Origin: Platerodrilus igneus
Taxonomy: Eukaryota > Arthropoda > Insecta > Coleoptera > Lycidae
DNA: 64,000 bases
Assembly: GCA_036346225.1 (NCBI GenBank)
Contig: JARFIW010000108.1
Location: forward strand, 3,986,501-4,050,500
Direction: 5' to 3'
Shown here: positions 1 through 64,000 of the stretch, in pieces
Numbering within the stretch: position 1 is the stretch's first letter
Layout of the letters: the number at the start of each line of letters is the position of its first letter
The notes under the pieces: model-generated
What the model was told of the DNA's origin: nothing
What the model saw: only the letters and a program-made list of their open reading frames with translations
Databases searched by the model: none
Program-made: the position numbers and the translations under genes

Positions 1-276
1 CTTTGAAGACGAATGAGTAGTGCTTATAAATTGGAGTGGTGGAGTTTTCCTGTCTGTAGTACCTCTATCTTTCCCGTACCTGTGTTCTCAGTTTAATGTT
101 GTACGTAATGGACTTCGCTAAAACAATTTGCATGTAAAACAGGATTTGGATCTGCGGCCCTATTTATGTAGACCAACAATACGTAGTAGGACTTTAACGG
201 GTACCGTTATAATCAAGGTTTCCTAATTTGGCTTTATCATATTAATATAGGGCTCAAAGTAAGCTTAATTCTAGTA
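1..276. other. no recognisable feature
   Basis: AT-rich DNA without a convincing reading frame, RNA gene or repeat that recurs in the window. Confidence 0.5.
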
Positions 277-584
277 TACGTAAACTAAAATAATCTTGAT
301 TGCATTTCATATGAAGCCAATTACGCCCTCTGTACGGGTAGTTGGTATACTATTCTATTATACCTTTTACCTGTCCAATATGCGAGTAGAAATATGGCGC
401 CTAAAAGACGAGGTTCTATTTATTATGTACGTAAACTATTTAGATAATCTTGATTGCAATTCATATGAAACCAATTACGCCCTCTGTACAGGTAGGTGGT
501 CTACTATTCCATTATACCTTTTACCTGTCCAATATGCGAGTAGTAATTTGGCGCCTAAAAGACGAGGTTCTATTTATAATGTAC
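277..584. repeat. 154-bp tandem dimer
   Basis: Two direct copies of a 154-bp unit. For example CTTGATTGCA recurs at 295 and 449, and GGTTCTATTTAT at 412 and 566. The copies are close to identical apart from scattered substitutions. The open frames crossing it (296-646 and 450-671) are by-products of the duplication and show no protein similarity I recognise. It could be the start of a satellite whose other copies lie outside the window. Confidence 0.85.
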
Positions 585-1528
585 TCATTATGTATCCAAT
601 TCAAATTTTCACTGTCTATGCTGGTTCTTTTCACGTTAAGGTTTAAAAAAGCTATTTTAAATACTTTTTAATAATACATTCTTAACAACGTAGCGGTATA
701 TTTTTGTGTTAATTTAAAATGGCAACCTAGGTCATAGATAGAAACGTAAAAAGATTAAGAAGATTAAGAAAATACAAAGCAAACCACAACAAACATACAA
801 GAAGTATTTGCTTCTTTATTTGTTTAAACAACCATAATGTTTAATTAATTACCTTATTGTCTATGTATTAAATTACTTTCGGTTTTTACAAAAAAAAAGT
901 TAATATTGTGACAAATTATTGTTGCTTACGGAAAAGGTTAGTATTTTAAAATCTAATTTGGATATTATCTTTTACTTTAAAATGGTCAGTTATTTTTTGT
1001 AATTAAAAATAAGAAAGAGCTAATAACAATCTTAAAAAGAAGAATTTGATTAGAAACTCCTCAGAATTATATTCTAACCTTACTTTAGTGTAGTCTTTGC
1101 GGAACATTTTTTACTTCAAGAAGTTTTATCTAATTGATATTTAACAACTTAATTGCTTTATTAAATTTCTTTAATCATTTATCTCAATAAAAGTCTGATA
1201 ATATTTTTTATAAAGAAAGAAACGTTAGTTACCTTTATCTTCTGTAATTGTATGTATAAAAACTACCTAATTATTCACTTTTGAATAGATGATGTAGTTG
1301 AATCTCGTTTATACGAAAAAAAACTGTTTTAATTTCATTCTAATAGTAAATAAATATAGTTATGTAACTCTAGCAATTATCATCTGTATTTTTTGTGTCT
1401 AATAGTTATTTTGTATTTAAAATTAATATATAAAGTTAAATTAAATTATCTTTAACATTATAAAACTAAAGATAAAGCTATATCATTCGTTATCTAATAC
1501 AACTAATAATTTCATTCTGAAACCAAAT
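585..1528. other. AT-rich stretch, nothing seen
   Basis: Very AT-rich with short A and T runs and no open frame of note. It precedes the integrase shred at 1,529 and may be decayed upstream sequence of the same old element, but no residue-level similarity can be traced. Confidence 0.5.
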
Positions 1529-1642
1529 TTTGATTATATCTTATATAAAGTATATCACACAGTTCCCACATTAATTTATAAATTATAAGATTCTAACGAC
1601 AAACCTAAAGGACGATGGCATATTAAGGATTTAAAACCATTT
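1529..1642 (+). pseudogene. integrase C-terminal shred of an E3-like gypsy element
   Basis: Thirty-eight codons, broken by one TAA at 1,586, align residue for residue with the last part of the E3 integrase at 28,984-29,098. Shared landmarks are a LIYxL stretch and the terminal KGRWHIKDLKPF, against QGRWHIKYLKPF in E3. The rest of that element is not visible upstream. This is therefore the 3' tip of a second, older copy of the E3 family lying just before element E1. The similarity is seen directly; the family assignment is inferred from E3 inside this window. Confidence 0.75.
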
Positions 1643-1786
1643 TTTTTATTCCTGATGATCAGTAATTACAGACACCTGGTTTTTACAATTATTTAATTAT
1701 ATATCTTTTCTTCTGTACCGTTACTTGAATTGAATTCCTATCTTTTGATTTTATTTCCTTGTGTATAAATGTATTTACTCTTGAAT

Positions 1787-1852
1787 TCTGAAAGGCTCGT
1801 GTAACCAGTTTCAAAATGAAGAACTGTTATTGCAAATAGACTTTTCGTTACA
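1787..1852 (+). repeat. 3' end of E1 5' LTR
   Basis: Matches 7,530-7,597 with landmarks GTAACCAGTTT, AAGAACTGTT, TGCAAATAG and the terminal CTTTTCGTTACA. The next bases, AGGTGCCAAGTTGTGGGA, are a plausible but degenerate primer binding site. Further upstream the two LTRs no longer align by eye. Confidence 0.7.
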
Positions 1853-1882
1853 TAGGTGCCAAGTTGTGGGATTTAAATACTA

Positions 1883-3035
1883 TTGGACGATTTCTATTTG
1901 CAGCCAAAACTTGAAATGGATAGCAAAATTTTGTACTTTTTGAAGGACTTCAAATCAAAGCTTGCGGAGAACCTGGCCGGTAACTCTGCGGAATTTATGG
2001 AAAAAATAAATGAACAAGCAGAGAAACAAGACCAAAACTCTGCAAGCTTGGCAGCGAAATTTAAAAAAAGTAAAGCGAGTTTTTCAGAAAAATTACAGAA
2101 AATGCAGTACGTCTTGCAGAAAAACTGAACGAGAATGCAGTGAAGTTACAGGAATATTTATACAGAAAACTATAAAATCCGCAGAAAACCTGGAAGCTAA
2201 ATTTTCAGGCCGCTTACAAAAATTGGAAACCAAGTTTTAGATAACTTAAATGAGCAGATTTTCTGAAAAATTGTTAGAAAACTCGCGTAAATTGGAAAAG
2301 GAAGTACTAAGGATAGAAGAACGAATAATTCCAGAACTCTCAGTGTCGTTAATACAACAGCACGTCCCAGACTTCAAGAATGTTGCAGAATGCAAACAGA
2401 CGTCAAGGTTCAGAATAAAACCACCCACATTTGATGGAAAGTCACCTTGACAGACATATTTTAAACAATTCGAGGCTGCCACGAGACCTATGGGCTGAAA
2501 CAACGGTGAAAGGGCAACCACGTTAATTGTCACGTTACGAGAAGAGGCCTGGAACGTTCTGCAGACCATACCAGACCGTGACAAAAAGTTATTGGGTCTT
2601 AACATAAAGGCTGGAAATAAGGGACGGCACTCTCGTCTGCAACAGGTGTACATAGCTCATGTGAATAACCGTTACCAAAAGGCCAACCGAAACTTGCAAG
2701 AGTTTAAAAAAGATATTGCTCGCTTGGTAAAACTTGCCTACCTAACAGCACCGGATAGCTTCCTAGAATAGCTGTCAGTATATACATTTGTTAATGGAAT
2801 ACGCAACGGAGAGATTCAGCAAGTACTTCGGCTTGCTCGGCCAAAAACCCTAGATGATGCGCTAACTCATGCTCTAGAATTTGAAGCGGCAAAGCAAGCT
2901 TTGCATCGTAGTAGTGGCAAAGTAAGGAGCTTCGCATAGGAGCTAGAACAGGAAAGAATGGAGATGATTCGACAGGTACTTCGTGAAGATCAACCAAAAA
3001 GGAAGGGTCCTAAACGCTAGAATTATGGCAACTTT
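1883..3035 (+). pseudogene. gag: E1 gag (broken)
   Basis: The N-terminal part (1,883-2,128) is a Lys/Glu-rich, coiled-coil-like stretch with repeats of the form ENLxxxxxxFxEKL, and continues in other frames to 2,450. From about 2,420 the sequence reads as a Ty3/gypsy capsid: a PPTFDGKS start, then EAWNVLQTIP, NLQEFKKDIARLVKLAY, a FVNGIRNGEIQQVL stretch and ALEFEAAKQA. Several in-frame stops (for example after FDGKSP at 2,448 and near 2,770 and 2,937) and frameshifts make it non-functional. No zinc knuckle is recognisable before the protease. The capsid would have packaged the element RNA. Confidence 0.75.
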
Positions 3036-3182
3036 ATGCATATACAGTCCAAATATAAGTAGTCCAAGGAGGAAGCAGAGAAGTCGAAAAACTAAAGGGA
3101 GTCGATAGGAAGGGAGCAAAAGTCGACCTGCACTCACCATCCCCATCGCACGATCTAAGCATGTGGACAGCATATACATATA

Positions 3183-3682
3183 TGGACCGTGAAGTTATTG
3201 GCTGATACCAGAGCCATTAGCACAATTGCTATAGTGTAGAGCTCGACAGTGGTATAGTGTTACCAGTGACGGTACGTCTTCGAACAGTGGCTGGTGAGGA
3301 AATTCATACACACGAAATACTAGATATTCAGATCGGAGTTGAAAGCAAAATTATTAACCATAAAGTAATAATAGTAAACATCACCGAAGAAGTTATTTTC
3401 GGAATGGATATTTTAAAAAGGTATGGATTACATGTACATATAAAAATGGATGACTTGAGAGTAGGGAACGAGGAAGGGCCGTTTTGCAAAACAGATGACG
3501 TGTCTTCTGTGCAGGTTTATTTGATAGACGACGTTGTCCTGCCTGGAAGGACAGAAAGTGTGGTGGTGATGGGACGCTTGAATGGTGCTCTCCGGGAAGA
3601 TTTTTTACTCGCTATTGAACCGATTAATGACAAATCCTTCGGAAAGGACTTTGCCAAAAGTGATGAATGGTGCAGCTGTTAG
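3183..3682 (+). pseudogene. E1 aspartic protease (retropepsin), degenerate
   Basis: At 3,198-3,230 the active-site region reads LADTRAIST, where the family has D-[ST]-G-A, so the Gly after the catalytic Asp-Thr pair is Arg. The 141-codon open frame 3,257-3,682 holds the rest: a LRTVAGEEIHTHEI flap-like region and the conserved EVIFGMDILKRYG end of gypsy proteases. It would have cleaved the Gag-Pol polyprotein. The Gly loss and an upstream stop make activity unlikely. It lies between gag and RT as usual for the family. Confidence 0.7.
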
Positions 3683-3924
3683 GATCTTAAGTGTCAATAA
3701 TTACGATATCGCGCTGAAAAAGAACACAACTATTGGGCGGAGTTCTTCGGTCGTTCACATGGCGGGGTGTGCCGGTGTTGTGAAAGAACCACACACCACT
3801 AAATGATACGCAAGTATTGGACCAGTTGATGAAACTGTGCCAGTATCTTGAGCGACAACAACTGCGCGGTGTTAAGAACGTGATCCGACGCTACTCGCAC
3901 GTGTTCGTAGTCGACGACAGTAGT

Positions 3925-5010
3925 CAAGCGTAGAATCGATACAGAAGATACACAGCCACTACAGCAGCCGAGAGGACGGACCTCTATTGGCCAAATGCGA
4001 AAACGCCGAAAAATGGTTGAAGGTGTGGAAGGGCAAGGAGTGATTGAGCACTGTGATAGCTCTTGGGCATGCTTGTTAAGAAGAAGGACGGATCAATAAG
4101 GTTTTGTGCAGACTACAGGCGATTAAATGATGAAACCAAAAAGGGCAGCTACCCACATTCAAGGACTGACGACACTTTAGATACTCTTTCACATTCGCGA
4201 TGGTTCTCAACTTTGGATTTGAAAAGTGGCTACTAGCAAATGAGTATGGAACCCAAAAATCGAGAAAAGACTGCTTCCACTATTAGTACTGGCCTATAGC
4301 AATTTGTGGTCATGCTATTTGGATTCTGCAACGCTTCTGTAACCTTCGAGCGTTCAATGGATAATACCTTGCGTGGGCTATCGTGGAAAACGTGTCTGGT
4401 ATATTTGGATGACGCGATTCTGATAGGGAGGTCGTTTGGGAGAAGACTTGGGAAATTTGGAAAAAGTGTTTCGAAGACTCACAGATGTCAAGCTGAAGCT
4501 GAATCCAAAAAAGTGCCACCTGCTAGGCGCTGAATTGAAATACCTAGGGAACGTAGTTTCACGCAACAGAGTCAGACCAGACCCGGAAAAGTACTATAAT
4601 GCCCAACGTCAAAAGACAAATATCATTTACGCAGCTCGGATCTTAAGCTATCTTCGATCGGAAAGCAAATTCATTTTGGATACGGACGCCAGTCGCCATC
4701 GGAAGTGTACTATCTCAGGTGCAGGATGGGCAAAAAAATGGTCATTGGTTATTTTAACAAGGTGCTCTCGAGACCGGGACGAATTTATTGCGTTACTAGA
4801 AGAGAACTTTTAGCTGTGATGAATGCGTAGAACACTTTTGTGAGTACCTGTACGGGAGAAAAATTTACCTGAGACCACGCCGCACTGAAGTAATTATTAC
4901 AGTTTAAAAACCCCGATGGGCAAGTCACCAGATGGATAGAAAGGTTTCACGAATATGACTTCGACACGGAACACTACTGCGCTTTTGATACGGCCTTGCC
5001 CTAAAGCTTG
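3925..5010 (+). pseudogene. pol: E1 reverse transcriptase / RNase H (broken)
   Basis: Recognisable RT blocks are an IRFCADYRRLND block (4,096-4,131), FSTLDLKSGY followed by a stop (4,207-4,235), FGFCNASVTFERSMDNTLRG (4,318-4,377) and the catalytic VYLDD (4,398-4,412). A frameshift near 4,435 moves the frame to 4,436-4,813, which reads LTDVKLKLNPKKCHLLGAEL and a RVRPDPEK end. It then jumps straight to FILDTDAS of RNase H, so the RT connection block is deleted. RNase H continues with frameshifts through a RRELLAV stretch and KNPDGQVTRWIERFHEYDFD at about 4,905-4,965. The enzyme is dead through stops and deletion. Confidence 0.8.
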
Positions 5011-5079
5011 TATTCATTTCTCGCAGTTAGAAGCAATGTGTGATCTACTTGGTCGGACTACCGTGATCAATGACGATCG

Positions 5080-6349
5080 GCAGCCTCTACAGATGCGAAC
5101 GTAGCCGGAGAAGGACAAGGATATAGGGGCTATTCTGGGTTGGAAAGCTAGAGAAGAACATCGGTCCTTGCATGGACATTAGCCCATTGAGTAGCACCCT
5201 GAAGTGGAACTCAACAAAATGGGATTCCCTGAAGGTAAAGAATGGGATCTTGGTGCGAACCTTAGAGAATGGACACAGATCTGTAAGTGCTTTTCAGATG
5301 GTAGTTCATAGAAGCCGAGTCGGAGATTTTAGGACACCTGCATAATATGAGCTCGGAAGAACACTTCGGTGTTAAGAAGACTCTGAAGAAAGTCCAAGCA
5401 AGATTTTATTGGATAGGCTGCAAAGACGGTAGCGTCGCAAGTTTCAGCTGTGCGCACCATTGGGAAACCGTAAGGCTTCAATAAGGCAATACAATGTGGG
5501 GTAGTTCCTTTGAGGGGATGACAATCGATATTGTCGATCCGTCCCCCGAGACCGACTTCGGGAATAAGCACATCTTGGTTGTCATGAACTATTTTACGAA
5601 ATGGACCGAAGCGAATGCCATACCAAACCAAGAAGTTGCAACCGTCGCTGCTGTGCTGGTACACGAGCTGTTCTGCCATTTTAGAGTTCCTATAGAGTTG
5701 CACGCTGACCAAGGCAGAAGCTTTGAGTCAGCTAGGGATGAAGTAGACCTGAACAACAGAACAACACAATTGCACCCGCCATCGGGTGGTATGATAGGGC
5801 GCATGAACCACGCCTTGAGCAAGTTCCAAGGTGGTCTCCTAACATCAGCCAATATCTGCAATATCTTTATTGGCCTATCGGTCTTTGGTTCATGAAAGCA
5901 CTCGACAGACATCTGCGTGCACTATGCTGGGACCCGATATACGTCCATCGTGTGATCTTGCGTTGGGTGTAACCCGGAGATGATGTCGTGAACAAGAGCT
6001 AGGTCGAGAAGCTCAAACGCAAGGTAAACGACATCCATGGTGACGTTAAGAAAAATATTCAGATTGCAAGCTATATAATGAAGACCAGTTACGACATCAA
6101 GGCGCCGGAGTCGGGTTTCAAGAAGACGACCTCGTCTGAGTGTACAACCCCCAGACGGAAGCGTTCACTGCCTCCAAAGTTACAAAAACATTGGGGGGTG
6201 TTCGTACGAAATTGTATAGAGGATCAACAACGCAGTACATCGGATTCATAAACTCCCAAAATAAAACGATAGTGGTGCATGTTAACCAGTTAGCGCCCTA
6301 TAACAGCGATGACGCCGGTAATGCCAAAGAACTACAAGCAGTGAGATGA
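5080..6349 (+). pseudogene. E1 integrase (catalytically broken)
   Basis: After a linker (5,110-5,240), the zinc-binding region reads HLHNMSSEEHFGVKKTL...ARFYW (5,337-5,415), but the following Cys pair is lost. The core frame 5,494-5,895 shows the first Asp in MTIDIVDP and the second in HADQG. The third catalytic residue, Glu in the family, is Gly in GGMIGRMNHA. The C-terminal domain is the 69-codon frame 6,140-6,349 (YNPQTE ... VVHVNQLAPY). Loss of the Glu alone would abolish strand transfer. The stop at 6,347 lies 10 bases before the macro-domain frame. Confidence 0.8.
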
Positions 6350-6359
6350 ACAAACAGAT

Positions 6360-7025
6360 ATGCTCATGATGATGTACAAAAAATCTGGACCGAGCTATGA
6401 TTGGTGCATGTACCTGTACAACAGCACAGGCAAAGCGAGATTTGGAATCACAGACGAGATTCAAGGTGATGTATCCGATGTACCATCGGAATACTCCCTG
6501 GTGCATTGCGTAGCGGCTGCTAAGGTGTTTAAAAATCAATTTGATAGGCTTGATCAATTTCGCCGACAACGTCCAGAGGTTAGAAGGACTATGCTACTAA
6601 AGGACCGAAATCTGAGCATCTATTACTTGATGACCAAACAGCAACCTGCTGATAAATTAAATTACCAGGAAGTGTGGAATACGTTACTGGACGTCAAGGG
6701 TCAGATAATCGAATTTGAAGATAAGAAGTGGCCCATATCCAAAGTAGGTTGTGGGATCGATGGGTTGGACTGGAGGGTGGTACGAAATATGTTTGAGGTA
6801 TTGTTCCAGAAAACCGGGTCCAGATTTTGGTGTGGTTATAATCCGAATACTGTGCCTGCTTTGAAAAGTGTTTATTGCTACTTCTATCAATTTGAAAAGA
6901 GCAAAAATGGTGTTGACTGTCCTTATCGCCACAGGGACTTCCAATGCCCGGGTCACAAAGTGTTCTGGCACAGAACAGCTTATAGATGGGGGCAGTATAA
7001 CGCCTTTCGGTCTAGCATTGGCTAG
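6360..7025 (+). CDS. macro domain (OARD1/TARG1-like) plus CCCH-like zinc finger, ORF3 of E1
   Basis: This 221-codon frame is uninterrupted although pol just upstream is shattered. Residues about 31-162 read as a macro domain of the OARD1/TARG1 type. Landmarks are ITDEIQGDVSDVP, SLVHCVAA, IYYLMTKQQ and VGCGIDGLDWRVVRNMFEVLF. The known TARG1 catalytic pair is a Lys in the YLxTK motif and an Asp in the GCGxD motif; both seem present, at K93 and D134. The Gly-rich loop expected after HCVAA is missing, as if about nine codons were deleted in frame. Residues 173-191 resemble a CCCH finger (C173, C187, H191), but the second Cys is Ser181. The family removes ADP-ribose from proteins or from ADP-ribose esters. 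A role in the element, such as countering host PARPs, is inference. The ATG at 6,360 is the first in frame; in the parent element the domain may have been fused to pol. Confidence 0.75.
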   Translation: MLMMMYKKSGPSYDWCMYLYNSTGKARFGITDEIQGDVSDVPSEYSLVHCVAAAKVFKNQFDRLDQFRRQRPEVRRTMLLKDRNLSIYYLMTKQQPADKLNYQEVWNTLLDVKGQIIEFEDKKWPISKVGCGIDGLDWRVVRNMFEVLFQKTGSRFWCGYNPNTVPALKSVYCYFYQFEKSKNGVDCPYRHRDFQCPGHKVFWHRTAYRWGQYNAFRSSIG

Positions 7026-7529
7026 AGTAATTATGTTAGAACTCAGGCGGAGGGTTTGAATACAAAAAATAATTAACGGCTTCTCGCCGCCTTGCACCTT
7101 TTTGGATTTGTTAATTGACAAATTCAAAACTTTCTACTAAATACAGTAAGAAATCTCATGAATGTAATTTGCATACTCTGGTTTATTGTAGATTAATCCA
7201 GAACAATTGGATAGAGTATAAATTAACATTAAGGGATTCTGCAAGTCAGTTTTAATTACAGCTTCAATCACAATGTAATGCTTTAAGCTTTAACTTAAAG
7301 CTTTAAAATATGTAACAAATTACTCTACTGTTGCCATAAATTGCCCTTTTCGATATAAATAAATTATAGTAATTAGTGTTTCGTGTAATTTAATTGTAGT
7401 ACTTTGAGATTAAGTTAATTAAGAAGATAGAATCGTAGTTTAAGAAGATTATATTTGTACTGCTATTTAAAACACGGAAAGTAAATCGTTGAATTTTTAA
7501 AAATTTTATAGTAGGTACTACGAGTTGTT
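7026..7529 (+). other. E1 3' non-coding region and probable LTR body
   Basis: AT-rich, no open frame. A purine-rich run, GGCGGAGGG at 7,047-7,055, is a possible polypurine tract, and the LTR probably begins shortly after it. The 5' LTR is too decayed to confirm the boundary. Confidence 0.45.
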
Positions 7530-7597
7530 GAAAAAGGCTTTTGTAACCAGTTTGAAAATAAAGAACTGTTGTTACTGCAAATAGCCTTTTCGTTACA
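7530..7597 (+). repeat. 3' end of E1 3' LTR
   Basis: Partner of 1,787-1,852. It ends CTTTTCGTTACA at 7,597, followed by unrelated flank. The two copies differ by several substitutions and a short indel, which indicates an old insertion. Confidence 0.7.
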
Positions 7598-7699
7598 GTA
7601 TATTTGATCCGTCTAATCAGAAAATGATGTCATATGGTTAGCTGTCGGCTACGTTGCCAAATATTGAAAATATGTTCAAACTTCGTATCGAGCTATACA

Positions 7700-8268
7700 A
7701 GTTATGTATTCCCCAATCTATAAATGTATAATAAAATAGAATTTATTAGAAATTATTAGAAATTGTTAAAGAAGCTTAAGTATATGCAACAATGCAAATT
7801 CAAGGATAAACCAGAAAGGTTATTAACAGTTCCTAAGCAAGTTGTGAAAACGGATGCAATACATTGTATTCCACACGATAGTGATACAGCAGGTGGCAGG
7901 TCACAAACCGTTAAGAAACCGCGATTACTTAGAAATTAAGATTGTTACATTGTATAATAAATAGAATTAAAAAATAATCAGACATGAGCTCTGCAAGTTC
8001 CCACAGATTTATGAGGGGCAGGGACAACATAAATACCACGGGACCCCAAGGCCGTCAGTCAGTCTGCAGTATGTCAGCTTTAACATTACCGTTTGCTTAG
8101 GCTACTCGCCCTAATATTAGTTCAATTATTAATTATTTTTCGACTTAGTTTAATTTTAATCAAGTTTGTCAAAATTCCACATTAATATCTGTTTAATAAA
8201 TAAATTTTGCTACAAAGTTTTTTGAAGAAGTTTTTAAAAAGACCGCTCCCAAGGCCCGAAACGTAGCT
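7700..8268 (+). repeat. E2 5' LTR
   Basis: 569 bp, aligning along its whole length with 32,518-33,057 at roughly 80% by eye. Shared blocks include GACATGAGCTCTGCAAGTTC, GGTGGCAGGTCACA and CCGCTCCCAAGGCCCGAAAC. A CAGTCAGT motif near 8,057 sits where errantivirus LTRs carry their initiator; that reading is inference. Confidence 0.85.
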
Positions 8269-8286
8269 GGCGCAGCGTACGGATCC
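8268..8286 (+). promoter_or_regulatory. E2 primer binding site
   Basis: TGGCGCAGCGTACGGATCC begins on the last base of the LTR, as in errantiviruses. The first eight bases are identical to the E4 primer site (TGGCGCAG), so a tRNA-Ser-like primer is likely; the remainder has diverged. Confidence 0.6.
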
Positions 8287-9940
8287 AGAAAGGCACTACG
8301 AATCCAAAAATCGGAAGACTGGTGACCAAGAATTTCAATTCATAAATCTGGAAAAACCCAAACAAAATTGGACCAGGTACAAGCATCGACCCAATCCAAC
8401 CAAACAAACCTTGAACGAGATACAAGCTTTGATCGAATCCAAACCAAACCAACGTGGACGAAGTACAAAAATCGAGAGAGTCCATGAAAGCGACGATGAA
8501 GCTAATGTAAGTTTTTTTTCCTTAAAACCAATTGATTTTTGACAAATTATTTGATATTAGCTAGTAAAGAGATTTTTTGATTATTATTTTATGTATGTAC
8601 AGAATTTTTTTAATTTTTAATTATTGCAATGTATGCCATTTTATAAAAATAATTTACTAAGAGAAATTATTTTCAAACGAGAATTATTTTAAGAGAATTA
8701 TTTTTAAAGCAAAAGAATTTTAACCAAAAAAACTGAAAGGTACAATTATTACGAATTATTATTAATACAAAACGTAACTGGCGCACGAATTATTAATACA
8801 AAACGCAACGATTTAATTCAGAAAACTTTAAAAATAGAACGTAATTAATTTTACAATTTTATGTACAAAAAAATCATCATCGCAAGCTTAATGTATAAGA
8901 CGCAATAACTATTAATTACAGAAACGATTTATTTAAAGTATAACCTTTATCGCACTGCTATAAACTAAACACTCCAAGTATATAAATTATAGAAACACCT
9001 TGTAATTATTATTATTAAATTAAATCATTAACTTATTACAAATTGAAACAAAGCGTGCAAATTTATAGCGCGATTTTTACACAAATTGTTACCGGTAACC
9101 TTCATCATTAAGTAAAAATCATTGGCTCATCGCAACTTTATAAAAAATTATTTCAGTACAAATATGTCTAATTTTAGGGAAACAATTAGTGAATAAAATT
9201 CATTTAAAAACGGGCATTGCAACTTTATAAAGTATAATTGCATATTTTCAGTACGAAGTTATCTAATTATAACAAAAGCATTTACGCAATTAATTTAGAA
9301 CCGAAGCTAAAAATAAAATCTTTCAGTAGACTTAAAACTTTGTAATTAAAACAATCTCATCGTATTAATTATAAAAGGAGACGTTGATGCAAATATTATA
9401 GCAACGCAATTGACTGAAAAACTTGAAACTCTATAATTAAAACATTCAAGGTAACAAGACAATACAGTTACAGAGAAACATTTTAAGCACTTTCAATTAA
9501 CACCTACGGAGACGAAAATAGCAACTGACCATTACAGACACTAATTAATCAGCAGGAATAAAATAAGATCGTAACTGACGCAGAAACATACAAAATATAA
9601 CGCAAATTATTGCAAGAATGTTAATCCACATAGAAACCTTTTAGAAAATTAAAACCCACGACAACGATCACCTCCGCGAAGTATAAAAATACAAATTCAA
9701 GACTACAGCAACTAATCAGACATAACCAAGCATAAATCCCTCAATTCAAATTATATCACCGTATAACTACGTATTAAATACAAGCAACTCGATTTGTTAA
9801 ATAACCCAACACACTTCAAGCTAAAAATTAATAAACCAAACTAAAGAGTAATAATACAACCCGCGAAATAAATCTCAATTTTACAAAAATTTGAAATTAA
9901 TTAAAAGCGAAAGCAACCCTTAACAAGCCTGAATTCAGAT
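8287..9940 (+). other. E2 leader / gag upstream region
   Basis: AT-rich sequence with no frame I can assign. A splice-donor-like ATGTAAGTTT at 8,505-8,514, followed by a T run, could be the donor for a spliced env message as in other errantiviruses; this is only a consensus match. From about 9,900 the sequence merges into gag. Confidence 0.4.
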
Positions 9941-11013
9941 ATGAAAATTTATTTTGAAAGTATACCCCAATTCAACGAAGATCAGGTCTGTTAGGAAATT
10001 TTATTACAATGTGTAAAATATTTTTAAAAACTTTTTACAAAACAGGAGATAACGAAAGAAATGTATTACTTCTACGCCTGATAATTAGTAAACCGACCGG
10101 ACGGGCACGAATACTAATAGCTAGCCGAGATAATTGCATATTTTGGAGACCAAAAAACATAAAATGTCTTATCTGTGACCTGATAAACCTAAGAATGGAA
10201 AGTAACCAATCCCCGTATTAATTCGGAATGACGTGCCAATAAGTAAGAAGTTTAATTCTAACAAAATTAAAAATCGAAAAACTCGACCAAAATATCCTAC
10301 TTTTAAAGACAAAAATGTACGATGAAATGGCACTGGACACCTATATAAATGCACTACTTGAACGACTATCAGATAAAATCAGATTTCAACATCCTCAAAA
10401 TCTAGAAGAAGCAATGAATATGATCATAAAAGAAGACAACGTAATTTACTTCCGAAACAGACTATATATCCCCATCGCGAATAAAAGCTATTTACCGATA
10501 AAAACCATACAAGCCGCGAGACAAACAACCACCCAAACAAAATTCACTCCATTTAACGCACAAACAAATCAACCGCGAATTAACAACCCAAACTTTAATA
10601 ACACGAATTTTAATAATAAATTCAAACAATTTCCAAGACCAACGTTCAACTCAAATTTTACAAAACCCGCATTTCCACCAAGATTCAATCAAAATATGAA
10701 CCAACAAAGACCATCATTCAGCGCGAACCCTGTTAGAAATACACTAATGACAAATAGCAATTACAACCCTAACAGTTTTTATAAACCAACATCTATGCAT
10801 ACCTCATCTGGTAACACCAGACAAAACACAAAAATATCGCAAATCCGACCCAGTCATAACCAAAAACGGAACTTTACATCGGAAGAACTATTTCACCAAG
10901 AAGTAGAAGAATTTGACAATGACCGGAATAATTACATTCACCCCAGTACAAACAATGAATCAAACCATTTAGAAAATTACGAATGCGGCGAACCATGCGA
11001 AAATTACGAGTAG
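9941..11013 (+). pseudogene. gag: E2 gag (frameshifted)
   Basis: The N-terminal capsid part (9,941-10,220) aligns with E4 Gag across frame changes: IPQFNEDQ for VPDFDGNP, then FLKTFYKTGDNERNVLLL and a SKPTGRARIL stretch. The C-terminal part is a clean 232-codon frame (10,315-11,013). It begins with a short capsid end (LEEAMNMIIKEDNVIYFRN), continues into a long Asn/Gln/Phe/Pro-rich stretch, and ends with an acidic segment after RNFTSEELFHQEVEEF. E4 has the matching RFTSEELYNQESEE. No CCHC knuckle is present; errantivirus Gag usually lacks one. It would have formed the particle shell. Confidence 0.75.
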
Positions 11014-11139
11014 GACGACGAAGAAAACGCATAAACAAATTTTCAGATAGATCGATTTATAAACGACCAAACCCCCGAACCGTAAAAAACATTATCTAGA
11101 TTTTATAAAGAGAGAACCCTTTAAAATTAAAACAGCCCA

Positions 11140-11401
11140 TCAAACGACCCTGCATAAATTCATAGCTAATATACCCTTACCAGAAATATTCAATGTAAAA
11201 ATGAAACACAAATTTTGTGTTTTTGAATTCAACGATAAATACGACGGACTAATAGAAATGAACCTTCTAAGAAAATTAGGAAAAAACATTGACAAAAAAA
11301 ACCGTTTATTAAGAAGAAAACACGGACAAATCCTCATTAAATTTCAAAATACCCAAACCGAGCAAAAATACACCATAGAATCCCGAACAGAAAAAAAATA
11401 A
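11140..11401 (+). pseudogene. E2 protease, C-terminal part
   Basis: The frame 11,201-11,401 reads FCVFEFNDKYDGLIEMNLLR, which parallels FHLFKFHRIFKGLIGMDNLK of the E4 protease. The D-T-G active-site segment expected just upstream is lost in a stretch of stops between 11,013 and 11,140. Only this C-terminal half remains. Confidence 0.65.
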
Positions 11402-11454
11402 AAATCCCAGTAAATTCAAAAGCCGACGTAAGAAAACCACATAACATTTTAACA

Positions 11455-12632
11455 AGGAGTAGAAACCCCCACCGCATTAGTACAAATAAAAGATAATTAT
11501 GCCACTACGACGATTCTAAACTCAAACGACTACCCCGTAGAACTATCATTAACCGACCCAATTAACGTAGAGGAATTAAATTATAACGAAATGGAAATAG
11601 ATGAAAATTTAGAAAAGAATTACAATCCTGTAGAACACGACAAAATGCTAAGAGAAAATTTAAGTAACATTCGCTTCAATACCGACATCAACCAAGAAGC
11701 GTAAAGAACAATTAAAAATATATGTTTTGAATACCGTGATATATTCCATTGTGAAGGAATACCCTTAACCTTTACCAACATAGTTAAACACAACACAACT
11801 AACAGACAACAAACCAATTTTTACAAAAGCGTATAGACTACCTCAGGCAAGCCAAGAAAAAGCCAACAGACAAGTAGCAGACTTATTAGAACAGGATATC
11901 ATACAACACTCCAACTCACCATGGAGCAGCCCCGTATTAATAGTGCCCAGGAAGTTAGACGCATCAGGCAAAAGAAAATATCGAATGGTAATAGATTACA
12001 GAAAATTAAACGAAAAAACGGTAGATGACAAATATCCACTACCCAATATCACCGAAATTTTAGACAAACTAGGTAAATGTCAATATTTTTCAACATTAGA
12101 CCTCACCTCAGGTTATCATCAAGTAGAAATGGACGAGAAAGATGCATCGAAAACAGCATTTAGCACACTCCGAGGACATTATGAATATATACAAATGCAA
12201 TTTGGGCTAATGAACGCACCCGTTACTTTTCAACGAGTCATGGACAATATATTACGAGGAATACACAACGAGAAATGTCTCGTGTACCTAGACGACATCA
12301 TAGTTTATTCAACATCATTAGTATAGAACACATAAAAAGGTTAAGAGAAGTATTCGAAAGATTAAGAAAAACACATTTTAAAGTTCAACTAGATATGAGC
12401 GATATTTTTACAAAAAGAAGTATCACTTTTAGGACATATAATAACACCCCAAGGAGTAATGTCAAACCCCAATAAAACAAACGCAGTACTAAATTACCCC
12501 CTACCAAAAACAAACAAAGAAATTAAAGAATTTTTAGGACTTAGTGGTTACTACCGCAAATTCATTAAAGGTTATGCTCAGATGACCAAGCCCCTGACAA
12601 ATTGTTTAAAAAAGGGAAATAAAATTGAACAC
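11455..12632 (+). pseudogene. pol: E2 reverse transcriptase, split by E3
   Basis: A pol N-terminal region (11,455-11,800) is followed after frame changes by RT. Blocks are [20 protein letters not shown] (11,919-11,978), [34 protein letters not shown] (12,090-12,149), [20 protein letters not shown] and the catalytic VYLDD (12,281-12,295). A frame change near 12,320 leads into EHIKRLREVFERLRKTHFK and then FLGLSGYYRKFIKGYAQMTK. The frame stops at KIEHT, where E3 was inserted, and resumes at 32,177 with LEFIKVVDKIK. The catalytic Asp pair survives, but two or more frameshifts kill the gene. Confidence 0.85.
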
Positions 12633-12636
12633 ACCC

Positions 12637-13218
12637 TGTTACGTGCCGAAATCGGCGCTAAACATTCTCAATTAAGTTTTAATTTGTAAGAATTTCGCGC
12701 CATAAATTTAAAAGGACGTGCGCGTATTTCCGTCACTTTGGACAGTGCGGTTGCGCGAAATTGCGCCGACGCGGTGTGCCAAGAAGGGTGATTTCCGGCA
12801 TACGTGTTGGGACTGGTGATCTAGAGGCCAACGAAGGTAGTTGTCTTGTATCTTATCGTGTCTTTTTTTTGTTATGTAGGTTCCTTGCCTTATCTCTGAT
12901 ACCGTTCCTTATAAACCAGTTCCCTTATCGTACCTCTACAGACAGAAGAGAGAAGACAAATCTGAATTTGGGTTCGACCGGGCTCAGCAAATTTCCCACG
13001 CCCGAAAGATTAGCGAAGCCGCTGCCGACATCATGAAGTGATTCTGCAAGAAGCCCTGCAATTTATGTGAGCACCGTTTTCGTTTCCTTTTTATGTGATG
13101 TAGTAATTTTATATAATTGCGTGACGTAATCATTTATTTGCGCGTCATATCGCAATTATCTAACATTGCTACCAACTAACTGTAGTGGCTCGCGTATCGC
13201 ACCGGCGGGGGTGTAATA
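12637..13218 (+). repeat. E3 5' LTR
   Basis: Differs from the 3' LTR at about two dozen positions by eye (about 4%), including a T-run length change near 12,866. It encodes nothing; a 64-codon frame in the 3' LTR copy is not conserved as protein. Confidence 0.9.
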
Positions 13219-13241
13219 GTGGCGCATTCCAACGTTTTTTC
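13219..13241 (+). promoter_or_regulatory. E3 primer binding site
   Basis: One base after the LTR, TGGCGCATTCCAACG would pair with the 3' end of a tRNA ending in GCGCCA. I cannot name the tRNA. E4 inserted only 24-27 bases downstream of the LTR, leaving this site intact. Confidence 0.5.
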
Positions 13242-13245
13242 AGGT

Positions 13246-13472
13246 AATTATGGTTTGGTAGTTTGAAAAACGCTTTTTAAAAACAATTTTTATTACACTT
13301 CTAATACAAATAATGGAAATGCATGTTATTAGATTAAATTCCAACTACAGACTAAAGTTCGTACACCTCACTTAACACGTCCGTTGTAGAAAACTATACA
13401 CATGCACATCAGCAAAATACGATCTGTCTAGTAGGAAGTTCATTACACTTTCTAACAACTTCTAACATAATT
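13246..13472 (-). repeat. E4 3' LTR
   Basis: In minus-strand sense this is the downstream LTR. The internal sequence abutting it ends CACGGGAGG (plus-strand 13,473-13,481 reversed), a short purine-rich tract suited to plus-strand priming. The two differences from the other LTR lie in the GTTA[T/C]TAG and CAGC[A/G]AAA contexts. Confidence 0.93.
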
Positions 13473-13487
13473 CCTCCCGTGCGAGTT

Positions 13488-15154
13488 TCAAATTGCAGGC
13501 TGCGACGAAATTTGACTCATGGGAATATCTTCTGGTTTCCTTGCTGAGTTATTCTTTGACATTCTTCGTATACACAATTTTTTATAATATAGGAAAAAAA
13601 CAATTCCAAGGGCGATAGCAATAATACAGTAAGTTACGTAATTATGATAATTCTCCTCAGATTGGGATTCCAGTTGAAAGTTACTGTAGAGGTATTTCCT
13701 GTTTGCATCCCTAAGTTCATCCAAATTAACATTTTCCAACTGAAGAGGAGCGAAGGTCTCATTTCGAACAGCTAATTTTGCGATATCGATCTCAAAGAAC
13801 GTCATTGTATAGGTCTCTTCATTTTCGTTGTAATATACGGTTTTCTTGTTGACCGTAACTTGGCAATCGCTTAGAATTATAATCAAGTGTGTACCCATTA
13901 GATCTTTGACTTCGTTTTGTGTTTTACACTCGACGTGGATTTTCTGGCGACCAGGACTTATCAGTATCCATTTATTATTTCATCAATATTGAATAATTGC
14001 GGCGAGGCGACCGTCACTTCTTCGGATTGGCATCCGATGGTTGTTTGATTATACAATAAATTGATTTCACAGCTGTTGTAGTTGCTACCCTTTGGGATCA
14101 GGGGCAGTTGTTTGCAATAGTAAGCATTATCCGAAATCTCCGAACATCTTTCGTTTGTTTGTGCATAAAACTCATCAGAAATAGCAATGTATTTTGTTTT
14201 AGGTAAAATAGTATAAAATTTAGAATTATCATACAGGACTGGAATCGAGTATAAATGATAAAGATTAAAATCTTGAGGATGATTGATTGGTAAATTTAAA
14301 ACGAATACAATTCTATAATTGCTGATATAGCATTGAATTTTTATTAATAGTTTATAAGGTAAAATATTACCGTATTCGATCTTAAAAGGTAATTGACCTG
14401 GGGAAAGCAGTCCCTCTAGTTTTGTTAAAATAATAAACATTTCTTCGGTTTTTATAATGCTCGGATGGAGCACATTTAATTTCGCGAAAATTATAGAATT
14501 TTCGATGTCTTGTAGTAAACTATAAATTATTTGATAAAGTTTAATTATTTGATTTACAACGTTTGACGTCACTAAAGCCTTTTCAACGACCTCATTTTCT
14601 CTCGATAAGCATAATGCGGGCCTTTAAAGAAGCCTCATTGTGGCTTATGCTTTGGATAGATGCATTAAACCTTTCGATTATTTCTACAGATATAGAATTC
14701 TGCTTTCGAATTTGGTCCGCTAATTTGTTTTGATTACGCTGTAGACTGGAAATAATGTTGTCATAATGAATGCCGTCATCGGCATCCAGATTGCCAGTAA
14801 TGCTTTTGAAAATTGAGCCAACTCCATTAATTAGACCTCTGTTTTGTCTCTTTCGGCGTGGGACTATCTCGTACATTTTGATTCTACCATGCTTTGCGCA
14901 GCATTGAGAATTTTAATATAATTATTTAACTCTACAGAGTGCACACGATTTGTGTAGATGACGTTAAGGACATATTGTCTTTGAGAATCCAAACGATCCA
15001 TTTCATGAAGTAGAGGTTCCAAATCGAAATAGTGTATCAACTTGTGGGTGTATTCCTGGATTTTGCGGTACCTAATTTTACTGGAAGTAGTCCTGGATTG
15101 GTTTGTAAACTGCGTAGGATTACTTGGGAACTTACGTGCGTGATCCTGAAACAT
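13488..15154 (-). pseudogene. env: E4 envelope glycoprotein gene (frameshifted)
   Basis: Four consecutive minus-strand frames cover a whole errantivirus Env: 15,154-14,864, 14,876-14,592, 14,572-13,961 and 13,898-13,488. The second carries a basic furin-type site (PRRKRQNR) followed by GLINGVGSIFKSITGNLDAD. That segment is the hallmark start of the fusion subunit in this family, which is related to baculovirus F proteins. The third has a Cys-containing ectodomain with NxT/S sites. The last has a hydrophobic membrane segment near its C-terminus (YCIIAIALGIVFFLYY) and a short basic tail. Three frame breaks (near 14,870, 14,580 and 13,930) prevent a complete protein as the sequence stands. Confidence 0.9.
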
Positions 15155-16460
15155 TATTCAGAATCAGAATCTATGAACTTTGAACAACTGGGGTCTGTTT
15201 GACGAGGCTTTTGTAGGCCCCTAAAATGATATCTAATGTTTGGTCGACTCTCGGTTTTCAACGTTTTAGTCACCGCATCAAGTTGGCTAATTTTTGTTTC
15301 AGCAGAGAATCGATCTCTGAGTTTATCTCTTTCCGTAATATTTACAGGGGTTTTTAATCTTATTGCTTTTCCTACTGATAATGCGGGGTCATCCTTATTC
15401 CGCTCATTTAGTTTAGATGCCACCTTGTCTTTGTTTCGAATTAGTTTTTCGTTTATGGATTCGTAGAGCAATTTAGTTTTTGTTTATGGGAGTCTACATA
15501 CGTGGATATGATTTTAGCATCTAAATCTATGTTTAAGGGTCGTCGTCTGATATATGACCATTGATTACCTCTACTGGTTTTAATTTAATCACAGAATGGA
15601 TTGAGTTATTGTATCCTAATATGGCATATAACATTTGGGTTTTCATGTCTTGGGAAGGGTGAATTTTATTTAGGATTCTTAGGTGTTCGAGTAGGGTGGA
15701 ATGCAACCGTTCGATAATACCGTCTGAACTTGGGTTTCCTGATGAGGTAAAGTGTACATCTATCTTATGCAATTTTAACAACTCTTCTAAAATATTATTT
15801 TTAAATTCAGTACCTAAATCGCACATTATTGTGGAGGGAATTCCATGATGACAAAAAAACTTAATTAAGCCTTGCATAACCTCGATTGAATTAATAGCAT
15901 TAATTTGGTATGCCTGCGCATATTTTGAAAACGTATCAATAATTGTAAGAAATCTGTTTTTTTTTCACCGAAAATGTATCAATATGAATCATTTCAAAAG
16001 GTCTGGTTGCTGTAGGGGTTATATTATAAGGGATTTTTAAGGGATGGCGGTCATATTTAGTTGTCTGACATATATTACAACGATTTATTAGGTTTTGGAT
16101 AGAAGTTTTCATATTTGGCCAATAATATTTAGATTTTATTCTCTCGTGGGTTTCATTAATACCACGGTGGTTCGTTTTTGAGGCATGGTATGCGTTTATA
16201 ATTTCTTCGATCCGATTATCTTCAACGTCCTCTAAAATTTTGTTACATTTTATAAATTTATAAGATTGCCAATTAAAATTTCGTCTTAGTACTTCACAGA
16301 ATTTCGTATACGCGTCCTCGTCCTTAAAATAGATATAATACGTTATTTGGGGGACGATAAATTGTTTGATAAAATCGATTAAGTCAGTGTCAAAATTATT
16401 TTTTGATAGTTGAATATGCATTCTTTGTCGATCACGATAATATGAAATTTTGGCAAACAA
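15154..16460 (-). pseudogene. E4 integrase (one homopolymer frameshift)
   Basis: The first frame (16,460-15,936) holds the His-His-Cys-Cys zinc domain (an HASKTNHRG and CNICQTTKYD pattern) and the first catalytic Asp in MIHIDTF. A run of nine T on the plus strand (15,957-15,965) shifts the frame. The next frame (to 15,533) has the second Asp in MCDLGTEF and the Glu in DGIIERLHS, so all three catalytic residues are present. A C-terminal basic domain follows at 15,471-15,154 (GKAIRLKTPVNITERDKLRD) and ends where env begins. Integrase joins the cDNA to host DNA and made the 4-bp duplication seen here. Confidence 0.85.
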
Positions 16461-18105
16461 GGTAAAAATTTACAATTGTCACTACTATTTGATTAATACC
16501 ATAATTTAGTGGTTTTTCTGAAATCGGTACTTCCAGGATCAGGTTTTCGTCATTGTTTGAGTGTTGCGTCATTTCTTCGGAATCATTAAAGTGTTCTTCT
16601 TCATCAAGGTTTACAAGTATAGACTGGTTATCTGAAATTTCATCGTTAGCAGGTTCCTCGGGGGATTGATCATTATCAACAATCGAATTCTGAGTTATTT
16701 CTTTAGTATGAATTTCAACGCGTGACAAGGCGTCGGCATTGGAGTTTAGTTTACCTTTCTTATAAATAATATTATAGTTATATTCGTCTAATTTTAGTCT
16801 CCACCTTAAAAGTTTCGAGTTGGGCTCTTTTAATGAGAACAACCACTGTAACGGTTTATGGTCCGTGATTATGTTAAATTCACGCCCATACACATATGGT
16901 CTAAAATATCTTACTGCGTAAACAATTGCCAAAAGTTCCTTTTCAATAGTACTGTAATTGCGCTCGCTATCATTAAGTGTGCGAGACATGTATGAAATTG
17001 GAAGGTCTTTACCTATTGGCCCCTGTGATAATACTGCACCTATAGCTACATTACTTGCATCGGTCGTTATATTAAACGGGCGTTCAAAATCAGGAAATTG
17101 AAGTATCGGTTCATTGATTAATACATTTTTACACAATTCAAAACATTCCATAAAATCGGGGGTATGTTCAATTTTAGCGTTCTTTTTAAGGCATCTTGTC
17201 ATGGGTTTAGTCAAGTCAGTGAAGTTTTTTATAAATTTACGATAGTACCCTAATAAACCTAAAAATCCTTTTATTTGTTTAGTAGTCGAAGGTAAAGGAA
17301 AGTCTGTAATAGCCCTAACTTTTTCTGGATTAGGTCTTATGCCGTCAGGCGTGACCACGTGTCCTAGGAACGCGATTTCTTTTCTCAATATTTCACATTT
17401 ATCTAACTGAATTTTAAAATTAGATTCCTCTAATCTTTTGAACACCATTTCTAAATTAGTGAGGTGCTCCTGAAGGGAAACACTCCAAATAATGATATCG
17501 TCCATATAGGCTCCACAGATATCCGATAAACCTTGTAGAACATGGTCTATAACACGTTGTAGAGTGGAAGGGGAATTTTTTAATCCCATAGGCATCCTAA
17601 GGAAATGAAAATGTCCATTTTCTGTATTGAACGCAGTTTTTTCGACATCTTTTGGGTTCATTTCCACTTGATGGACGCTACTGGCCAAATCGAGTGTCGA
17701 AAAGTATTGGCATCGACCCAACTTGTCCAGTAAATCATTGACATTTGGTAAAGGATACCTGTCGTCGACTGTCTTTTCATTAAGGCGACGGTAGTCAACT
17801 ACTATGCGCCATTTCTGTTTACCCGAAGCGTCCAGTTTCTTTGTAACTACCCAAATAGGACTAGCCCATGGGGAAGTAGAAGGTTCTATAATTTTGGCTT
17901 TTAACATTTTGTCAATTTGATGTTTTACCTCTTGTTTGTGAACAAAGGGGTATCGATAGGTTTTAGAATAGACTGGAGTTTCATCCGTGGTTCGTATTGA
18001 ATGCTTAATTTTATTTGTAAATGTAAGGTTTTGTCCATCGATATGAAAAATCTTGGAATATTTATTACACAGTTTTAAAACAGCATGTTTCTCTTCCGAA
18101 TTCAT
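16432..18105 (-). CDS. pol: E4 reverse transcriptase and RNase H, open reading frame
   Basis: 557 open codons. RT blocks in order: SPWASPIWVVTKKLDASGK (residues 78-96), [19 protein letters not shown] (102-120), STLDLASSVHQVEM (136-149), GLKNSPSTLQRVIDHVLQGL (174-193) and the catalytic YMDD (200-203). FLGLLGYYRKFIK follows at 281-293. RNase H shows TTDASNVAIGAVLSQ (D349), STIEKELLAIVYA (E388/E390) and IITDHKPLQW (D415). GADALSR-type spacing precedes an acidic tail. One oddity is DLASSVHQ, where relatives usually have a Gly-aromatic pair. The enzyme copies the element RNA. The listed ATG is only the first in frame; the natural polyprotein starts upstream with the protease. Confidence 0.92.
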   Translation of the reverse strand: MNSEEKHAVLKLCNKYSKIFHIDGQNLTFTNKIKHSIRTTDETPVYSKTYRYPFVHKQEVKHQIDKMLKAKIIEPSTSPWASPIWVVTKKLDASGKQKWRIVVDYRRLNEKTVDDRYPLPNVNDLLDKLGRCQYFSTLDLASSVHQVEMNPKDVEKTAFNTENGHFHFLRMPMGLKNSPSTLQRVIDHVLQGLSDICGAYMDDIIIWSVSLQEHLTNLEMVFKRLEESNFKIQLDKCEILRKEIAFLGHVVTPDGIRPNPEKVRAITDFPLPSTTKQIKGFLGLLGYYRKFIKNFTDLTKPMTRCLKKNAKIEHTPDFMECFELCKNVLINEPILQFPDFERPFNITTDASNVAIGAVLSQGPIGKDLPISYMSRTLNDSERNYSTIEKELLAIVYAVRYFRPYVYGREFNIITDHKPLQWLFSLKEPNSKLLRWRLKLDEYNYNIIYKKGKLNSNADALSRVEIHTKEITQNSIVDNDQSPEEPANDEISDNQSILVNLDEEEHFNDSEEMTQHSNNDENLILEVPISEKPLNYGINQIVVTIVNFYLVCQNFILS

Positions 18106-18466
18106 ATGATCCGTTCTGATGAGAGATGTATCAAAATTTTTTGTCTCGGCGTCATAATGATTTAATTCGCACGAGCGTTCAAATTGATTCGCTTGGTAAG
18201 GAAGGACATTGATTGGTCCGTATACATTTATGGCTACAGGAGAATCCGAAAATTCTTAATTGTTGTAAACGCTAAACCGTTCTTTGCTATTGTTAAACAT
18301 TCAGGTATTTCTGTATGTTCCGTTTTTATAGAGGGTATAACAATTTCACCGTTTTCTACTGACACTTTCAATTGAATTTGCTTTTCTATTAGGGGTTCGA
18401 CTTCTATAGAATTTATAGCGCTAACCGGTTCCTGAAAGTAAATGGGAATTTTCGCTTGAGGTGTAA
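18106..18466 (-). pseudogene. E4 pol linker between protease and RT
   Basis: Connects the protease to RT across stop codons. Its coding content is weakly conserved with the E2 region 11,455-11,800. No catalytic motif is expected here. The plus-strand frame at 18,184-18,375 is a shadow. Confidence 0.5.
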
Positions 18467-19051
18467 TTAAAGGTTGTTTTCCAAATCTACCTTGGCCTTT
18501 AATTCCTTTAGATTATCCATACCTATTAGTCCTTTAAAAATTCTATGAAACTTAAATAAGTGAAATTTAAGCATTTTCGAAGGGTCATTAAAAATTTTTG
18601 AACTGGGAATTATCACGGAATAATTTTGTCTGGATTTATTGAAACAATTTGAAATTGTAATTGGGTCATATTTTACGTTTTCCGGCCAATATTTGGTTAC
18701 TATTTCGGGATTCATAAAGGAGGAAGTGGCTCCTGTATCAACTAAAAGGGATAATTCCTGTTCGGGAAGGTATATATAAGGAAGTTTACTTATTCTGCTT
18801 TCATGATTATTGAAATCAATTACGTAATCTCGTTCCGCATCGGAACCTCCTGAAAATTTGTATTTTTGATTACAAGCGTAATCGTCACTTTCAAATTCTT
18901 CTAAATTGGAATCGGTAGTATCCTGATAATGCAAGGTTTCGCTTACCGGTTGACTTTCCTCTGATTCTTGATTGTATAATTCTTCCGATGTAAATCGTTT
19001 AGGTACATTTTGAAAGGTTTTTTGAAAAGTTTGCCTAGTCGAAGTAGACAT
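18467..19051 (-). CDS. E4 Gag C-terminal acidic region and aspartic protease
   Basis: 194 open codons. The first 80 residues continue Gag with RFTSEELYNQESEE, an acidic, Ser-rich segment also found in E2. The protease begins near residue 95: LPEQELSLLVDTGATSSFMN contains the D-T-G-A active site (about residues 113-116). It ends with IFKGLIGMDNLKELKAK, the conserved closing strand of errantivirus proteases. The active site is intact, unlike in E1 and E2. It would cleave Gag and Gag-Pol; the start codon shown is only the first ATG in this frame. Confidence 0.85.
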   Translation of the reverse strand: MSTSTRQTFQKTFQNVPKRFTSEELYNQESEESQPVSETLHYQDTTDSNLEEFESDDYACNQKYKFSGGSDAERDYVIDFNNHESRISKLPYIYLPEQELSLLVDTGATSSFMNPEIVTKYWPENVKYDPITISNCFNKSRQNYSVIIPSSKIFNDPSKMLKFHLFKFHRIFKGLIGMDNLKELKAKVDLENNL

Positions 19052-19953
19052 AGGGGTTGCCGGATTAGCGGGTTTAAAATTTGGGTTCGGCTTAAAACGT
19101 CTCTGGACGCTTGACCCTGATAAGTTTGATTATATGATCTTCACATGTCTGAACATTTGTAGGAAATTTTGTGGTGTAAAATTTGAACGAGGTTTGATGT
19201 TTAGCGGCTGCGAAGGAATTTATTTTTATCAGAATTAGGTGGTGGTTGCCCGTACTTATTATTATTTACCCAAGGTTTACCTGTGTTATTCGGTACTTGG
19301 TCCTTTTGAAAGTATCTAACGTTATCTTCTTCCGTAATAAATTGCAAAGCCCTTTGAAGGGTGTCCGGTCTCATAGCTCTAATACTACTACCCAAAGGTT
19401 CCTTTAAACCTCAAAGAAACGACTTTAACGCCAGCTTAGTAAAAAATTCTCGTTTCGCTACTTTTACGTTTCATTTCGTTCGTTTGCAATTACAAACGAA
19501 CACAGCAAATTTAAAATTTGAATACATTTTCGTAAAATACCAAAGGCTTATCATTTCCTGCTTTAGTAACACCAAATCGCGAACTAAACAAGTATCATCT
19601 CTTTGATCACTAAAATTTCTGAGAAGAGTATTTTTTAATTCTGTCCAAGTGCCGACTTGTTGTATATTAACAGCGACCTTGGCTTGACCTGTTAATTTAT
19701 TTAAAATAGATTTAAATATGAATAAGTTTTGAAAGGTGTTTGGTTTTGTCGGATCAACAAATGAGTTTATTATACTTTCTGCGGAAGAAATAAATTCGTT
19801 TAAATCGTTTGGGTTGCCATCAAAATCTGGCACGCACTTTAAATACTCTACTTTAAATTGTTCCATTATTATTTCTGTATTAGAGTCTGATAGTTGGAGG
19901 TTTCTTACGTTTTCAATCAACGATTCAATTGACATAAAAGATTTTATGCACAA
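19052..19953 (-). pseudogene. gag: E4 Gag capsid region (frameshifted)
   Basis: The frame 19,953-19,471 starts with SIESLIENVRNLQLSDSNTE and carries the capsid core: CVPDFDGNPNDLNEFISSAE, FKSILNKLTGQAKVAV and a TWTELKNTLLRNFSDQRDD segment typical of gypsy capsids. A break near 19,490 and a TGA near 19,410 precede a second frame (19,395-19,201) with a MRPDTLQRALQFITEEDNVR segment. Further stops lie at 19,120-19,200. There is no zinc knuckle, as usual for errantiviruses. Confidence 0.8.
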
Positions 19954-20229
19954 ATCAACAGATTAAAATTTCAAGATGTACTTACATGCAGATTGCAATT
20001 AATACTTTCATCCTTCGCTTTGTATAATCTTTGTTTCAGAAATTCGTGGGACTGCTACGCGATGTAGACAATAAATTGGGCACCTGAATGTTGGTCCACT
20101 GTGGATGGCTTATTCGATTTCTAGAATGGCTCTCCAACAATTAGTGTTCCCTGGGAATGCTTCTATAAAATGCAATTCAATGTTCCGTAAACAGTTGAAA
20201 CTGACGAAAATTTTTCGATAAAATTTTCT

Positions 20230-20253
20230 CGAAACATCCTACCGACTGCGCCA
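20230..20253 (-). promoter_or_regulatory. E4 primer binding site (tRNA-Ser type)
   Basis: On the minus strand TGGCGCAGTCGGTAGGATGT starts on the last base of the 5' LTR. From memory, this is the tRNA-Ser-complementary site used by the 17.6/297 group of errantiviruses. Confidence 0.8.
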
Positions 20254-20479
20254 ATTATGGTTTGGTAGTTTGAAAAACGCTTTTTAAAAACAATTTTTAT
20301 TACACTTCTAATACAAATAATGGAAATGCATGTTACTAGATTAAATTCCAACTACAGACTAAAGTTCGTACACCTCACTTAACACGTCCGTTGTAGAAAA
20401 CTATACACATGCACATCAGCGAAATACGATCTGTCTAGTAGGAAGTTCATTACACTTTCTAACAACTTCTAACATAATT
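20253..20479 (-). repeat. E4 5' LTR
   Basis: In minus-strand sense this LTR would drive transcription of gag-pol-env. It is followed on the plus strand by the target duplication AGGT (20,480-20,483) and then the E3 leader. Confidence 0.93.
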
Positions 20480-20622
20480 AGGTTGAATGATTTGTTTTCT
20501 ATCTTTTTATATCTTATAATGTTTTAATTAACTATATTTGTAGCTTTTTCATTTAAAAAAAATAAATAATTATGTAAATTTTAATACCTGATAACTTTGA
20601 AATTTAGGGTGGTAGCACTGCT

Positions 20623-20635
20623 GTTGCTAAGCAAC
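20623..20635. promoter_or_regulatory. X-box-like palindrome
   Basis: GTTGCTAAGCAAC fits the RFX-factor X-box pattern (RYYNYY N RRNRAC) with a perfect inverted repeat. This is a pattern match only; a 13-base palindrome can occur by chance. Confidence 0.3.
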
Positions 20636-22083
20636 CTAAATGACATAAAGTGAAATGACAGCTGTTATGTTAATTTAACATGAGCTGCCATATTGATAGT
20701 GATTTTTCTGGTATACTTTTTACAATGTATTGCAAATCCAAGTAATTCTCGTAATATTATAAAAAATAGTGTGTTTCTAACTTAGATTCTCATAAATAAG
20801 TACCTAATTCGGTTCGGAATAAAATTAAAAGTGCATATCTTTCAGGAGTGTTCATTACATAACATAAACTCATTTAAACACATATTTGGATTATATAGTT
20901 TTGTCTGTACGTACATTTAAATATAAATAATTAATTTGTTACGTAATTCGTGGCAGTCCCTGTTCGGGCGTCAAAGTTATGCTACGTTGGCTCGTAGCCG
21001 TGCGTAACACCAAGATATCACGGAATGACCGGGCTCAATCGGAGATTGGGGGGGGGGTGTAGAAAGCAGACTAACATATAATATATACGGCGGTAAGGAG
21101 TTAGTGACAGTACCTGCAAGAAAAATAGTTAAGCAAACCTGAAAAAAAAGAATAAGCATAGCAGCCATGAAAAGTCTAAATTATTCAGTACTTTGTAGAA
21201 TGTAAATAAAACTGTTTAGATAAACTGTATAATATAATCACGATAAAAGCATTACAAAAATTTTTATCACAAAGTGAGGTAATATTGAAGAGTAGCAGAA
21301 ACGTTTCCTCACACACCAATTAAACATAAATCAGACAAAATGTTAACAAAAGATAAATAGATAAGACACAATTGGTATGAGTAATTCAGTAGTATTGATT
21401 GTTCTTTCTTTCTTTTTTTTCTTATGTTTTAAAATAGCATGCAAGTCTATTGTAAAAGGTATCAGAACGACAAAGATATGGCAAAGCAACGGATAGATAT
21501 TTAAAGTAATAATAAGTAGGAAATAGTTCAACTTACAAAAGGTCCTTCAGTAACGCTTCCTTACAATTAAAGTGTGGGATTCACGATGTCCTGCACTAAC
21601 GAAGCACTGCACCCTTGACTGTGCGGGTGTTGATGGAACTGATCACACGTTACGCTAATCACACCTACGTATTTCACAGGTGTTAGCAGCAGACATTATC
21701 ACGCGTCGGAACTATGTAGCCTTGATAAATTTCTTGGTAATTCTATTTCCTAAGACAATAAGTTCGAAATATTCTGTAGCACTAGTTTAATTTCAACTGG
21801 GACCAAATGTATACTATTTTCGTAAACATCCCAAAAAGTAGTGAGAAACTTCAACCAATACCTTTGTAAACCGGTAATCTGTTATATCTCGCAAATAACG
21901 AGATTTGCGCAAGCAATGATCTATTTTAGATTCTTGGTTGTTAGAAAATTCAGAAACTACAGTATCACTGTATTTAAATAATCCAAAGTATGCGCTACTC
22001 TGAGAAGAAAAGGACCGCGAAACTAGATCGCACACACAGTTTTAAATATCAAAAGACAAAACAACTAAAAAGAACCATAATGG

Positions 22084-22560
22084 GTAACGCACGTGTATCA
22101 CTAAAACCGACCGTCAAATGTTCCGTAAAGCACACGTGCCTCGAGTTTAACAAGCTCTACTACTTTTATTTTCAACAGAAAATCAACTAAAAACACGCCG
22201 TGCTTGTTCATGAACAATACGAGAATTGATACCGCAGTAATTCTCACTATTCTCAAAGCAGAAAGAAGCAGCACTCTCAACGCACTCAATATACCGGAAC
22301 ACAGAACAAAACTACTACTTTTAGTTCAAACCGAAAAGCAACAAAAACAATTAGTAAAGCAACGCGTATCACTAAAACAATCCAACACGTTACATATAAA
22401 GCATACTTCCTTCAAATGTAATCAGAACTACACTCCTACAGTTAATATACAACTTTTATTTCACAAGAAGAACAACTAAAATCGCGCCGCGCTTGTACAT
22501 GAACAATTCGAAATTGATCCCGCATTAATTCTCACTATTGTCAAAGCGAAGAAGAAAACG
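22084..22560. repeat. diverged direct repeat, two copies of about 180-200 bp
   Basis: 22,084-22,270 and 22,354-22,560 share GTATCACTAAAAC, an ACTTTTATTT stretch, CGCCG[TC]GCTTGT[TA]CATGAACAAT and ATTCTCACTATT[CG]TCAAAGC in the same order. The spacing between matched points is 270-290 bases. Frames across it are short and not conserved. Confidence 0.7.
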
Positions 22561-23288
22561 TATTTTTTTTTAACGTAATTAATATATAGCAACCAAGAAC
22601 GAACTACAACTCCTCATCTGTTTATATAAACTCGTTGTTACTACGAACTCTTGTCGACTATTATCTCGACTTCGTTAATAACATAAGGCACATCCGAAAA
22701 GTGAATGCACCATCATATCGTCTCTTATCTAGACTGGTATATCCACATAAGCAACAAAATTTATACGAACGGTAAGACAAGAACGATGCACTCCACTCAA
22801 TATAATACGACGCATTCGCCAACGGGTTAATAAATATTAAATATAGAAATAGTAATTTCAGAAAGGTATTTACTAATTGAGAAAAAGCGTAAAATGTAAA
22901 ACTATTAAAAATGCCCGTTACAAATTAATTCAATGCCTTATTCCTTGTTCCTTATGGAAATTGTTTGTTTGATATTATATTAAATATAATTATATGCCTG
23001 TTTTTTTGGGTTTAACTTTTAAAAGTGTTTTTAAATCATGTATAAATTATCTTGCTCTAATACCGTCTTAAAAGTGTTTTTTTAGTAATTTAAACAAGTA
23101 ACTATAACCTATAAATTCCGTTTAAAGAAATTTCTTCTTCAAATACAGCTAACGCAACCAATTGAGTTTTTAGTATACCTTCTACCTTCCGAAATATTAT
23201 AGTATCTTAATTTCCCTATATTTGGTGTCTTAAATACTATCTTAAAATTAATATCGTTCATCTCAAGTCATCGGAATTAATTTACGAA

Positions 23289-24590
23289 ATTCAATCTAGG
23301 AATATTAAAGCAGCATCTAATCAGAATGACAGACGTTTGCAACTTAAAGCTATACTAGCGCAAGAAGCTAAAGGGGTACCTATTTCGAGAGTCCTCGTTT
23401 CAGACTTACCTCAAAACATGTTTGAAATTAAACAATCCCTTGAAGATATAGCCAATATAGTAAACAGAATTGTTTCAGAACCAAGTAAAATTGAATTAAA
23501 GCGTGTCGTTTCTCGCATAGCTCACGTTAAGCAACGGATAGAGTTGTTGTGATCATTTGACAATGAACAAGCGAACCAAACTAAACAAACCTTTTTATCG
23601 GACATTCTGTTACTCGAAGGGACAGTTCTTGATAGACTTAGCCTAGATGTAGACACAGATATACCTGTACCTTTATCGAACCTTACAATTTCTCTAACTC
23701 CATCATTGGTGAAATCCATACCTGTCTACAAATGGGGTTTAACTTTTCAGTGCTTTGACTCCCAAATTTCTTTAATGTCTTTCCTTGATAGGATTAACGA
23801 TTTCAAGATTTCACGAAATTGCACAGATTAAGATTTATTTGTTTCAGCGGGTGAATTATTCTCTGGTTCTGCCTTAATTTGGTATCGAAATATAAGAAGT
23901 CAGATTTCTACCTGGGAGGAATTAGTTACGTGTTTAAAACGAGATTTCTTACCGCATGGTTATATTACCGATCTTTGGAGCGAAATAAGAAACCGAACCC
24001 AGGGACCTGACGAAAATGTAATTTCCTTTATTACCTCAATAGAAGCTCTATATAGTAGACTTGATAATAAACCATCAGAATTTGAAATTATCGATCAGTT
24101 GCGTAGGAATTTAAATCCATATTTTTCCGAACGGTTAGCGTTACAACATATTTCTTCTTTACCTCAATTCAAAGACTTATGTCGTTCGCTCCCAGAAGAA
24201 AAATTGCGGGTCGATAAATACCGTCCGCCCCCAGAAAAACAATCGGGTTTATTAGAACCTGATTTGGCATGCTAAACTCAATCTTCTCGTAAAGTATCTA
24301 CTATTAATCTTCCTTCTACCTCTTCAAGTAACTCACTTACCTGTTGGAATTGTAAAAGAAGTGGACATAACTATAGCATTTGCACATACCCCAATAATAT
24401 TTTTTTGCTATGGCTGTGTTCGCACTGCTACCTATAACTCTAACTGTACGAATTGTAATTCTAACGTATCGGGAAACTCCCGCCGAGATATTCCTACCCG
24501 GGACGGGAATATCTCAAGAAATCAGAATCGTTTTCAACACCAACCGTTTAACGGACCCAGACGTCAATAAATTTAAAGCATAAAACTACC
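23289..24590 (+). pseudogene. gag: E3 gag (three stops, one frameshift)
   Basis: One frame runs from about 23,290 to 24,400 with stops at 23,550 (TGA), 23,829 (TAA) and 24,273 (TAA). The N-terminal half is helical and charged. The capsid part shows SGSALIWYRNIRSQISTWEE, LKRDFLPHGYITDLWSEIRN and RTQGPDENVISFITSIEALY, a retrotransposon Gag signature. A CCHC zinc knuckle, CWNCKRSGHNYSIC, lies at 24,342-24,383. A second Cys motif (CYGCVRTATYNSNC) follows in the next frame after a T7 run at about 24,402-24,409. The protein would package RNA through the knuckle. Stops rule out function as read. Confidence 0.85.
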
Positions 24591-24762
24591 TCTAACGTTA
24601 TACCTTTATCAAATATATCTAAGAATAATATCGCTACTTTGAATTTACAAAATGACTTGCCTCCATTATCAGAATTATGTCATACTACCCCGTCAGAATG
24701 GTCGAATTGGCTACAAACCGTTAATTCCTTTTACCATAAAAAGTCTGCTGCCTTACAATTTG

Positions 24763-25065
24763 GGTGTCGCCGTGGATCAATGTAGTAAGCGTAAGACTAC
24801 GGATCCCAAGGTCCCGGGTTCAAATCCCGACACGGCCGACTGCTTGAAAAATGTTAAGCGAGCATTTTTCACAAAAATTACGCTCTCGTTCGGATGAGAG
24901 GTTAAATGGAGGTCCCGTGTGTGAGTGTTGTCACGCACGTTAAAGATCCCTACCTTGCCTGGAACGACAAGGGTTCGGCAAAATTCTAAATTTCCAGGCA
25001 ACAAAAACTCGCCTCCTGGCCAATGTAGTACCTACAAGGTGGAGCATTGGAAATGTAAAAGAACT
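24763..25065 (+). mobile_element. tRNA-derived SINE
   Basis: A 303-bp insertion flanked by 13-bp direct repeats with one mismatch, GCCTTACAA[T/C]TTG, at 24,750-24,762 and 25,066-25,078. Its head (24,769-24,838) is tRNA-like, with pairable acceptor ends GCCGTG/CACGGC and a B box GGTTCAAATCC. The body contains GCACGTTAAAGATCCCT, a motif I recall from the central part of invertebrate SINEs. There is no A-tail. The flanking repeats fit LINE-driven insertion. It interrupts the gag/pol boundary of E3. Confidence 0.8.
24769..24838 (+). promoter_or_regulatory. Pol III promoter (A and B box) of the SINE head
   Basis: B box GGTTCAAATCC at 24,817-24,827 and a weak A-box-like TGGATCAATGTAG at 24,773-24,785. 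The anticodon arm does not fold well and the T stem has a mismatch, so this is a SINE head, not a tRNA gene. Confidence 0.6.
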
Positions 25066-26061
25066 GCCTTACAACTTGACTTTAACAGTGCATATTCAAC
25101 TCCCCCATAAAAGTAGAAAACCAATAGATGTAGGTAGACGACCAGATCTTCGGATGCTGGAGAAATTTATACTGGAGGTAAGAATAAAATTGTGGCGGCT
25201 GAACTTGCATGAGCATTAATTTGTGATTTTAAACAGATTTTGAAATAATCTAACAAGCACGTTTTTGTGTAATGGCACTAGTCTATATAATGCTCATGCG
25301 AGTGCACCTGATAATGTATTTGCTTTTGCTAATATATACACTGTTACATGCTTTTGCTTATCCAGATTTATTTATATATTTATTATATGTTTATTTATAT
25401 ATTTATATTATATTTATATTTATTTTTACACTTATATTTTTGCCTGCATTATATCGTTTTGTGGCTTGATTTAATTTGTTTGACGTTCTGTCGCCAATTT
25501 TTGGTCGCAGTATATATAGAAAAGAAGATTGTATATATAATATGTCAGTTAGGGAATGATAGGGAACGTTAGGGACAAATTTAGGATAAAATACTTAGAT
25601 CAGGAAGGACGAATTTGTAAATTTATAAAGCAGGCAAAATAGCTGGATTCACTCTTATACTTTTGGCAAATGCTTTGAAAATTTGAATTCATTTTAAACT
25701 AGCTAGCTAGATTTGGATAGTTTTAAGTCGACCCTTCAGGTCGCACTGGTAGGCAGAGCCGGCGTCTGCTATCCGGTATTACGGATCCCTCCCCTTCTCA
25801 TTTTTGCTCGTCTTTTTGATTGGGCACACTCCAAAGTCAACGCTAGGGATATCATTATTTAAACGCTGTTTTTAGTTTTTGTTTCAGTTTGTTAGATTTT
25901 TATTTAGATTTTATTTAGGGTGGATTAATTATGAAGTTAAAATTAATAAGAAGCACGTTTATTTTTCGCGTTTAAACCAATGTAGTATCTCCGGGTGGAG
26001 CATTGGGGACGTGGCCGCAAGTATAGCGGCCCTAATTCAAATTATAATGCCTTACAACTTG
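25066..26061 (+). repeat. unassigned insert bounded by a repeated 31-bp motif
   Basis: The motif CCAATGTAGTA..GTGGAGCATTGG occurs at 25,020-25,050 and 25,979-26,009, each followed at a short distance by GCCTTACAACTTG (25,066 and 26,049). The sequence between (25,079-25,978) is non-coding and rich in T/A-only stretches near 25,360-25,450. Protease coding resumes right after 26,049, so the interval is an insertion at the same spot as the SINE. It might be a solo LTR or a composite repeat. Confidence 0.55.
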
Positions 26062-26369
26062 TTAAAAAATCCCTCGATAATCGTCCTCATTTACCCATCT
26101 CGATTAGTTCTTTAAATGTAATAGCTTTACTGGACACAGGTTCCTCATGCTCCCTCATAAACAACGAAGGTCTACAACAATTATCTAAACAAAATATTAA
26201 AATTCAAATTGTTCCCGAAAAAACTTCCATAAATTTAGCTGACGATAATCAAGTATATGTAACGGGTTCCCTTAAATTAAAAATTCGAATAGTATCACTT
26301 GAACGTGACGTTCCATTTTTGATAGTACCTACTAGCTTATCCATTTTTACTAGGCGTAGATTTTTGTAA
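26062..26369 (+). pseudogene. E3 aspartic protease
   Basis: The frame runs KKSLDNRPHLPISISSLNVI then ALLDTGSSCSLINNEG, with an intact D-T-G-S active site at about 26,130-26,141. It continues with a substrate-binding stretch (YVTGSLKLKIRIVSLERDVP) and FLIVPTSL, then ends at 26,369, where a shift separates it from the expected final strand (FLGVDFCKLF-type residues follow in another frame). It releases the Gag and Pol parts from the precursor. The start is not defined because the insertion at 24,763-26,048 removed the junction with gag. Confidence 0.75.
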
Positions 26370-26579
26370 ACTTTTTAATTTGTCGCTTTACTTTCAAGAT
26401 TTTTCTTGGCAAACTTCCCTTAAAACAAACTCCTGTGCATCTGCAGGAATATCTAATAAAATTTCTCTTACCGATTCCCAAAATGTAATTCTTAACTCTA
26501 CAATAACAAATTTCGTAAACTAAATACCTCTGAACTTGGTTGCGTTACTACTGCAACACATATTATCTCTACAGGTGAT

Positions 26580-29123
26580 GCCCTCCCTTTTAAGCAACGT
26601 CAATATCCGTTATCGCCTGCATTACAAAAGCATTTGCATTCCGAAATAGATAAAATGTTAGAATCTGGTGTTATCTCTCCCTCAAATTCACCATGGATGT
26701 CTCCCGTGTTACTAGTCCGCAAAAAAATGACGAATGGCGTGTTTGTTTTGACGGCAGAAAGCTTAATTCCGTAAGTGTCTCGGACGCTTACCCTATAGCT
26801 CAAACTGACTCAATTTTAAGCCAACTTCGAAACGCTAAATTTATCTCATATATCGATCTTAGACAAGCTTTTTATCAGATACCCCTCGACCTATCCTCTC
26901 GTCCTAAAACTGCTTTTTGTGTTCCAGGCCGAGGTCTTTTCGAATATTATTTTTTTGCTATTTGGTCTTTGTAACGCACCACAAACCTTACAACGTACTA
27001 TGGATCAAACCTTAGGTCCTATCTTACATCAAGAACGTGCCTTTGTATTTTTAGATGATATTTTAGTTATCTCAAGTTCCTTTGACGAACATATCGCCCC
27101 ACTGAATGAAGTTGCAGAGCGCCTGAATAAAGCAGATTTTAAGATAAATATGGAGAAATGTCAATTTTGTTGTTCATCCCTTACATTTCTTGGTTTTATT
27201 ATCGATGGAACTGGTCTACGAGCAGATCCGGCTAAAGTCGACGCTATTACTAAATTCAAAACACCTAAAACTGTTACCGAAATTAAACGTTTAATTGGAA
27301 TGATTAGCTATTATCGCATCTTTTTACCCAACCTTTCAACTATATCTACACCCATTACCGCTTTAATTAAAAATAAAAAGAAGTCCCAAACTATCGAGTG
27401 GAATTTGGAAGCTCAACAGGCTTTCGAACAAATTAAAACGTTAATCACTTCAGCACCTATCTTAATCTCGCCCAATTCCGATGAAAAATTTTATATACAA
27501 ACGGATGCCTCACTTACTGGTTTAGGTGCAATGTTGTTCCAGGTGAGCAATGGTTTAGAACACCCAATTGCTTATGCAAGTCGTGCCTTAACTTCTGCCG
27601 AACAAAAATACTCAGCTACCGAACGTGAACTATTAGGAGTTATCTTTGGCATTGAAAAAAGAGGATATGTTAAAGGTACACATTTCACAGCAATTACTGA
27701 TTGTGTAGCCCTCGCGTGGTTAAATAACTTAAAACAACCCGCGGGTCGTTTGGCAAGATGGAACTTGCGTATCTCTCAATTTACCTTTGATGTTAGGCAT
27801 AGACCTGGCAAATTAAATATCGTACCTGATGCCTTATCTTGTGATGTCGTCTCTCTAAATCTTCTAGATCTAATTCCTGATACCTGGTATCTTAATATGA
27901 TTAAAAAAGTGTCTGAAAATCCCGATAAATTTCCTACCTTTCGTGTAACCAACAATAGATTATATAAATTTGTATCTTCTTCACCTCGCAAAATATCTAA
28001 CAACCCTGAATGGAAACTTGTTATCCCTACCGCTAATCGCAGTGAAGTACTTAAATTGTGTCATGATGATCCTATAGCTGCTCATCTTGGTGTTACAAAA
28101 ACTCTCGCTAAAATATCTCAATTATATTATTGGCCCACACTAAAACAATTTGTCTGTCGTTATATTAGGAACTGTAAAATTTGTGGTTCTCAAAAGAGCT
28201 CACAAGAGGCTCGTTCTGGCTTAATGGGTAACTTTAAACATGTATCTTATCCCTTTCAATTAATATCGCTTGACTTATTAGGACCTCTCCCCAGATCGAA
28301 AAAAGGTAACCAATATCTTTTAGTTGTCACCGATTGGTTTTCTAAATTTGTCATGGTGCAACCTTTACGTAATGCCACATCTGCCGCTAAAATTAAATTC
28401 CTAGAGCAAAATGTATTTCTTATCTTCGGTATTCCTCAGATTATCCTTTGTGACAATGGGGCACAATTTATCTCAAAAGATTTTCAAAATTTCGTCAAGA
28501 GCTACAAGATACAAAAAATTTGGTTTAACGCAAAATACCATCCCCAAGTAAATCCTACCGAAAGAGTAAATAGAGTTTTAATTACCGCTATCTCTTCCTA
28601 TATTGAATCAGACCATATCACATGGGATGAAAATATCTTTAAAATTGCCCAAGCTTTGCGTACATCTAAACACGAAGCAACCCAATTCACTCCGTCATTT
28701 CTTGTTTTTGGAAGATATACCCCAATTGATGGTAGCTATTATGGTTCAGTTCCGGACGATACTAACGTAATTGAATTTGACGAAAAAGTACGCTGGGACA
28801 AAGACCAACAATCATTACCTTCTATCTTTAACGACGTTAGAAAAAATTTGTTAAAAGCTAACGAAAAAAGTAAGGACCACTATAATTTACGTAAACGAAA
28901 TATTTCCTTCGCCTTGGGCGAACAAGTTTAAAAAAAGAATTATGTCTTATCGGATGCAACTAAAAATTTTTCTTCAAAATTAGCCCCTAAATTCATTCTT
29001 TGTAAGGTCACTCGTGTCGTTGGTCCACTTATCTACGAACTTCAAGATGCTGAAGGAAAACGCCAAGGAAGGTGGCATATTAAATACCTTAAGCCATTCT
29101 CTGCTGACCCAAATGCTAGTTAA
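26580..29123 (+). pseudogene. pol: E3 RT, RNase H and integrase (nearly intact)
   Basis: RT begins near 26,580 (PFKQRQYPLSP) and runs in one frame to 26,974. A T7 run at 26,947-26,953 shifts into the long 26,919-28,931 frame of 670 codons. There the catalytic FLDD is residues 44-47. RNase H has D196, E235/E237 and D261. The integrase zinc motif is H382, H389, C419 and C422, and the integrase core has D452 (SLDLLGP), D512 (CDNGAQF) and E548 (NPTERVN). A TAA at 28,929 then interrupts the frame; the same frame continues to 29,123 with the GRWHIKYLKPF end. Only one homopolymer shift and one stop separate this gene from an open pol, so the family was probably active recently. Confidence 0.92.
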
Positions 29124-31595
29124 GTTTTTCAAGTTCCATTCCTTAACGATTTACCTAATGTTTTTTGTTTTTACTATCAATTAGTTAACTTTAATTACTT
29201 ATTCCTTCTCTTATACACCATATACCTTTTATACGTTTAACTTATTTACCCTAAACTACTTTTCTTTTTGCTTCTGGTTGACTTTTCCTCGAACTTACCG
29301 TTAGTTATATATAGCTCTATTTTCTAGATCTCCCAGTATAACTCTGTCGTTTCATTTAATTAATCCTCGAACTTTTCCTACAACATATTATTTTGTTTTT
29401 AGTATTTATCTTACATCGTTTAATTTTGTGGTATTTGTCCTAACTTTGGTTGTAATAACTCATTGAAGTTTTATGATTAGTTTTAGCTGATGTTTGAGTA
29501 AATGCTTTTTTTCTTTGGGCTCACATAGGAGCCGCGGCCTATGCCATTGTAAGAAATAGTTCATATTCGCAGTTGATAAAAACTAGGACTTTCTATTTCA
29601 TGTGTTTTTTTCGTCTGAATTTTTACTGTCGCCCACATTATCCTATATTATTATTTGTTTCTTTTTCTACTAAATCATCGTAACATATAAACTTTTTTTT
29701 CGTTGTTTTTTATTGAACTTCGTGGTGAGGTGCTATCGCTTTTTATCGATATCTTATCAAATTCTTGGTTGTTTTAGCATATTAGGACAGTGTGTCTCTA
29801 TTTAACGGCTTATAATTAGGCATGTTTGTGTGTTGAGGGCGTTACCGTTTTTAAAAAATTATTTTGCAACAGTTGGTTTTTGTGTGAATGTATCTGTAGT
29901 GATACCTTTAAGCTGTTGTTTCGACTTTTGTCTGATTTTCTTATCGTAGTGGATGCACTCGTTAGGAAAGTGATTGTACTTGTTCTCGTAAAGAGTCTAG
30001 TGAATTTTTTAACTTATGATATACCTTAACTTGTCCGATTAATATCGCAGGTGGTCCTTCAGACAGACCCGTGCTTTAATAGGGACAATTCTCTACCTTC
30101 TCTCGGACGCTTGTCCAAAACTCTACTTTTTCATATCCTGCTGTCTCCGTTTCTGCCTTATCTTTCTTTCGGTAGACCTGTTCTCGTCCCGGAACACCCG
30201 TCTACCACATAAAAGTGATTTTTTCCTCACTCCGGGCTACTGACTACATTGGCTGGTCGAGTAGTGCTTTTCTAGCCACCTTTTCTGTCTCTTTAGCTCA
30301 ATGCGAACCTTTCCTCTATTTTCTTCTACCTGGAAGTGCTTCTTATGCATTCAAAATACCTACCTCCCTCTTTCTACCGTTCCTATTTCTACTGCCTTTT
30401 CATTTCCGTTAGTCACCGTGTGGTTGCGCGGGGGTTATCACAGACACCCGAACCACGTCTCTGTGAATCTTTCGTGAGGTCATGCGGTGTCGCTGTCAGC
30501 GCACATGGTCGCTAACAGTGAATGTATGTATGAGTGTGTGAATATGTGAGTGCATGAATATAATGTATCGTTATATATCGTGTGGATATCGGGTGATTAT
30601 ATTACCGATATCAATTAACGTTGGGTGCATGGATGCACCCAAATGCCTTTGCCGGTCCCTCGTGTCGTTTATTACAAACGGGCCTGCTTCACAGGTCGCC
30701 CTTTTTAGGGGGCACGAGAAATTCCCATATAACGGCTCCAAGGAGCCACTCTATCGTTATCTTACCTATTGTCTTTGATAATAACTTGAGTTAATATCTT
30801 TATCTTATCTATCATCTTAAATAATAACCTTAGTTTAATATAGTTATCTTATTTATTACCGTTAATAATAACTTAAGTTTAATATCGTTATCTTATCTAT
30901 TATCTTCGATAACAACTTGAGATTTTGTTTTATCTTTTTATCTTCCTAACGTTTGGTATCTATGACCAGACGTGGAAATTATTTTTTTTTTAATATTCAG
31001 TGAAAAAGCCAACCTGGTGGTAGAAATGTAATTTGTTAGATTAGCAACGTAAGGAATTAGTAAGGTGGTACTTTTGGTAAATTTGTTGATTCACAGCCAT
31101 GTCATGGACAAGTTTTGATGTGTATTGTTTATTAAACCAGAGTACCAGTAACTAAAATTTGCTAGAGTGTAGAGTAACTCAACTCTTTTGAACATTTTTC
31201 AATTTGGGCACTTTTTTTTGCCAACGAAGAACAGTCTAGATGCAACGCTCATGTGCGTCTGCACTTAAGAAACTGTAATGTTAGCTTTAGTTTTGTATAT
31301 AGGTTAGGCGACTTGGCGCATTTGTTTTAAGTTTAAGTAGTGTTTCATGCTCCCCGACAAATTTATGCTGTCGATTATAACTGCGCCACACCAAAGACTC
31401 GTGTGTGCACTTTTCCGTTTCCTGGTAATCCGGAAGACGTGTTATCGGTCGAAAAACCAGGTGGCGCCTTAAATAAACATTTTGTAGGATTTAAGTTAGG
31501 ATTTATGTAGGTTAGTTAGGATTTAGATTTTAAGATGTTACTGTGCTAACAGTCATTTTCTTTTTTTAAGTTTTTTTTTATGGCTTTGTCGCGAT
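29124..31595 (+). other. E3 3' non-coding region
   Basis: About 2.5 kb without a convincing gene. It holds a 44-bp minisatellite (30,752-30,920), short perfect hairpins GGGTGCAT-GG-ATGCACCC (30,623-30,640) and GGCTCC-AA-GGAGCC (30,734-30,747), and TG-rich DNA around 30,515-30,560. No purine tract abuts the 3' LTR. An undetected insertion is possible. Confidence 0.5.
30752..30920. repeat. 44-bp minisatellite rich in GATA motifs
   Basis: Nearly four copies starting at 30,752, 30,795, 30,839 and 30,883, with a shared core TTATCTTATCTATTATCTT and AATAACTT-A-GTTTAA. The reverse strand reads repeated AGATAA/GATAAG. Copies differ by several bases each. Confidence 0.8.
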
Positions 31596-32176
31596 TGTTA
31601 CGTGCCGAAATCGGCACTAAACATTCTCAATTAAGTTTTAATTTGTAAGAATTTCGCGCCATAAATTTAAAAGGACGTGCGCGTATTTCCGTCACTTTGG
31701 ACAGTGCGGTTGCGCGAGATTGCGCTGACGCGGTGTGCCAAGAAGGGTGATTTCCGGCATACGTGTTGGGACTGGTGATCTAGAGGCCAACGAAGGTAAT
31801 TGTCTTGTATCTTATCGTGTTCTTTTTTGTTATGTATGTTCCTTGCCTTATCTCTGATATCGTTCCTTATAAACCAGTTGCCTTATCGTACCTCTACATA
31901 CAGAAGAGAGCAGACAAATCTGAATTTGGGTTCGACCGGGCTCAGCAAATTTCCCACGCCCGAAAGATTAGCGAAGCCGCAGCCGATATCATGGAGTGAT
32001 TCTGCAAGAAGCCCTGCAATTTATGTGAGTACCGTTTTTGTTTCTTTTTTATGTGATGTAGTAATTTTATATAATTACGTGACGTAACCATTTATTTGCG
32101 CGTCATATCGCAATTATCTAACATTGCCACCAACTGACTGTAGTGGCTCGCGTACCGCACCGGCGGGGGTATAATA
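31596..32176 (+). repeat. E3 3' LTR
   Basis: Begins TGTTACGTGCC at 31,596 and ends TATAATA at 32,176. The following ACCC is the right-hand target duplication and then E2 pol resumes. Confidence 0.92.
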
Positions 32177-32450
32177 ACCCTCGAATTTATTAAAGTCGTA
32201 GACAAAATTAAAAGCATACTAACGAATCACCCCGTATTAGAATACCCAGACTTTTCGAAACCATTTATATTAACGACAGACGCGCCAAATGTAGCATTAA
32301 GCGCAGTATTGGGCCAAGGAAAAGTAGGTAGCGATAAACCCATCAGCTACGCATCCAGAACCCTAAATAAGAATAAAGAAAACAGTTTTAGATTTAAGGA
32401 AACAAAGGTAAATAAAGAAACAAATGTACCCTTAGGGACAATGAATTTAA
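32177..32450 (+). pseudogene. E2 RNase H start, then deletion to the 3' end
   Basis: The frame restarts exactly where 12,632 stopped: LEFIKVVDKIKSILTNHPVL, then PDFSKPFILTTDAPNVALSA (first RNase H Asp) and PISYASRTLN. In E4 the next residues lead into the second catalytic block. Here the sequence turns after RTLN into unrelated codons and ends at 32,450. RNase H block 2, integrase and env are therefore missing from E2. Confidence 0.85.
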
Positions 32451-32504
32451 AACAATGAATTTTATGAATTTAAAAATTGAGCAAAAAAAGCCTTAATTTT
32501 TCAT

Positions 32505-32517
32505 ATACGACTGGAGG
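32505..32517 (+). promoter_or_regulatory. E2 polypurine tract
   Basis: ACTGGAGG directly precedes the AGTTA start of the 3' LTR. E4 has a similar short GGGAGG at the same place. Confidence 0.6.
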
Positions 32518-33057
32518 AGTTATATATTCCCCAATATTTATATGTATTACAAAATAGAATCCAATAGAAAATTATTAGAAATCATTAAGAAATTATTACG
32601 TCAAGTACAACAATGTAATTCAAGGATAAATATAAAAAGGTTATGAGAACGGATACAATACAATGTATTTCAGACGATAATGACACTGCAGGTGGCAGGT
32701 CACAGACGGTTAAGATACTGCAATTACTTAAAAAGTAAGATTGTTACAATGTATTTATGAATAGTATTAAGAAATAAGCAGACATGAGCTCTGCAAGTTC
32801 CCAGAGAATTGTGAGGGACAGGAACAACATAAATACCCCGGGAGCCCCAAGAGCAATCAGTCAGTTTTAAGTATTTCAGCTTTAACATTGCAGTTTGCTT
32901 AGGCTACTCACTCATATTAGTTCAATTATTAATTATTTTTCGACTTAGAGTAATTTTAAACAAATTTGTTAAAATTCCATAATTAACGTCTAATTAAACT
33001 AATAAAATTTTGGAAGTAGTTTTTAAAAACACCGCTCCCAAGGCCCGAAACATAACT
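32518..33057 (+). repeat. E2 3' LTR
   Basis: 540 bp, from AGTTATATATTCCCC to the terminal TAACT. It is about 29 bases shorter than the 5' copy through small deletions. Confidence 0.85.
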
Positions 33058-34879
33058 TGCGTTAACTTTAAACCGAACAATAGGCTTGGCAATAGTGCAT
33101 TACAAAATCAATGCCAAAAACCAGAATTCTCTAAAATGTAATTACGAGTAACATTAAAATTTGGCTGTTTGAAGTACTATGACGCCATAGTTTTGATTCG
33201 CGGATCGAGTATACCAAGGGTCTACAGTGAACAGTTTGCTATTTATAAATTATTTTTTTTGCCAAATTCATATCAACTTTGAATAATTGCACTAGTTTTT
33301 GTAGTGAACTTGGAGAGTTGATTCTTTTATGACAAGTTTTTCCACATCCTCAGGTATTATTACCCAGTGCAGTTGGTGCTTGTTTTTACTTTGTATATAC
33401 AAAGTGAATGAAAACAAAGAATGGAGGCAAAATCGAGTTTTTCAAATGGCACTCGCCATATTGGATTTTTTCACTGAATAACATTTTTGAAGAGTTTCCA
33501 GTGATACCTAATTTTGTAGGGTTACATGAGAAAAATCGTGAAAACAATTTTTTAAAATCAAACGGCTACTAACGAAAACCCTCTATACTTCTACTTAACG
33601 TCTATTCAAAATACAGATATTTAAAATATCCATTACTATAAGGCATGGAAATCTAGATCTCTACTACAAATTTCTAATAACGCGATCTTGAATATTCAAA
33701 AGAATATTTTGTACTTTAAAATTTTTCTAAAATCCTCGCTGTAATAAGAAAATCCTAGCTTCCGAAAACCACCGTGTTACTGTACATCCCACATTTTCTA
33801 CTAGGAGATGCCACTGGTAATTTTCATTTTTTTAAATTGAGGTTAATATCGGCATCTGAACGAATAAATAGAGCAATTTAAATATTCTGTTTAATTTAAA
33901 ATAAATTATTTTGCCTACTTAGTAGCTTGAACTTACCATTTATAGGTACCTGGAACACAACATAAACAACAGTAATAATTTTAATAACATAAATATAACA
34001 GTTCATAATAAACTCTTTAAAAAAATATTGAAGGACGACACTATTTTTTTACTTTGTAATTGTCACTCACAAACATACAAACACGAATAAAAGACTTGAA
34101 TGAACATGATTGCGGTATAATTAACAGTTAGTTATGGAGATGAGAAGGTTGTCTGTTCTGCAAGACGTTAATTGGGTTTCGTTCCACTTTAAAAGTAAGC
34201 GTTTTGTTATAAATTATGCAAAATCGTGAACAATAAATTACTTTCGCAAGTCTGCGACACGCCAGGAACCCTTACTAATGGCTATTTGAGCAATACCTTA
34301 AAAATAGTTATCTGGTTTAATAGGTACGTCCAAAATTAAACGGATTGTCAACTGTTTTAACGTTTGTTTTTTTCGAAAGAACCGAATAAGACGCGAACGT
34401 TTGAATTCAATCCTCAACCAGATAGATTTTAAGCTTTTACTCCAAGACAGTGGTTGTTAGGAATGCTAAGGGTTCTTTGAACCATTGAGAACGTCCGTGA
34501 CAAATTAAATTTAATTAAGGGGTACGTGGACCGGCTCGAAATCCGCGAAAGGTGTAATATAAAGTAAAATAATTGTACCTAATCGATTTTTATTGTGAAA
34601 GTTTACGTTAAATAGCAATAAATAAAATGATAGCGATTTTTAGGTCCGGAGTGACATATATATGTAAGTATATAAAATAGATGTAATTAACAAGTATCGT
34701 AATAGCTGTTTTATACACAAGTTATTGATCAATTTCTAGAACTTCAAAAATAATTAGAAAATTGCTAAAAATCTTGATAACCTTGACTGGTTTTACACAC
34801 ACCAATTTAGCAAGTTTTTTCTGGTTATTTCAGAAGCCGCATCTGTTTTTCAATATTTACATTCTATTTACATACCTTC
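33058..34879. other. no recognisable feature
   Basis: AT-rich DNA without a supported gene. Its right part may belong to the decayed family X unit that ends at 35,076, but the alignment with the 45,345-47,130 copy fades before 34,880. Confidence 0.45.
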
Positions 34880-35075
34880 TACAGATATTGAGTGTTGGAA
34901 AGGAATGAGTAACAATTCTCTGTTATCATATCCGTTCATTCTGTGTGTGCTATCACTGAGCTAGTCGAGGCATAAATATAATTGTGTTAATTTTAAATTA
35001 TTTTAAAGGCACAGGGAGGTGTCGATCAGCAGGCAATTGACGGTTGTACATCTGGCGAAGGGCGAGATCGTAGCA

Positions 35076-35076
<1 letters not shown>
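34880..35076 (-). mobile_element. family X unit, terminal fragment (partner of 46,930-47,130)
   Basis: Matches 46,930-47,130 nearly base for base: ATTCTCTGTTATCATATC, CACTGAGCTAGTCG[AG]GGCATAAAT, AATTGTGTTAATTTTAAA and CGATCAGCAGGCAATTG. It ends GTAGCAA against an (AT)n tract. Read from the tract the end is TTGCTACGAT, similar to the TTGCTGTGAT end of the 42,588 unit. The left edge is undefined. Confidence 0.65.

Positions 35077-35103
<27 letters not shown>
35077..35103. repeat. (AT)n microsatellite
   Basis: Separates the 34,880 fragment from the unit beginning TTGTTGTGG. Confidence 0.9.
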
Positions 35104-35109
<6 letters not shown>

Positions 35110-35347
35110 GGATTCAAAAGGGTAAATAGGTAGATACAATAAAATTTCAATAACCCTGTATATAGAAAAGAACAAATTATTTACGCGCAAAATTAATTTA
35201 ATTCATTTAGGGAAAACGGACGAGTATTAACGTAATTTTATATTTAATAATTAAAATGTTAGGATTACATAAAGAAAGAACAGTTTTAAAGCAAATAGAA
35301 GTTCAAGGATACGCATAATGAACCATAAAGTTATTTTAATTCAACAG

Positions 35348-37515
35348 GTTGTAACAAATACGATTTTCTGCTTTTTAAAAATACGCTTTTGTTCCGTACA
35401 CCTATTCAATAAATATTAAATTGCAATAGAAACAATATATTACGGATTCATACATAGGGCCCCATCTATATTTAAATAGCCAAAATAAAATTCTAGATCT
35501 CTTCTATTTGTATGTATCTTGATACAATATCCCTCTTTTCTGCGCGCGCCCGGATAAGCCACGTAGCCTCGTGGTCAAATTTCATTTTGATATCAGCATG
35601 TAATCCGATTACAAGTGTTAGCGTGGGCCTGCAGGTTTTTTGATAAAGATACCGTCCCAGAGAGAAGTAAGGTGGTGTCAACGGATACCATGACTTCAAT
35701 TTTAGTTGTAGCATCGACTTAAGATAGTCATAAATACATTTCTACGCTAGCTAAATAATTCTCAAATTTACTTTTAAAATCATTTTTCCCGTTTCTTTTC
35801 AGCGCAAGTACCAAGTATTACAGTACGCAAGTATCAAGTTTTAAGTTTCAAGTTTTAAAGTTTCAAGTATTAAAGTAATAAGAAATATTAACAATCAAGT
35901 ATTACGCGAGCTTTAATCAAGTAATAAATATTCAATATCAAATATTAAGTATCAAGTATTAACATGTGATTTATCAATTTGTGGAACGATGAAACTTTCG
36001 TGTATAATTATTATGGAACACAGAAGCCCTTTTAGTTGTTAACTGTTTGGAAACTGGTTGAGCTGTAGATGCAGTTTTAATTGTTGCTAGGCGAGATGCT
36101 GGAAATTTCCACATACCCCTATGTCAGCTGCGCACAACCACAACTGTAAGTACGTAGATGTTTAAAAAAAATTCGACCGCCAAGCAGATATCCAGCGGTG
36201 AGTCATCCTCCATTTTATAGCTATATTCATATCAAGGAACAATCATTTACGATGTACAAATAATTTTTGAAGATTCTATATATGATTATTTAAAGTTGAT
36301 ACTCGAAATTTTGGTGAAAGTTTTATGGTCATTTCAATTGATACACTTAAAAATGTAGTTCAAAATTTAATATTTGACAAATGCATAAATGTCCTTATCA
36401 TTTTCAAGGTATTTCTATAGGATAATTTTGAAGTTACAAGGTTATATTTAGACGTTTGCATAACTAAACATGTGATACGATAAGAATTGTTTGCCAAATT
36501 ATAGTGTATAACATATTTTGACAGTATACCTGAAGTGCAGCTTAATGTCGACAATAAGTATTTTTTGACCTTTGATTCCATTAAATGTATCTATTAAAAA
36601 ATATAGTTCTATAATCCACAAAAATAATTTTTGAACATTTAACTTGATTTCTGTAAACTGAACAGGATCCTATTCAAGTATCATGATTAAACTGTAACAT
36701 TAAAACGAAAATCATGTATTTCTTATAGAGAATTAATGTAAACTATGCAATTAAAAATGTCCCATGAATATTCAGAGATTAATGTTAAATCGTAATATAG
36801 AAACCGTTTTGAAAGTCTCCGTACAGATAACTTTGTACAAACAATGTATATATATTTCTTTAAATTAATAGAAAGAATGATAAGTTGTCGTAAAGCTTTC
36901 TTTCATTGAAGTAAGCAGTAATTGTTCTATAGAAGCAAACAATCACACTTATGAAATTTTCGTATTGAAGAAAGATATTATTGGTGTTGAATTTACAAGT
37001 TTTTTTTAAGTATAATTTTGACTATTTATAATCTATTTTTTGCGATAAAGTGACTAGGCTTTCATGTAGCCCTAGTTTAAAAATGTTTAGATGTGGTTAA
37101 ATTGTCAGATAGTACGAGATCGTCGTTCTCATTCCAGATTGCAAAGACAAAAGTAAGTATTTTTTATATGTTGCTCGTCTTAAGTTTTTTTCTTTCGAAG
37201 ATTTCCGTATCTGATCTTTGGATAGGTTCTTATTATAACATTCATTAAGATACGGTGGCGTCCAATAAAATTTCTTTTTTTTATCGTATACCATCCTACG
37301 ACCCTAGCTCATAGCTCTGCCCTAAGTTGAAGAAGCTTAGTTGGCTGGAAGATCTATTTAGAGGGACCTTTTTCACTCAAAGCCATTTAACATTCTTTTT
37401 ACCCTGGGCTTAAACGTCAAACAGGAACCCCTCGTAATCTATCGAGGCTCTGCCGCCTATAAGGTAGAGTAAACATACTATTTACCTTTTGAGAAATTTA
37501 GTATGCAACAAGGTA
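35348..37515. other. extra DNA inside a family X unit
   Basis: Absent from the sister units. It includes a degenerate tandem repeat of CAAGTATTAA-like decamers at 35,803-35,965, otherwise AT-rich unassigned sequence. Probably an insertion; its ends and target duplication are not clear by eye. Confidence 0.5.
35803..35965. repeat. degenerate 10-11-bp tandem repeat
   Basis: Repeated variants of CAAGTATTAA / CAAGTTTTAA, at least ten in 160 bases. Confidence 0.7.
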
Positions 37516-38810
37516 TAAGCAAAAGGGGGCGTGCTTGGGTAAGAAAATTAATATTTCCAAGGCAGAATGTATTTGTGGTAAAAGTCAACGTCAGTTTTAT
37601 CAGATAGGAAGAAGTAGAAATCTAAGAATTGTTATGTTAAACGGTCGATAATTAACAGAAACACCTGCATTTTAAAAGGTTACGTTCGACGAAGTCGAGT
37701 GTGTGTTAAGATAGGATTTCATAGAAAATATTTTCAACCGTCAGTTTGGTATAAATAACAAGGCTAATAAACATTTTAAAGAGCGAGGGAAATGGACAAA
37801 TTAATAAAGGTCTGGCTACTACAATACTAAGCAAAAATCAATAAATGGAAACATGATGTATGAGGGTAACCAGAGCTGGTAATCTATTTTGTGTGCATGA
37901 TATGGATGGTAGAGGCCTGTGGATTCGACTAGCAGTATAGTCAATGGTAACAACGCCAAGGGGTTTTTATGGTAACCATCTCCAACGGAAATGAAGACTA
38001 AAGAGTTCTCCAGGTATTTACTTGAAATTTCTTTTGTTGTATAAACATTTGTGAAATTTTGTGCTATGTGGTTGCCGTTTTTGGTGGCATATTTATGATT
38101 GCAAAAATTTATTGTAAAAGATACATGTACTGAACTATTTATTGATGTTTAAATATTGAAAAAGGGTGTCTTTAAAACATCCAAAATTTTAGTCAGGATA
38201 AAATTTGAATTGTAAAGGGTAAACGGGTCTGTAATTTTTGGTTTTAATTTATGCAAGGTTTAAAAGGCATATACAAACTAAACTGGGTTATTATGAGCTC
38301 ACCATACTCCAATGTGCAGTCAGTTTAGGGTAACATGTGAGGGCCCATCTACTAAGATCTCATTGAAGTTGTTTAAAATTGATTAGAAAAATCAAAGACT
38401 TTAAAACATACCATAATTTGAGTTTTATAAGTATTGTATCAAACTTTTTTTAACTCATGTAAATATAATTTATCTGGTAATAGGTGTAAATAAAAGGTGG
38501 TATGGTTAAGGTATTATTTGGTAGTTTTATTGAATGATGCGCGAGTGTGAAAGAGATATGTCTACAAATTTAGGTATTCGAAAAGAGGTACAGTTGAGCT
38601 AGCCAGAAAAGCTGAAGAAATTTGAAGGAGAAAGAAAAGGGTAAGAAATTTATAAACTTTTTATTTTTGTTTTTCGAAAAATTTTATGTTGACCCAGTTG
38701 AAAGATCGATGTTCCAGCTTTGTTCCCGAATTTTTATAGGTTCCACGACAATTTTATGACGGCCCAACGCTGGGGCTCGATATTAAAAGCTTAGTCCTCG
38801 ACTTTCACGG

Positions 38811-38812
<2 letters not shown>

Positions 38813-38855
<43 letters not shown>
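38813..38855. repeat. (AT)n microsatellite
   Basis: Right end of the 35,104 unit and left edge of the hammerhead array. Confidence 0.95.
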
Positions 38856-38857
<2 letters not shown>

Positions 38858-38858
<1 letters not shown>

Positions 38859-39018
38859 ACAAGTTATTTGCAGTCCGCAATAAGAAAATTGAATATAAAG
38901 TAAGATGTATCTGTAAACAAACTCTTATGAAAATAATAAGAGCCATTGACAAATACATTTACAGATACATCTTACTTTATATTCAATTTTCTTATTGCGG
39001 ACTGCAAATAACTTGTCT
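38858..39018. repeat. 60-bp-arm inverted repeat at the head of the array
   Basis: GACAAGTTATTTGCAGTCCG at 38,858 is the reverse complement of the run ending at 39,018, with arms of about 60 bases and a spacer of about 40. The spacer is itself the reverse of the 3' end of the unit, so the head is an inverted partial unit. Confidence 0.9.
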
Positions 39019-39308
39019 TTGTTTATTTGAATTGCCTATGGGGCATGAACCCGGGTGTCGCCACGAGAAGGTTTGTTACGTTAGCAAATAAATTTTGCTG
39101 TAACATTCCGCAAATCTCAAAGGCCCAACGTACTTTTATAGTCATTTTTAAAATTTATTATGTAGTTTCGGTTGAATTCTGTACTTCCACACTTTAGTAG
39201 TGTTGGTGTTTTATCACCTGATGGCGGTTTTATTTACTTTTGCCATAGTACAGTGATTGTTTCGAAATTATATCATTATAATAGCTTCGATTACTTCATA
39301 GGGTTCTT

Positions 39309-39367
39309 GGGAACAGTCCACTCTGATGAGGCTAACATGCCGAAACCATTGGTCAGTGGATGTTTCC
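39309..39367 (+). ncRNA. type I hammerhead ribozyme, copy 1
   Basis: Core CTGATGA (39,323-39,329) and CGAAAC (39,341-39,346). Helix II is GGC/GCC with a T-T mismatch below a TAACAT loop in this copy. Helix III is very short (ACC/GGT closed by ATT), then the cleavage triplet GTC with scission after C39,354. Helix I pairs TCCACT with AGTGGA, followed after a small internal loop by GGGAAC with GTTTCC. All invariant core bases are present. The helix II mismatch may weaken it relative to the other two copies. Confidence 0.9.
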
Positions 39368-39817
39368 TCCCCTATGAATTAATAAAGCTAATGTTTTGTT
39401 AATGGCTATATAACTACCAGCCCGATTTGTATTTGTCAATGGCTCTTATTATTTTCATAAGAGTTTGTTTACAGATACATCTTACTTTATATTCAATTTT
39501 CTTATTGCGGACTGCAAATAACTTGTCTTTGTTTATTTGAATTGCCTATGGGGCATGAACCCGGGTGTCGCCACGAGAAGGTTTGTTACGTTAGCAAATA
39601 AATTTTGCTGTAACATTCCGCAAATCTCAAAGGCCCAACGTACTTTTATAGTCATTTTAAAATTTATTATGTAGTTTCGGTTCAATTCTGTACTTCCACA
39701 CTTTAGTAGTGTTGGTGTTTTATCACCTGATGGCGGTTTTATTTACTTTTGCCATAGTACAGTGATTGTTTCGAAATTATATCATTATAATAGCTTCGAT
39801 TACTTCATAGGGTTCTT

Positions 39818-39876
39818 GGGAACAGTCCACTCTGATGAGGCTAACAAGCCGAAACCATTGGTCAGTGGATGTTTCC
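39818..39876 (+). ncRNA. type I hammerhead ribozyme, copy 2
   Basis: Same design as copy 1, with perfect helix II GGCT-AACA-AGCC. Predicted scission follows C39,863, 509 bases after that of copy 1. Confidence 0.93.
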
Positions 39877-40327
39877 TCCCCTATGAATTAATAAAGCTAA
39901 TGTTTTGTTAATGGCTATATAACTACCAGCCCGATTTGTATTTGTCAATGGCTCTTATTATTTTCATAAGAGTTTGTTTACAGATACATCTTACTTTATA
40001 TTCAATTTTCTTATTGCGGACTGCAAATAACTTGTCTTTGTTTATTTGAATTGCCTATGGGGCATGAACCCGGATGTTGCCACGAGAAGGTTTGTTACGT
40101 TAGCAAATAAATTTTGCTGTAACATTCCGCAAATCTCAAAGGCCCAACGTACTTTTATAGTCATTTTTAAAATTTATTATGTAGTTTCGGTTCAATTCTG
40201 TACTTCCACACTTTAGTAGTGTTGGTGTTTTATCACCTGATGGCGGTTTTATTTACTTTTGCCATAGTACAGTGATTGTTTCGAAATTATATCATTATAA
40301 TAGCTTCGATTACTTCATAGGGTTCTT

Positions 40328-40386
40328 GGGAACAGTCCACTCTGATGAGGCTAACAAGCCGAAACCATTGGTCAGTGGATGTTTCC
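40328..40386 (+). ncRNA. type I hammerhead ribozyme, copy 3
   Basis: Identical to copy 2 across core and helices; scission expected after C40,373, 510 bases further on. The unit downstream is truncated at 40,506. Confidence 0.93.
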
Positions 40387-40502
40387 TCCCCTATGAATTA
40401 ATAAAGCTAATGTTTTGTTAATGGCTATATAACTACCAGCCCGATTTGTATTTGTCAATGGCTCTTATTATTTTCATAAGAGTTTGTTTACAGATACATC
40501 TT

Positions 40503-40506
<4 letters not shown>

Positions 40507-40545
<39 letters not shown>
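40507..40545. repeat. (AT)n microsatellite
   Basis: Cuts off the fourth hammerhead unit within CTTACTTTATA and borders the next family X unit, which lacks its usual TTGCYGTGA end here. Confidence 0.95.
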
Positions 40546-40547
<2 letters not shown>

Positions 40548-42515
40548 CAAAAAAAATTTCTTACCCGTTTATTCTGCTGCAACAATCTTCAGCAGCTTCC
40601 CTGGCTAACTCAGCTGTGTCTCTTCTCGGATACCTATATAAAACCATCTTTCCTTCACACTCGCACACCATTCAATAAAATCACCAAATAATACAACAAT
40701 CATACAATCTTTTATTTACCGCTATTTACAGACAAATTATTCACATGTATAAAAACAGTTTGGTACAGTAATTACAAACTCAAAATGAGATATGTTTTTA
40801 AAGTCCTTGCTTTTTAATTATTTGCAAACAAATTTAATAAAATATGAGTAGATAAGCCCCACATATTACCCTAATTGATAGTACACTGGAGTACGGTGAG
40901 CTCATAATAACCCAGTTTATTTAATATATGCCTTTTACCTTGCATAAATTAATACAAAATTGATAGACCCGTTTACCCTTTACAATCTAATTTATATTCA
41001 GCATAAAATCTAATAAGTTTTAAATACACCCTTCTTCAATATTTAAATAACCCCAACACATTGTCCAGTGCATGTATCTTTTCCAATAAATTTGTATAAC
41101 CATAAATAAACCCCAATAGATTCACTCACACATTACCAAATTTCACAAAAGTTATCAGACAACAGAAATTTCAAATTAATTACCTGGAGAATGCTTCAGG
41201 CCTCCGTTCCTTCGACGACGATCCCCAGAACACCTTGGCTTCGTGACCATGCGCTGTCACAGACGATAACCCCAATTAATTCGTCAAGCGCCTTGTTTCA
41301 AAATACCATTCCAAAGCAGCATACAATCTTGGTTGTTTGTGAAGCTTACCCACGTATATTATGCTTCTATTTATTGATTTTATATCTTGTTAAAGTAGTA
41401 ATCGGACCTCTGTCAATTTAATTTACATTTCGCGTTAATAACTAGAAGGCCACTACAACTCAGTTATACGTGGTAGCACTAAATTTACTGTATGATGAAC
41501 ATATTTAAATAGTCACATATCAAAAACTCTAGTATAATGTAGGTCTATCATAGTAAATTTGTATAAAAGCGATCAGCAGACAAAGAGAACCTTCCTAATT
41601 TAGCTAAAGTATTTATACCTTTCAAAATGTTACCTCCCGGACGCACTTCACGCAAAAAGCTTATTTTCAAATAACAATTCTGCAAATTTTGATATAACCG
41701 ACTTGTAGATTCCTGAAATTTATTCCGTGGACGTGCCGTATGTATCCGACGTCGCTCCCACCTGTCGCGTGTTCGTACGTTTAGAAACTGTCCGTTCCTA
41801 ACCAATGATACTATTCTGTGTCGTCATAAAACCCCGCCTGTAATATTTTTATCTCTGTCTTATGCATCTTTGCTGTCACGTTCAAAACCCCACTTGAGTT
41901 GTAGAAAATCGATATTGCTGACAGCCCATCTTCACTCCACATGGATATAGTACGTGCGTTTTCAATAACAAAGCTTTTATATCTGTCTTTATCTGTGACA
42001 TATAACCGATCGTGCATCTTTCTTGCTCTTTAAGAACTTTGTTAGTTAGTCGTTTGAACCAACTGACGGTTAAAATTATTTTCTATAAAGTCCTGCCTTT
42101 TATGCGCATAATTTCGACGAATGTAACCTTTTAAAAATACGCAGGTGTTCATTAATTATAGACCGTTTACCACAACAATTCTTGGAGTTTATATTTTGCC
42201 GTATTTGTATAAACTGACGTTTGCTTGTTACAAAGAAACCTCTTGCCTTGGGATTATTGATTTTCCTTACCCTAGTGGGTTTTCTAATGCCTTTACGTGT
42301 TGAATTAAAATTAATTAAACTAATTATGCGTTTCTTTTTGTTTTTAAAACTGTTTTTCTTTATGTACTTTCTAACATACCATTATTAATTATAAAAATAC
42401 ATCAATACTTGTCCGTTCTCCCTAAATGAATTAAATAAATTTTGTGCGTAAATAATTTATACTTTTCTCTATACAGGGTGGTCTAAATTGTACTGTTTAT
42501 CCCAAATTTAACCAT

Positions 42516-42520
<5 letters not shown>
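40546..42520 (-). mobile_element. family X unit
   Basis: About 2.0 kb aligning with 47,178-49,248 (same orientation) and with 35,104-38,812 (reversed). Shared landmarks are TTTCTTACCC near the left end, TGGCTAACTCAG, GAGCTCATAATAACCCAG, TTACCTGGAGAATGC, ATACGCAGGTGTTC, and TATACAGGGTGGTCTAAATT about 55 bases from the right end, which is ...CATAACAA against (AT)n. The minus frame 41,805-41,548 is not shared by the other units. The left terminus is missing, probably removed with the hammerhead insertion. The minus sign follows the splice-donor-like motif. Confidence 0.65.
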
Positions 42521-42584
<64 letters not shown>

Positions 42585-42587
42585 TAT
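42521..42587. repeat. (AT)n microsatellite
   Basis: Longest of the chain; one CA interruption at 42,579. Confidence 0.95.
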
Positions 42588-44810
42588 TGCTGTGATATAC
42601 TCCTTTGAATGCGGGAACTGGGTCCTTTCAACAAAAAAATTCTAGTCCCACCGATTGGGCGTCATAAACTGCTGTGATCCTGGTTTCGCTTCAGCTGCTC
42701 ACCTAATTTTATAAACCTCCTCATTCATAAAATTAAACAACACATTCCTACCACAAACATCAACGTTAACTCTATTTACATCAATATTCAGAATACATTA
42801 AATTTTCAAATTAAATTTCAGCATAAAATTCAGTTTTAAAAGAATTTCAAGATTAATTTTATTATCACTTTAACGTGCATCCAGAATTAAAGTCCTTGTT
42901 GGATGCCTACTAATTAATATAACAATATAAGCAGACCGGAGTCTGAGTATAAAGGAGCATCTTCCACCCTTTACGTTAATTAACCAGGTTCGTCTAATTG
43001 AGCTCAAAGACATACCTAAAATTTCATCATAATCCAGAACATCAATACTAAATACCCTTTCTACTTAAACAAGCAAATTTCATCTTAACATTAAAATTTT
43101 ATGGTTAGTACAATTTCACTAATGTCCATTTAAAGTAAATCAATTATCAAGTAATTCAACACACAAAAATGTCAAACAAAATAGTATAATAAAGTTATTC
43201 AACACACACCAAAATGTCAAACAAAATAGTATAATTTACCTGAAGGTTACTGTCCTCGTAGCTTTAATGTACATCGTCCCTTTAGTTAATCACACCATTC
43301 CAACAGGATTATATTTACGGCTTCTAATTCTCAACGCTTTTAAAATTTTCTCCATCACCATTTATTTAAAGTTGTTTCGGGCATTTTCTGGAACTCATCT
43401 GTGTATATCTGACCCTTGTTTCGTGGATCCAGACACGTATTTGAACCATTTAATTATTAACACCCCGAAAAATAGCAAAGAAATTGATGCTTCTTTCACC
43501 AAGATACGCCAAAACTGCCTACTTTTGTGTATACATTTGTCGTTGTAAATTTTGCTAATTGGTACCGTGATACTAAATTTTATTACCTTGTATCTAAGTG
43601 CACTGAAGTACATTCATGTTAGCACGTAAATAACAAACTATTTTGAATCACTAAAATATACGAGCAAACTTTAAATTATTTTATCAAACTAAAATGCACT
43701 GTTTAACATCTTCAATCAAGTCGCGGATGTAAGAGCTTTTAACGCATCGAATAGTCAAAAGTCTAAGAGGCCGAAATTCATATTACCACCGGTATATATA
43801 GCAAATAGCCGGCACGTCGCTTTTGTCCTCAAAACAGACAATTCTTAAGAATTTCTCATTCTATGTTCCCAGTCCGTCGCTCGCGCGTCGGTTTTACGAA
43901 TTTTCACTCGCCCCATTTAAATCTCAGAAATTCTCACACGGCACGCAAACATGTCCGAGAAAAACTAATTAATTTTGTACAGAAATTGTTGTTTCTACCT
44001 CCGATATTTGCATCCTATTTTCAACCAATTGTGACCCTCGTGACGTTGCTTAAATCACGCCTTTTACTATATGTGTTTTTGCTTGACGCATTAATCTTTC
44101 CTTTTCTAACCTGTTCGTATTGGTGCAAATTGATATTCTTTATTATCGATTATATTTTAGTCCATGTGGAGTGTGAAATAACCCACCTTTAGCATTTCTC
44201 GTAACTATTATGCGACGGTTTCTACAAGATTCTCTGAAACCATTTGTTATCTACACAATTTTCGCCGTACGTGATATTTAAACTACGCAGGTGTTCAAAA
44301 TAATATTAATTCTCAGAGCTTTTAAATAAACCCTGTTTTGTATTTCGTGCTAAAGCATCTGACCGTTTCCAATATCCTTAGAATCGACATGTTTATTTAA
44401 ACAAATTAAACTGAAATTGCCTTTTAAAATACGCAGGTGTGTTCAAACATCCTACTTCTAACTAACACTTCTAGGATTTGCTTTTTATTGGGTTTTTACA
44501 AGTTTCTATAGATATTATCTGTACGTTTTGTTCAATACCGGTTACTTGAAATAGAGTTAATTAAGATAAATTTTGCACGTAATTTCCATTTGTTTAGGAA
44601 TAATTACATTACACGCAGAGCTTTTTAATACTGCTTCTTTTGATATAAAGCGTCTTGTACATGATTTAAATCTCTTATGTTTAATGAAACTAATAAATTT
44701 TTATGCTTCACGGTTTTAATAACGCGTATTATCTAATAATATTCATTATACACGGTGATTAAAATTATTTGATGTGATTATTTAATTTTCTACCCTGGTC
44801 TAAATATGAG

Positions 44811-44812
<2 letters not shown>
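42588..44812 (-). mobile_element. family X unit, divergent member
   Basis: Starts TTGCTGTGAT at the (AT)n tract. It shares TTACCTGAAGG, AAATACGCAGGTGTGTTCA and, near the right end, TATACACGGTGATTAAAATT with the 40,546 and 47,178 units, in the same order. Overall identity is lower. A TATATATA element at 43,795 and the 43,863-44,192 frame have no counterpart elsewhere, so I do not call a gene. Confidence 0.55.

Positions 44813-44852
<40 letters not shown>
44813..44852. repeat. (AT)n microsatellite
   Basis: Left border of the foldback element. Confidence 0.95.
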
Positions 44853-44856
<4 letters not shown>

Positions 44857-45091
44857 CAAAGTAAGTTGATAAATACTAACGTATTATAGTTGATAAGATG
44901 AAATAATAACTTAAACTTTTTATGCAAAACCCAAATGATAATTTCAAATCGAACTAGTAATTGAAAGATGGAAAATATTAGGTCTTGGACAGGACTTGAA
45001 CCTAATATTTTCCATTTTTCAATTACTAGCTAGATTTGAAATGATCATTTGGGCTATGCATAAAAGTTTAAGTTATTAATTCATCTTATCA

Positions 45092-45135
<44 letters not shown>

Positions 45136-45292
45136 GTTCAAGTCCTGTACAAGACCTTATATTTTCCATCTTTCAATTACTAGCTCGATCTGAAATGATC
45201 ATTGGGCTTTGCACAATAGTCTAAGTTTTATTTCATCATCTTATTTACTGTAATACGACAGTATTTATCAACTTACCTTATGTAATTAACTA

Positions 45293-45295
<3 letters not shown>
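44853..45295. mobile_element. foldback repeat, one inverted and two direct copies
   Basis: One arm (44,853-45,002) is the reverse complement of 45,133-45,290, sharing GTAAGTTGATAAATAC at the outer end and AATTGAAAGATGGAAAATAT and CAGGACTTGAACCT inside. A second direct copy lies at 44,990-45,098. An (AT)n tract (45,099-45,132) sits between the two direct copies and further tracts border the whole. The inverted-then-direct layout is like the head of the hammerhead array, but no hammerhead core is present. Confidence 0.8.
45099..45132. repeat. (AT)n microsatellite
   Basis: Lies inside the foldback element, between its two direct copies. Confidence 0.95.
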
Positions 45296-45336
<41 letters not shown>

Positions 45337-45344
45337 TATATATA
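45296..45344. repeat. (AT)n microsatellite
   Basis: Right border of the foldback element; the phase flips at 45,330 (ATAATA). Confidence 0.95.
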
Positions 45345-47129
45345 GCTAAGGTAATAAAATTATTTATGAATATATAAGGTCATAAGAAAGAAATACTGCA
45401 TGTAAATATTATAAAAACCGCGAAAACCAAACGCTTAAATCATAAAATGTAAATAATTCGTTCATTAAGCAAAAAGCAAATACAAATCACCATGTATAAA
45501 ATGAATAATAGCTACAGTTAATTAAAAGAAGCACATTCAGTAATAACAACCACATTCACTGAGATAAATAATTGAGGACGCAATGCAATCAATTTTAAAA
45601 CATTTAAGACATTCTAAGCTCAAAAATAAATACAAATTCAGCATATTTGAAGAAAGATAACAGTAAAGCGAAATTTTTTTCAAGACGCATTTGCGTAAGA
45701 AAATAATCAATGCGTGTTTATAATAAACAAACTTTTTAAAAACAAGCATATTTCATAAAGTATAAAGAATTGAGGCAAAAGCGTACAAGTCGTTTGAAAT
45801 GTAGGAATTGCCACATTTAATAAAACCCAGCATGTGTAAACAAAGTATTAACACTAAAATTAAGACTACGGGCAGTTGAAGGTACAAAATACCAAATTCC
45901 ATAATACATAGCCCTGATGTGCGTGCAAAATCAAGCGTCTATAACATGCAATACCCAATAAAACCCAACAGGTTAAGATAAACGGAGGAAACGTATTTGT
46001 CTGTAAAACAAACTTAAGCTGATAAAGGAGATTCATTATAATCGACACATGGATTATAATAGTTGAAGCAAAAGTATTACGTAAATTTCAATTTAGTGAA
46101 GTTAAATTGAAAGTTGTAAGTGAAAGTCATATTAATTAAAAATTCTAAGTAGAAAGCAGTAAAACTGCCGTTGGTATAAAACGTAAGCCTAGATTTAATC
46201 AATATGAATAAAGTTTACAATTTATTAATTTAGGGCTCTAAGTACGGAAAACTATATAATGACGTTTAACTAAATCGAAGCTAAACCGACTCTAAGTATG
46301 GGAAATTAAAATCGACTCTAAGGACGAACACTGAGTAATCAACTAAATACTGAGCGTTAAACTAAACAACCAACTAAATAATTAAATAAATAAAACTAAA
46401 TTACGACTGCAATTGCGGGAAAATAGTTCGAAGTACTGGGATACACGCCAAGCGGTGGGTCAACGACTCGAAACCACTAAACAAGCAACCGATTTAGATT
46501 AGGAAGCTCTAATAAGAAGCAGCAGGAGGAGTATCAGGTCGGAATTATCTTTTCAATTTATAGTACGTTACATTTATTATTTTAAATATTTGATGAACTT
46601 AAAACTTGCAGGTAATTTAGATATTTGGTGTAGAAGGTCAACAAAAATTTAGTTGGTACATAAAAGTACGTTTAAAAACGGGGAATAGTTCTTTGAACGT
46701 TCAACGAAACCATTCATAGTAAAATACAATTCTTTGATGGCTTTAATTGCCATAAAAAGGTTAAAAAGGTTCTAAATTTCGTAATGAACAAATTTGATAG
46801 GAATATTTATTTTAATTTTGATTCAAGAGTTCTGTAAATAGTAAATGATATTAAAAGGACGTAGAGTTGTAAATTGTAAAATTTCGTAGCTTATTATATA
46901 AATTTTTAGAGAATTTCGTTTGTCTAATTCAGGTAGATGGAGTGTTAGAGGGGAGTGGGTAAAAAATTCTCTGTTATCATATCGTCGTTCACTCTGTACG
47001 GGATATCACTGAGCTAGTCGGGGCATAAATTTAATTGTGTTAATTTTAAAATTATTTTAGAGGCACAGAGAAATGACGATCAGCAGGCAATTGGTCGTTA
47101 TACATCTGACGAGCGGCGATATTGTAGCA

Positions 47130-47130
<1 letters not shown>
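45345..47130 (+). mobile_element. family X unit (type with GTAGCAA end)
   Basis: Right end matches 34,880-35,076. It also carries a CTTGCAGGTAATTTAG donor-like motif (46,610) in the place where other units have CTCCAGGTAATTA. The left half (45,345-46,400) is AT-rich, with three TCTAAGTA/TCTAAGGA-type repeats near 46,240-46,320. No gene recognised. Confidence 0.55.

Positions 47131-47177
<47 letters not shown>
47131..47177. repeat. (AT)n microsatellite
   Basis: Begins TATGTATATA after the GTAGCAA end of the left unit. Confidence 0.95.
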
Positions 47178-47178
<1 letters not shown>

Positions 47179-49245
47179 CGATAGAGTAAGAGAATTACAT
47201 TCGAAAATTTTATTAATTTACCAATAATCGTCATAAATTTCACACTATAGAAAAATTTCAAAAAAATTATTTCTTACCCAGATTCTTCAACTGCTGCCCT
47301 GGCTAGCTCAGTTGGGCCTCCTCTTGGATACCTAGATTCACTATCATACTCTTTATCGTTCACGCACACACTCAATAAAACCACAAAATAATACAATAAT
47401 CATACAATATTTATTTACCACTATTTACAAATAAAAATTCAAGATTATTTACATTTCGGTGCTCAAGTTACACCTCAATAAAATCTATTTTTGTAAAGTC
47501 CAGTATTTTAACTAGAAATATTAAACAGATTGAATGTAACCGGAGTAAATGGGCTCTGAATAATACCTGATTTTTCTTTCTTTATTTATAATTAATTTTA
47601 ATTAGGACACTCTGGTGTATAGTGAGCTCATGATAACCCAGTTTTTTATGATTAATGTATGCTTTTTACTTAACATACGCTTACTGCAAACCAAAAAAAC
47701 CCATGTACTCGTAACAATAAAAATTTAAATTCCTGATGGAACGTTAATAAGCTTTATATACACCTTTTGATTTATATTTAAATACCATAACAAAAGTTAG
47801 TTATGCAAAATACCTTCATAGTTCATTCTCACACATCACAACAATTTCCATAGTTTATAAAAACAACAAATTCTAAAGCGTTACCTGGAATTTCTTGAAG
47901 ATTCCTACTCCGTTGACAAAGCCGTTAAGTTGTTTTCACTCTCGGTTTCGTGGTACTGCTTTGCTGGCCGCTTCTAGCTATTTGTAGATGAACACCATTT
48001 AAGTTGTGCTGCATGCTCTGCCTTCACGATGCATCCAAATCCAAATCCAAATTTATTACACTTCTTTCATAATTGCGTACTTTAGTTTAATTTAATTTAC
48101 GTTTCATTACTTCACTTCACGAGCTTGTTTAAAATAAATGTTGCACCTCAATAAAATTTAAGCTCGATGCAATCTGCGTATCAAAATTATGAGGCCAACA
48201 CTGTACTATTTAATTTAAAATAATTTTATATACTTACAAGGTCGTGGTAAATTTCTGTTCGTAGTCTGAAGCGATGAAAGTATACTAAGAGAACGAAGTT
48301 AAAAGAGAGCGATGTTAAATCTTTTAGAGTATTTATACACTTCGAATGTAACCTCTCCATACCCTCCTAACGCGAAACATTTAATTTAAACTAATACTTC
48401 TTAAAATTTTGGTTCAACCGTTTTCGAAATCTTCGAAATTTAACTCGTCGTTATTTTATTTTCCGAAAAATTAACAATCAATATTTTCGTGCTTGTCTGT
48501 TATACTACTAACTGTATAGACCAATCAGATATTCAATGACGTCTTGAAACCCCGCCTGTATTAACGCTATTCCTCTCTTATGCATTTTCTGTTTCCTTCT
48601 AACCTTGTTTGAGTGGTAGAAATCGATATTACTGTCCGCGTTTCAAACTAACCCACGTGGACTGAATACGTGCGTTTTGAAGTGAACTGTTATTATGCCT
48701 GTCTAATCCGGAAGCATTTCATTGACCGTCTATCCTTTCTGCGCTTTAAGGAAACTTTTAGTTAACATTTACGCGAACCGTCCGACCGTTTACCCGATAT
48801 ACTTTGAATACTTGTCTTTTATCTACACAAATAAGGGGAACCTGATATTTCCAAAACCTGCAGCTGTTCAATTAACAAACGTTTTAACACAACATTTCTA
48901 GGAGTTGGCTTTTCAAGGTATTTTATATTCAACGGCTGTTCGTTTGTTAGCAAGGCGTTTCACCTTGGTATTATCGATTTTTCAAGCTCTTATGCGTATT
49001 AGCCGTAATTACCCGTTCAATTAAACTCAATTAAATTAATGAATAATTTGCATTGGCTTCTCCCCTTTATTTTCTTTACGAACCTAACTAAATTTTTAAT
49101 CACTAATTGTAAAATTATGGTAACACTTGTTACTTTAAAATGAACTAAATGAAATAAATTTCGCACTTAGATTCTGGTTGTTTACTCTATACAGGGTGTT
49201 TAAAATTGCCTTGTTTATACTTAAATTTAGCCCTTTAAAACCACT

Positions 49246-49248
<3 letters not shown>
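47178..49248 (-). mobile_element. family X unit
   Basis: Best-preserved partner of 40,546-42,520: TTATTTCTTACCCAG, CTGGCTAGCTCAGTTGG, GAGCTCATGATAACCCAG, GTTACCTGGAATT, TATACAGGGTGTTTAAAATT and the end CCACTACAA at the (AT)n. On the minus strand, before a GGTAAGAAA donor-like motif, it encodes SRYPRGGPTELARAAVEES. The sister units give similar short peptides (RYPRRDTAELAREAAED; RYSKRGTVELARKAEE). Confidence 0.65.

Positions 49249-49295
<47 letters not shown>
49249..49295. repeat. (AT)n microsatellite
   Basis: Right end of the family X chain. Confidence 0.95.
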
Positions 49296-49300
<5 letters not shown>

Positions 49301-49689
49301 GACGTGTTTTCTGCTGAGTGCATGATCTAAATAATATCAATTAGCTATTTTTAGATTAAAAAGTAGAGAAAGAATGGAGAGCAATGTGGCAACCTTGAGA
49401 TGGCTCAATATTATGCATTCAAGATTATCTAGTTATATACTTTTGGTTCATATTTTTATGATGCATTCAAATGGCTCATGTTAGTGTCAATTATGTTAAA
49501 ATATTAATTATATATATTTTCCAAATTTTTCAAAATTTTAAAGTATATACTTCAGACTCCTTTTCATCGCATACAATATGAACAGACTTTTTTTTGATAA
49601 ACTTTATTTCTTATTAGTCTGTTACCAAAAAATTTAAAACAGGCCTGACCCGTTCCCTGACTAACACGTTGAAAGTTAAAATGAAAATT
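49296..49689. other. no recognisable feature
   Basis: AT-rich spacer between the (AT)n chain and the R1-type LINE. Confidence 0.5.
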
Positions 49690-50526
49690 TATTGTTGTTA
49701 AGGTGTTTGAAATCACCCTGGTTTGTGTGTGTGCCTTTGTGTACTAGTACGGAATTGTGTGTATGTGTTTGTCTGTATGTAGTGGTGTCATGGGATAGCT
49801 TACCCCTCCAGTTCCGGAACGTCGCCAGCCGAAAATCAGAAACCGAGAAGTCACTCCTGCAGGTGTCCTGGCCATCGACAGCCCGAAACTATGGGAGCCT
49901 CGTACAGTTCCAGGTGTGGTGGTGTCGTCAGTGATATTGCCAGGGTGTTTTCCCAAAAGGTTACATTAAGATTAGTTGCCCTCTGGTTATTTGTTATTTA
50001 GCTTAGGTACTAAATTTAAGTGTTAGTTTCAAAAAGTAATAATCTATTAGCTTACAATTAAATTAAATACTAAACCTATTCTACGCAGAAGTTCATAGAT
50101 CCGGGTGAGAATTGTTGTTTATGCACATGCACATAGTGTCACTGCACATATTCACTTTAAGTTGATTTGTTTTTTATTATGTGATTTAGCTCCTGGTGCC
50201 TCAGCGGCCAAACACTGGGAAGTCGTCAGTGGGCAGGTCTCTGGTATTTCCAGGAGCGTCTTTGTGTTGTTATTGTATTCTATTTCGTTGTAATATTTGT
50301 TAGGATACGTGTTGTCATTTGGTCGCTCGAGCGATTTTTGTGAGTGTGTGTTTTGTGTGTACTAGTTTTGGTGTTTGTTGTTTACTTGTTTGATTGTTTG
50401 TTAGTTAGTTATGGTCTTTGTCTTTCAAGTCTTTTGTGTAGTGTTTTTGTCATATATTGTGTGAGTTGATTTAGATGCAGGAAGAAGTCTTCGTTCCATA
50501 GTATGTCTGTCATAGTTTGTCCGTTG

Positions 50527-51182
50527 TTAAGTGCGTTTTGTATTACTTTCCTTGTGTGGTGTGCGTTGTCGTGTGAGTCCCAAATTCAGCAGTAGATGTT
50601 CTGGAGTCCCCATCGCCCCGCATGTGCACGTGTCTATATCAGTTAATTGAAATCTATGTTTGTATGTTGGATATAGTCCATGCCCAGTCATAAAATGTAT
50701 AAGTCCCCGGGTGGGTTGAAAGACCCGTGTCTTCAGTCTGCGTGCTATGTCTGGAATTAGTGTGTGAATACGTCGCCCGTTCATGCTAGTGTCCCATCTG
50801 TGTTGCCATTAGACAATAGTGGTTTTCTGTATGTTACGTCATGTGCGTGATGGCGCTTTCGTAATTGCCTCCACCTTGTCGTACTGCTACTTTCGTAGGA
50901 TGTATGTAGCAGCCCGTTGTTTTACTATTAGATCTAGTGGCATTATTCCCAGTGCTATGGCCAGTGCCTCTTGTGAGGTGGTGCGTAGGCCCCTGTCGAC
51001 CGCAGCATGAGTACCCTTTGCACTGAGTTCACGCGTTGTGGGGGCTTTACTAGATTCATCCTGGGATGCCATGCGTTTGCCCCATGAGTTATTATGGATG
51101 TCATCACGCTGTTCATGTAGAGTTTGACACAATTGAACGAAATTTTGTACTCGCGTTGGGCTAGACTGGCGATGCCTTGCAT
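50527..51182 (-). pseudogene. R1-type LINE ORF2 C-terminal region
   Basis: KISFNCVKLYMNSVMTSIIT with HGANAW (51,140-51,060) and, in the other frame, TTSQEALAIALGIMPLDLIV with KQRAATYILRK are the usual post-RT helices. The terminal Cys-rich domain reads TGHGLYPTYKHRFQLTDID then TCTCGAMGTPEHLLL at 50,700-50,600. In intact relatives this domain binds the element RNA. Confidence 0.75.
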
Positions 51183-51199
51183 TAAGCTTTTTACCTTAG

Positions 51200-51922
51200 C
51201 GCACGTCTTTTGTAAGTGATCTTCAACGTTCGTTTCTCGTACAGGATAATCCCAAGGTACTTAGTTTGGAGCGATCTTTTAACCCTCTCGTGTCATAATA
51301 TGATTTGGAGGTTCCTAAAGAGATTCCGCTTCATCATCATACATATGGTCTTGGATGCAGAGATGAGCATTTTGTTGCTTCTACACCAGTTGTCTATTCG
51401 CTCTAACTGTAGTTGTGGCTTTTTGCTCGATTGCGACCCTTGTATCCCTCTCCACGATTACGAGTATGTGGTCCCTTGTGCAACAACAGTTGAATCCTTT
51501 TTCATTGCCTGAAGGTCGTCCAACAGCCCATCCAGCAAAATGTTCCAGAATACCGTTCCGCAGACGGATCCCTGCGGGCAACCTTTGGTAACGATTTTAG
51601 ATATCGACTGCGGTCCTTGTAGTGTAACGTATTTGTCCTGGCAATAATTTCGAAACGTATGATACAGTTGTTTGGGGCAGTTGATTGATTCCAGCCTGTG
51701 AAACAGGGTCGGCCACCAAAGGTTATTAAATACCCTTTCGATGTCTATCATCGAAAGCTCCTTGAACCATGGGGTTGGCTTGGGCCCTCGACACTGGGTT
51801 ACTTGTGGTATCGACTGATTCATAGCTTGGTGTTTGGCGTTAGTGAGTTGTTTAGCGTATTGGACATTTTCTCCTTGTTGTATTATGGGTATAGGATTGA
51901 AATTGTCTTTAAGTTTTTCCAT
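51200..51922 (-). pseudogene. R1-type LINE reverse transcriptase
   Basis: The frame 51,922-51,458 has KELSMIDIERVFNNLWWPTL (first catalytic Asp region), then TKGCPQGSVCGTVFWNILLD. After a shift, a second frame shows VERDTRVAIEQKATTTV where relatives have the segment after Y-A-D-D. The ADD itself is not readable, so the catalytic pair is lost. The frames end near 51,200 amid stops. Confidence 0.75.
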
Positions 51923-51979
51923 TTGGTCTTTTTGATGTTGTATTTCCTACCTGTCGTTGGAGGGCGGGGTTTTGGATTG

Positions 51980-52510
51980 TCTGTTAAAATCGAAAGTGAT
52001 CAGATTGTGATCACTTATTACTGCTCTGCTGTGGACCCTCCAGCCAGTATGCACTGCCATTTGCCACAGTAATATCTATGTTGCTTTTCGCCCCGGCCCT
52101 GTTTTGGAAATTTGACGGGTTATTAGGTTGGTTAATAATTTCTAGCTGTTGTTGATGTTGAAGTGGTTTGACCTTTTCGCCCCTGTTATCTGTGTAGTCG
52201 CAATGCTCCAGTAGGGATTTGGCATTGACATTGGCTGACAGGATGGTTGTTAGATGGTTGTGCATACGAAATATGGTCTCTACGTCCTTCAGGTATGCGT
52301 CCGGTTTGTGTCTGTATTGGAAGTAACTCGTCGCCACTATAAGTGGTTTCAAGCCGTTTCCTGTCACTTAGATGCACATGCAGTGTTCATTCTGGATGTC
52401 ATGTATACGTGTTACGGTGATATTCTTGTTAAGAACTATCACCACTGTCGTCAGTCTTTCCCCTTTGGTGATTATCCTGGCTGTTATTGGCATGCATGGA
52501 ATCTTTCCGT
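51980..52510 (-). pseudogene. R1-type LINE endonuclease
   Basis: Starts IITKGERLTTVVIVLNKNIT (about 52,500-52,440), passes an in-frame stop at about 52,370 and continues as the 118-codon frame 52,367-52,011: LKPLIVATSYFQYRHKPDAY, ILSANVNAKSLLEHCDYTDN, RGEKV and NRAGAKSNIDITVA. The block ILSANVNAKS corresponds to the GADxNAxS site of R1 endonucleases, with Asp replaced by Asn. This APE-type nuclease would nick the target. The final SDH block is missing. Confidence 0.75.
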
Positions 52511-52569
52511 TGATCACGTGAGGGTAGGGAAGGAGCGGTAGAAGGTTTATTTAGTTTAGGCACGAAAAA

Positions 52570-52866
52570 TGACAGGGGAAATAGGCTGGTAGAATTTTGC
52601 GGCAAGAACAATTTAACCATCACAAATACATTACTTCACCATCATGCTAGAAGACGATACAAGTGGAATATGCCAGGAGATATAGGAAGATATCAAATAG
52701 ATTACATTATTGTTAGACAATGGTTTAGGAATCAAGTCAAAGACTGCAGAAGCTACCCAGAAGCTGATATAAACACTGACCACAGCATCGTAATGATGAA
52801 GGCCGCACTTAAATTTAAAAATTTGAAAAAAGAAATGGAAAAAAGTACTTTAACTTTGAGAAGCTA
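52570..52866 (+). pseudogene. LINE2 endonuclease, C-terminal part
   Basis: GNRLVEFCGKNNLTITNTLL, RRRYKWNMPGDIGRYQIDYI and ADINTDHSIVMMKAALKFKN. The final SDH of the family is TDH here (residues near 52,780), so the catalytic Asp-His pair is present. The N-terminal two thirds, with the other metal ligands, are missing beyond 52,570. Frame closes with TAA at 52,865. Confidence 0.75.
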
Positions 52867-53237
52867 AAAGATAACGATATTAACGAATGATTTGAAAAAA
52901 AAATCAAAGAATTGCTGAAAAATATCGGGACAATTTTTGATACTAAGGAAGTACAAAAAGAATGGAATAACATTAAATCCAGCTTAGAGATGGCGGCCAG
53001 AGATATTCTGGGGTATACACAAAAGAAAATAAGAAACCATGGATAACAAAAAATATCCTGCATTTAATAGAAGAAAAACGAAAATACAAAAATAGATCAG
53101 ACTAAACAGGAAAACGGAGATACAAAGCCATAAAACAAAAAATTATTCGCAAATGTAAGAAAGCTAAAGAACAATGGATTGATAAAAAGTGCAAAGGGGT
53201 ATAAACTAAGATGAAAATAGGAAAGACAGACGAAGAT
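52867..53237 (+). pseudogene. LINE2 linker between endonuclease and RT
   Basis: Charged helical codons across several frames (EVQKEWNNIKSSLEMAARDI, KKAKEQWIDKK) with stops at 52,888, 53,045 and 53,102. This is the normal connection in this LINE type and runs up to the gypsy junction. Confidence 0.6.
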
Positions 53238-54017
53238 GGACGAGGGTGGACTTGAACTCAATATCAAGAAATGTGATTTTTTCAAGACTAAAGTAGAATA
53301 TTTGGGGTTCGAAATAAGTATTGAAGTAGTTAGGATTATTGCTATACGTTTAGAAGAGCTTAAGAAGTTAGACCAACCAAGAAACATCAAAAATTTAAAG
53401 GGATTCTTGGGGGTTTTGAATAACTATAAACGATTCATTCTAGGATATTCAAATTTATGTGTTCTTTTGCTTCAACTTTTAAAAAAAAAAGAGAAATGGA
53501 AGTGGACATCAGAAAGGTAAGAGGCTTTTCAGAAGTTGAAGGCTGTATTTTATCAAGAACTGTCTTTAAGATATCCAAATTTTCAAGAAAAATTTATTTT
53601 AAGAACTGATTCATCTAAATTTGCGATAGTGGCTGAACTAGTACAAATGCAAGGTGGAATAGAAGTACCTGTATGTTTTAAATCGAGAGTTTTAAAAGAT
53701 TGCGAGACCGGATATTATGTCGCGGAGAAGGAGATGCTGGCCATAATACATAAAGTGAAAAAGCTACGTTTTTATTTGTTAGGAAACCGATTTCTTATCG
53801 AGACAGATAACTCTGCGATTTCATTTTTAAAGAAGAATTTGCAAACAGTCGACTCTACAGATGGGCACTGATCTTACAACAATATGATTTCGATATACAA
53901 CACAAGCCAGGAAAAGATAATGTAACGGCTGACTTCTTTAATAGGAAGGCTAATGTAAAAGGTGTCTTGAAGACGAATTGGTTTTTGATAGCACTACAAG
54001 TATTTGGGGACGAGGGT
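53238..54017 (+). mobile_element. gypsy RT/RNase H fragment inserted in LINE2
   Basis: Flanked by a 10-bp direct repeat GGACGAGGGT (53,238-53,247 and 54,008-54,017). Inside, in one nearly open frame: ELNIKKCDFFKTKVEYLGFE and FLGVLNNYKRFILGYSNL of the RT connection. After a TAA at 53,518 come QEKFILRTDSSKFAIVAELV of RNase H (first Asp), EKEMLAIIHKVKKLRFYL (Glu) and IETDNSAISFL (Asp), then HKPGKDNVTADFFNR. The LINE frame resumes immediately after. No LTR is present. It could be an RNA copy inserted by LINE machinery or a repair patch. It is not from E1-E4: the residues differ from all four. Confidence 0.85.
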
Positions 54018-55212
54018 AGCTGGATGAATGAAAAAATTAATATGCAACAAGACGGAGAAATTAAATTAATTAGAATGAATGTTAGGGATATAAAACCATA
54101 TAGCAAAAATATAAAGGATGCCAGAGGAAACGTCATTATAGAAAATGTAGAGAAAGTAATTAGATGACAAGAATATATAAGTAATTTATATGCAGGAGAG
54201 GAACTAACAGCATTAGAACAGGAATCAGACATTGAAAATGATGACTTGGAATATCCTATACTTAGAGATGAGTTTGAATTAGCATTAAAGTGTATGAAAA
54301 ATGGTAAGGCGTCGGATACAGATAAGGTGCAAGCAGAAACTCTAAACGCCTCTGGACAAGCAGTAACAGAACATCTCTTCCAACTTGTAAGCTATATGTA
54401 TGAGACAGGCGAGATACCCAAATATTTCAAACGTAACATCATAGTAACTATACCAAAAAAAAGAGGCGAGGATAAATGTGAAAATTTTTGAACAATAAGT
54501 TTGACAGCACATGTCTCAAAAATATTAACTACAATTGTACAAAGACGAATGGAAACGAGCTGAAGAAATACTGGGAGAAGATCAATTTGGGTTTAGGCAC
54601 AACAGGGGAACACGGGAGGCTATTTTAGCTCTGAGGGTGATAATGGAGAAAACAATAGAGAAGGGGGAAAGCGTATATATAGGGTTTTTACATCTGGATA
54701 AAGCATTCGACAATGTAAAATGGAAAAAAATGTTCGAAATACTCAAAAAGATTGGAATGAGTTTTAAGGACAGACGGATAGTACATAGCTTATACAAAGA
54801 GCAAACGGCGGTAATAGAATTAGAGCAAGAAAGTAGAGAAGTAAATATTAGGAAAGGGGTGAGACAAGGATGTGCCTTATCCCCGGTAATTTTTAACTTG
54901 TACATTGACGAGGCAGTGAATACTGTCAAATACAGGAAGACATTTGGAATTACAATGCAGGGACAAAAGATTGATATGCTTAGATTTGCAAATGATATAG
55001 CGGTATTAGCATCTAGCAAAGAAGAGTTAGAAGCTGCTCTTAATGAAACGGAAACAGTTCTAACAGAAAGATACGGTATGAAAATTAACAAAAATAAAAC
55101 TGAAGTAGTATGCAGAAGAGGGGAAAATAAATCAAAAACAAGGATACAAATAGGTAACAAGAACTTACCAGAGGTTAAGGATTTCTGCTACCTAGGAAGC
55201 CAAATAACGTAA
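54018..55212 (+). pseudogene. LINE2 reverse transcriptase
   Basis: Begins in a linker and LKCMKNGKASDTDKVQAETL, passes KYFKRNIIVTIPKKRGEDKC with a TGA at 54,490, then the 225-codon frame 54,535-55,212: EDQFGFRHNRGTREAILALR, FLHLDKAFDNVKW (first Asp), KGVRQGCALSPVIFNLYIDE and MLRFANDIAVLA. The catalytic pair of the family, [YF]ADD, is FAND here (residues 151-154 of the frame), so the first Asp is Asn and the enzyme should be inactive even without the stops. Confidence 0.85.
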
Positions 55213-55742
55213 GGTGGGAAAAGCGCAAAAGATATAAAACAAAAGATTAGCAGAAGATCGTGCTACATTTAACAAGAAAAAGCAACTACTGTGTTCAAAG
55301 ACAACAAACATAGAAACAAAGAAAAGTTTGCTTAAAACATATGTGTGGAGCACAGCACTGTATGGCTGTGAAGCCTAGAGAGTAGAAGCAGACAAGAAAA
55401 AACCTTTGAAATGTGGTGCTACAGATGTTTGATGAAGATAACATAGACAGAAAAAGTTAAGAACAAAGAGGTACTAGAAATGGTAGAGGAAAAAAGAAAT
55501 ATGTGGAAAACAGTAAAAAATACGAGAAATAGGATGATAGGCCACATACTAAGACATGAAGGAATACTGCATAATATATTAGAAGCAGAGATAGGAAAAG
55601 AGAGATGTAGAGGTAGACCTAGGTTAGACTATTGCACACAGATAGTGAAAGATGTAGGATGTGGGAATTTCAGGGAGATGTGTAGGCTAGCTCAGAATAG
55701 AAATCAATGGAGGTACGCATCCAACCAGTCCCAAGATGGATA
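55213..55742 (+). pseudogene. LINE2 ORF2 C-terminal region
   Basis: After frameshifted helices (55,213-55,470), the 87-codon frame 55,480-55,743 reads MWKTVKNTRNRMIGHILRHE, KERCRGRPRLDYCTQIVKDV and a final NQWRYASNQSQDG. This is the conserved tail of this LINE type. It ends with the stop at 55,741. Confidence 0.8.
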
Positions 55743-56330
55743 AATTAATGACGAAGAAAGTAACTGTAATTCAACATGATGATTATTATAAGCAACTATA
55801 AGAATTGGTTGGGCAATATTCTCAAATAATGTTAATTGTATGAAAGGATTTATTGGAAAACTATTATTTCGGCAAATGTCTAAGTGTTGGGGGATCTTGG
55901 TAGCCACAGGCTGCCTAACCCCCTTCACTGAATCTCGATGAAATAGGGCATAAAATTAGAAAACAATAGAAGGGGAACCGAGCTGTATACATGCTGTGTG
56001 AGAATTTCAGGGAACTGTGTAGGCTAGCTTAGAATATAAATAAGTACAGGTACGTGTCCAACCAGTTTTGAGACGGAAAACCTAATGACAAAAACATAAG
56101 CGCAGATAAATCTGATGATTATTATGAACAACTGCAGGTGTTGGTTATGAAATATCTGCAACTAATGTTGACTGTGCGAAAAGATATATTGGAAAAAATA
56201 TTAAATCGGTAAATGTTTAAGTGCTGGTGGAACTTGGCAGCCACAGGCTGCTTACCCCACTTCACAACCACTGAATGTCCGAGAAGGGTATATAATTGTA
56301 AAAGAATAGAAGGGGACCAAACTGCATCTA
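55662..56330 (+). repeat. tandem duplication of the LINE2 3' tail, unit about 333 bp
   Basis: 55,662-55,990 and 55,996-56,330 share GAATTTCAGGGA, TGTGTAGGCTAGCT, CCAACCAGT, TGATGATTATTAT, AGCCACAGGCTGC and AGAATAGAAGGGG in the same order. Copies are clearly diverged. Confidence 0.8.
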
Positions 56331-56645
56331 ACAAGAAAGAATAGCGCCTGTGATGAAAGACAACAAACATAAAACAAGAGGAAAGTTGTTGAAAGCATGT
56401 GTGGAGCTCAGCACAGTATGCATGTGAAATACGGGCAGTCCAAAAAGCAGACAGAAAAACGGTAGCAGCCTTTTGAAATGCTGTGCTTCAGATGTATGAG
56501 GACGATAGCATGGGCAGACAAAGATGATAACAAATAAGATATAGAAATAGTAGGGGAATAAGGATATCTGGGGAAAAAAATAGAAGAAATAAAAGGGCAG
56601 AATACGTTCTAATGCATTTTTGGGGAATAGTATGGGATATATTAC
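56331..56645 (+). pseudogene. LINE2 copy, left part, split by LINE3
   Basis: Parallel to 55,264-55,580: AAAGACAACAAACATA, GTGTGGAGC, CAGCAC, TTTTGAAATG, CAGATGT, then the GHILRH-region codons, up to GGGATATA at 56,640. It continues beyond LINE3 at 61,164. Confidence 0.7.
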
Positions 56646-56804
56646 TTATTTATTATTATTATTACCCTATCTTACAGAATGATCCCTTTACAAGATAGGT
56701 AAAACAGGCTAGGTATATGTAAAAATTTACAAATTTACAAAATAACTTACAGCACAAAGTATAAATAGCTCATAAACATTAATAGCTAATCACATATAAC
56801 CCCT
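56646..56804 (-). other. LINE3 3' UTR and (TAA)n tail
   Basis: Minus strand ends in AATAATAATAATAAATAA, the simple-repeat tail common in this LINE type in place of poly-A. Confidence 0.75.
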
Positions 56805-57437
56805 TTAACCACTCTTGCCACTTGCTAAAGTATGTTTTTTAATTTCTTGAACTGATGTGCAGAATATGTCGATGTCATTTTGAATGGTATTATAGTTTCG
56901 ACATAAGCGATGTAATGATGAAAATTTCAAGACGTTAGTCCGTAGTATATTCGAATGAAATGTGTAGGGCAATCTGGAAGCAAGGCGGAGAACATTTAAA
57001 GTAATCAAACCAAGTAATTGAGGACAGTGAAGATTGGTTAGTAAATGATAGAGAAATATTATGGATTGAACAAAACGTCGTTTCTCCATAGAGGATCTAT
57101 TGAACATAGCCAGAAGCCTGTCATGGGGTTATCCAATTGGTGGATATGTACCACATATACGGTATAAGACTAGTTTTAGAAACCTCCTTTGAAGGTACTC
57201 TATTTGGTTAATGTACGTCACATAATGTGGGCACCATATTATTGAGGCATATTCTAAGCGGGTACAAATATAAGTATTAAATAAGGTAATCAAAGTAGAT
57301 GCGTTAGAGAAATCAATGGAGTTTCGGATTATAAAACCTGTTAATTTGCTAGAAATTTTAACCATACATTGAATATGCTCCTTAAAGCTGAGTTTACTGT
57401 CAAAATAAACCCTATATCTTTGATATGTTGTCGGCAC
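56805..57437 (-). pseudogene. LINE3 ORF2 C-terminal region
   Basis: Two frames, 57,437-57,129 and 57,107-56,805. The first carries KLSFKEHIQCMVKISSKLTG, LITLFNTYICTRLEYASIIW and YINQIEYLQRRFLKLVLYR, the standard post-RT block of CR1/jockey LINEs. The second carries ERKRRFVQ-like positions (KRRFVQSIIFLYHLLTN) and a LPYTFHSNILRTNVLKFS tail. A stop at 57,129 and a shift near 57,110 separate them. Confidence 0.75.
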
Positions 57438-59100
57438 TGGAGAATGTTACCATTCAGTGAATAGCCATGTAGAAACAGATGGTAAGTTCTGTAGAATGAC
57501 TTGACAGTACATTTTTTACATTTAAAGGAAGTCTATTAACAAGGCACCATTGGTTTATTATTTCCAGACTTTGTTGAAGTTTATTACAATCATGTTGACT
57601 TTTAATTTCAGCATATAGTTTCAGGTCATCAGCATAAAGAAGATATTGAACGTCTAACATGTCCCCAATGTCATTGATGTAAATAATGAAAAACAAGGGT
57701 CCAATTATTGAGCCCTGCGGAACCCCAGATTGAGCCTTTATATATTTAGATTGAAATCCATGATATTGCACGTATTGAGTACGATTATGTAAGTAGGAAG
57801 ATATAAGCTTCAGAAGGGTATCTGAGAATCCAATTTGGTCTAACTGTTGTATAAGGATTGAGTGACAAATACGATCAAACGCCTTCGAGAAATCAGTATA
57901 CAAAATATCCACCTGAGATCTGCGATCAAGGGCGACAGATATAAATTGGGTGATACACAAGAGGTTTGTTATAGTTGATCGACCCTTAATGAAACCGTGT
58001 TGGTGGGTAGTGATTTTGTTAGTGACAAAATCCAACATACGTGTTTGTAGCAGGGGTTCGAATACCTTAGAGAAGTTGTTTATTATGGCAATAAGACGGT
58101 AATTGCTGACATAATTTTTTTCACCACTTTTATACACTGCAGTAATCTTAGATAATTTCCAGGCTGAAGGATAAGTTGATGTTCTAAGTATAAGGTTGAA
58201 TATAAATGTTGATGGAGCTAGAAGTGCCGGCTTACAGTCATGAAGAAAAATTGCTGGTATGTTATCTGGCCCCATAGTCATGCTTGATTTAATACTGTTG
58301 TAGGCTTCTAGCACCTCTAGTTCAGTTACTTCCTTTATGTGGAGTATATTTGTATTATGTACAGTGTTAGTTTGGTCTGCAACAGTAATGTGTTCGGAAT
58401 CATAAGAAGTTGAAAAGAAGTCTGCAAAGGCATTTACAATAGCGGTCCCAGTATTAAATTTGATAAGAGTTATATACCATAGAGCTGGAATTGATGCAGT
58501 ATTATTCTTATTTGACATATATGACCAGAATTTCTTTGGTGTAGAATTGATGTTAGACTCTATATAAGTAAGGTATCTATTGTAGGAGACAGAGATGTCT
58601 GTTTTTAATTGGGTACGTAGTTCACGGAATTTTCCATATACTTCAGAATCACTTGTTCTACGGTGGAGCTTCCATAATGGGTATTTATGCTTAATCTTTT
58701 TGATAATAGCTAAATCAAACCATGGGGGGTAATTATTTCTGCAGGCCATTGTCTTGGGCACTGTCTGATCAAAAATCTTGTAAAGTGTAGTATATAGGTA
58801 GTCGCACGCCGTTTCAACATTTGTACAACCGTAGAGCTTGCTCCAGTTAACTCTGGATAAATCACAATACAGTGTTCTGAGATCAGCCTTGCGAAAATTA
58901 AAAGACTTTTTTGCAGAGTATCCAAGACCACTGGCCCCACTAACTTTCAATGCTGTTGTAATTATTAATGCAGGGTGATAAGATTCCTCATTGAGAATCA
59001 ATTGGTTGGATCTAGTCACAATGCATTCCATTGAACTAAACACAAGGTCCGAAAGTCTATCGCTAGTGTTATATACTTGATTGAATTGACGCAGATTATA
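57438..59100 (-). CDS. LINE3 reverse transcriptase, long open frame
   Basis: 529 open codons (59,043-57,454). The first 180 residues are the endonuclease/RT linker (PPWFDLAIIKKIKHKYPLWK). RT motifs follow: SSMTMGPDNIPAIFLHDCKP (253-272), KITAVYKSGEKNYVSNYRLI (299-318), GFIKGRSTITNLL (350-362), DILYTDFSKAFDRICHSIL (379-397, first Asp), SGVPQGSIIGPLFFIIYIND (439-458) and the catalytic YADD (470-473). A frame break near 57,500 separates the last residues from the C-terminal block. All catalytic residues are intact. The ATG at 59,043 is internal to a longer ORF2 whose endonuclease lies upstream in another frame. Confidence 0.88.
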
Positions 59101-59650
59101 GAATTCAGCAAATTAGTCAACTTGTGTTAAAATATTAGAGGAAATATTTTGCTTGTTAACATATTCTGGAATGTTGAAATCACCAATGAATATAGTATCA
59201 GATCCATAATTGGCATCTAGTGAGATTAAGAACTCGAACATCAATTGATAATCATCAGGTGACAATGATGGTGGAATATATATTGCAAAGATATTGACCG
59301 AACGATTTTTATCAATATCTTTATACCAACAATATCAATTGGTATGTAGGATAAATGGTGGCAAGTGGTGTTTATACTATAAGACAGTATATTAGAGTCA
59401 ACTGCAAGGAGAACACCACCTCCACGTTTAGTGTTAGTGTTTTCAAAATTCCTGTCAGATCGGAAAACTTGATAGCTATTGGGAAACAATTCACAATTTT
59501 CGACACTTGATGACAGCCAAGTCTCTGTTAATGTTATGATGTGGTAATAGCCATATAAGGTAGATAGGTTATTAAAAAAAAACATGCGTCTTAGAATTGA
59601 GACCACGCACATTTTGATAGTATATTAGGAAACTTTCGGGGACATTACCT
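59101..59650 (-). pseudogene. LINE3 endonuclease (one frame break)
   Basis: From FLIYYQNVRGLNSKTHVFF (59,630-59,570; the N of QNVRG is the usual first ligand), shifting into ITLTETWLSSSVENCELFP (Glu of the ET-W motif), FRSDRNFENTNTKRGGGVLL and IPIDIVGIKILIK. A T5 run at 59,305 breaks the frame. The duplicated copy has T6 here and reads on through SVNIFAIYIPPSLSPDDYQ and IFIGDFNIPEYV (GDFN motif). So the parent was an intact APE-type nuclease. Confidence 0.82.
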
Positions 59651-60015
59651 GTAGCAGTTTTTGGTCGATGTTGTTTATACTGTCGTTGCTTTATATTGAT
59701 TAAATTTGCCTTAAAATCTTTACACTTTATAATGTACACTGGGCACAATCGATCCCACGCCACGTGGTTGGTATTATCATTACATGAAACATTGGGAAAT
59801 TGTTTACTTGATAAATTACAACAGTTTATGCACTTCAACGTTTCTGCTGTACAGTCACTAACCTTATGCTTTTTAGCACATCTTGGACACACCACTTTCT
59901 TTTTACATTTAGCCGCGAAGTGATTAAAGCCGCAGCAGTTGTAACAGCATTTGACCTCAATGGCATCATACACTGGGCAACAATCATAGCCGATAAACAG
60001 GTAACTTTCTTTCAT
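59572..60015 (-). CDS. LINE3 ORF1, zinc-knuckle part, running into ORF2 start
   Basis: 147 open codons. Cys/His motifs include CCYNCCGFNHFAAKC and CPRCAKKHKVSDC, followed by CINC..C and a C..H..C group; these are gag-like CCHC knuckles that bind the element RNA. The frame then runs through KQHRPKTATGNVPES into the first residues of the endonuclease. That overlap suggests ORF1 and ORF2 are either fused or overlap tightly here. Confidence 0.8.
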   Translation of the reverse strand: MKESYLFIGYDCCPVYDAIEVKCCYNCCGFNHFAAKCKKKVVCPRCAKKHKVSDCTAETLKCINCCNLSSKQFPNVSCNDNTNHVAWDRLCPVYIIKCKDFKANLINIKQRQYKQHRPKTATGNVPESFLIYYQNVRGLNSKTHVFF

Positions 60016-60074
60016 AATGCTATTGCAAGTCCCCAGATCCGTTTGTATAAGACACTGGTATACATTTTTTTTTT

Positions 60075-60335
60075 TTATATGTGGTAATGTCTAATATTTT
60101 CAAGCAACAGGTTTTTGGTGAATATATTACGATCCTGTTGTAATAAATATTGATGAATATCCTCCATTGAATAATTTATAGTTTGACCTAAAATTCTAAT
60201 CCGAGGATTCAAATTGGTAGCATCTCGCGCCACAAGTTTGTCCGGCAGTTCTTTTGCAACTAGATTTTTGAACTTATCTGCCTCAGTTTTACTCAAACAA
60301 TCAATGGCAATGCCACCCTGACTAATAGACTTCAC
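60075..60335 (-). CDS. LINE3 ORF1, middle (RRM-like) part
   Basis: 86 codons with IAIDCLSKTEADKFKNLVAK and NPRIRILGQTINYSMEDIHQ then YLLQQDRN. This pattern resembles the gag-like/RRM segment preceding zinc knuckles in jockey-type ORF1. A run of 13 T (60,066-60,078) separates it from the knuckle frame; the duplicated copy has a G inside that run. Confidence 0.7.
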   Translation of the reverse strand: MKSISQGGIAIDCLSKTEADKFKNLVAKELPDKLVARDATNLNPRIRILGQTINYSMEDIHQYLLQQDRNIFTKNLLLENIRHYHI

Positions 60336-60399
60336 TCTACTTACAGTGATATCATTAACCGCAAGATTTACTTTTTGTAATAACTAAGATTTTGTAATG

Positions 60400-60901
60400 C
60401 TATTGCTTTCTTTTGGTTTTATTATAACAGTATTTTATTGCCCACCACTGCTGCATAGGAGGTATTATTAGTATGTGGTTTTGAGCTAGTACTATTAGAT
60501 GACGACATAATCAACAATTTCTCATCAAGAATTTTGGAAACAACAGGTACAACATCTTTGGATATGTCGCTACCGCTTACTGGGTGATATTGTCTTGCTA
60601 TTATATCAGTAAGGTGATGAATACTGTAATTAATACTAATTACATGCTCACGAAGTGTCACCAATTCGGATTCCAAATGGTCAAGTTTATTATAAACAGC
60701 ATTTTCAAGTAGGAGGCAATCAGGACACTTAAAGAGTAATGTCCTTCCTTTTAGGGGTATAGCACGATTATCAGTAGGACTAATATTTGCACAAGTTTTA
60801 CAAATGTTATTTTTGCAAACATCACAAGGATAGTCAAATAGTTCCCCATCTTGTGGTTTTAGATTAATACATATTAATGAATTACATTTGTAGCATTCCA
60901 T
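60400..60901 (-). CDS. LINE3 ORF1, PHD-like zinc finger and coiled coil
   Basis: 159 codons. Residues 3-62 carry a C-x2-C ... C-x2-C ... C-x2-C ladder (C3, C6, C26, C29, C34, C37, C59, C62), as in the PHD-type fingers found at the start of some insect LINE ORF1 proteins. Residues 63-105 are a coiled-coil-like helix (LLLENAVYNKLDHLESELVT). A Ser/Thr-rich spacer precedes SYAAVVGNK. The frame closes at 60,422 in a T-run context; the copy at 63,240 has one more T there. A role in ORF1 assembly and RNA binding is family knowledge. Confidence 0.78.
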
Positions 60902-61163
60902 TATAAATCGAGTATATATAAATGTTTTTTTATTTTGTATCTAACATATATGAACTATTGTTTATAGTTCACTGTAGAACTAATAATGCTATGTTTCTGG
61001 ATAATTATTCAATTGTTTTTTATCACTGGATTATTACACCAATTAAAAGCACTTTAAGTTACCTTTCAGTAGACACCAAACTCAAAATTTATAATGCACT
61101 ATAACTATTGTAAATTGTAAGTGTTTCAGAGCACTTTATTGCACACCTAACCTAACCTAATAA

Positions 61164-61318
61164 CCTTTGTAAAGAGATAGGAAAAAGAGGTTATGTAGAC
61201 CTAGGTCAGATAGTGATTGATGCAGACTGTGCAGGAAATGTGAGGTTAGTTAGGAATAGGAAACAATGAGGGTACGCGTCTAACCAGTTCCAGGACATGA
61301 CCTAATGATGATGATGCA
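61164..61318 (+). pseudogene. LINE2 copy, right part, after LINE3
   Basis: Continues 56,331-56,645: AGAGATAGGAAAA, TGTAGACCTAGGT, GATAGTGA, GGTTAGTTAGGAATAGGAAACAATG and GTACGCGTCTAACCAGTTCCAGG mirror 55,590-55,735 of the main LINE2. Ends in the (GAT)n-like ATGATGATGATG tail. Confidence 0.75.
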
Positions 61319-61772
61319 AGTCGGAAAACTTTAGATAGATTATATGAACTAGTATAAGTAATATATGACACAGGTGAGGTCCCAATAGATTTCAAAACAA
61401 TATTATTATCCCAATCCCAAAAAGTCAGGAGCTGATAGGTGTGAGAATTTTAAAACAGTTAGTTTAACTTCCAACGCTTCCAAAATTCTAACAATAATAA
61501 TTAAAAATAGAGTAGAAGCTTTGACTGAGAATTATTTAGGCGAAGACCAATATGGTTTTCGTAAAGACAGAGGGACTAGAGAACCGATACTAATGATTAG
61601 AATAATTATCGAAAAAGGTTACAAAAAATAAAAGACTCATTTTGCATTTGTAGATTTAGAAAAAGCGTTTGATAGGGTTAATTGGATTGCTATGTTCAAG
61701 ATTTTGCGAAAAATAGGAATCTCTAATAGGGATAGAAAAATTATTTACAGTCTGTGTAAAAACCAAAGCGTA
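61319..61772 (+). pseudogene. second LINE2-family RT fragment
   Basis: Starts in the linker (LYELV, VIYDTGEVPIDFK), then NYLGEDQYGFRKDRGTREP, HFAFVDLEKAFDRVNW (first catalytic Asp) and ILRKIGISNRDRKIIYSLCK. It is cut at 61,772 by the duplication junction before the catalytic pair. Similar to but distinct from 54,300-54,820, so a different copy. Confidence 0.78.
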
Positions 61773-61919
61773 GTAATTATTAATGCAGGGTGATAAGATT
61801 CCTCATTGAGAATCAATTGGTTGGATCTAGTCACAATGCATTCCATTGAACTAAACACAAGGTCCGAAAGTCTATCGCTAGTGTTATATACTTGATTGAA
61901 TTGACGCAGATTATAGAAT

Positions 61920-62428
61920 TCAGCAAATTAGTCAACTTGTGTTAAGATATTAGAGGAAATATTTTGCTTGTTAACATATTCTGGAATGTTGAAATCACCA
62001 ATGAATATAGTATCAGATCCATAATTGGCATCTAGTGAGATTAAGAACTCGAACATCAATTGATAATCATCAGGTGACAATGATGGTGGAATATATATTG
62101 CAAAGATATTGACCGAACGATTTTTTATCAATATCTTTATACCAACAATATCAATTGGTATGTAGGATAAATGGTGGCAAGTGGTGTTTATACTATAAGA
62201 CAGTATATTAGAGTCAACTGCAAGGAGAACACCACCTCCACGTTTAGTGTTAGTGTTTTCAAAATTCCTGTCAGATCGGAAAACTTGATAGCTATTGGGA
62301 AACAATTCACAATTTTCGACACTTGATGACAGCCAAGTCTCTGTTAATGTTATGATGTGGTAATAGCCATATAAGGTAGATAGGTTATTAAAAAAAAACA
62401 TGCGTCTTAGAGTTGAGACCACGCACAT
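61920..62428 (-). CDS. LINE3 endonuclease in second unit
   Basis: 166 open codons spanning ITLTETWLSSSV, FRSDRNFENTNTKRGGGVLL, NIFAIYIPPSLSPDDYQLMF and DTIFIGDFNIPEYV, so it covers the Glu and GDFN motifs that the first unit splits. The remaining Asn and SDH motifs lie upstream and downstream of the frame. Confidence 0.8.
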
Positions 62429-62440
62429 TTTGATAGTATA

Positions 62441-62913
62441 TTAGGAAACTTTCGGGGACATTACCTGTAGCAGTTTTGGTCGATGTTGTTTATACTGTCG
62501 TTGCTTTATATTGATTAAATTTGCCTTAAAATCTTTACACTTTATAATGTACACTGGGCACAATCGATCCCACGCCACGTGGTTGGTATTATCATTACAT
62601 GAAACATTGGGAAATTGTTTACTTGATAAATTACAACAGTTTATGCACTTCAACGTTTCTGCTGTACAGTCACTAACCTTATGCTTTTAGCACATCTTGG
62701 ACACACCACTTTCTTTTACATTTAGCCGAAGTGATTAAAGCCGCAGCAGTTGTAACAGCATTTGACCTCAATGGCATCATACACTGGGCAACAATCATAG
62801 CCGATAAACAGGTAACTTTCTTTCATAATGCTATTGCAAGTCCCCAGATCCGTTTGTATAAGACACTGGTATACATTTTGTTTTTTATATGTGGTAATGT
62901 CTAATATTTTCAA
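62441..62913 (-). pseudogene. LINE3 zinc-knuckle region in second unit (frame breaks)
   Basis: Same sequence as 59,572-60,015 but with shorter T runs at 62,475, 62,686 and 62,715 and a missing CG at 62,728. It is split into frames 62,913-62,722 and 62,653-62,441, and the end no longer reads into the endonuclease. Confidence 0.8.
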
Positions 62914-63145
62914 GCAACAGGTTTTTGGTGAATATATTACGATCCTGTTGTAATAAATATTGATGAATATCCTCCATTGAATAATTTATAGTTTGACCTA
63001 AAATTCTAATCCGAGGATTCAAATTGGTAGCATCTCGCGCCACAAGTTTGTCCGGCAGTTCTTTTGCAACTAGATTTTTGAACTTATCTGCCTCAGTTTT
63101 ACTCAAACAATCAATGGCAATGCCACCCTGACTAATAAACTTCAC
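62885..63145 (-). CDS. LINE3 RRM-like ORF1 part in second unit
   Basis: Same 86 codons as the first-unit copy except Phe for Ser at residue 3. Near the zinc-knuckle frame the T13 run is broken by a G here, so the two segments overlap differently. Confidence 0.72.
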   Translation of the reverse strand: MKFISQGGIAIDCLSKTEADKFKNLVAKELPDKLVARDATNLNPRIRILGQTINYSMEDIHQYLLQQDRNIFTKNLLLENIRHYHI

Positions 63146-63189
63146 TCTACTTACAGTGATATCATTAACCGCAAGATTTACTTTTTGTA

Positions 63190-63732
63190 ATAACTAAGAT
63201 TTTGTAATGCTATTGCTTTCTTTTGGTTTTATTATAACAGTATTTTTATTGCCCACCACTGCTGCATAGGAGGTATTATTAGTATGTGGTTTTGAGCTAG
63301 TACTATTAGATGACGACATAATCAACAATTTCTCATCAAGAATTTTGGAAACAACAGGTACAACATCTTTGGATATGTCGCTACCGCTACTGGGTGATAT
63401 TGTCTTGCTATTATATCAGTAAGGTGATGAATACTGTAATTAATACTAATTACATGCTCACGAAGTGTCACCAATTCGGATTCCAAATGGTCAAGTTTAT
63501 TATAAACAGCATTTTCAAGTAGGAGGCAATCAGGACACTTAAAGAGTAATGTCCTTCCTTTTAGGGGTATAGCACGATTATCAGTAGGACTAATATTTGC
63601 ACAAGTTTTACAAATGTTATTTTTGCAAACATCACAAGGATAGTCAAATAGTTCCCCATCTTGTGGTTTTAGATTAATACATATTAATGAATTACATTTG
63701 TAGCATTCCATTATCAAGCGAGTAGATAACAA
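63190..63732 (-). pseudogene. LINE3 PHD-like ORF1 part in second unit (one T lost)
   Basis: 136 codons from 63,732 to 63,322. Identical in the PHD ladder and coiled coil to the first unit, then shifted by loss of one T at 63,389 (CCGCTACT for CCGCTTACT). Downstream of the shift the SYAAVV region continues in the other frame. Confidence 0.78.
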
Positions 63733-64000
63733 TGTGTTTGTATTTTGTATCTAACATATATTAACTATTGTTTATAGTTCACTGTAGAACTAATAATGCT
63801 ATGTTTCTGGATAATTATTCAATTGTTTTTTTATCACTGGATTATTACACCAATTAAAAGCACTTTAAGTTACCTTTCAGTAGACACCAAACTCAAAATT
63901 TATAATGCACTATAACTATTGTAAATTGTAAGTGTTTCAGAGCACTTTATTGCACACCTAACCTAACCTAATAACCTTTGTAAAGAGATAGGAAAAAAGA

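Follow-up and report, generated by a model that had tools for sequence, protein, structure and literature searches.

What is a macrodomain doing between the integrase and the 3′ long terminal repeat (LTR) of an insect retrotransposon? The question is raised by a plus-strand open reading frame of 221 codons at positions 6360 to 7025 of the window, which is the whole 64,000-nucleotide stretch of Platerodrilus igneus DNA analyzed here. The frame extends from stop to stop over 6345 to 7025, with its first ATG at 6360, and it exceeds the longest frame (191 codons) among 300 mononucleotide-shuffled versions of the element. In the first-pass annotation, it was read as a TARG1/OARD1-like macrodomain followed by a C-x7-[C/S]-x5-C-x3-H finger. 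The macrodomain was confirmed by sequence, human TARG1 being a phmmer PDB match of the frame (E = 2.7e-11, residues 37 to 159), and by the structure prediction that had been proposed as a check, since a fold search with a model of the frame also retrieved TARG1. That model was of moderate quality (pLDDT 56) and its input alignment contained TARG1s; a single-sequence fold was uninformative (pLDDT 37), and the frame did not reach the curated Pfam Macro cut-off. The TARG1-type macrodomain spans 6453 to 6821 (plus strand) and keeps both equivalents of the catalytic residues Lys84 and Asp125 of TARG1, as K98 and D139. Eight residues of the ADP-ribose loop, which reads EDCRMGAGIA in human TARG1, are deleted. 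CCCH zinc fingers have the spacing C-x7-9-C-x5-C-x3-H, which is fitted by young copies of the element described below. The proposed finger does lie in the frame, at 6876 to 6932 on the plus strand, but it is a decayed remnant (C-x7-S-x5-C-x3-H) with serine in place of the second cysteine; it is weak on its own, a three-of-four ligand match arising in 2 to 4% of shuffles, and is complete in the young copy P0121.

The surrounding sequence places the frame between a Ty3/gypsy integrase and a 3′ LTR, with integrase (rve) and reverse transcriptase (RT) pieces upstream and an LTR end downstream, all on the plus strand. At the 5′ side, a remnant of the 3′ end of the 5′ LTR (R-U5-like, 1791 to 1852) forms a direct repeat with 7533 to 7597; the repeat measures 62 to 65 bp, is 86% identical and has a 41-bp core. 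The remaining 5′ LTR could not be aligned, scores upstream of 1791 being below those of shuffles, and the 1791 to 1852 segment is also present in other copies of the genome. The gag region (1918 to 3203, broken frames) is assigned by position only, and the single piece of it scanned had no Pfam match. A protease-like region (3221 to 3682), equally without a Pfam match, is named from its place and is 42 to 44% identical to the pre-RT part of the open frame of young copies. RT lies in broken frames at 4069 to 4618, as found by tblastn using the pols of other gypsy elements in the window, and is 71% identical to young copies over 4069 to 4449 and 55% over the next piece. RNase H (4726 to 4965, tblastn) is 64 to 65% identical to them. 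The broken integrase occupies 5317 to 6349 (tblastn E = 2.8e-11; rve E = 1.5e-5, below the Pfam cut-off), with 58% identity to young copies in its core and 47% in its C-terminal piece. Its last frame stops at the TGA at 6347 to 6349, 10 nt before the macrodomain ATG and in a different reading frame. The 3′ LTR is placed at 7034 to 7597, with a start that probably falls at about 7026 to 7054 and an AATAAA in its last part. Since at least 29 frame breaks are needed in gag-pol, the window element is dead. The window copy is a relic, an old member with damage of its own in both the ADP-ribose loop and the finger.

Other repeats were recorded in the window. A 141-bp tandem duplication (290 to 430 and 444 to 584) is 94% identical, and an interspersed repeat pair (7700 to 8185 and 32518 to 32986, 79 to 86% identical) may represent the LTR of the element that follows. 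Another gypsy-type element lies on the minus strand at 13488 to 18255, with pol at 16432 to 18255 and a Baculo_F-like envelope gene at 13961 to 14623 (Pfam E = 1.6e-13); it is errantivirus-like, as would suit an insect host. A 703-codon gypsy pol frame with RT, RNase H and integrase (26820 to 28931, plus strand) is about 30% identical to the macrodomain-bearing pol. The segments 54529 to 55212, 57454 to 59112 and 61928 to 62440 contain RT frames that probably belong to non-LTR elements, as well as an endonuclease-like frame. No tRNA genes or Rfam families were found in the window.

The arrangement recurs across the 2.71-Gb genome. A search with the window frame gave 12,804 first-look candidates, and all of the 150 that were scored matched, the window copy itself included, with a non-self identity of 43 to 61%. 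Five of these 150 (self included) had no stop within the match, three of them covering part of the frame only. We fetched 20 loci, namely ranks 2 to 17 and the four non-self matches without stops. Pol pieces lay upstream on the same strand in 16 of the 20 at E ≤ 1e-4 and in 17 at E ≤ 1e-2; in L095 every part is present in sequence, from the protease-like region through RT, RNase H and integrase to the macrodomain. The window 3′ LTR matched downstream of the macrodomain region in 13 of the 20, and direct repeats flanked the unit in L093, L094 and L100. Three loci (L093, L100 and L101) have protease-like and LTR sequence with no RT or integrase match between them; they appear to be deletion derivatives that keep the macrodomain region, an impression that may reflect bias in a sample chosen by its macrodomain.

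Residues were counted in 28 old copies, comprising the 20 fetched loci and eight further short loci chosen by the analyst. The lysine was kept in 27/28, the aspartate in 19/28 and both in 18/28. Each of the four finger ligand positions held the expected Cys or His in 21/28 copies, and all four did so in 10/28; a serine at the second cysteine was seen in three others besides the window copy. The seven or eight loop residues missing from the window are carried by 22/28 copies, the alignment splits at that place in three, and the remaining three lack them in alignments that match poorly there. The loop itself is poorly kept (S in 13, R in 11 and G in 10 of 29 copies, window included), and none of four old-copy pieces scanned reached the Pfam Macro cut-off. 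These residue counts make it very probable that the ancestral element carried the loop, the Lys/Asp dyad and all four finger ligands, and that the loop segment and one cysteine disappeared later, in the window copy alone or also in a few relatives.

Young relatives with long open frames came from a search of the genome with coelacanth TARG1. Among 8,383 first-look candidates, the best 150 were scored, and 136 of these had no stop inside the match (manual count), in open frames of 147 to 1653 codons. In pieces of L118 and L121, the models Integrase_H2C2, rve and Integrase_p58_C are followed by Macro and CCCH models, all in one frame. The profile search proposed with the first-pass annotation succeeded in these two young copies, the only two scanned (Macro 27.6 and 24.6 bits against a cut-off of 22), but not with the window frame. 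No CCCH model reached its Pfam cut-off, zf-CCCH scoring 20.1 and 19.7 bits in two young copies, just below 20.5. The L121 macrodomain piece matched TARG1 at E = 1.4e-37; its finger matched CPSF4/CPSF30 at E = 3.7e-4, a short, low-scoring match that is the nearest among solved structures. The longest frame, of 1653 codons (L122, 1051 to 6012), includes protease-like, RT, RNase H, integrase and macrodomain regions as matched to the window pieces and is flanked by a 479-bp direct repeat that is 100% identical; L123 has a 1418-codon frame and a 421-bp direct repeat, 99% identical. In both, the 5′ repeat runs off the end of the stretch. Long-open-frame relatives in the same genome, two of them fetched between direct repeats, have pol followed by macrodomain and CCCH finger, an arrangement that the first-pass annotation had proposed to look for in intact copies. 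The Ty3/gypsy order protease, RT, RNase H, integrase was found in L095 and L122, and the flanking LTRs typical of such elements in L122 and L123, the protease being named by place only.

Of the 14 young loci, 13 have integrase upstream, and in five (L116, L118 and L121 to L123) the macrodomain frame takes in all 310 residues of the integrase piece. Ten of the 14 have no stop between the integrase end and the macrodomain, so the appearance of a separate open reading frame in the window, taken at face value in the first-pass annotation, is a product of decay. A stop inside the macrodomain was seen in three (L111, L116 and L117). All 14 keep the equivalents of the TARG1 Lys84/Asp125 dyad, and each CCCH ligand is kept in 13 or 14 of them, as C-x7-C-x5-C-x3-H in P0121. 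Their ADP-ribose loop reads QDLEMSRGIA or a near variant, so that MGAGIA of TARG1 becomes MSRGIA; two reptile TARG1s read MSAGI there. When the window integrase was used as the query, 150 of 20,149 candidates were scored, and at least 17 places were common to this list and the macrodomain list (compared by eye), always 621 to 634 nt apart. The window macrodomain is 40% identical to those of L122 and L123; given also the identities in RT, RNase H and the integrase core, the window element and the young family are related lineages of one kind. An abundant Ty3/gypsy lineage of this genome therefore carries a macrodomain and a CCCH finger fused to pol.

The young family is under selection in this added region. 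Over the macrodomain, finger and tail, pN/pS was 0.46 (14 young copies, 91 pairs), and it was 0.32 for the integrase (13 copies, 78 pairs). Young-old comparisons gave 0.45 and 0.34, respectively, and old-old comparisons gave 0.55 and 0.62. Recomputed on the best alignment per young copy, the overall value was 0.42, which divides into 0.27 for the macrodomain (bootstrap 0.17 to 0.45), 0.26 for the finger (0.11 to 0.80, a wide interval) and 0.81 for the sequence after the finger (0.56 to 1.25), which in some copies is located past the stop codon. The young macrodomain is thus under purifying selection with its catalytic dyad kept, and the finger is also selected. Among old copies, the differences are closer to neutral, at 0.251, 0.236 and 0.298 for the three codon positions, a ratio of 1.22 (1.13 to 1.32), similar to 1.17 in the integrase and 1.25 in the protease-like piece.

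The source of the macrodomain was addressed with a midpoint-rooted FastTree phylogeny of 53 macrodomains, drawn from 14 young and 7 old copies, 8 animal TARG1s and 24 of 73 viral-contig loci, a set that included neither arthropod TARG1s nor alpha- or coronavirus domains. The transposon macrodomains formed a single clade (0.995) that was sister to animal TARG1 (0.979) and apart from the 24 sampled IMG/VR loci. This one tree suggests an animal origin. The window frame alone gave 27 candidates in a protein search, none at E ≤ 0.001, and its residues 88 to 190 gave two, neither at E ≤ 10. A search with a TARG1 alignment gave 2579 matches; the 120 listed were mostly vertebrate OARD1s, and none was recognizable by name as a transposon protein. 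No relatives of the window frame, of query A1 or of the young protein were found in viral contigs, and none were found in prokaryote genomes. Query A2 did find 73 viral-contig loci (L001 to L073), which served for comparison only; these contigs encode TARG1/DarG-like macrodomains, and the Lys and Asp equivalents are both kept in 71 of the 73.

Several known systems resemble this one in part. Macrodomains act as counter-defences in RNA viruses, and the macrodomains of alpha- and coronaviruses and of bacterial DarG are comparable systems; in the tree, the transposon domains group with animal TARG1 and not with the 24 sampled IMG/VR loci. Chromoviruses have a chromodomain at the integrase C terminus and so share an extra domain after the integrase, which here is a macrodomain with a CCCH finger instead. 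Human TARG1 (OARD1, C6orf130; ALC1-like macrodomain class) is alike in sequence, in the fold of the window model, in the dyad and in the GCG-L-D loop, but it stands alone as a host enzyme of about 152 residues, whereas the transposon domain is fused to integrase, is followed by a finger and has the altered loop. In orchids, Ty3/gypsy elements likewise bear an extra enzyme that erases a covalent mark, an AlkB m6A demethylase whose activity is reported in vitro (PMC9289625); they differ in their plant host, in having an additional open reading frame and in acting on RNA methylation, and the main text of that report does not mention macrodomains or ADP-ribosylation. LTR retrotransposons of bdelloid rotifers also have an enzymatic domain downstream of pol, yet it is a GDSL esterase or DEDDy exonuclease in a separate ORF3, and macrodomains and ADP-ribosylation go unmentioned in the accessible text (PMC5408684). 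LTR elements bearing additional enzymes are thus already known; among the open-access titles and abstracts retrieved, none names a retrotransposon with a macrodomain, a scope that leaves subscription journals, preprints and Repbase outside.

Two explanations would assign the frame to the host. Taken alone, the window is compatible with a TARG1 retrocopy or host gene lying by chance between pol and LTR in one copy. The genome-wide recurrence of the arrangement, together with the stop-free junctions of young copies, refutes it and leaves it a negligible probability; the independent host gene that the first-pass annotation had named as an alternative fails on the pol pieces upstream of old copies and the integrase upstream of young ones. 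Host domestication of the window frame after the death of pol could be argued from the many breaks in gag-pol and the lack of any in the macrodomain frame (P about 0.013). We rejected it as very improbable: with five of the 150 scored copies free of stops, an occasional open copy is expected among thousands of candidates, and the window copy is without the loop segment and one finger cysteine.

We prefer, at a probability of roughly 0.45, the reading that a Ty3/gypsy lineage with an animal-type TARG1 domain and a CCCH finger fused to the C terminus of pol uses this domain to blunt ADP-ribosylation-based host restriction. The lineage took up the domain and finger and joined them to the end of its pol frame. 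The product may be freed by the element protease, if such release is assumed, or may stay on the integrase; the finger would keep the macrodomain close to element RNA, and the macrodomain would take mono-ADP-ribose off acidic residues of element proteins or off nucleic acid ends, thereby blunting restriction. In TARG1, Lys84 and Asp125 are described in the accessible text of the sources as the residues for binding or attack and for hydrolysis (PMC5087735, PMC9411070), and the retention of both favors catalysis over binding alone. The CCCH protein ZAP/PARP13, whose own PARP domain is defective, is reported to restrict, in cultured cells, retrotransposons of the non-LTR and IAP types, in work on human and mouse elements and not on the present one (PMC4982230). 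Still more tentatively, the domain might be a selfish retroelement's own ADP-ribosyl hydrolase, steered to RNA by the finger, and hence a pol-fused counter-defence that is the counterpart of viral macrodomains, independently acquired from an animal TARG1 gene. The changed loop, in which MSRGIA might weaken ADP-ribose binding, would point against an eraser, as would the old copies, which keep the aspartate less than the lysine and the loop poorly.

The main rival, which we consider doubtful, is integration targeting, in which a macrodomain at the integrase C terminus would recognize ADP-ribosylation on chromatin or at damage sites and so direct new insertions, as a chromodomain might. TARG1 goes to DNA damage, and the macrodomain is encoded in one frame with the C-terminal domain of the integrase and directly after it, with 621 to 634 nt between the integrase and macrodomain matches in the 17 paired hits; a CCCH finger, however, is an odd partner in chromatin reading, and the catalytic aspartate of all 14 young copies goes beyond the needs of a pure reader. 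With the hydrolysis residue conserved, we prefer an eraser to such targeting. Less likely still is processing or export of element RNA, with the finger as the main function and the macrodomain acting on RNA-end ADP-ribose as housekeeping of the element's own RNA. The CPSF4/CPSF30 match and the low pN/pS of the finger would fit this, but the former is short and low scoring and the latter has a wide bootstrap interval.

Some invertebrate "OARD1-like" gene models may be transposon fragments of this kind. For the element itself, selection on both domains in young copies hints that it fights or exploits the ADP-ribose signalling of the cell. A domain that is selected and catalytically equipped would suggest that ADP-ribosylation restrains retrotransposons strongly enough to select for an eraser, or that ADP-ribose marks are able to steer integration.
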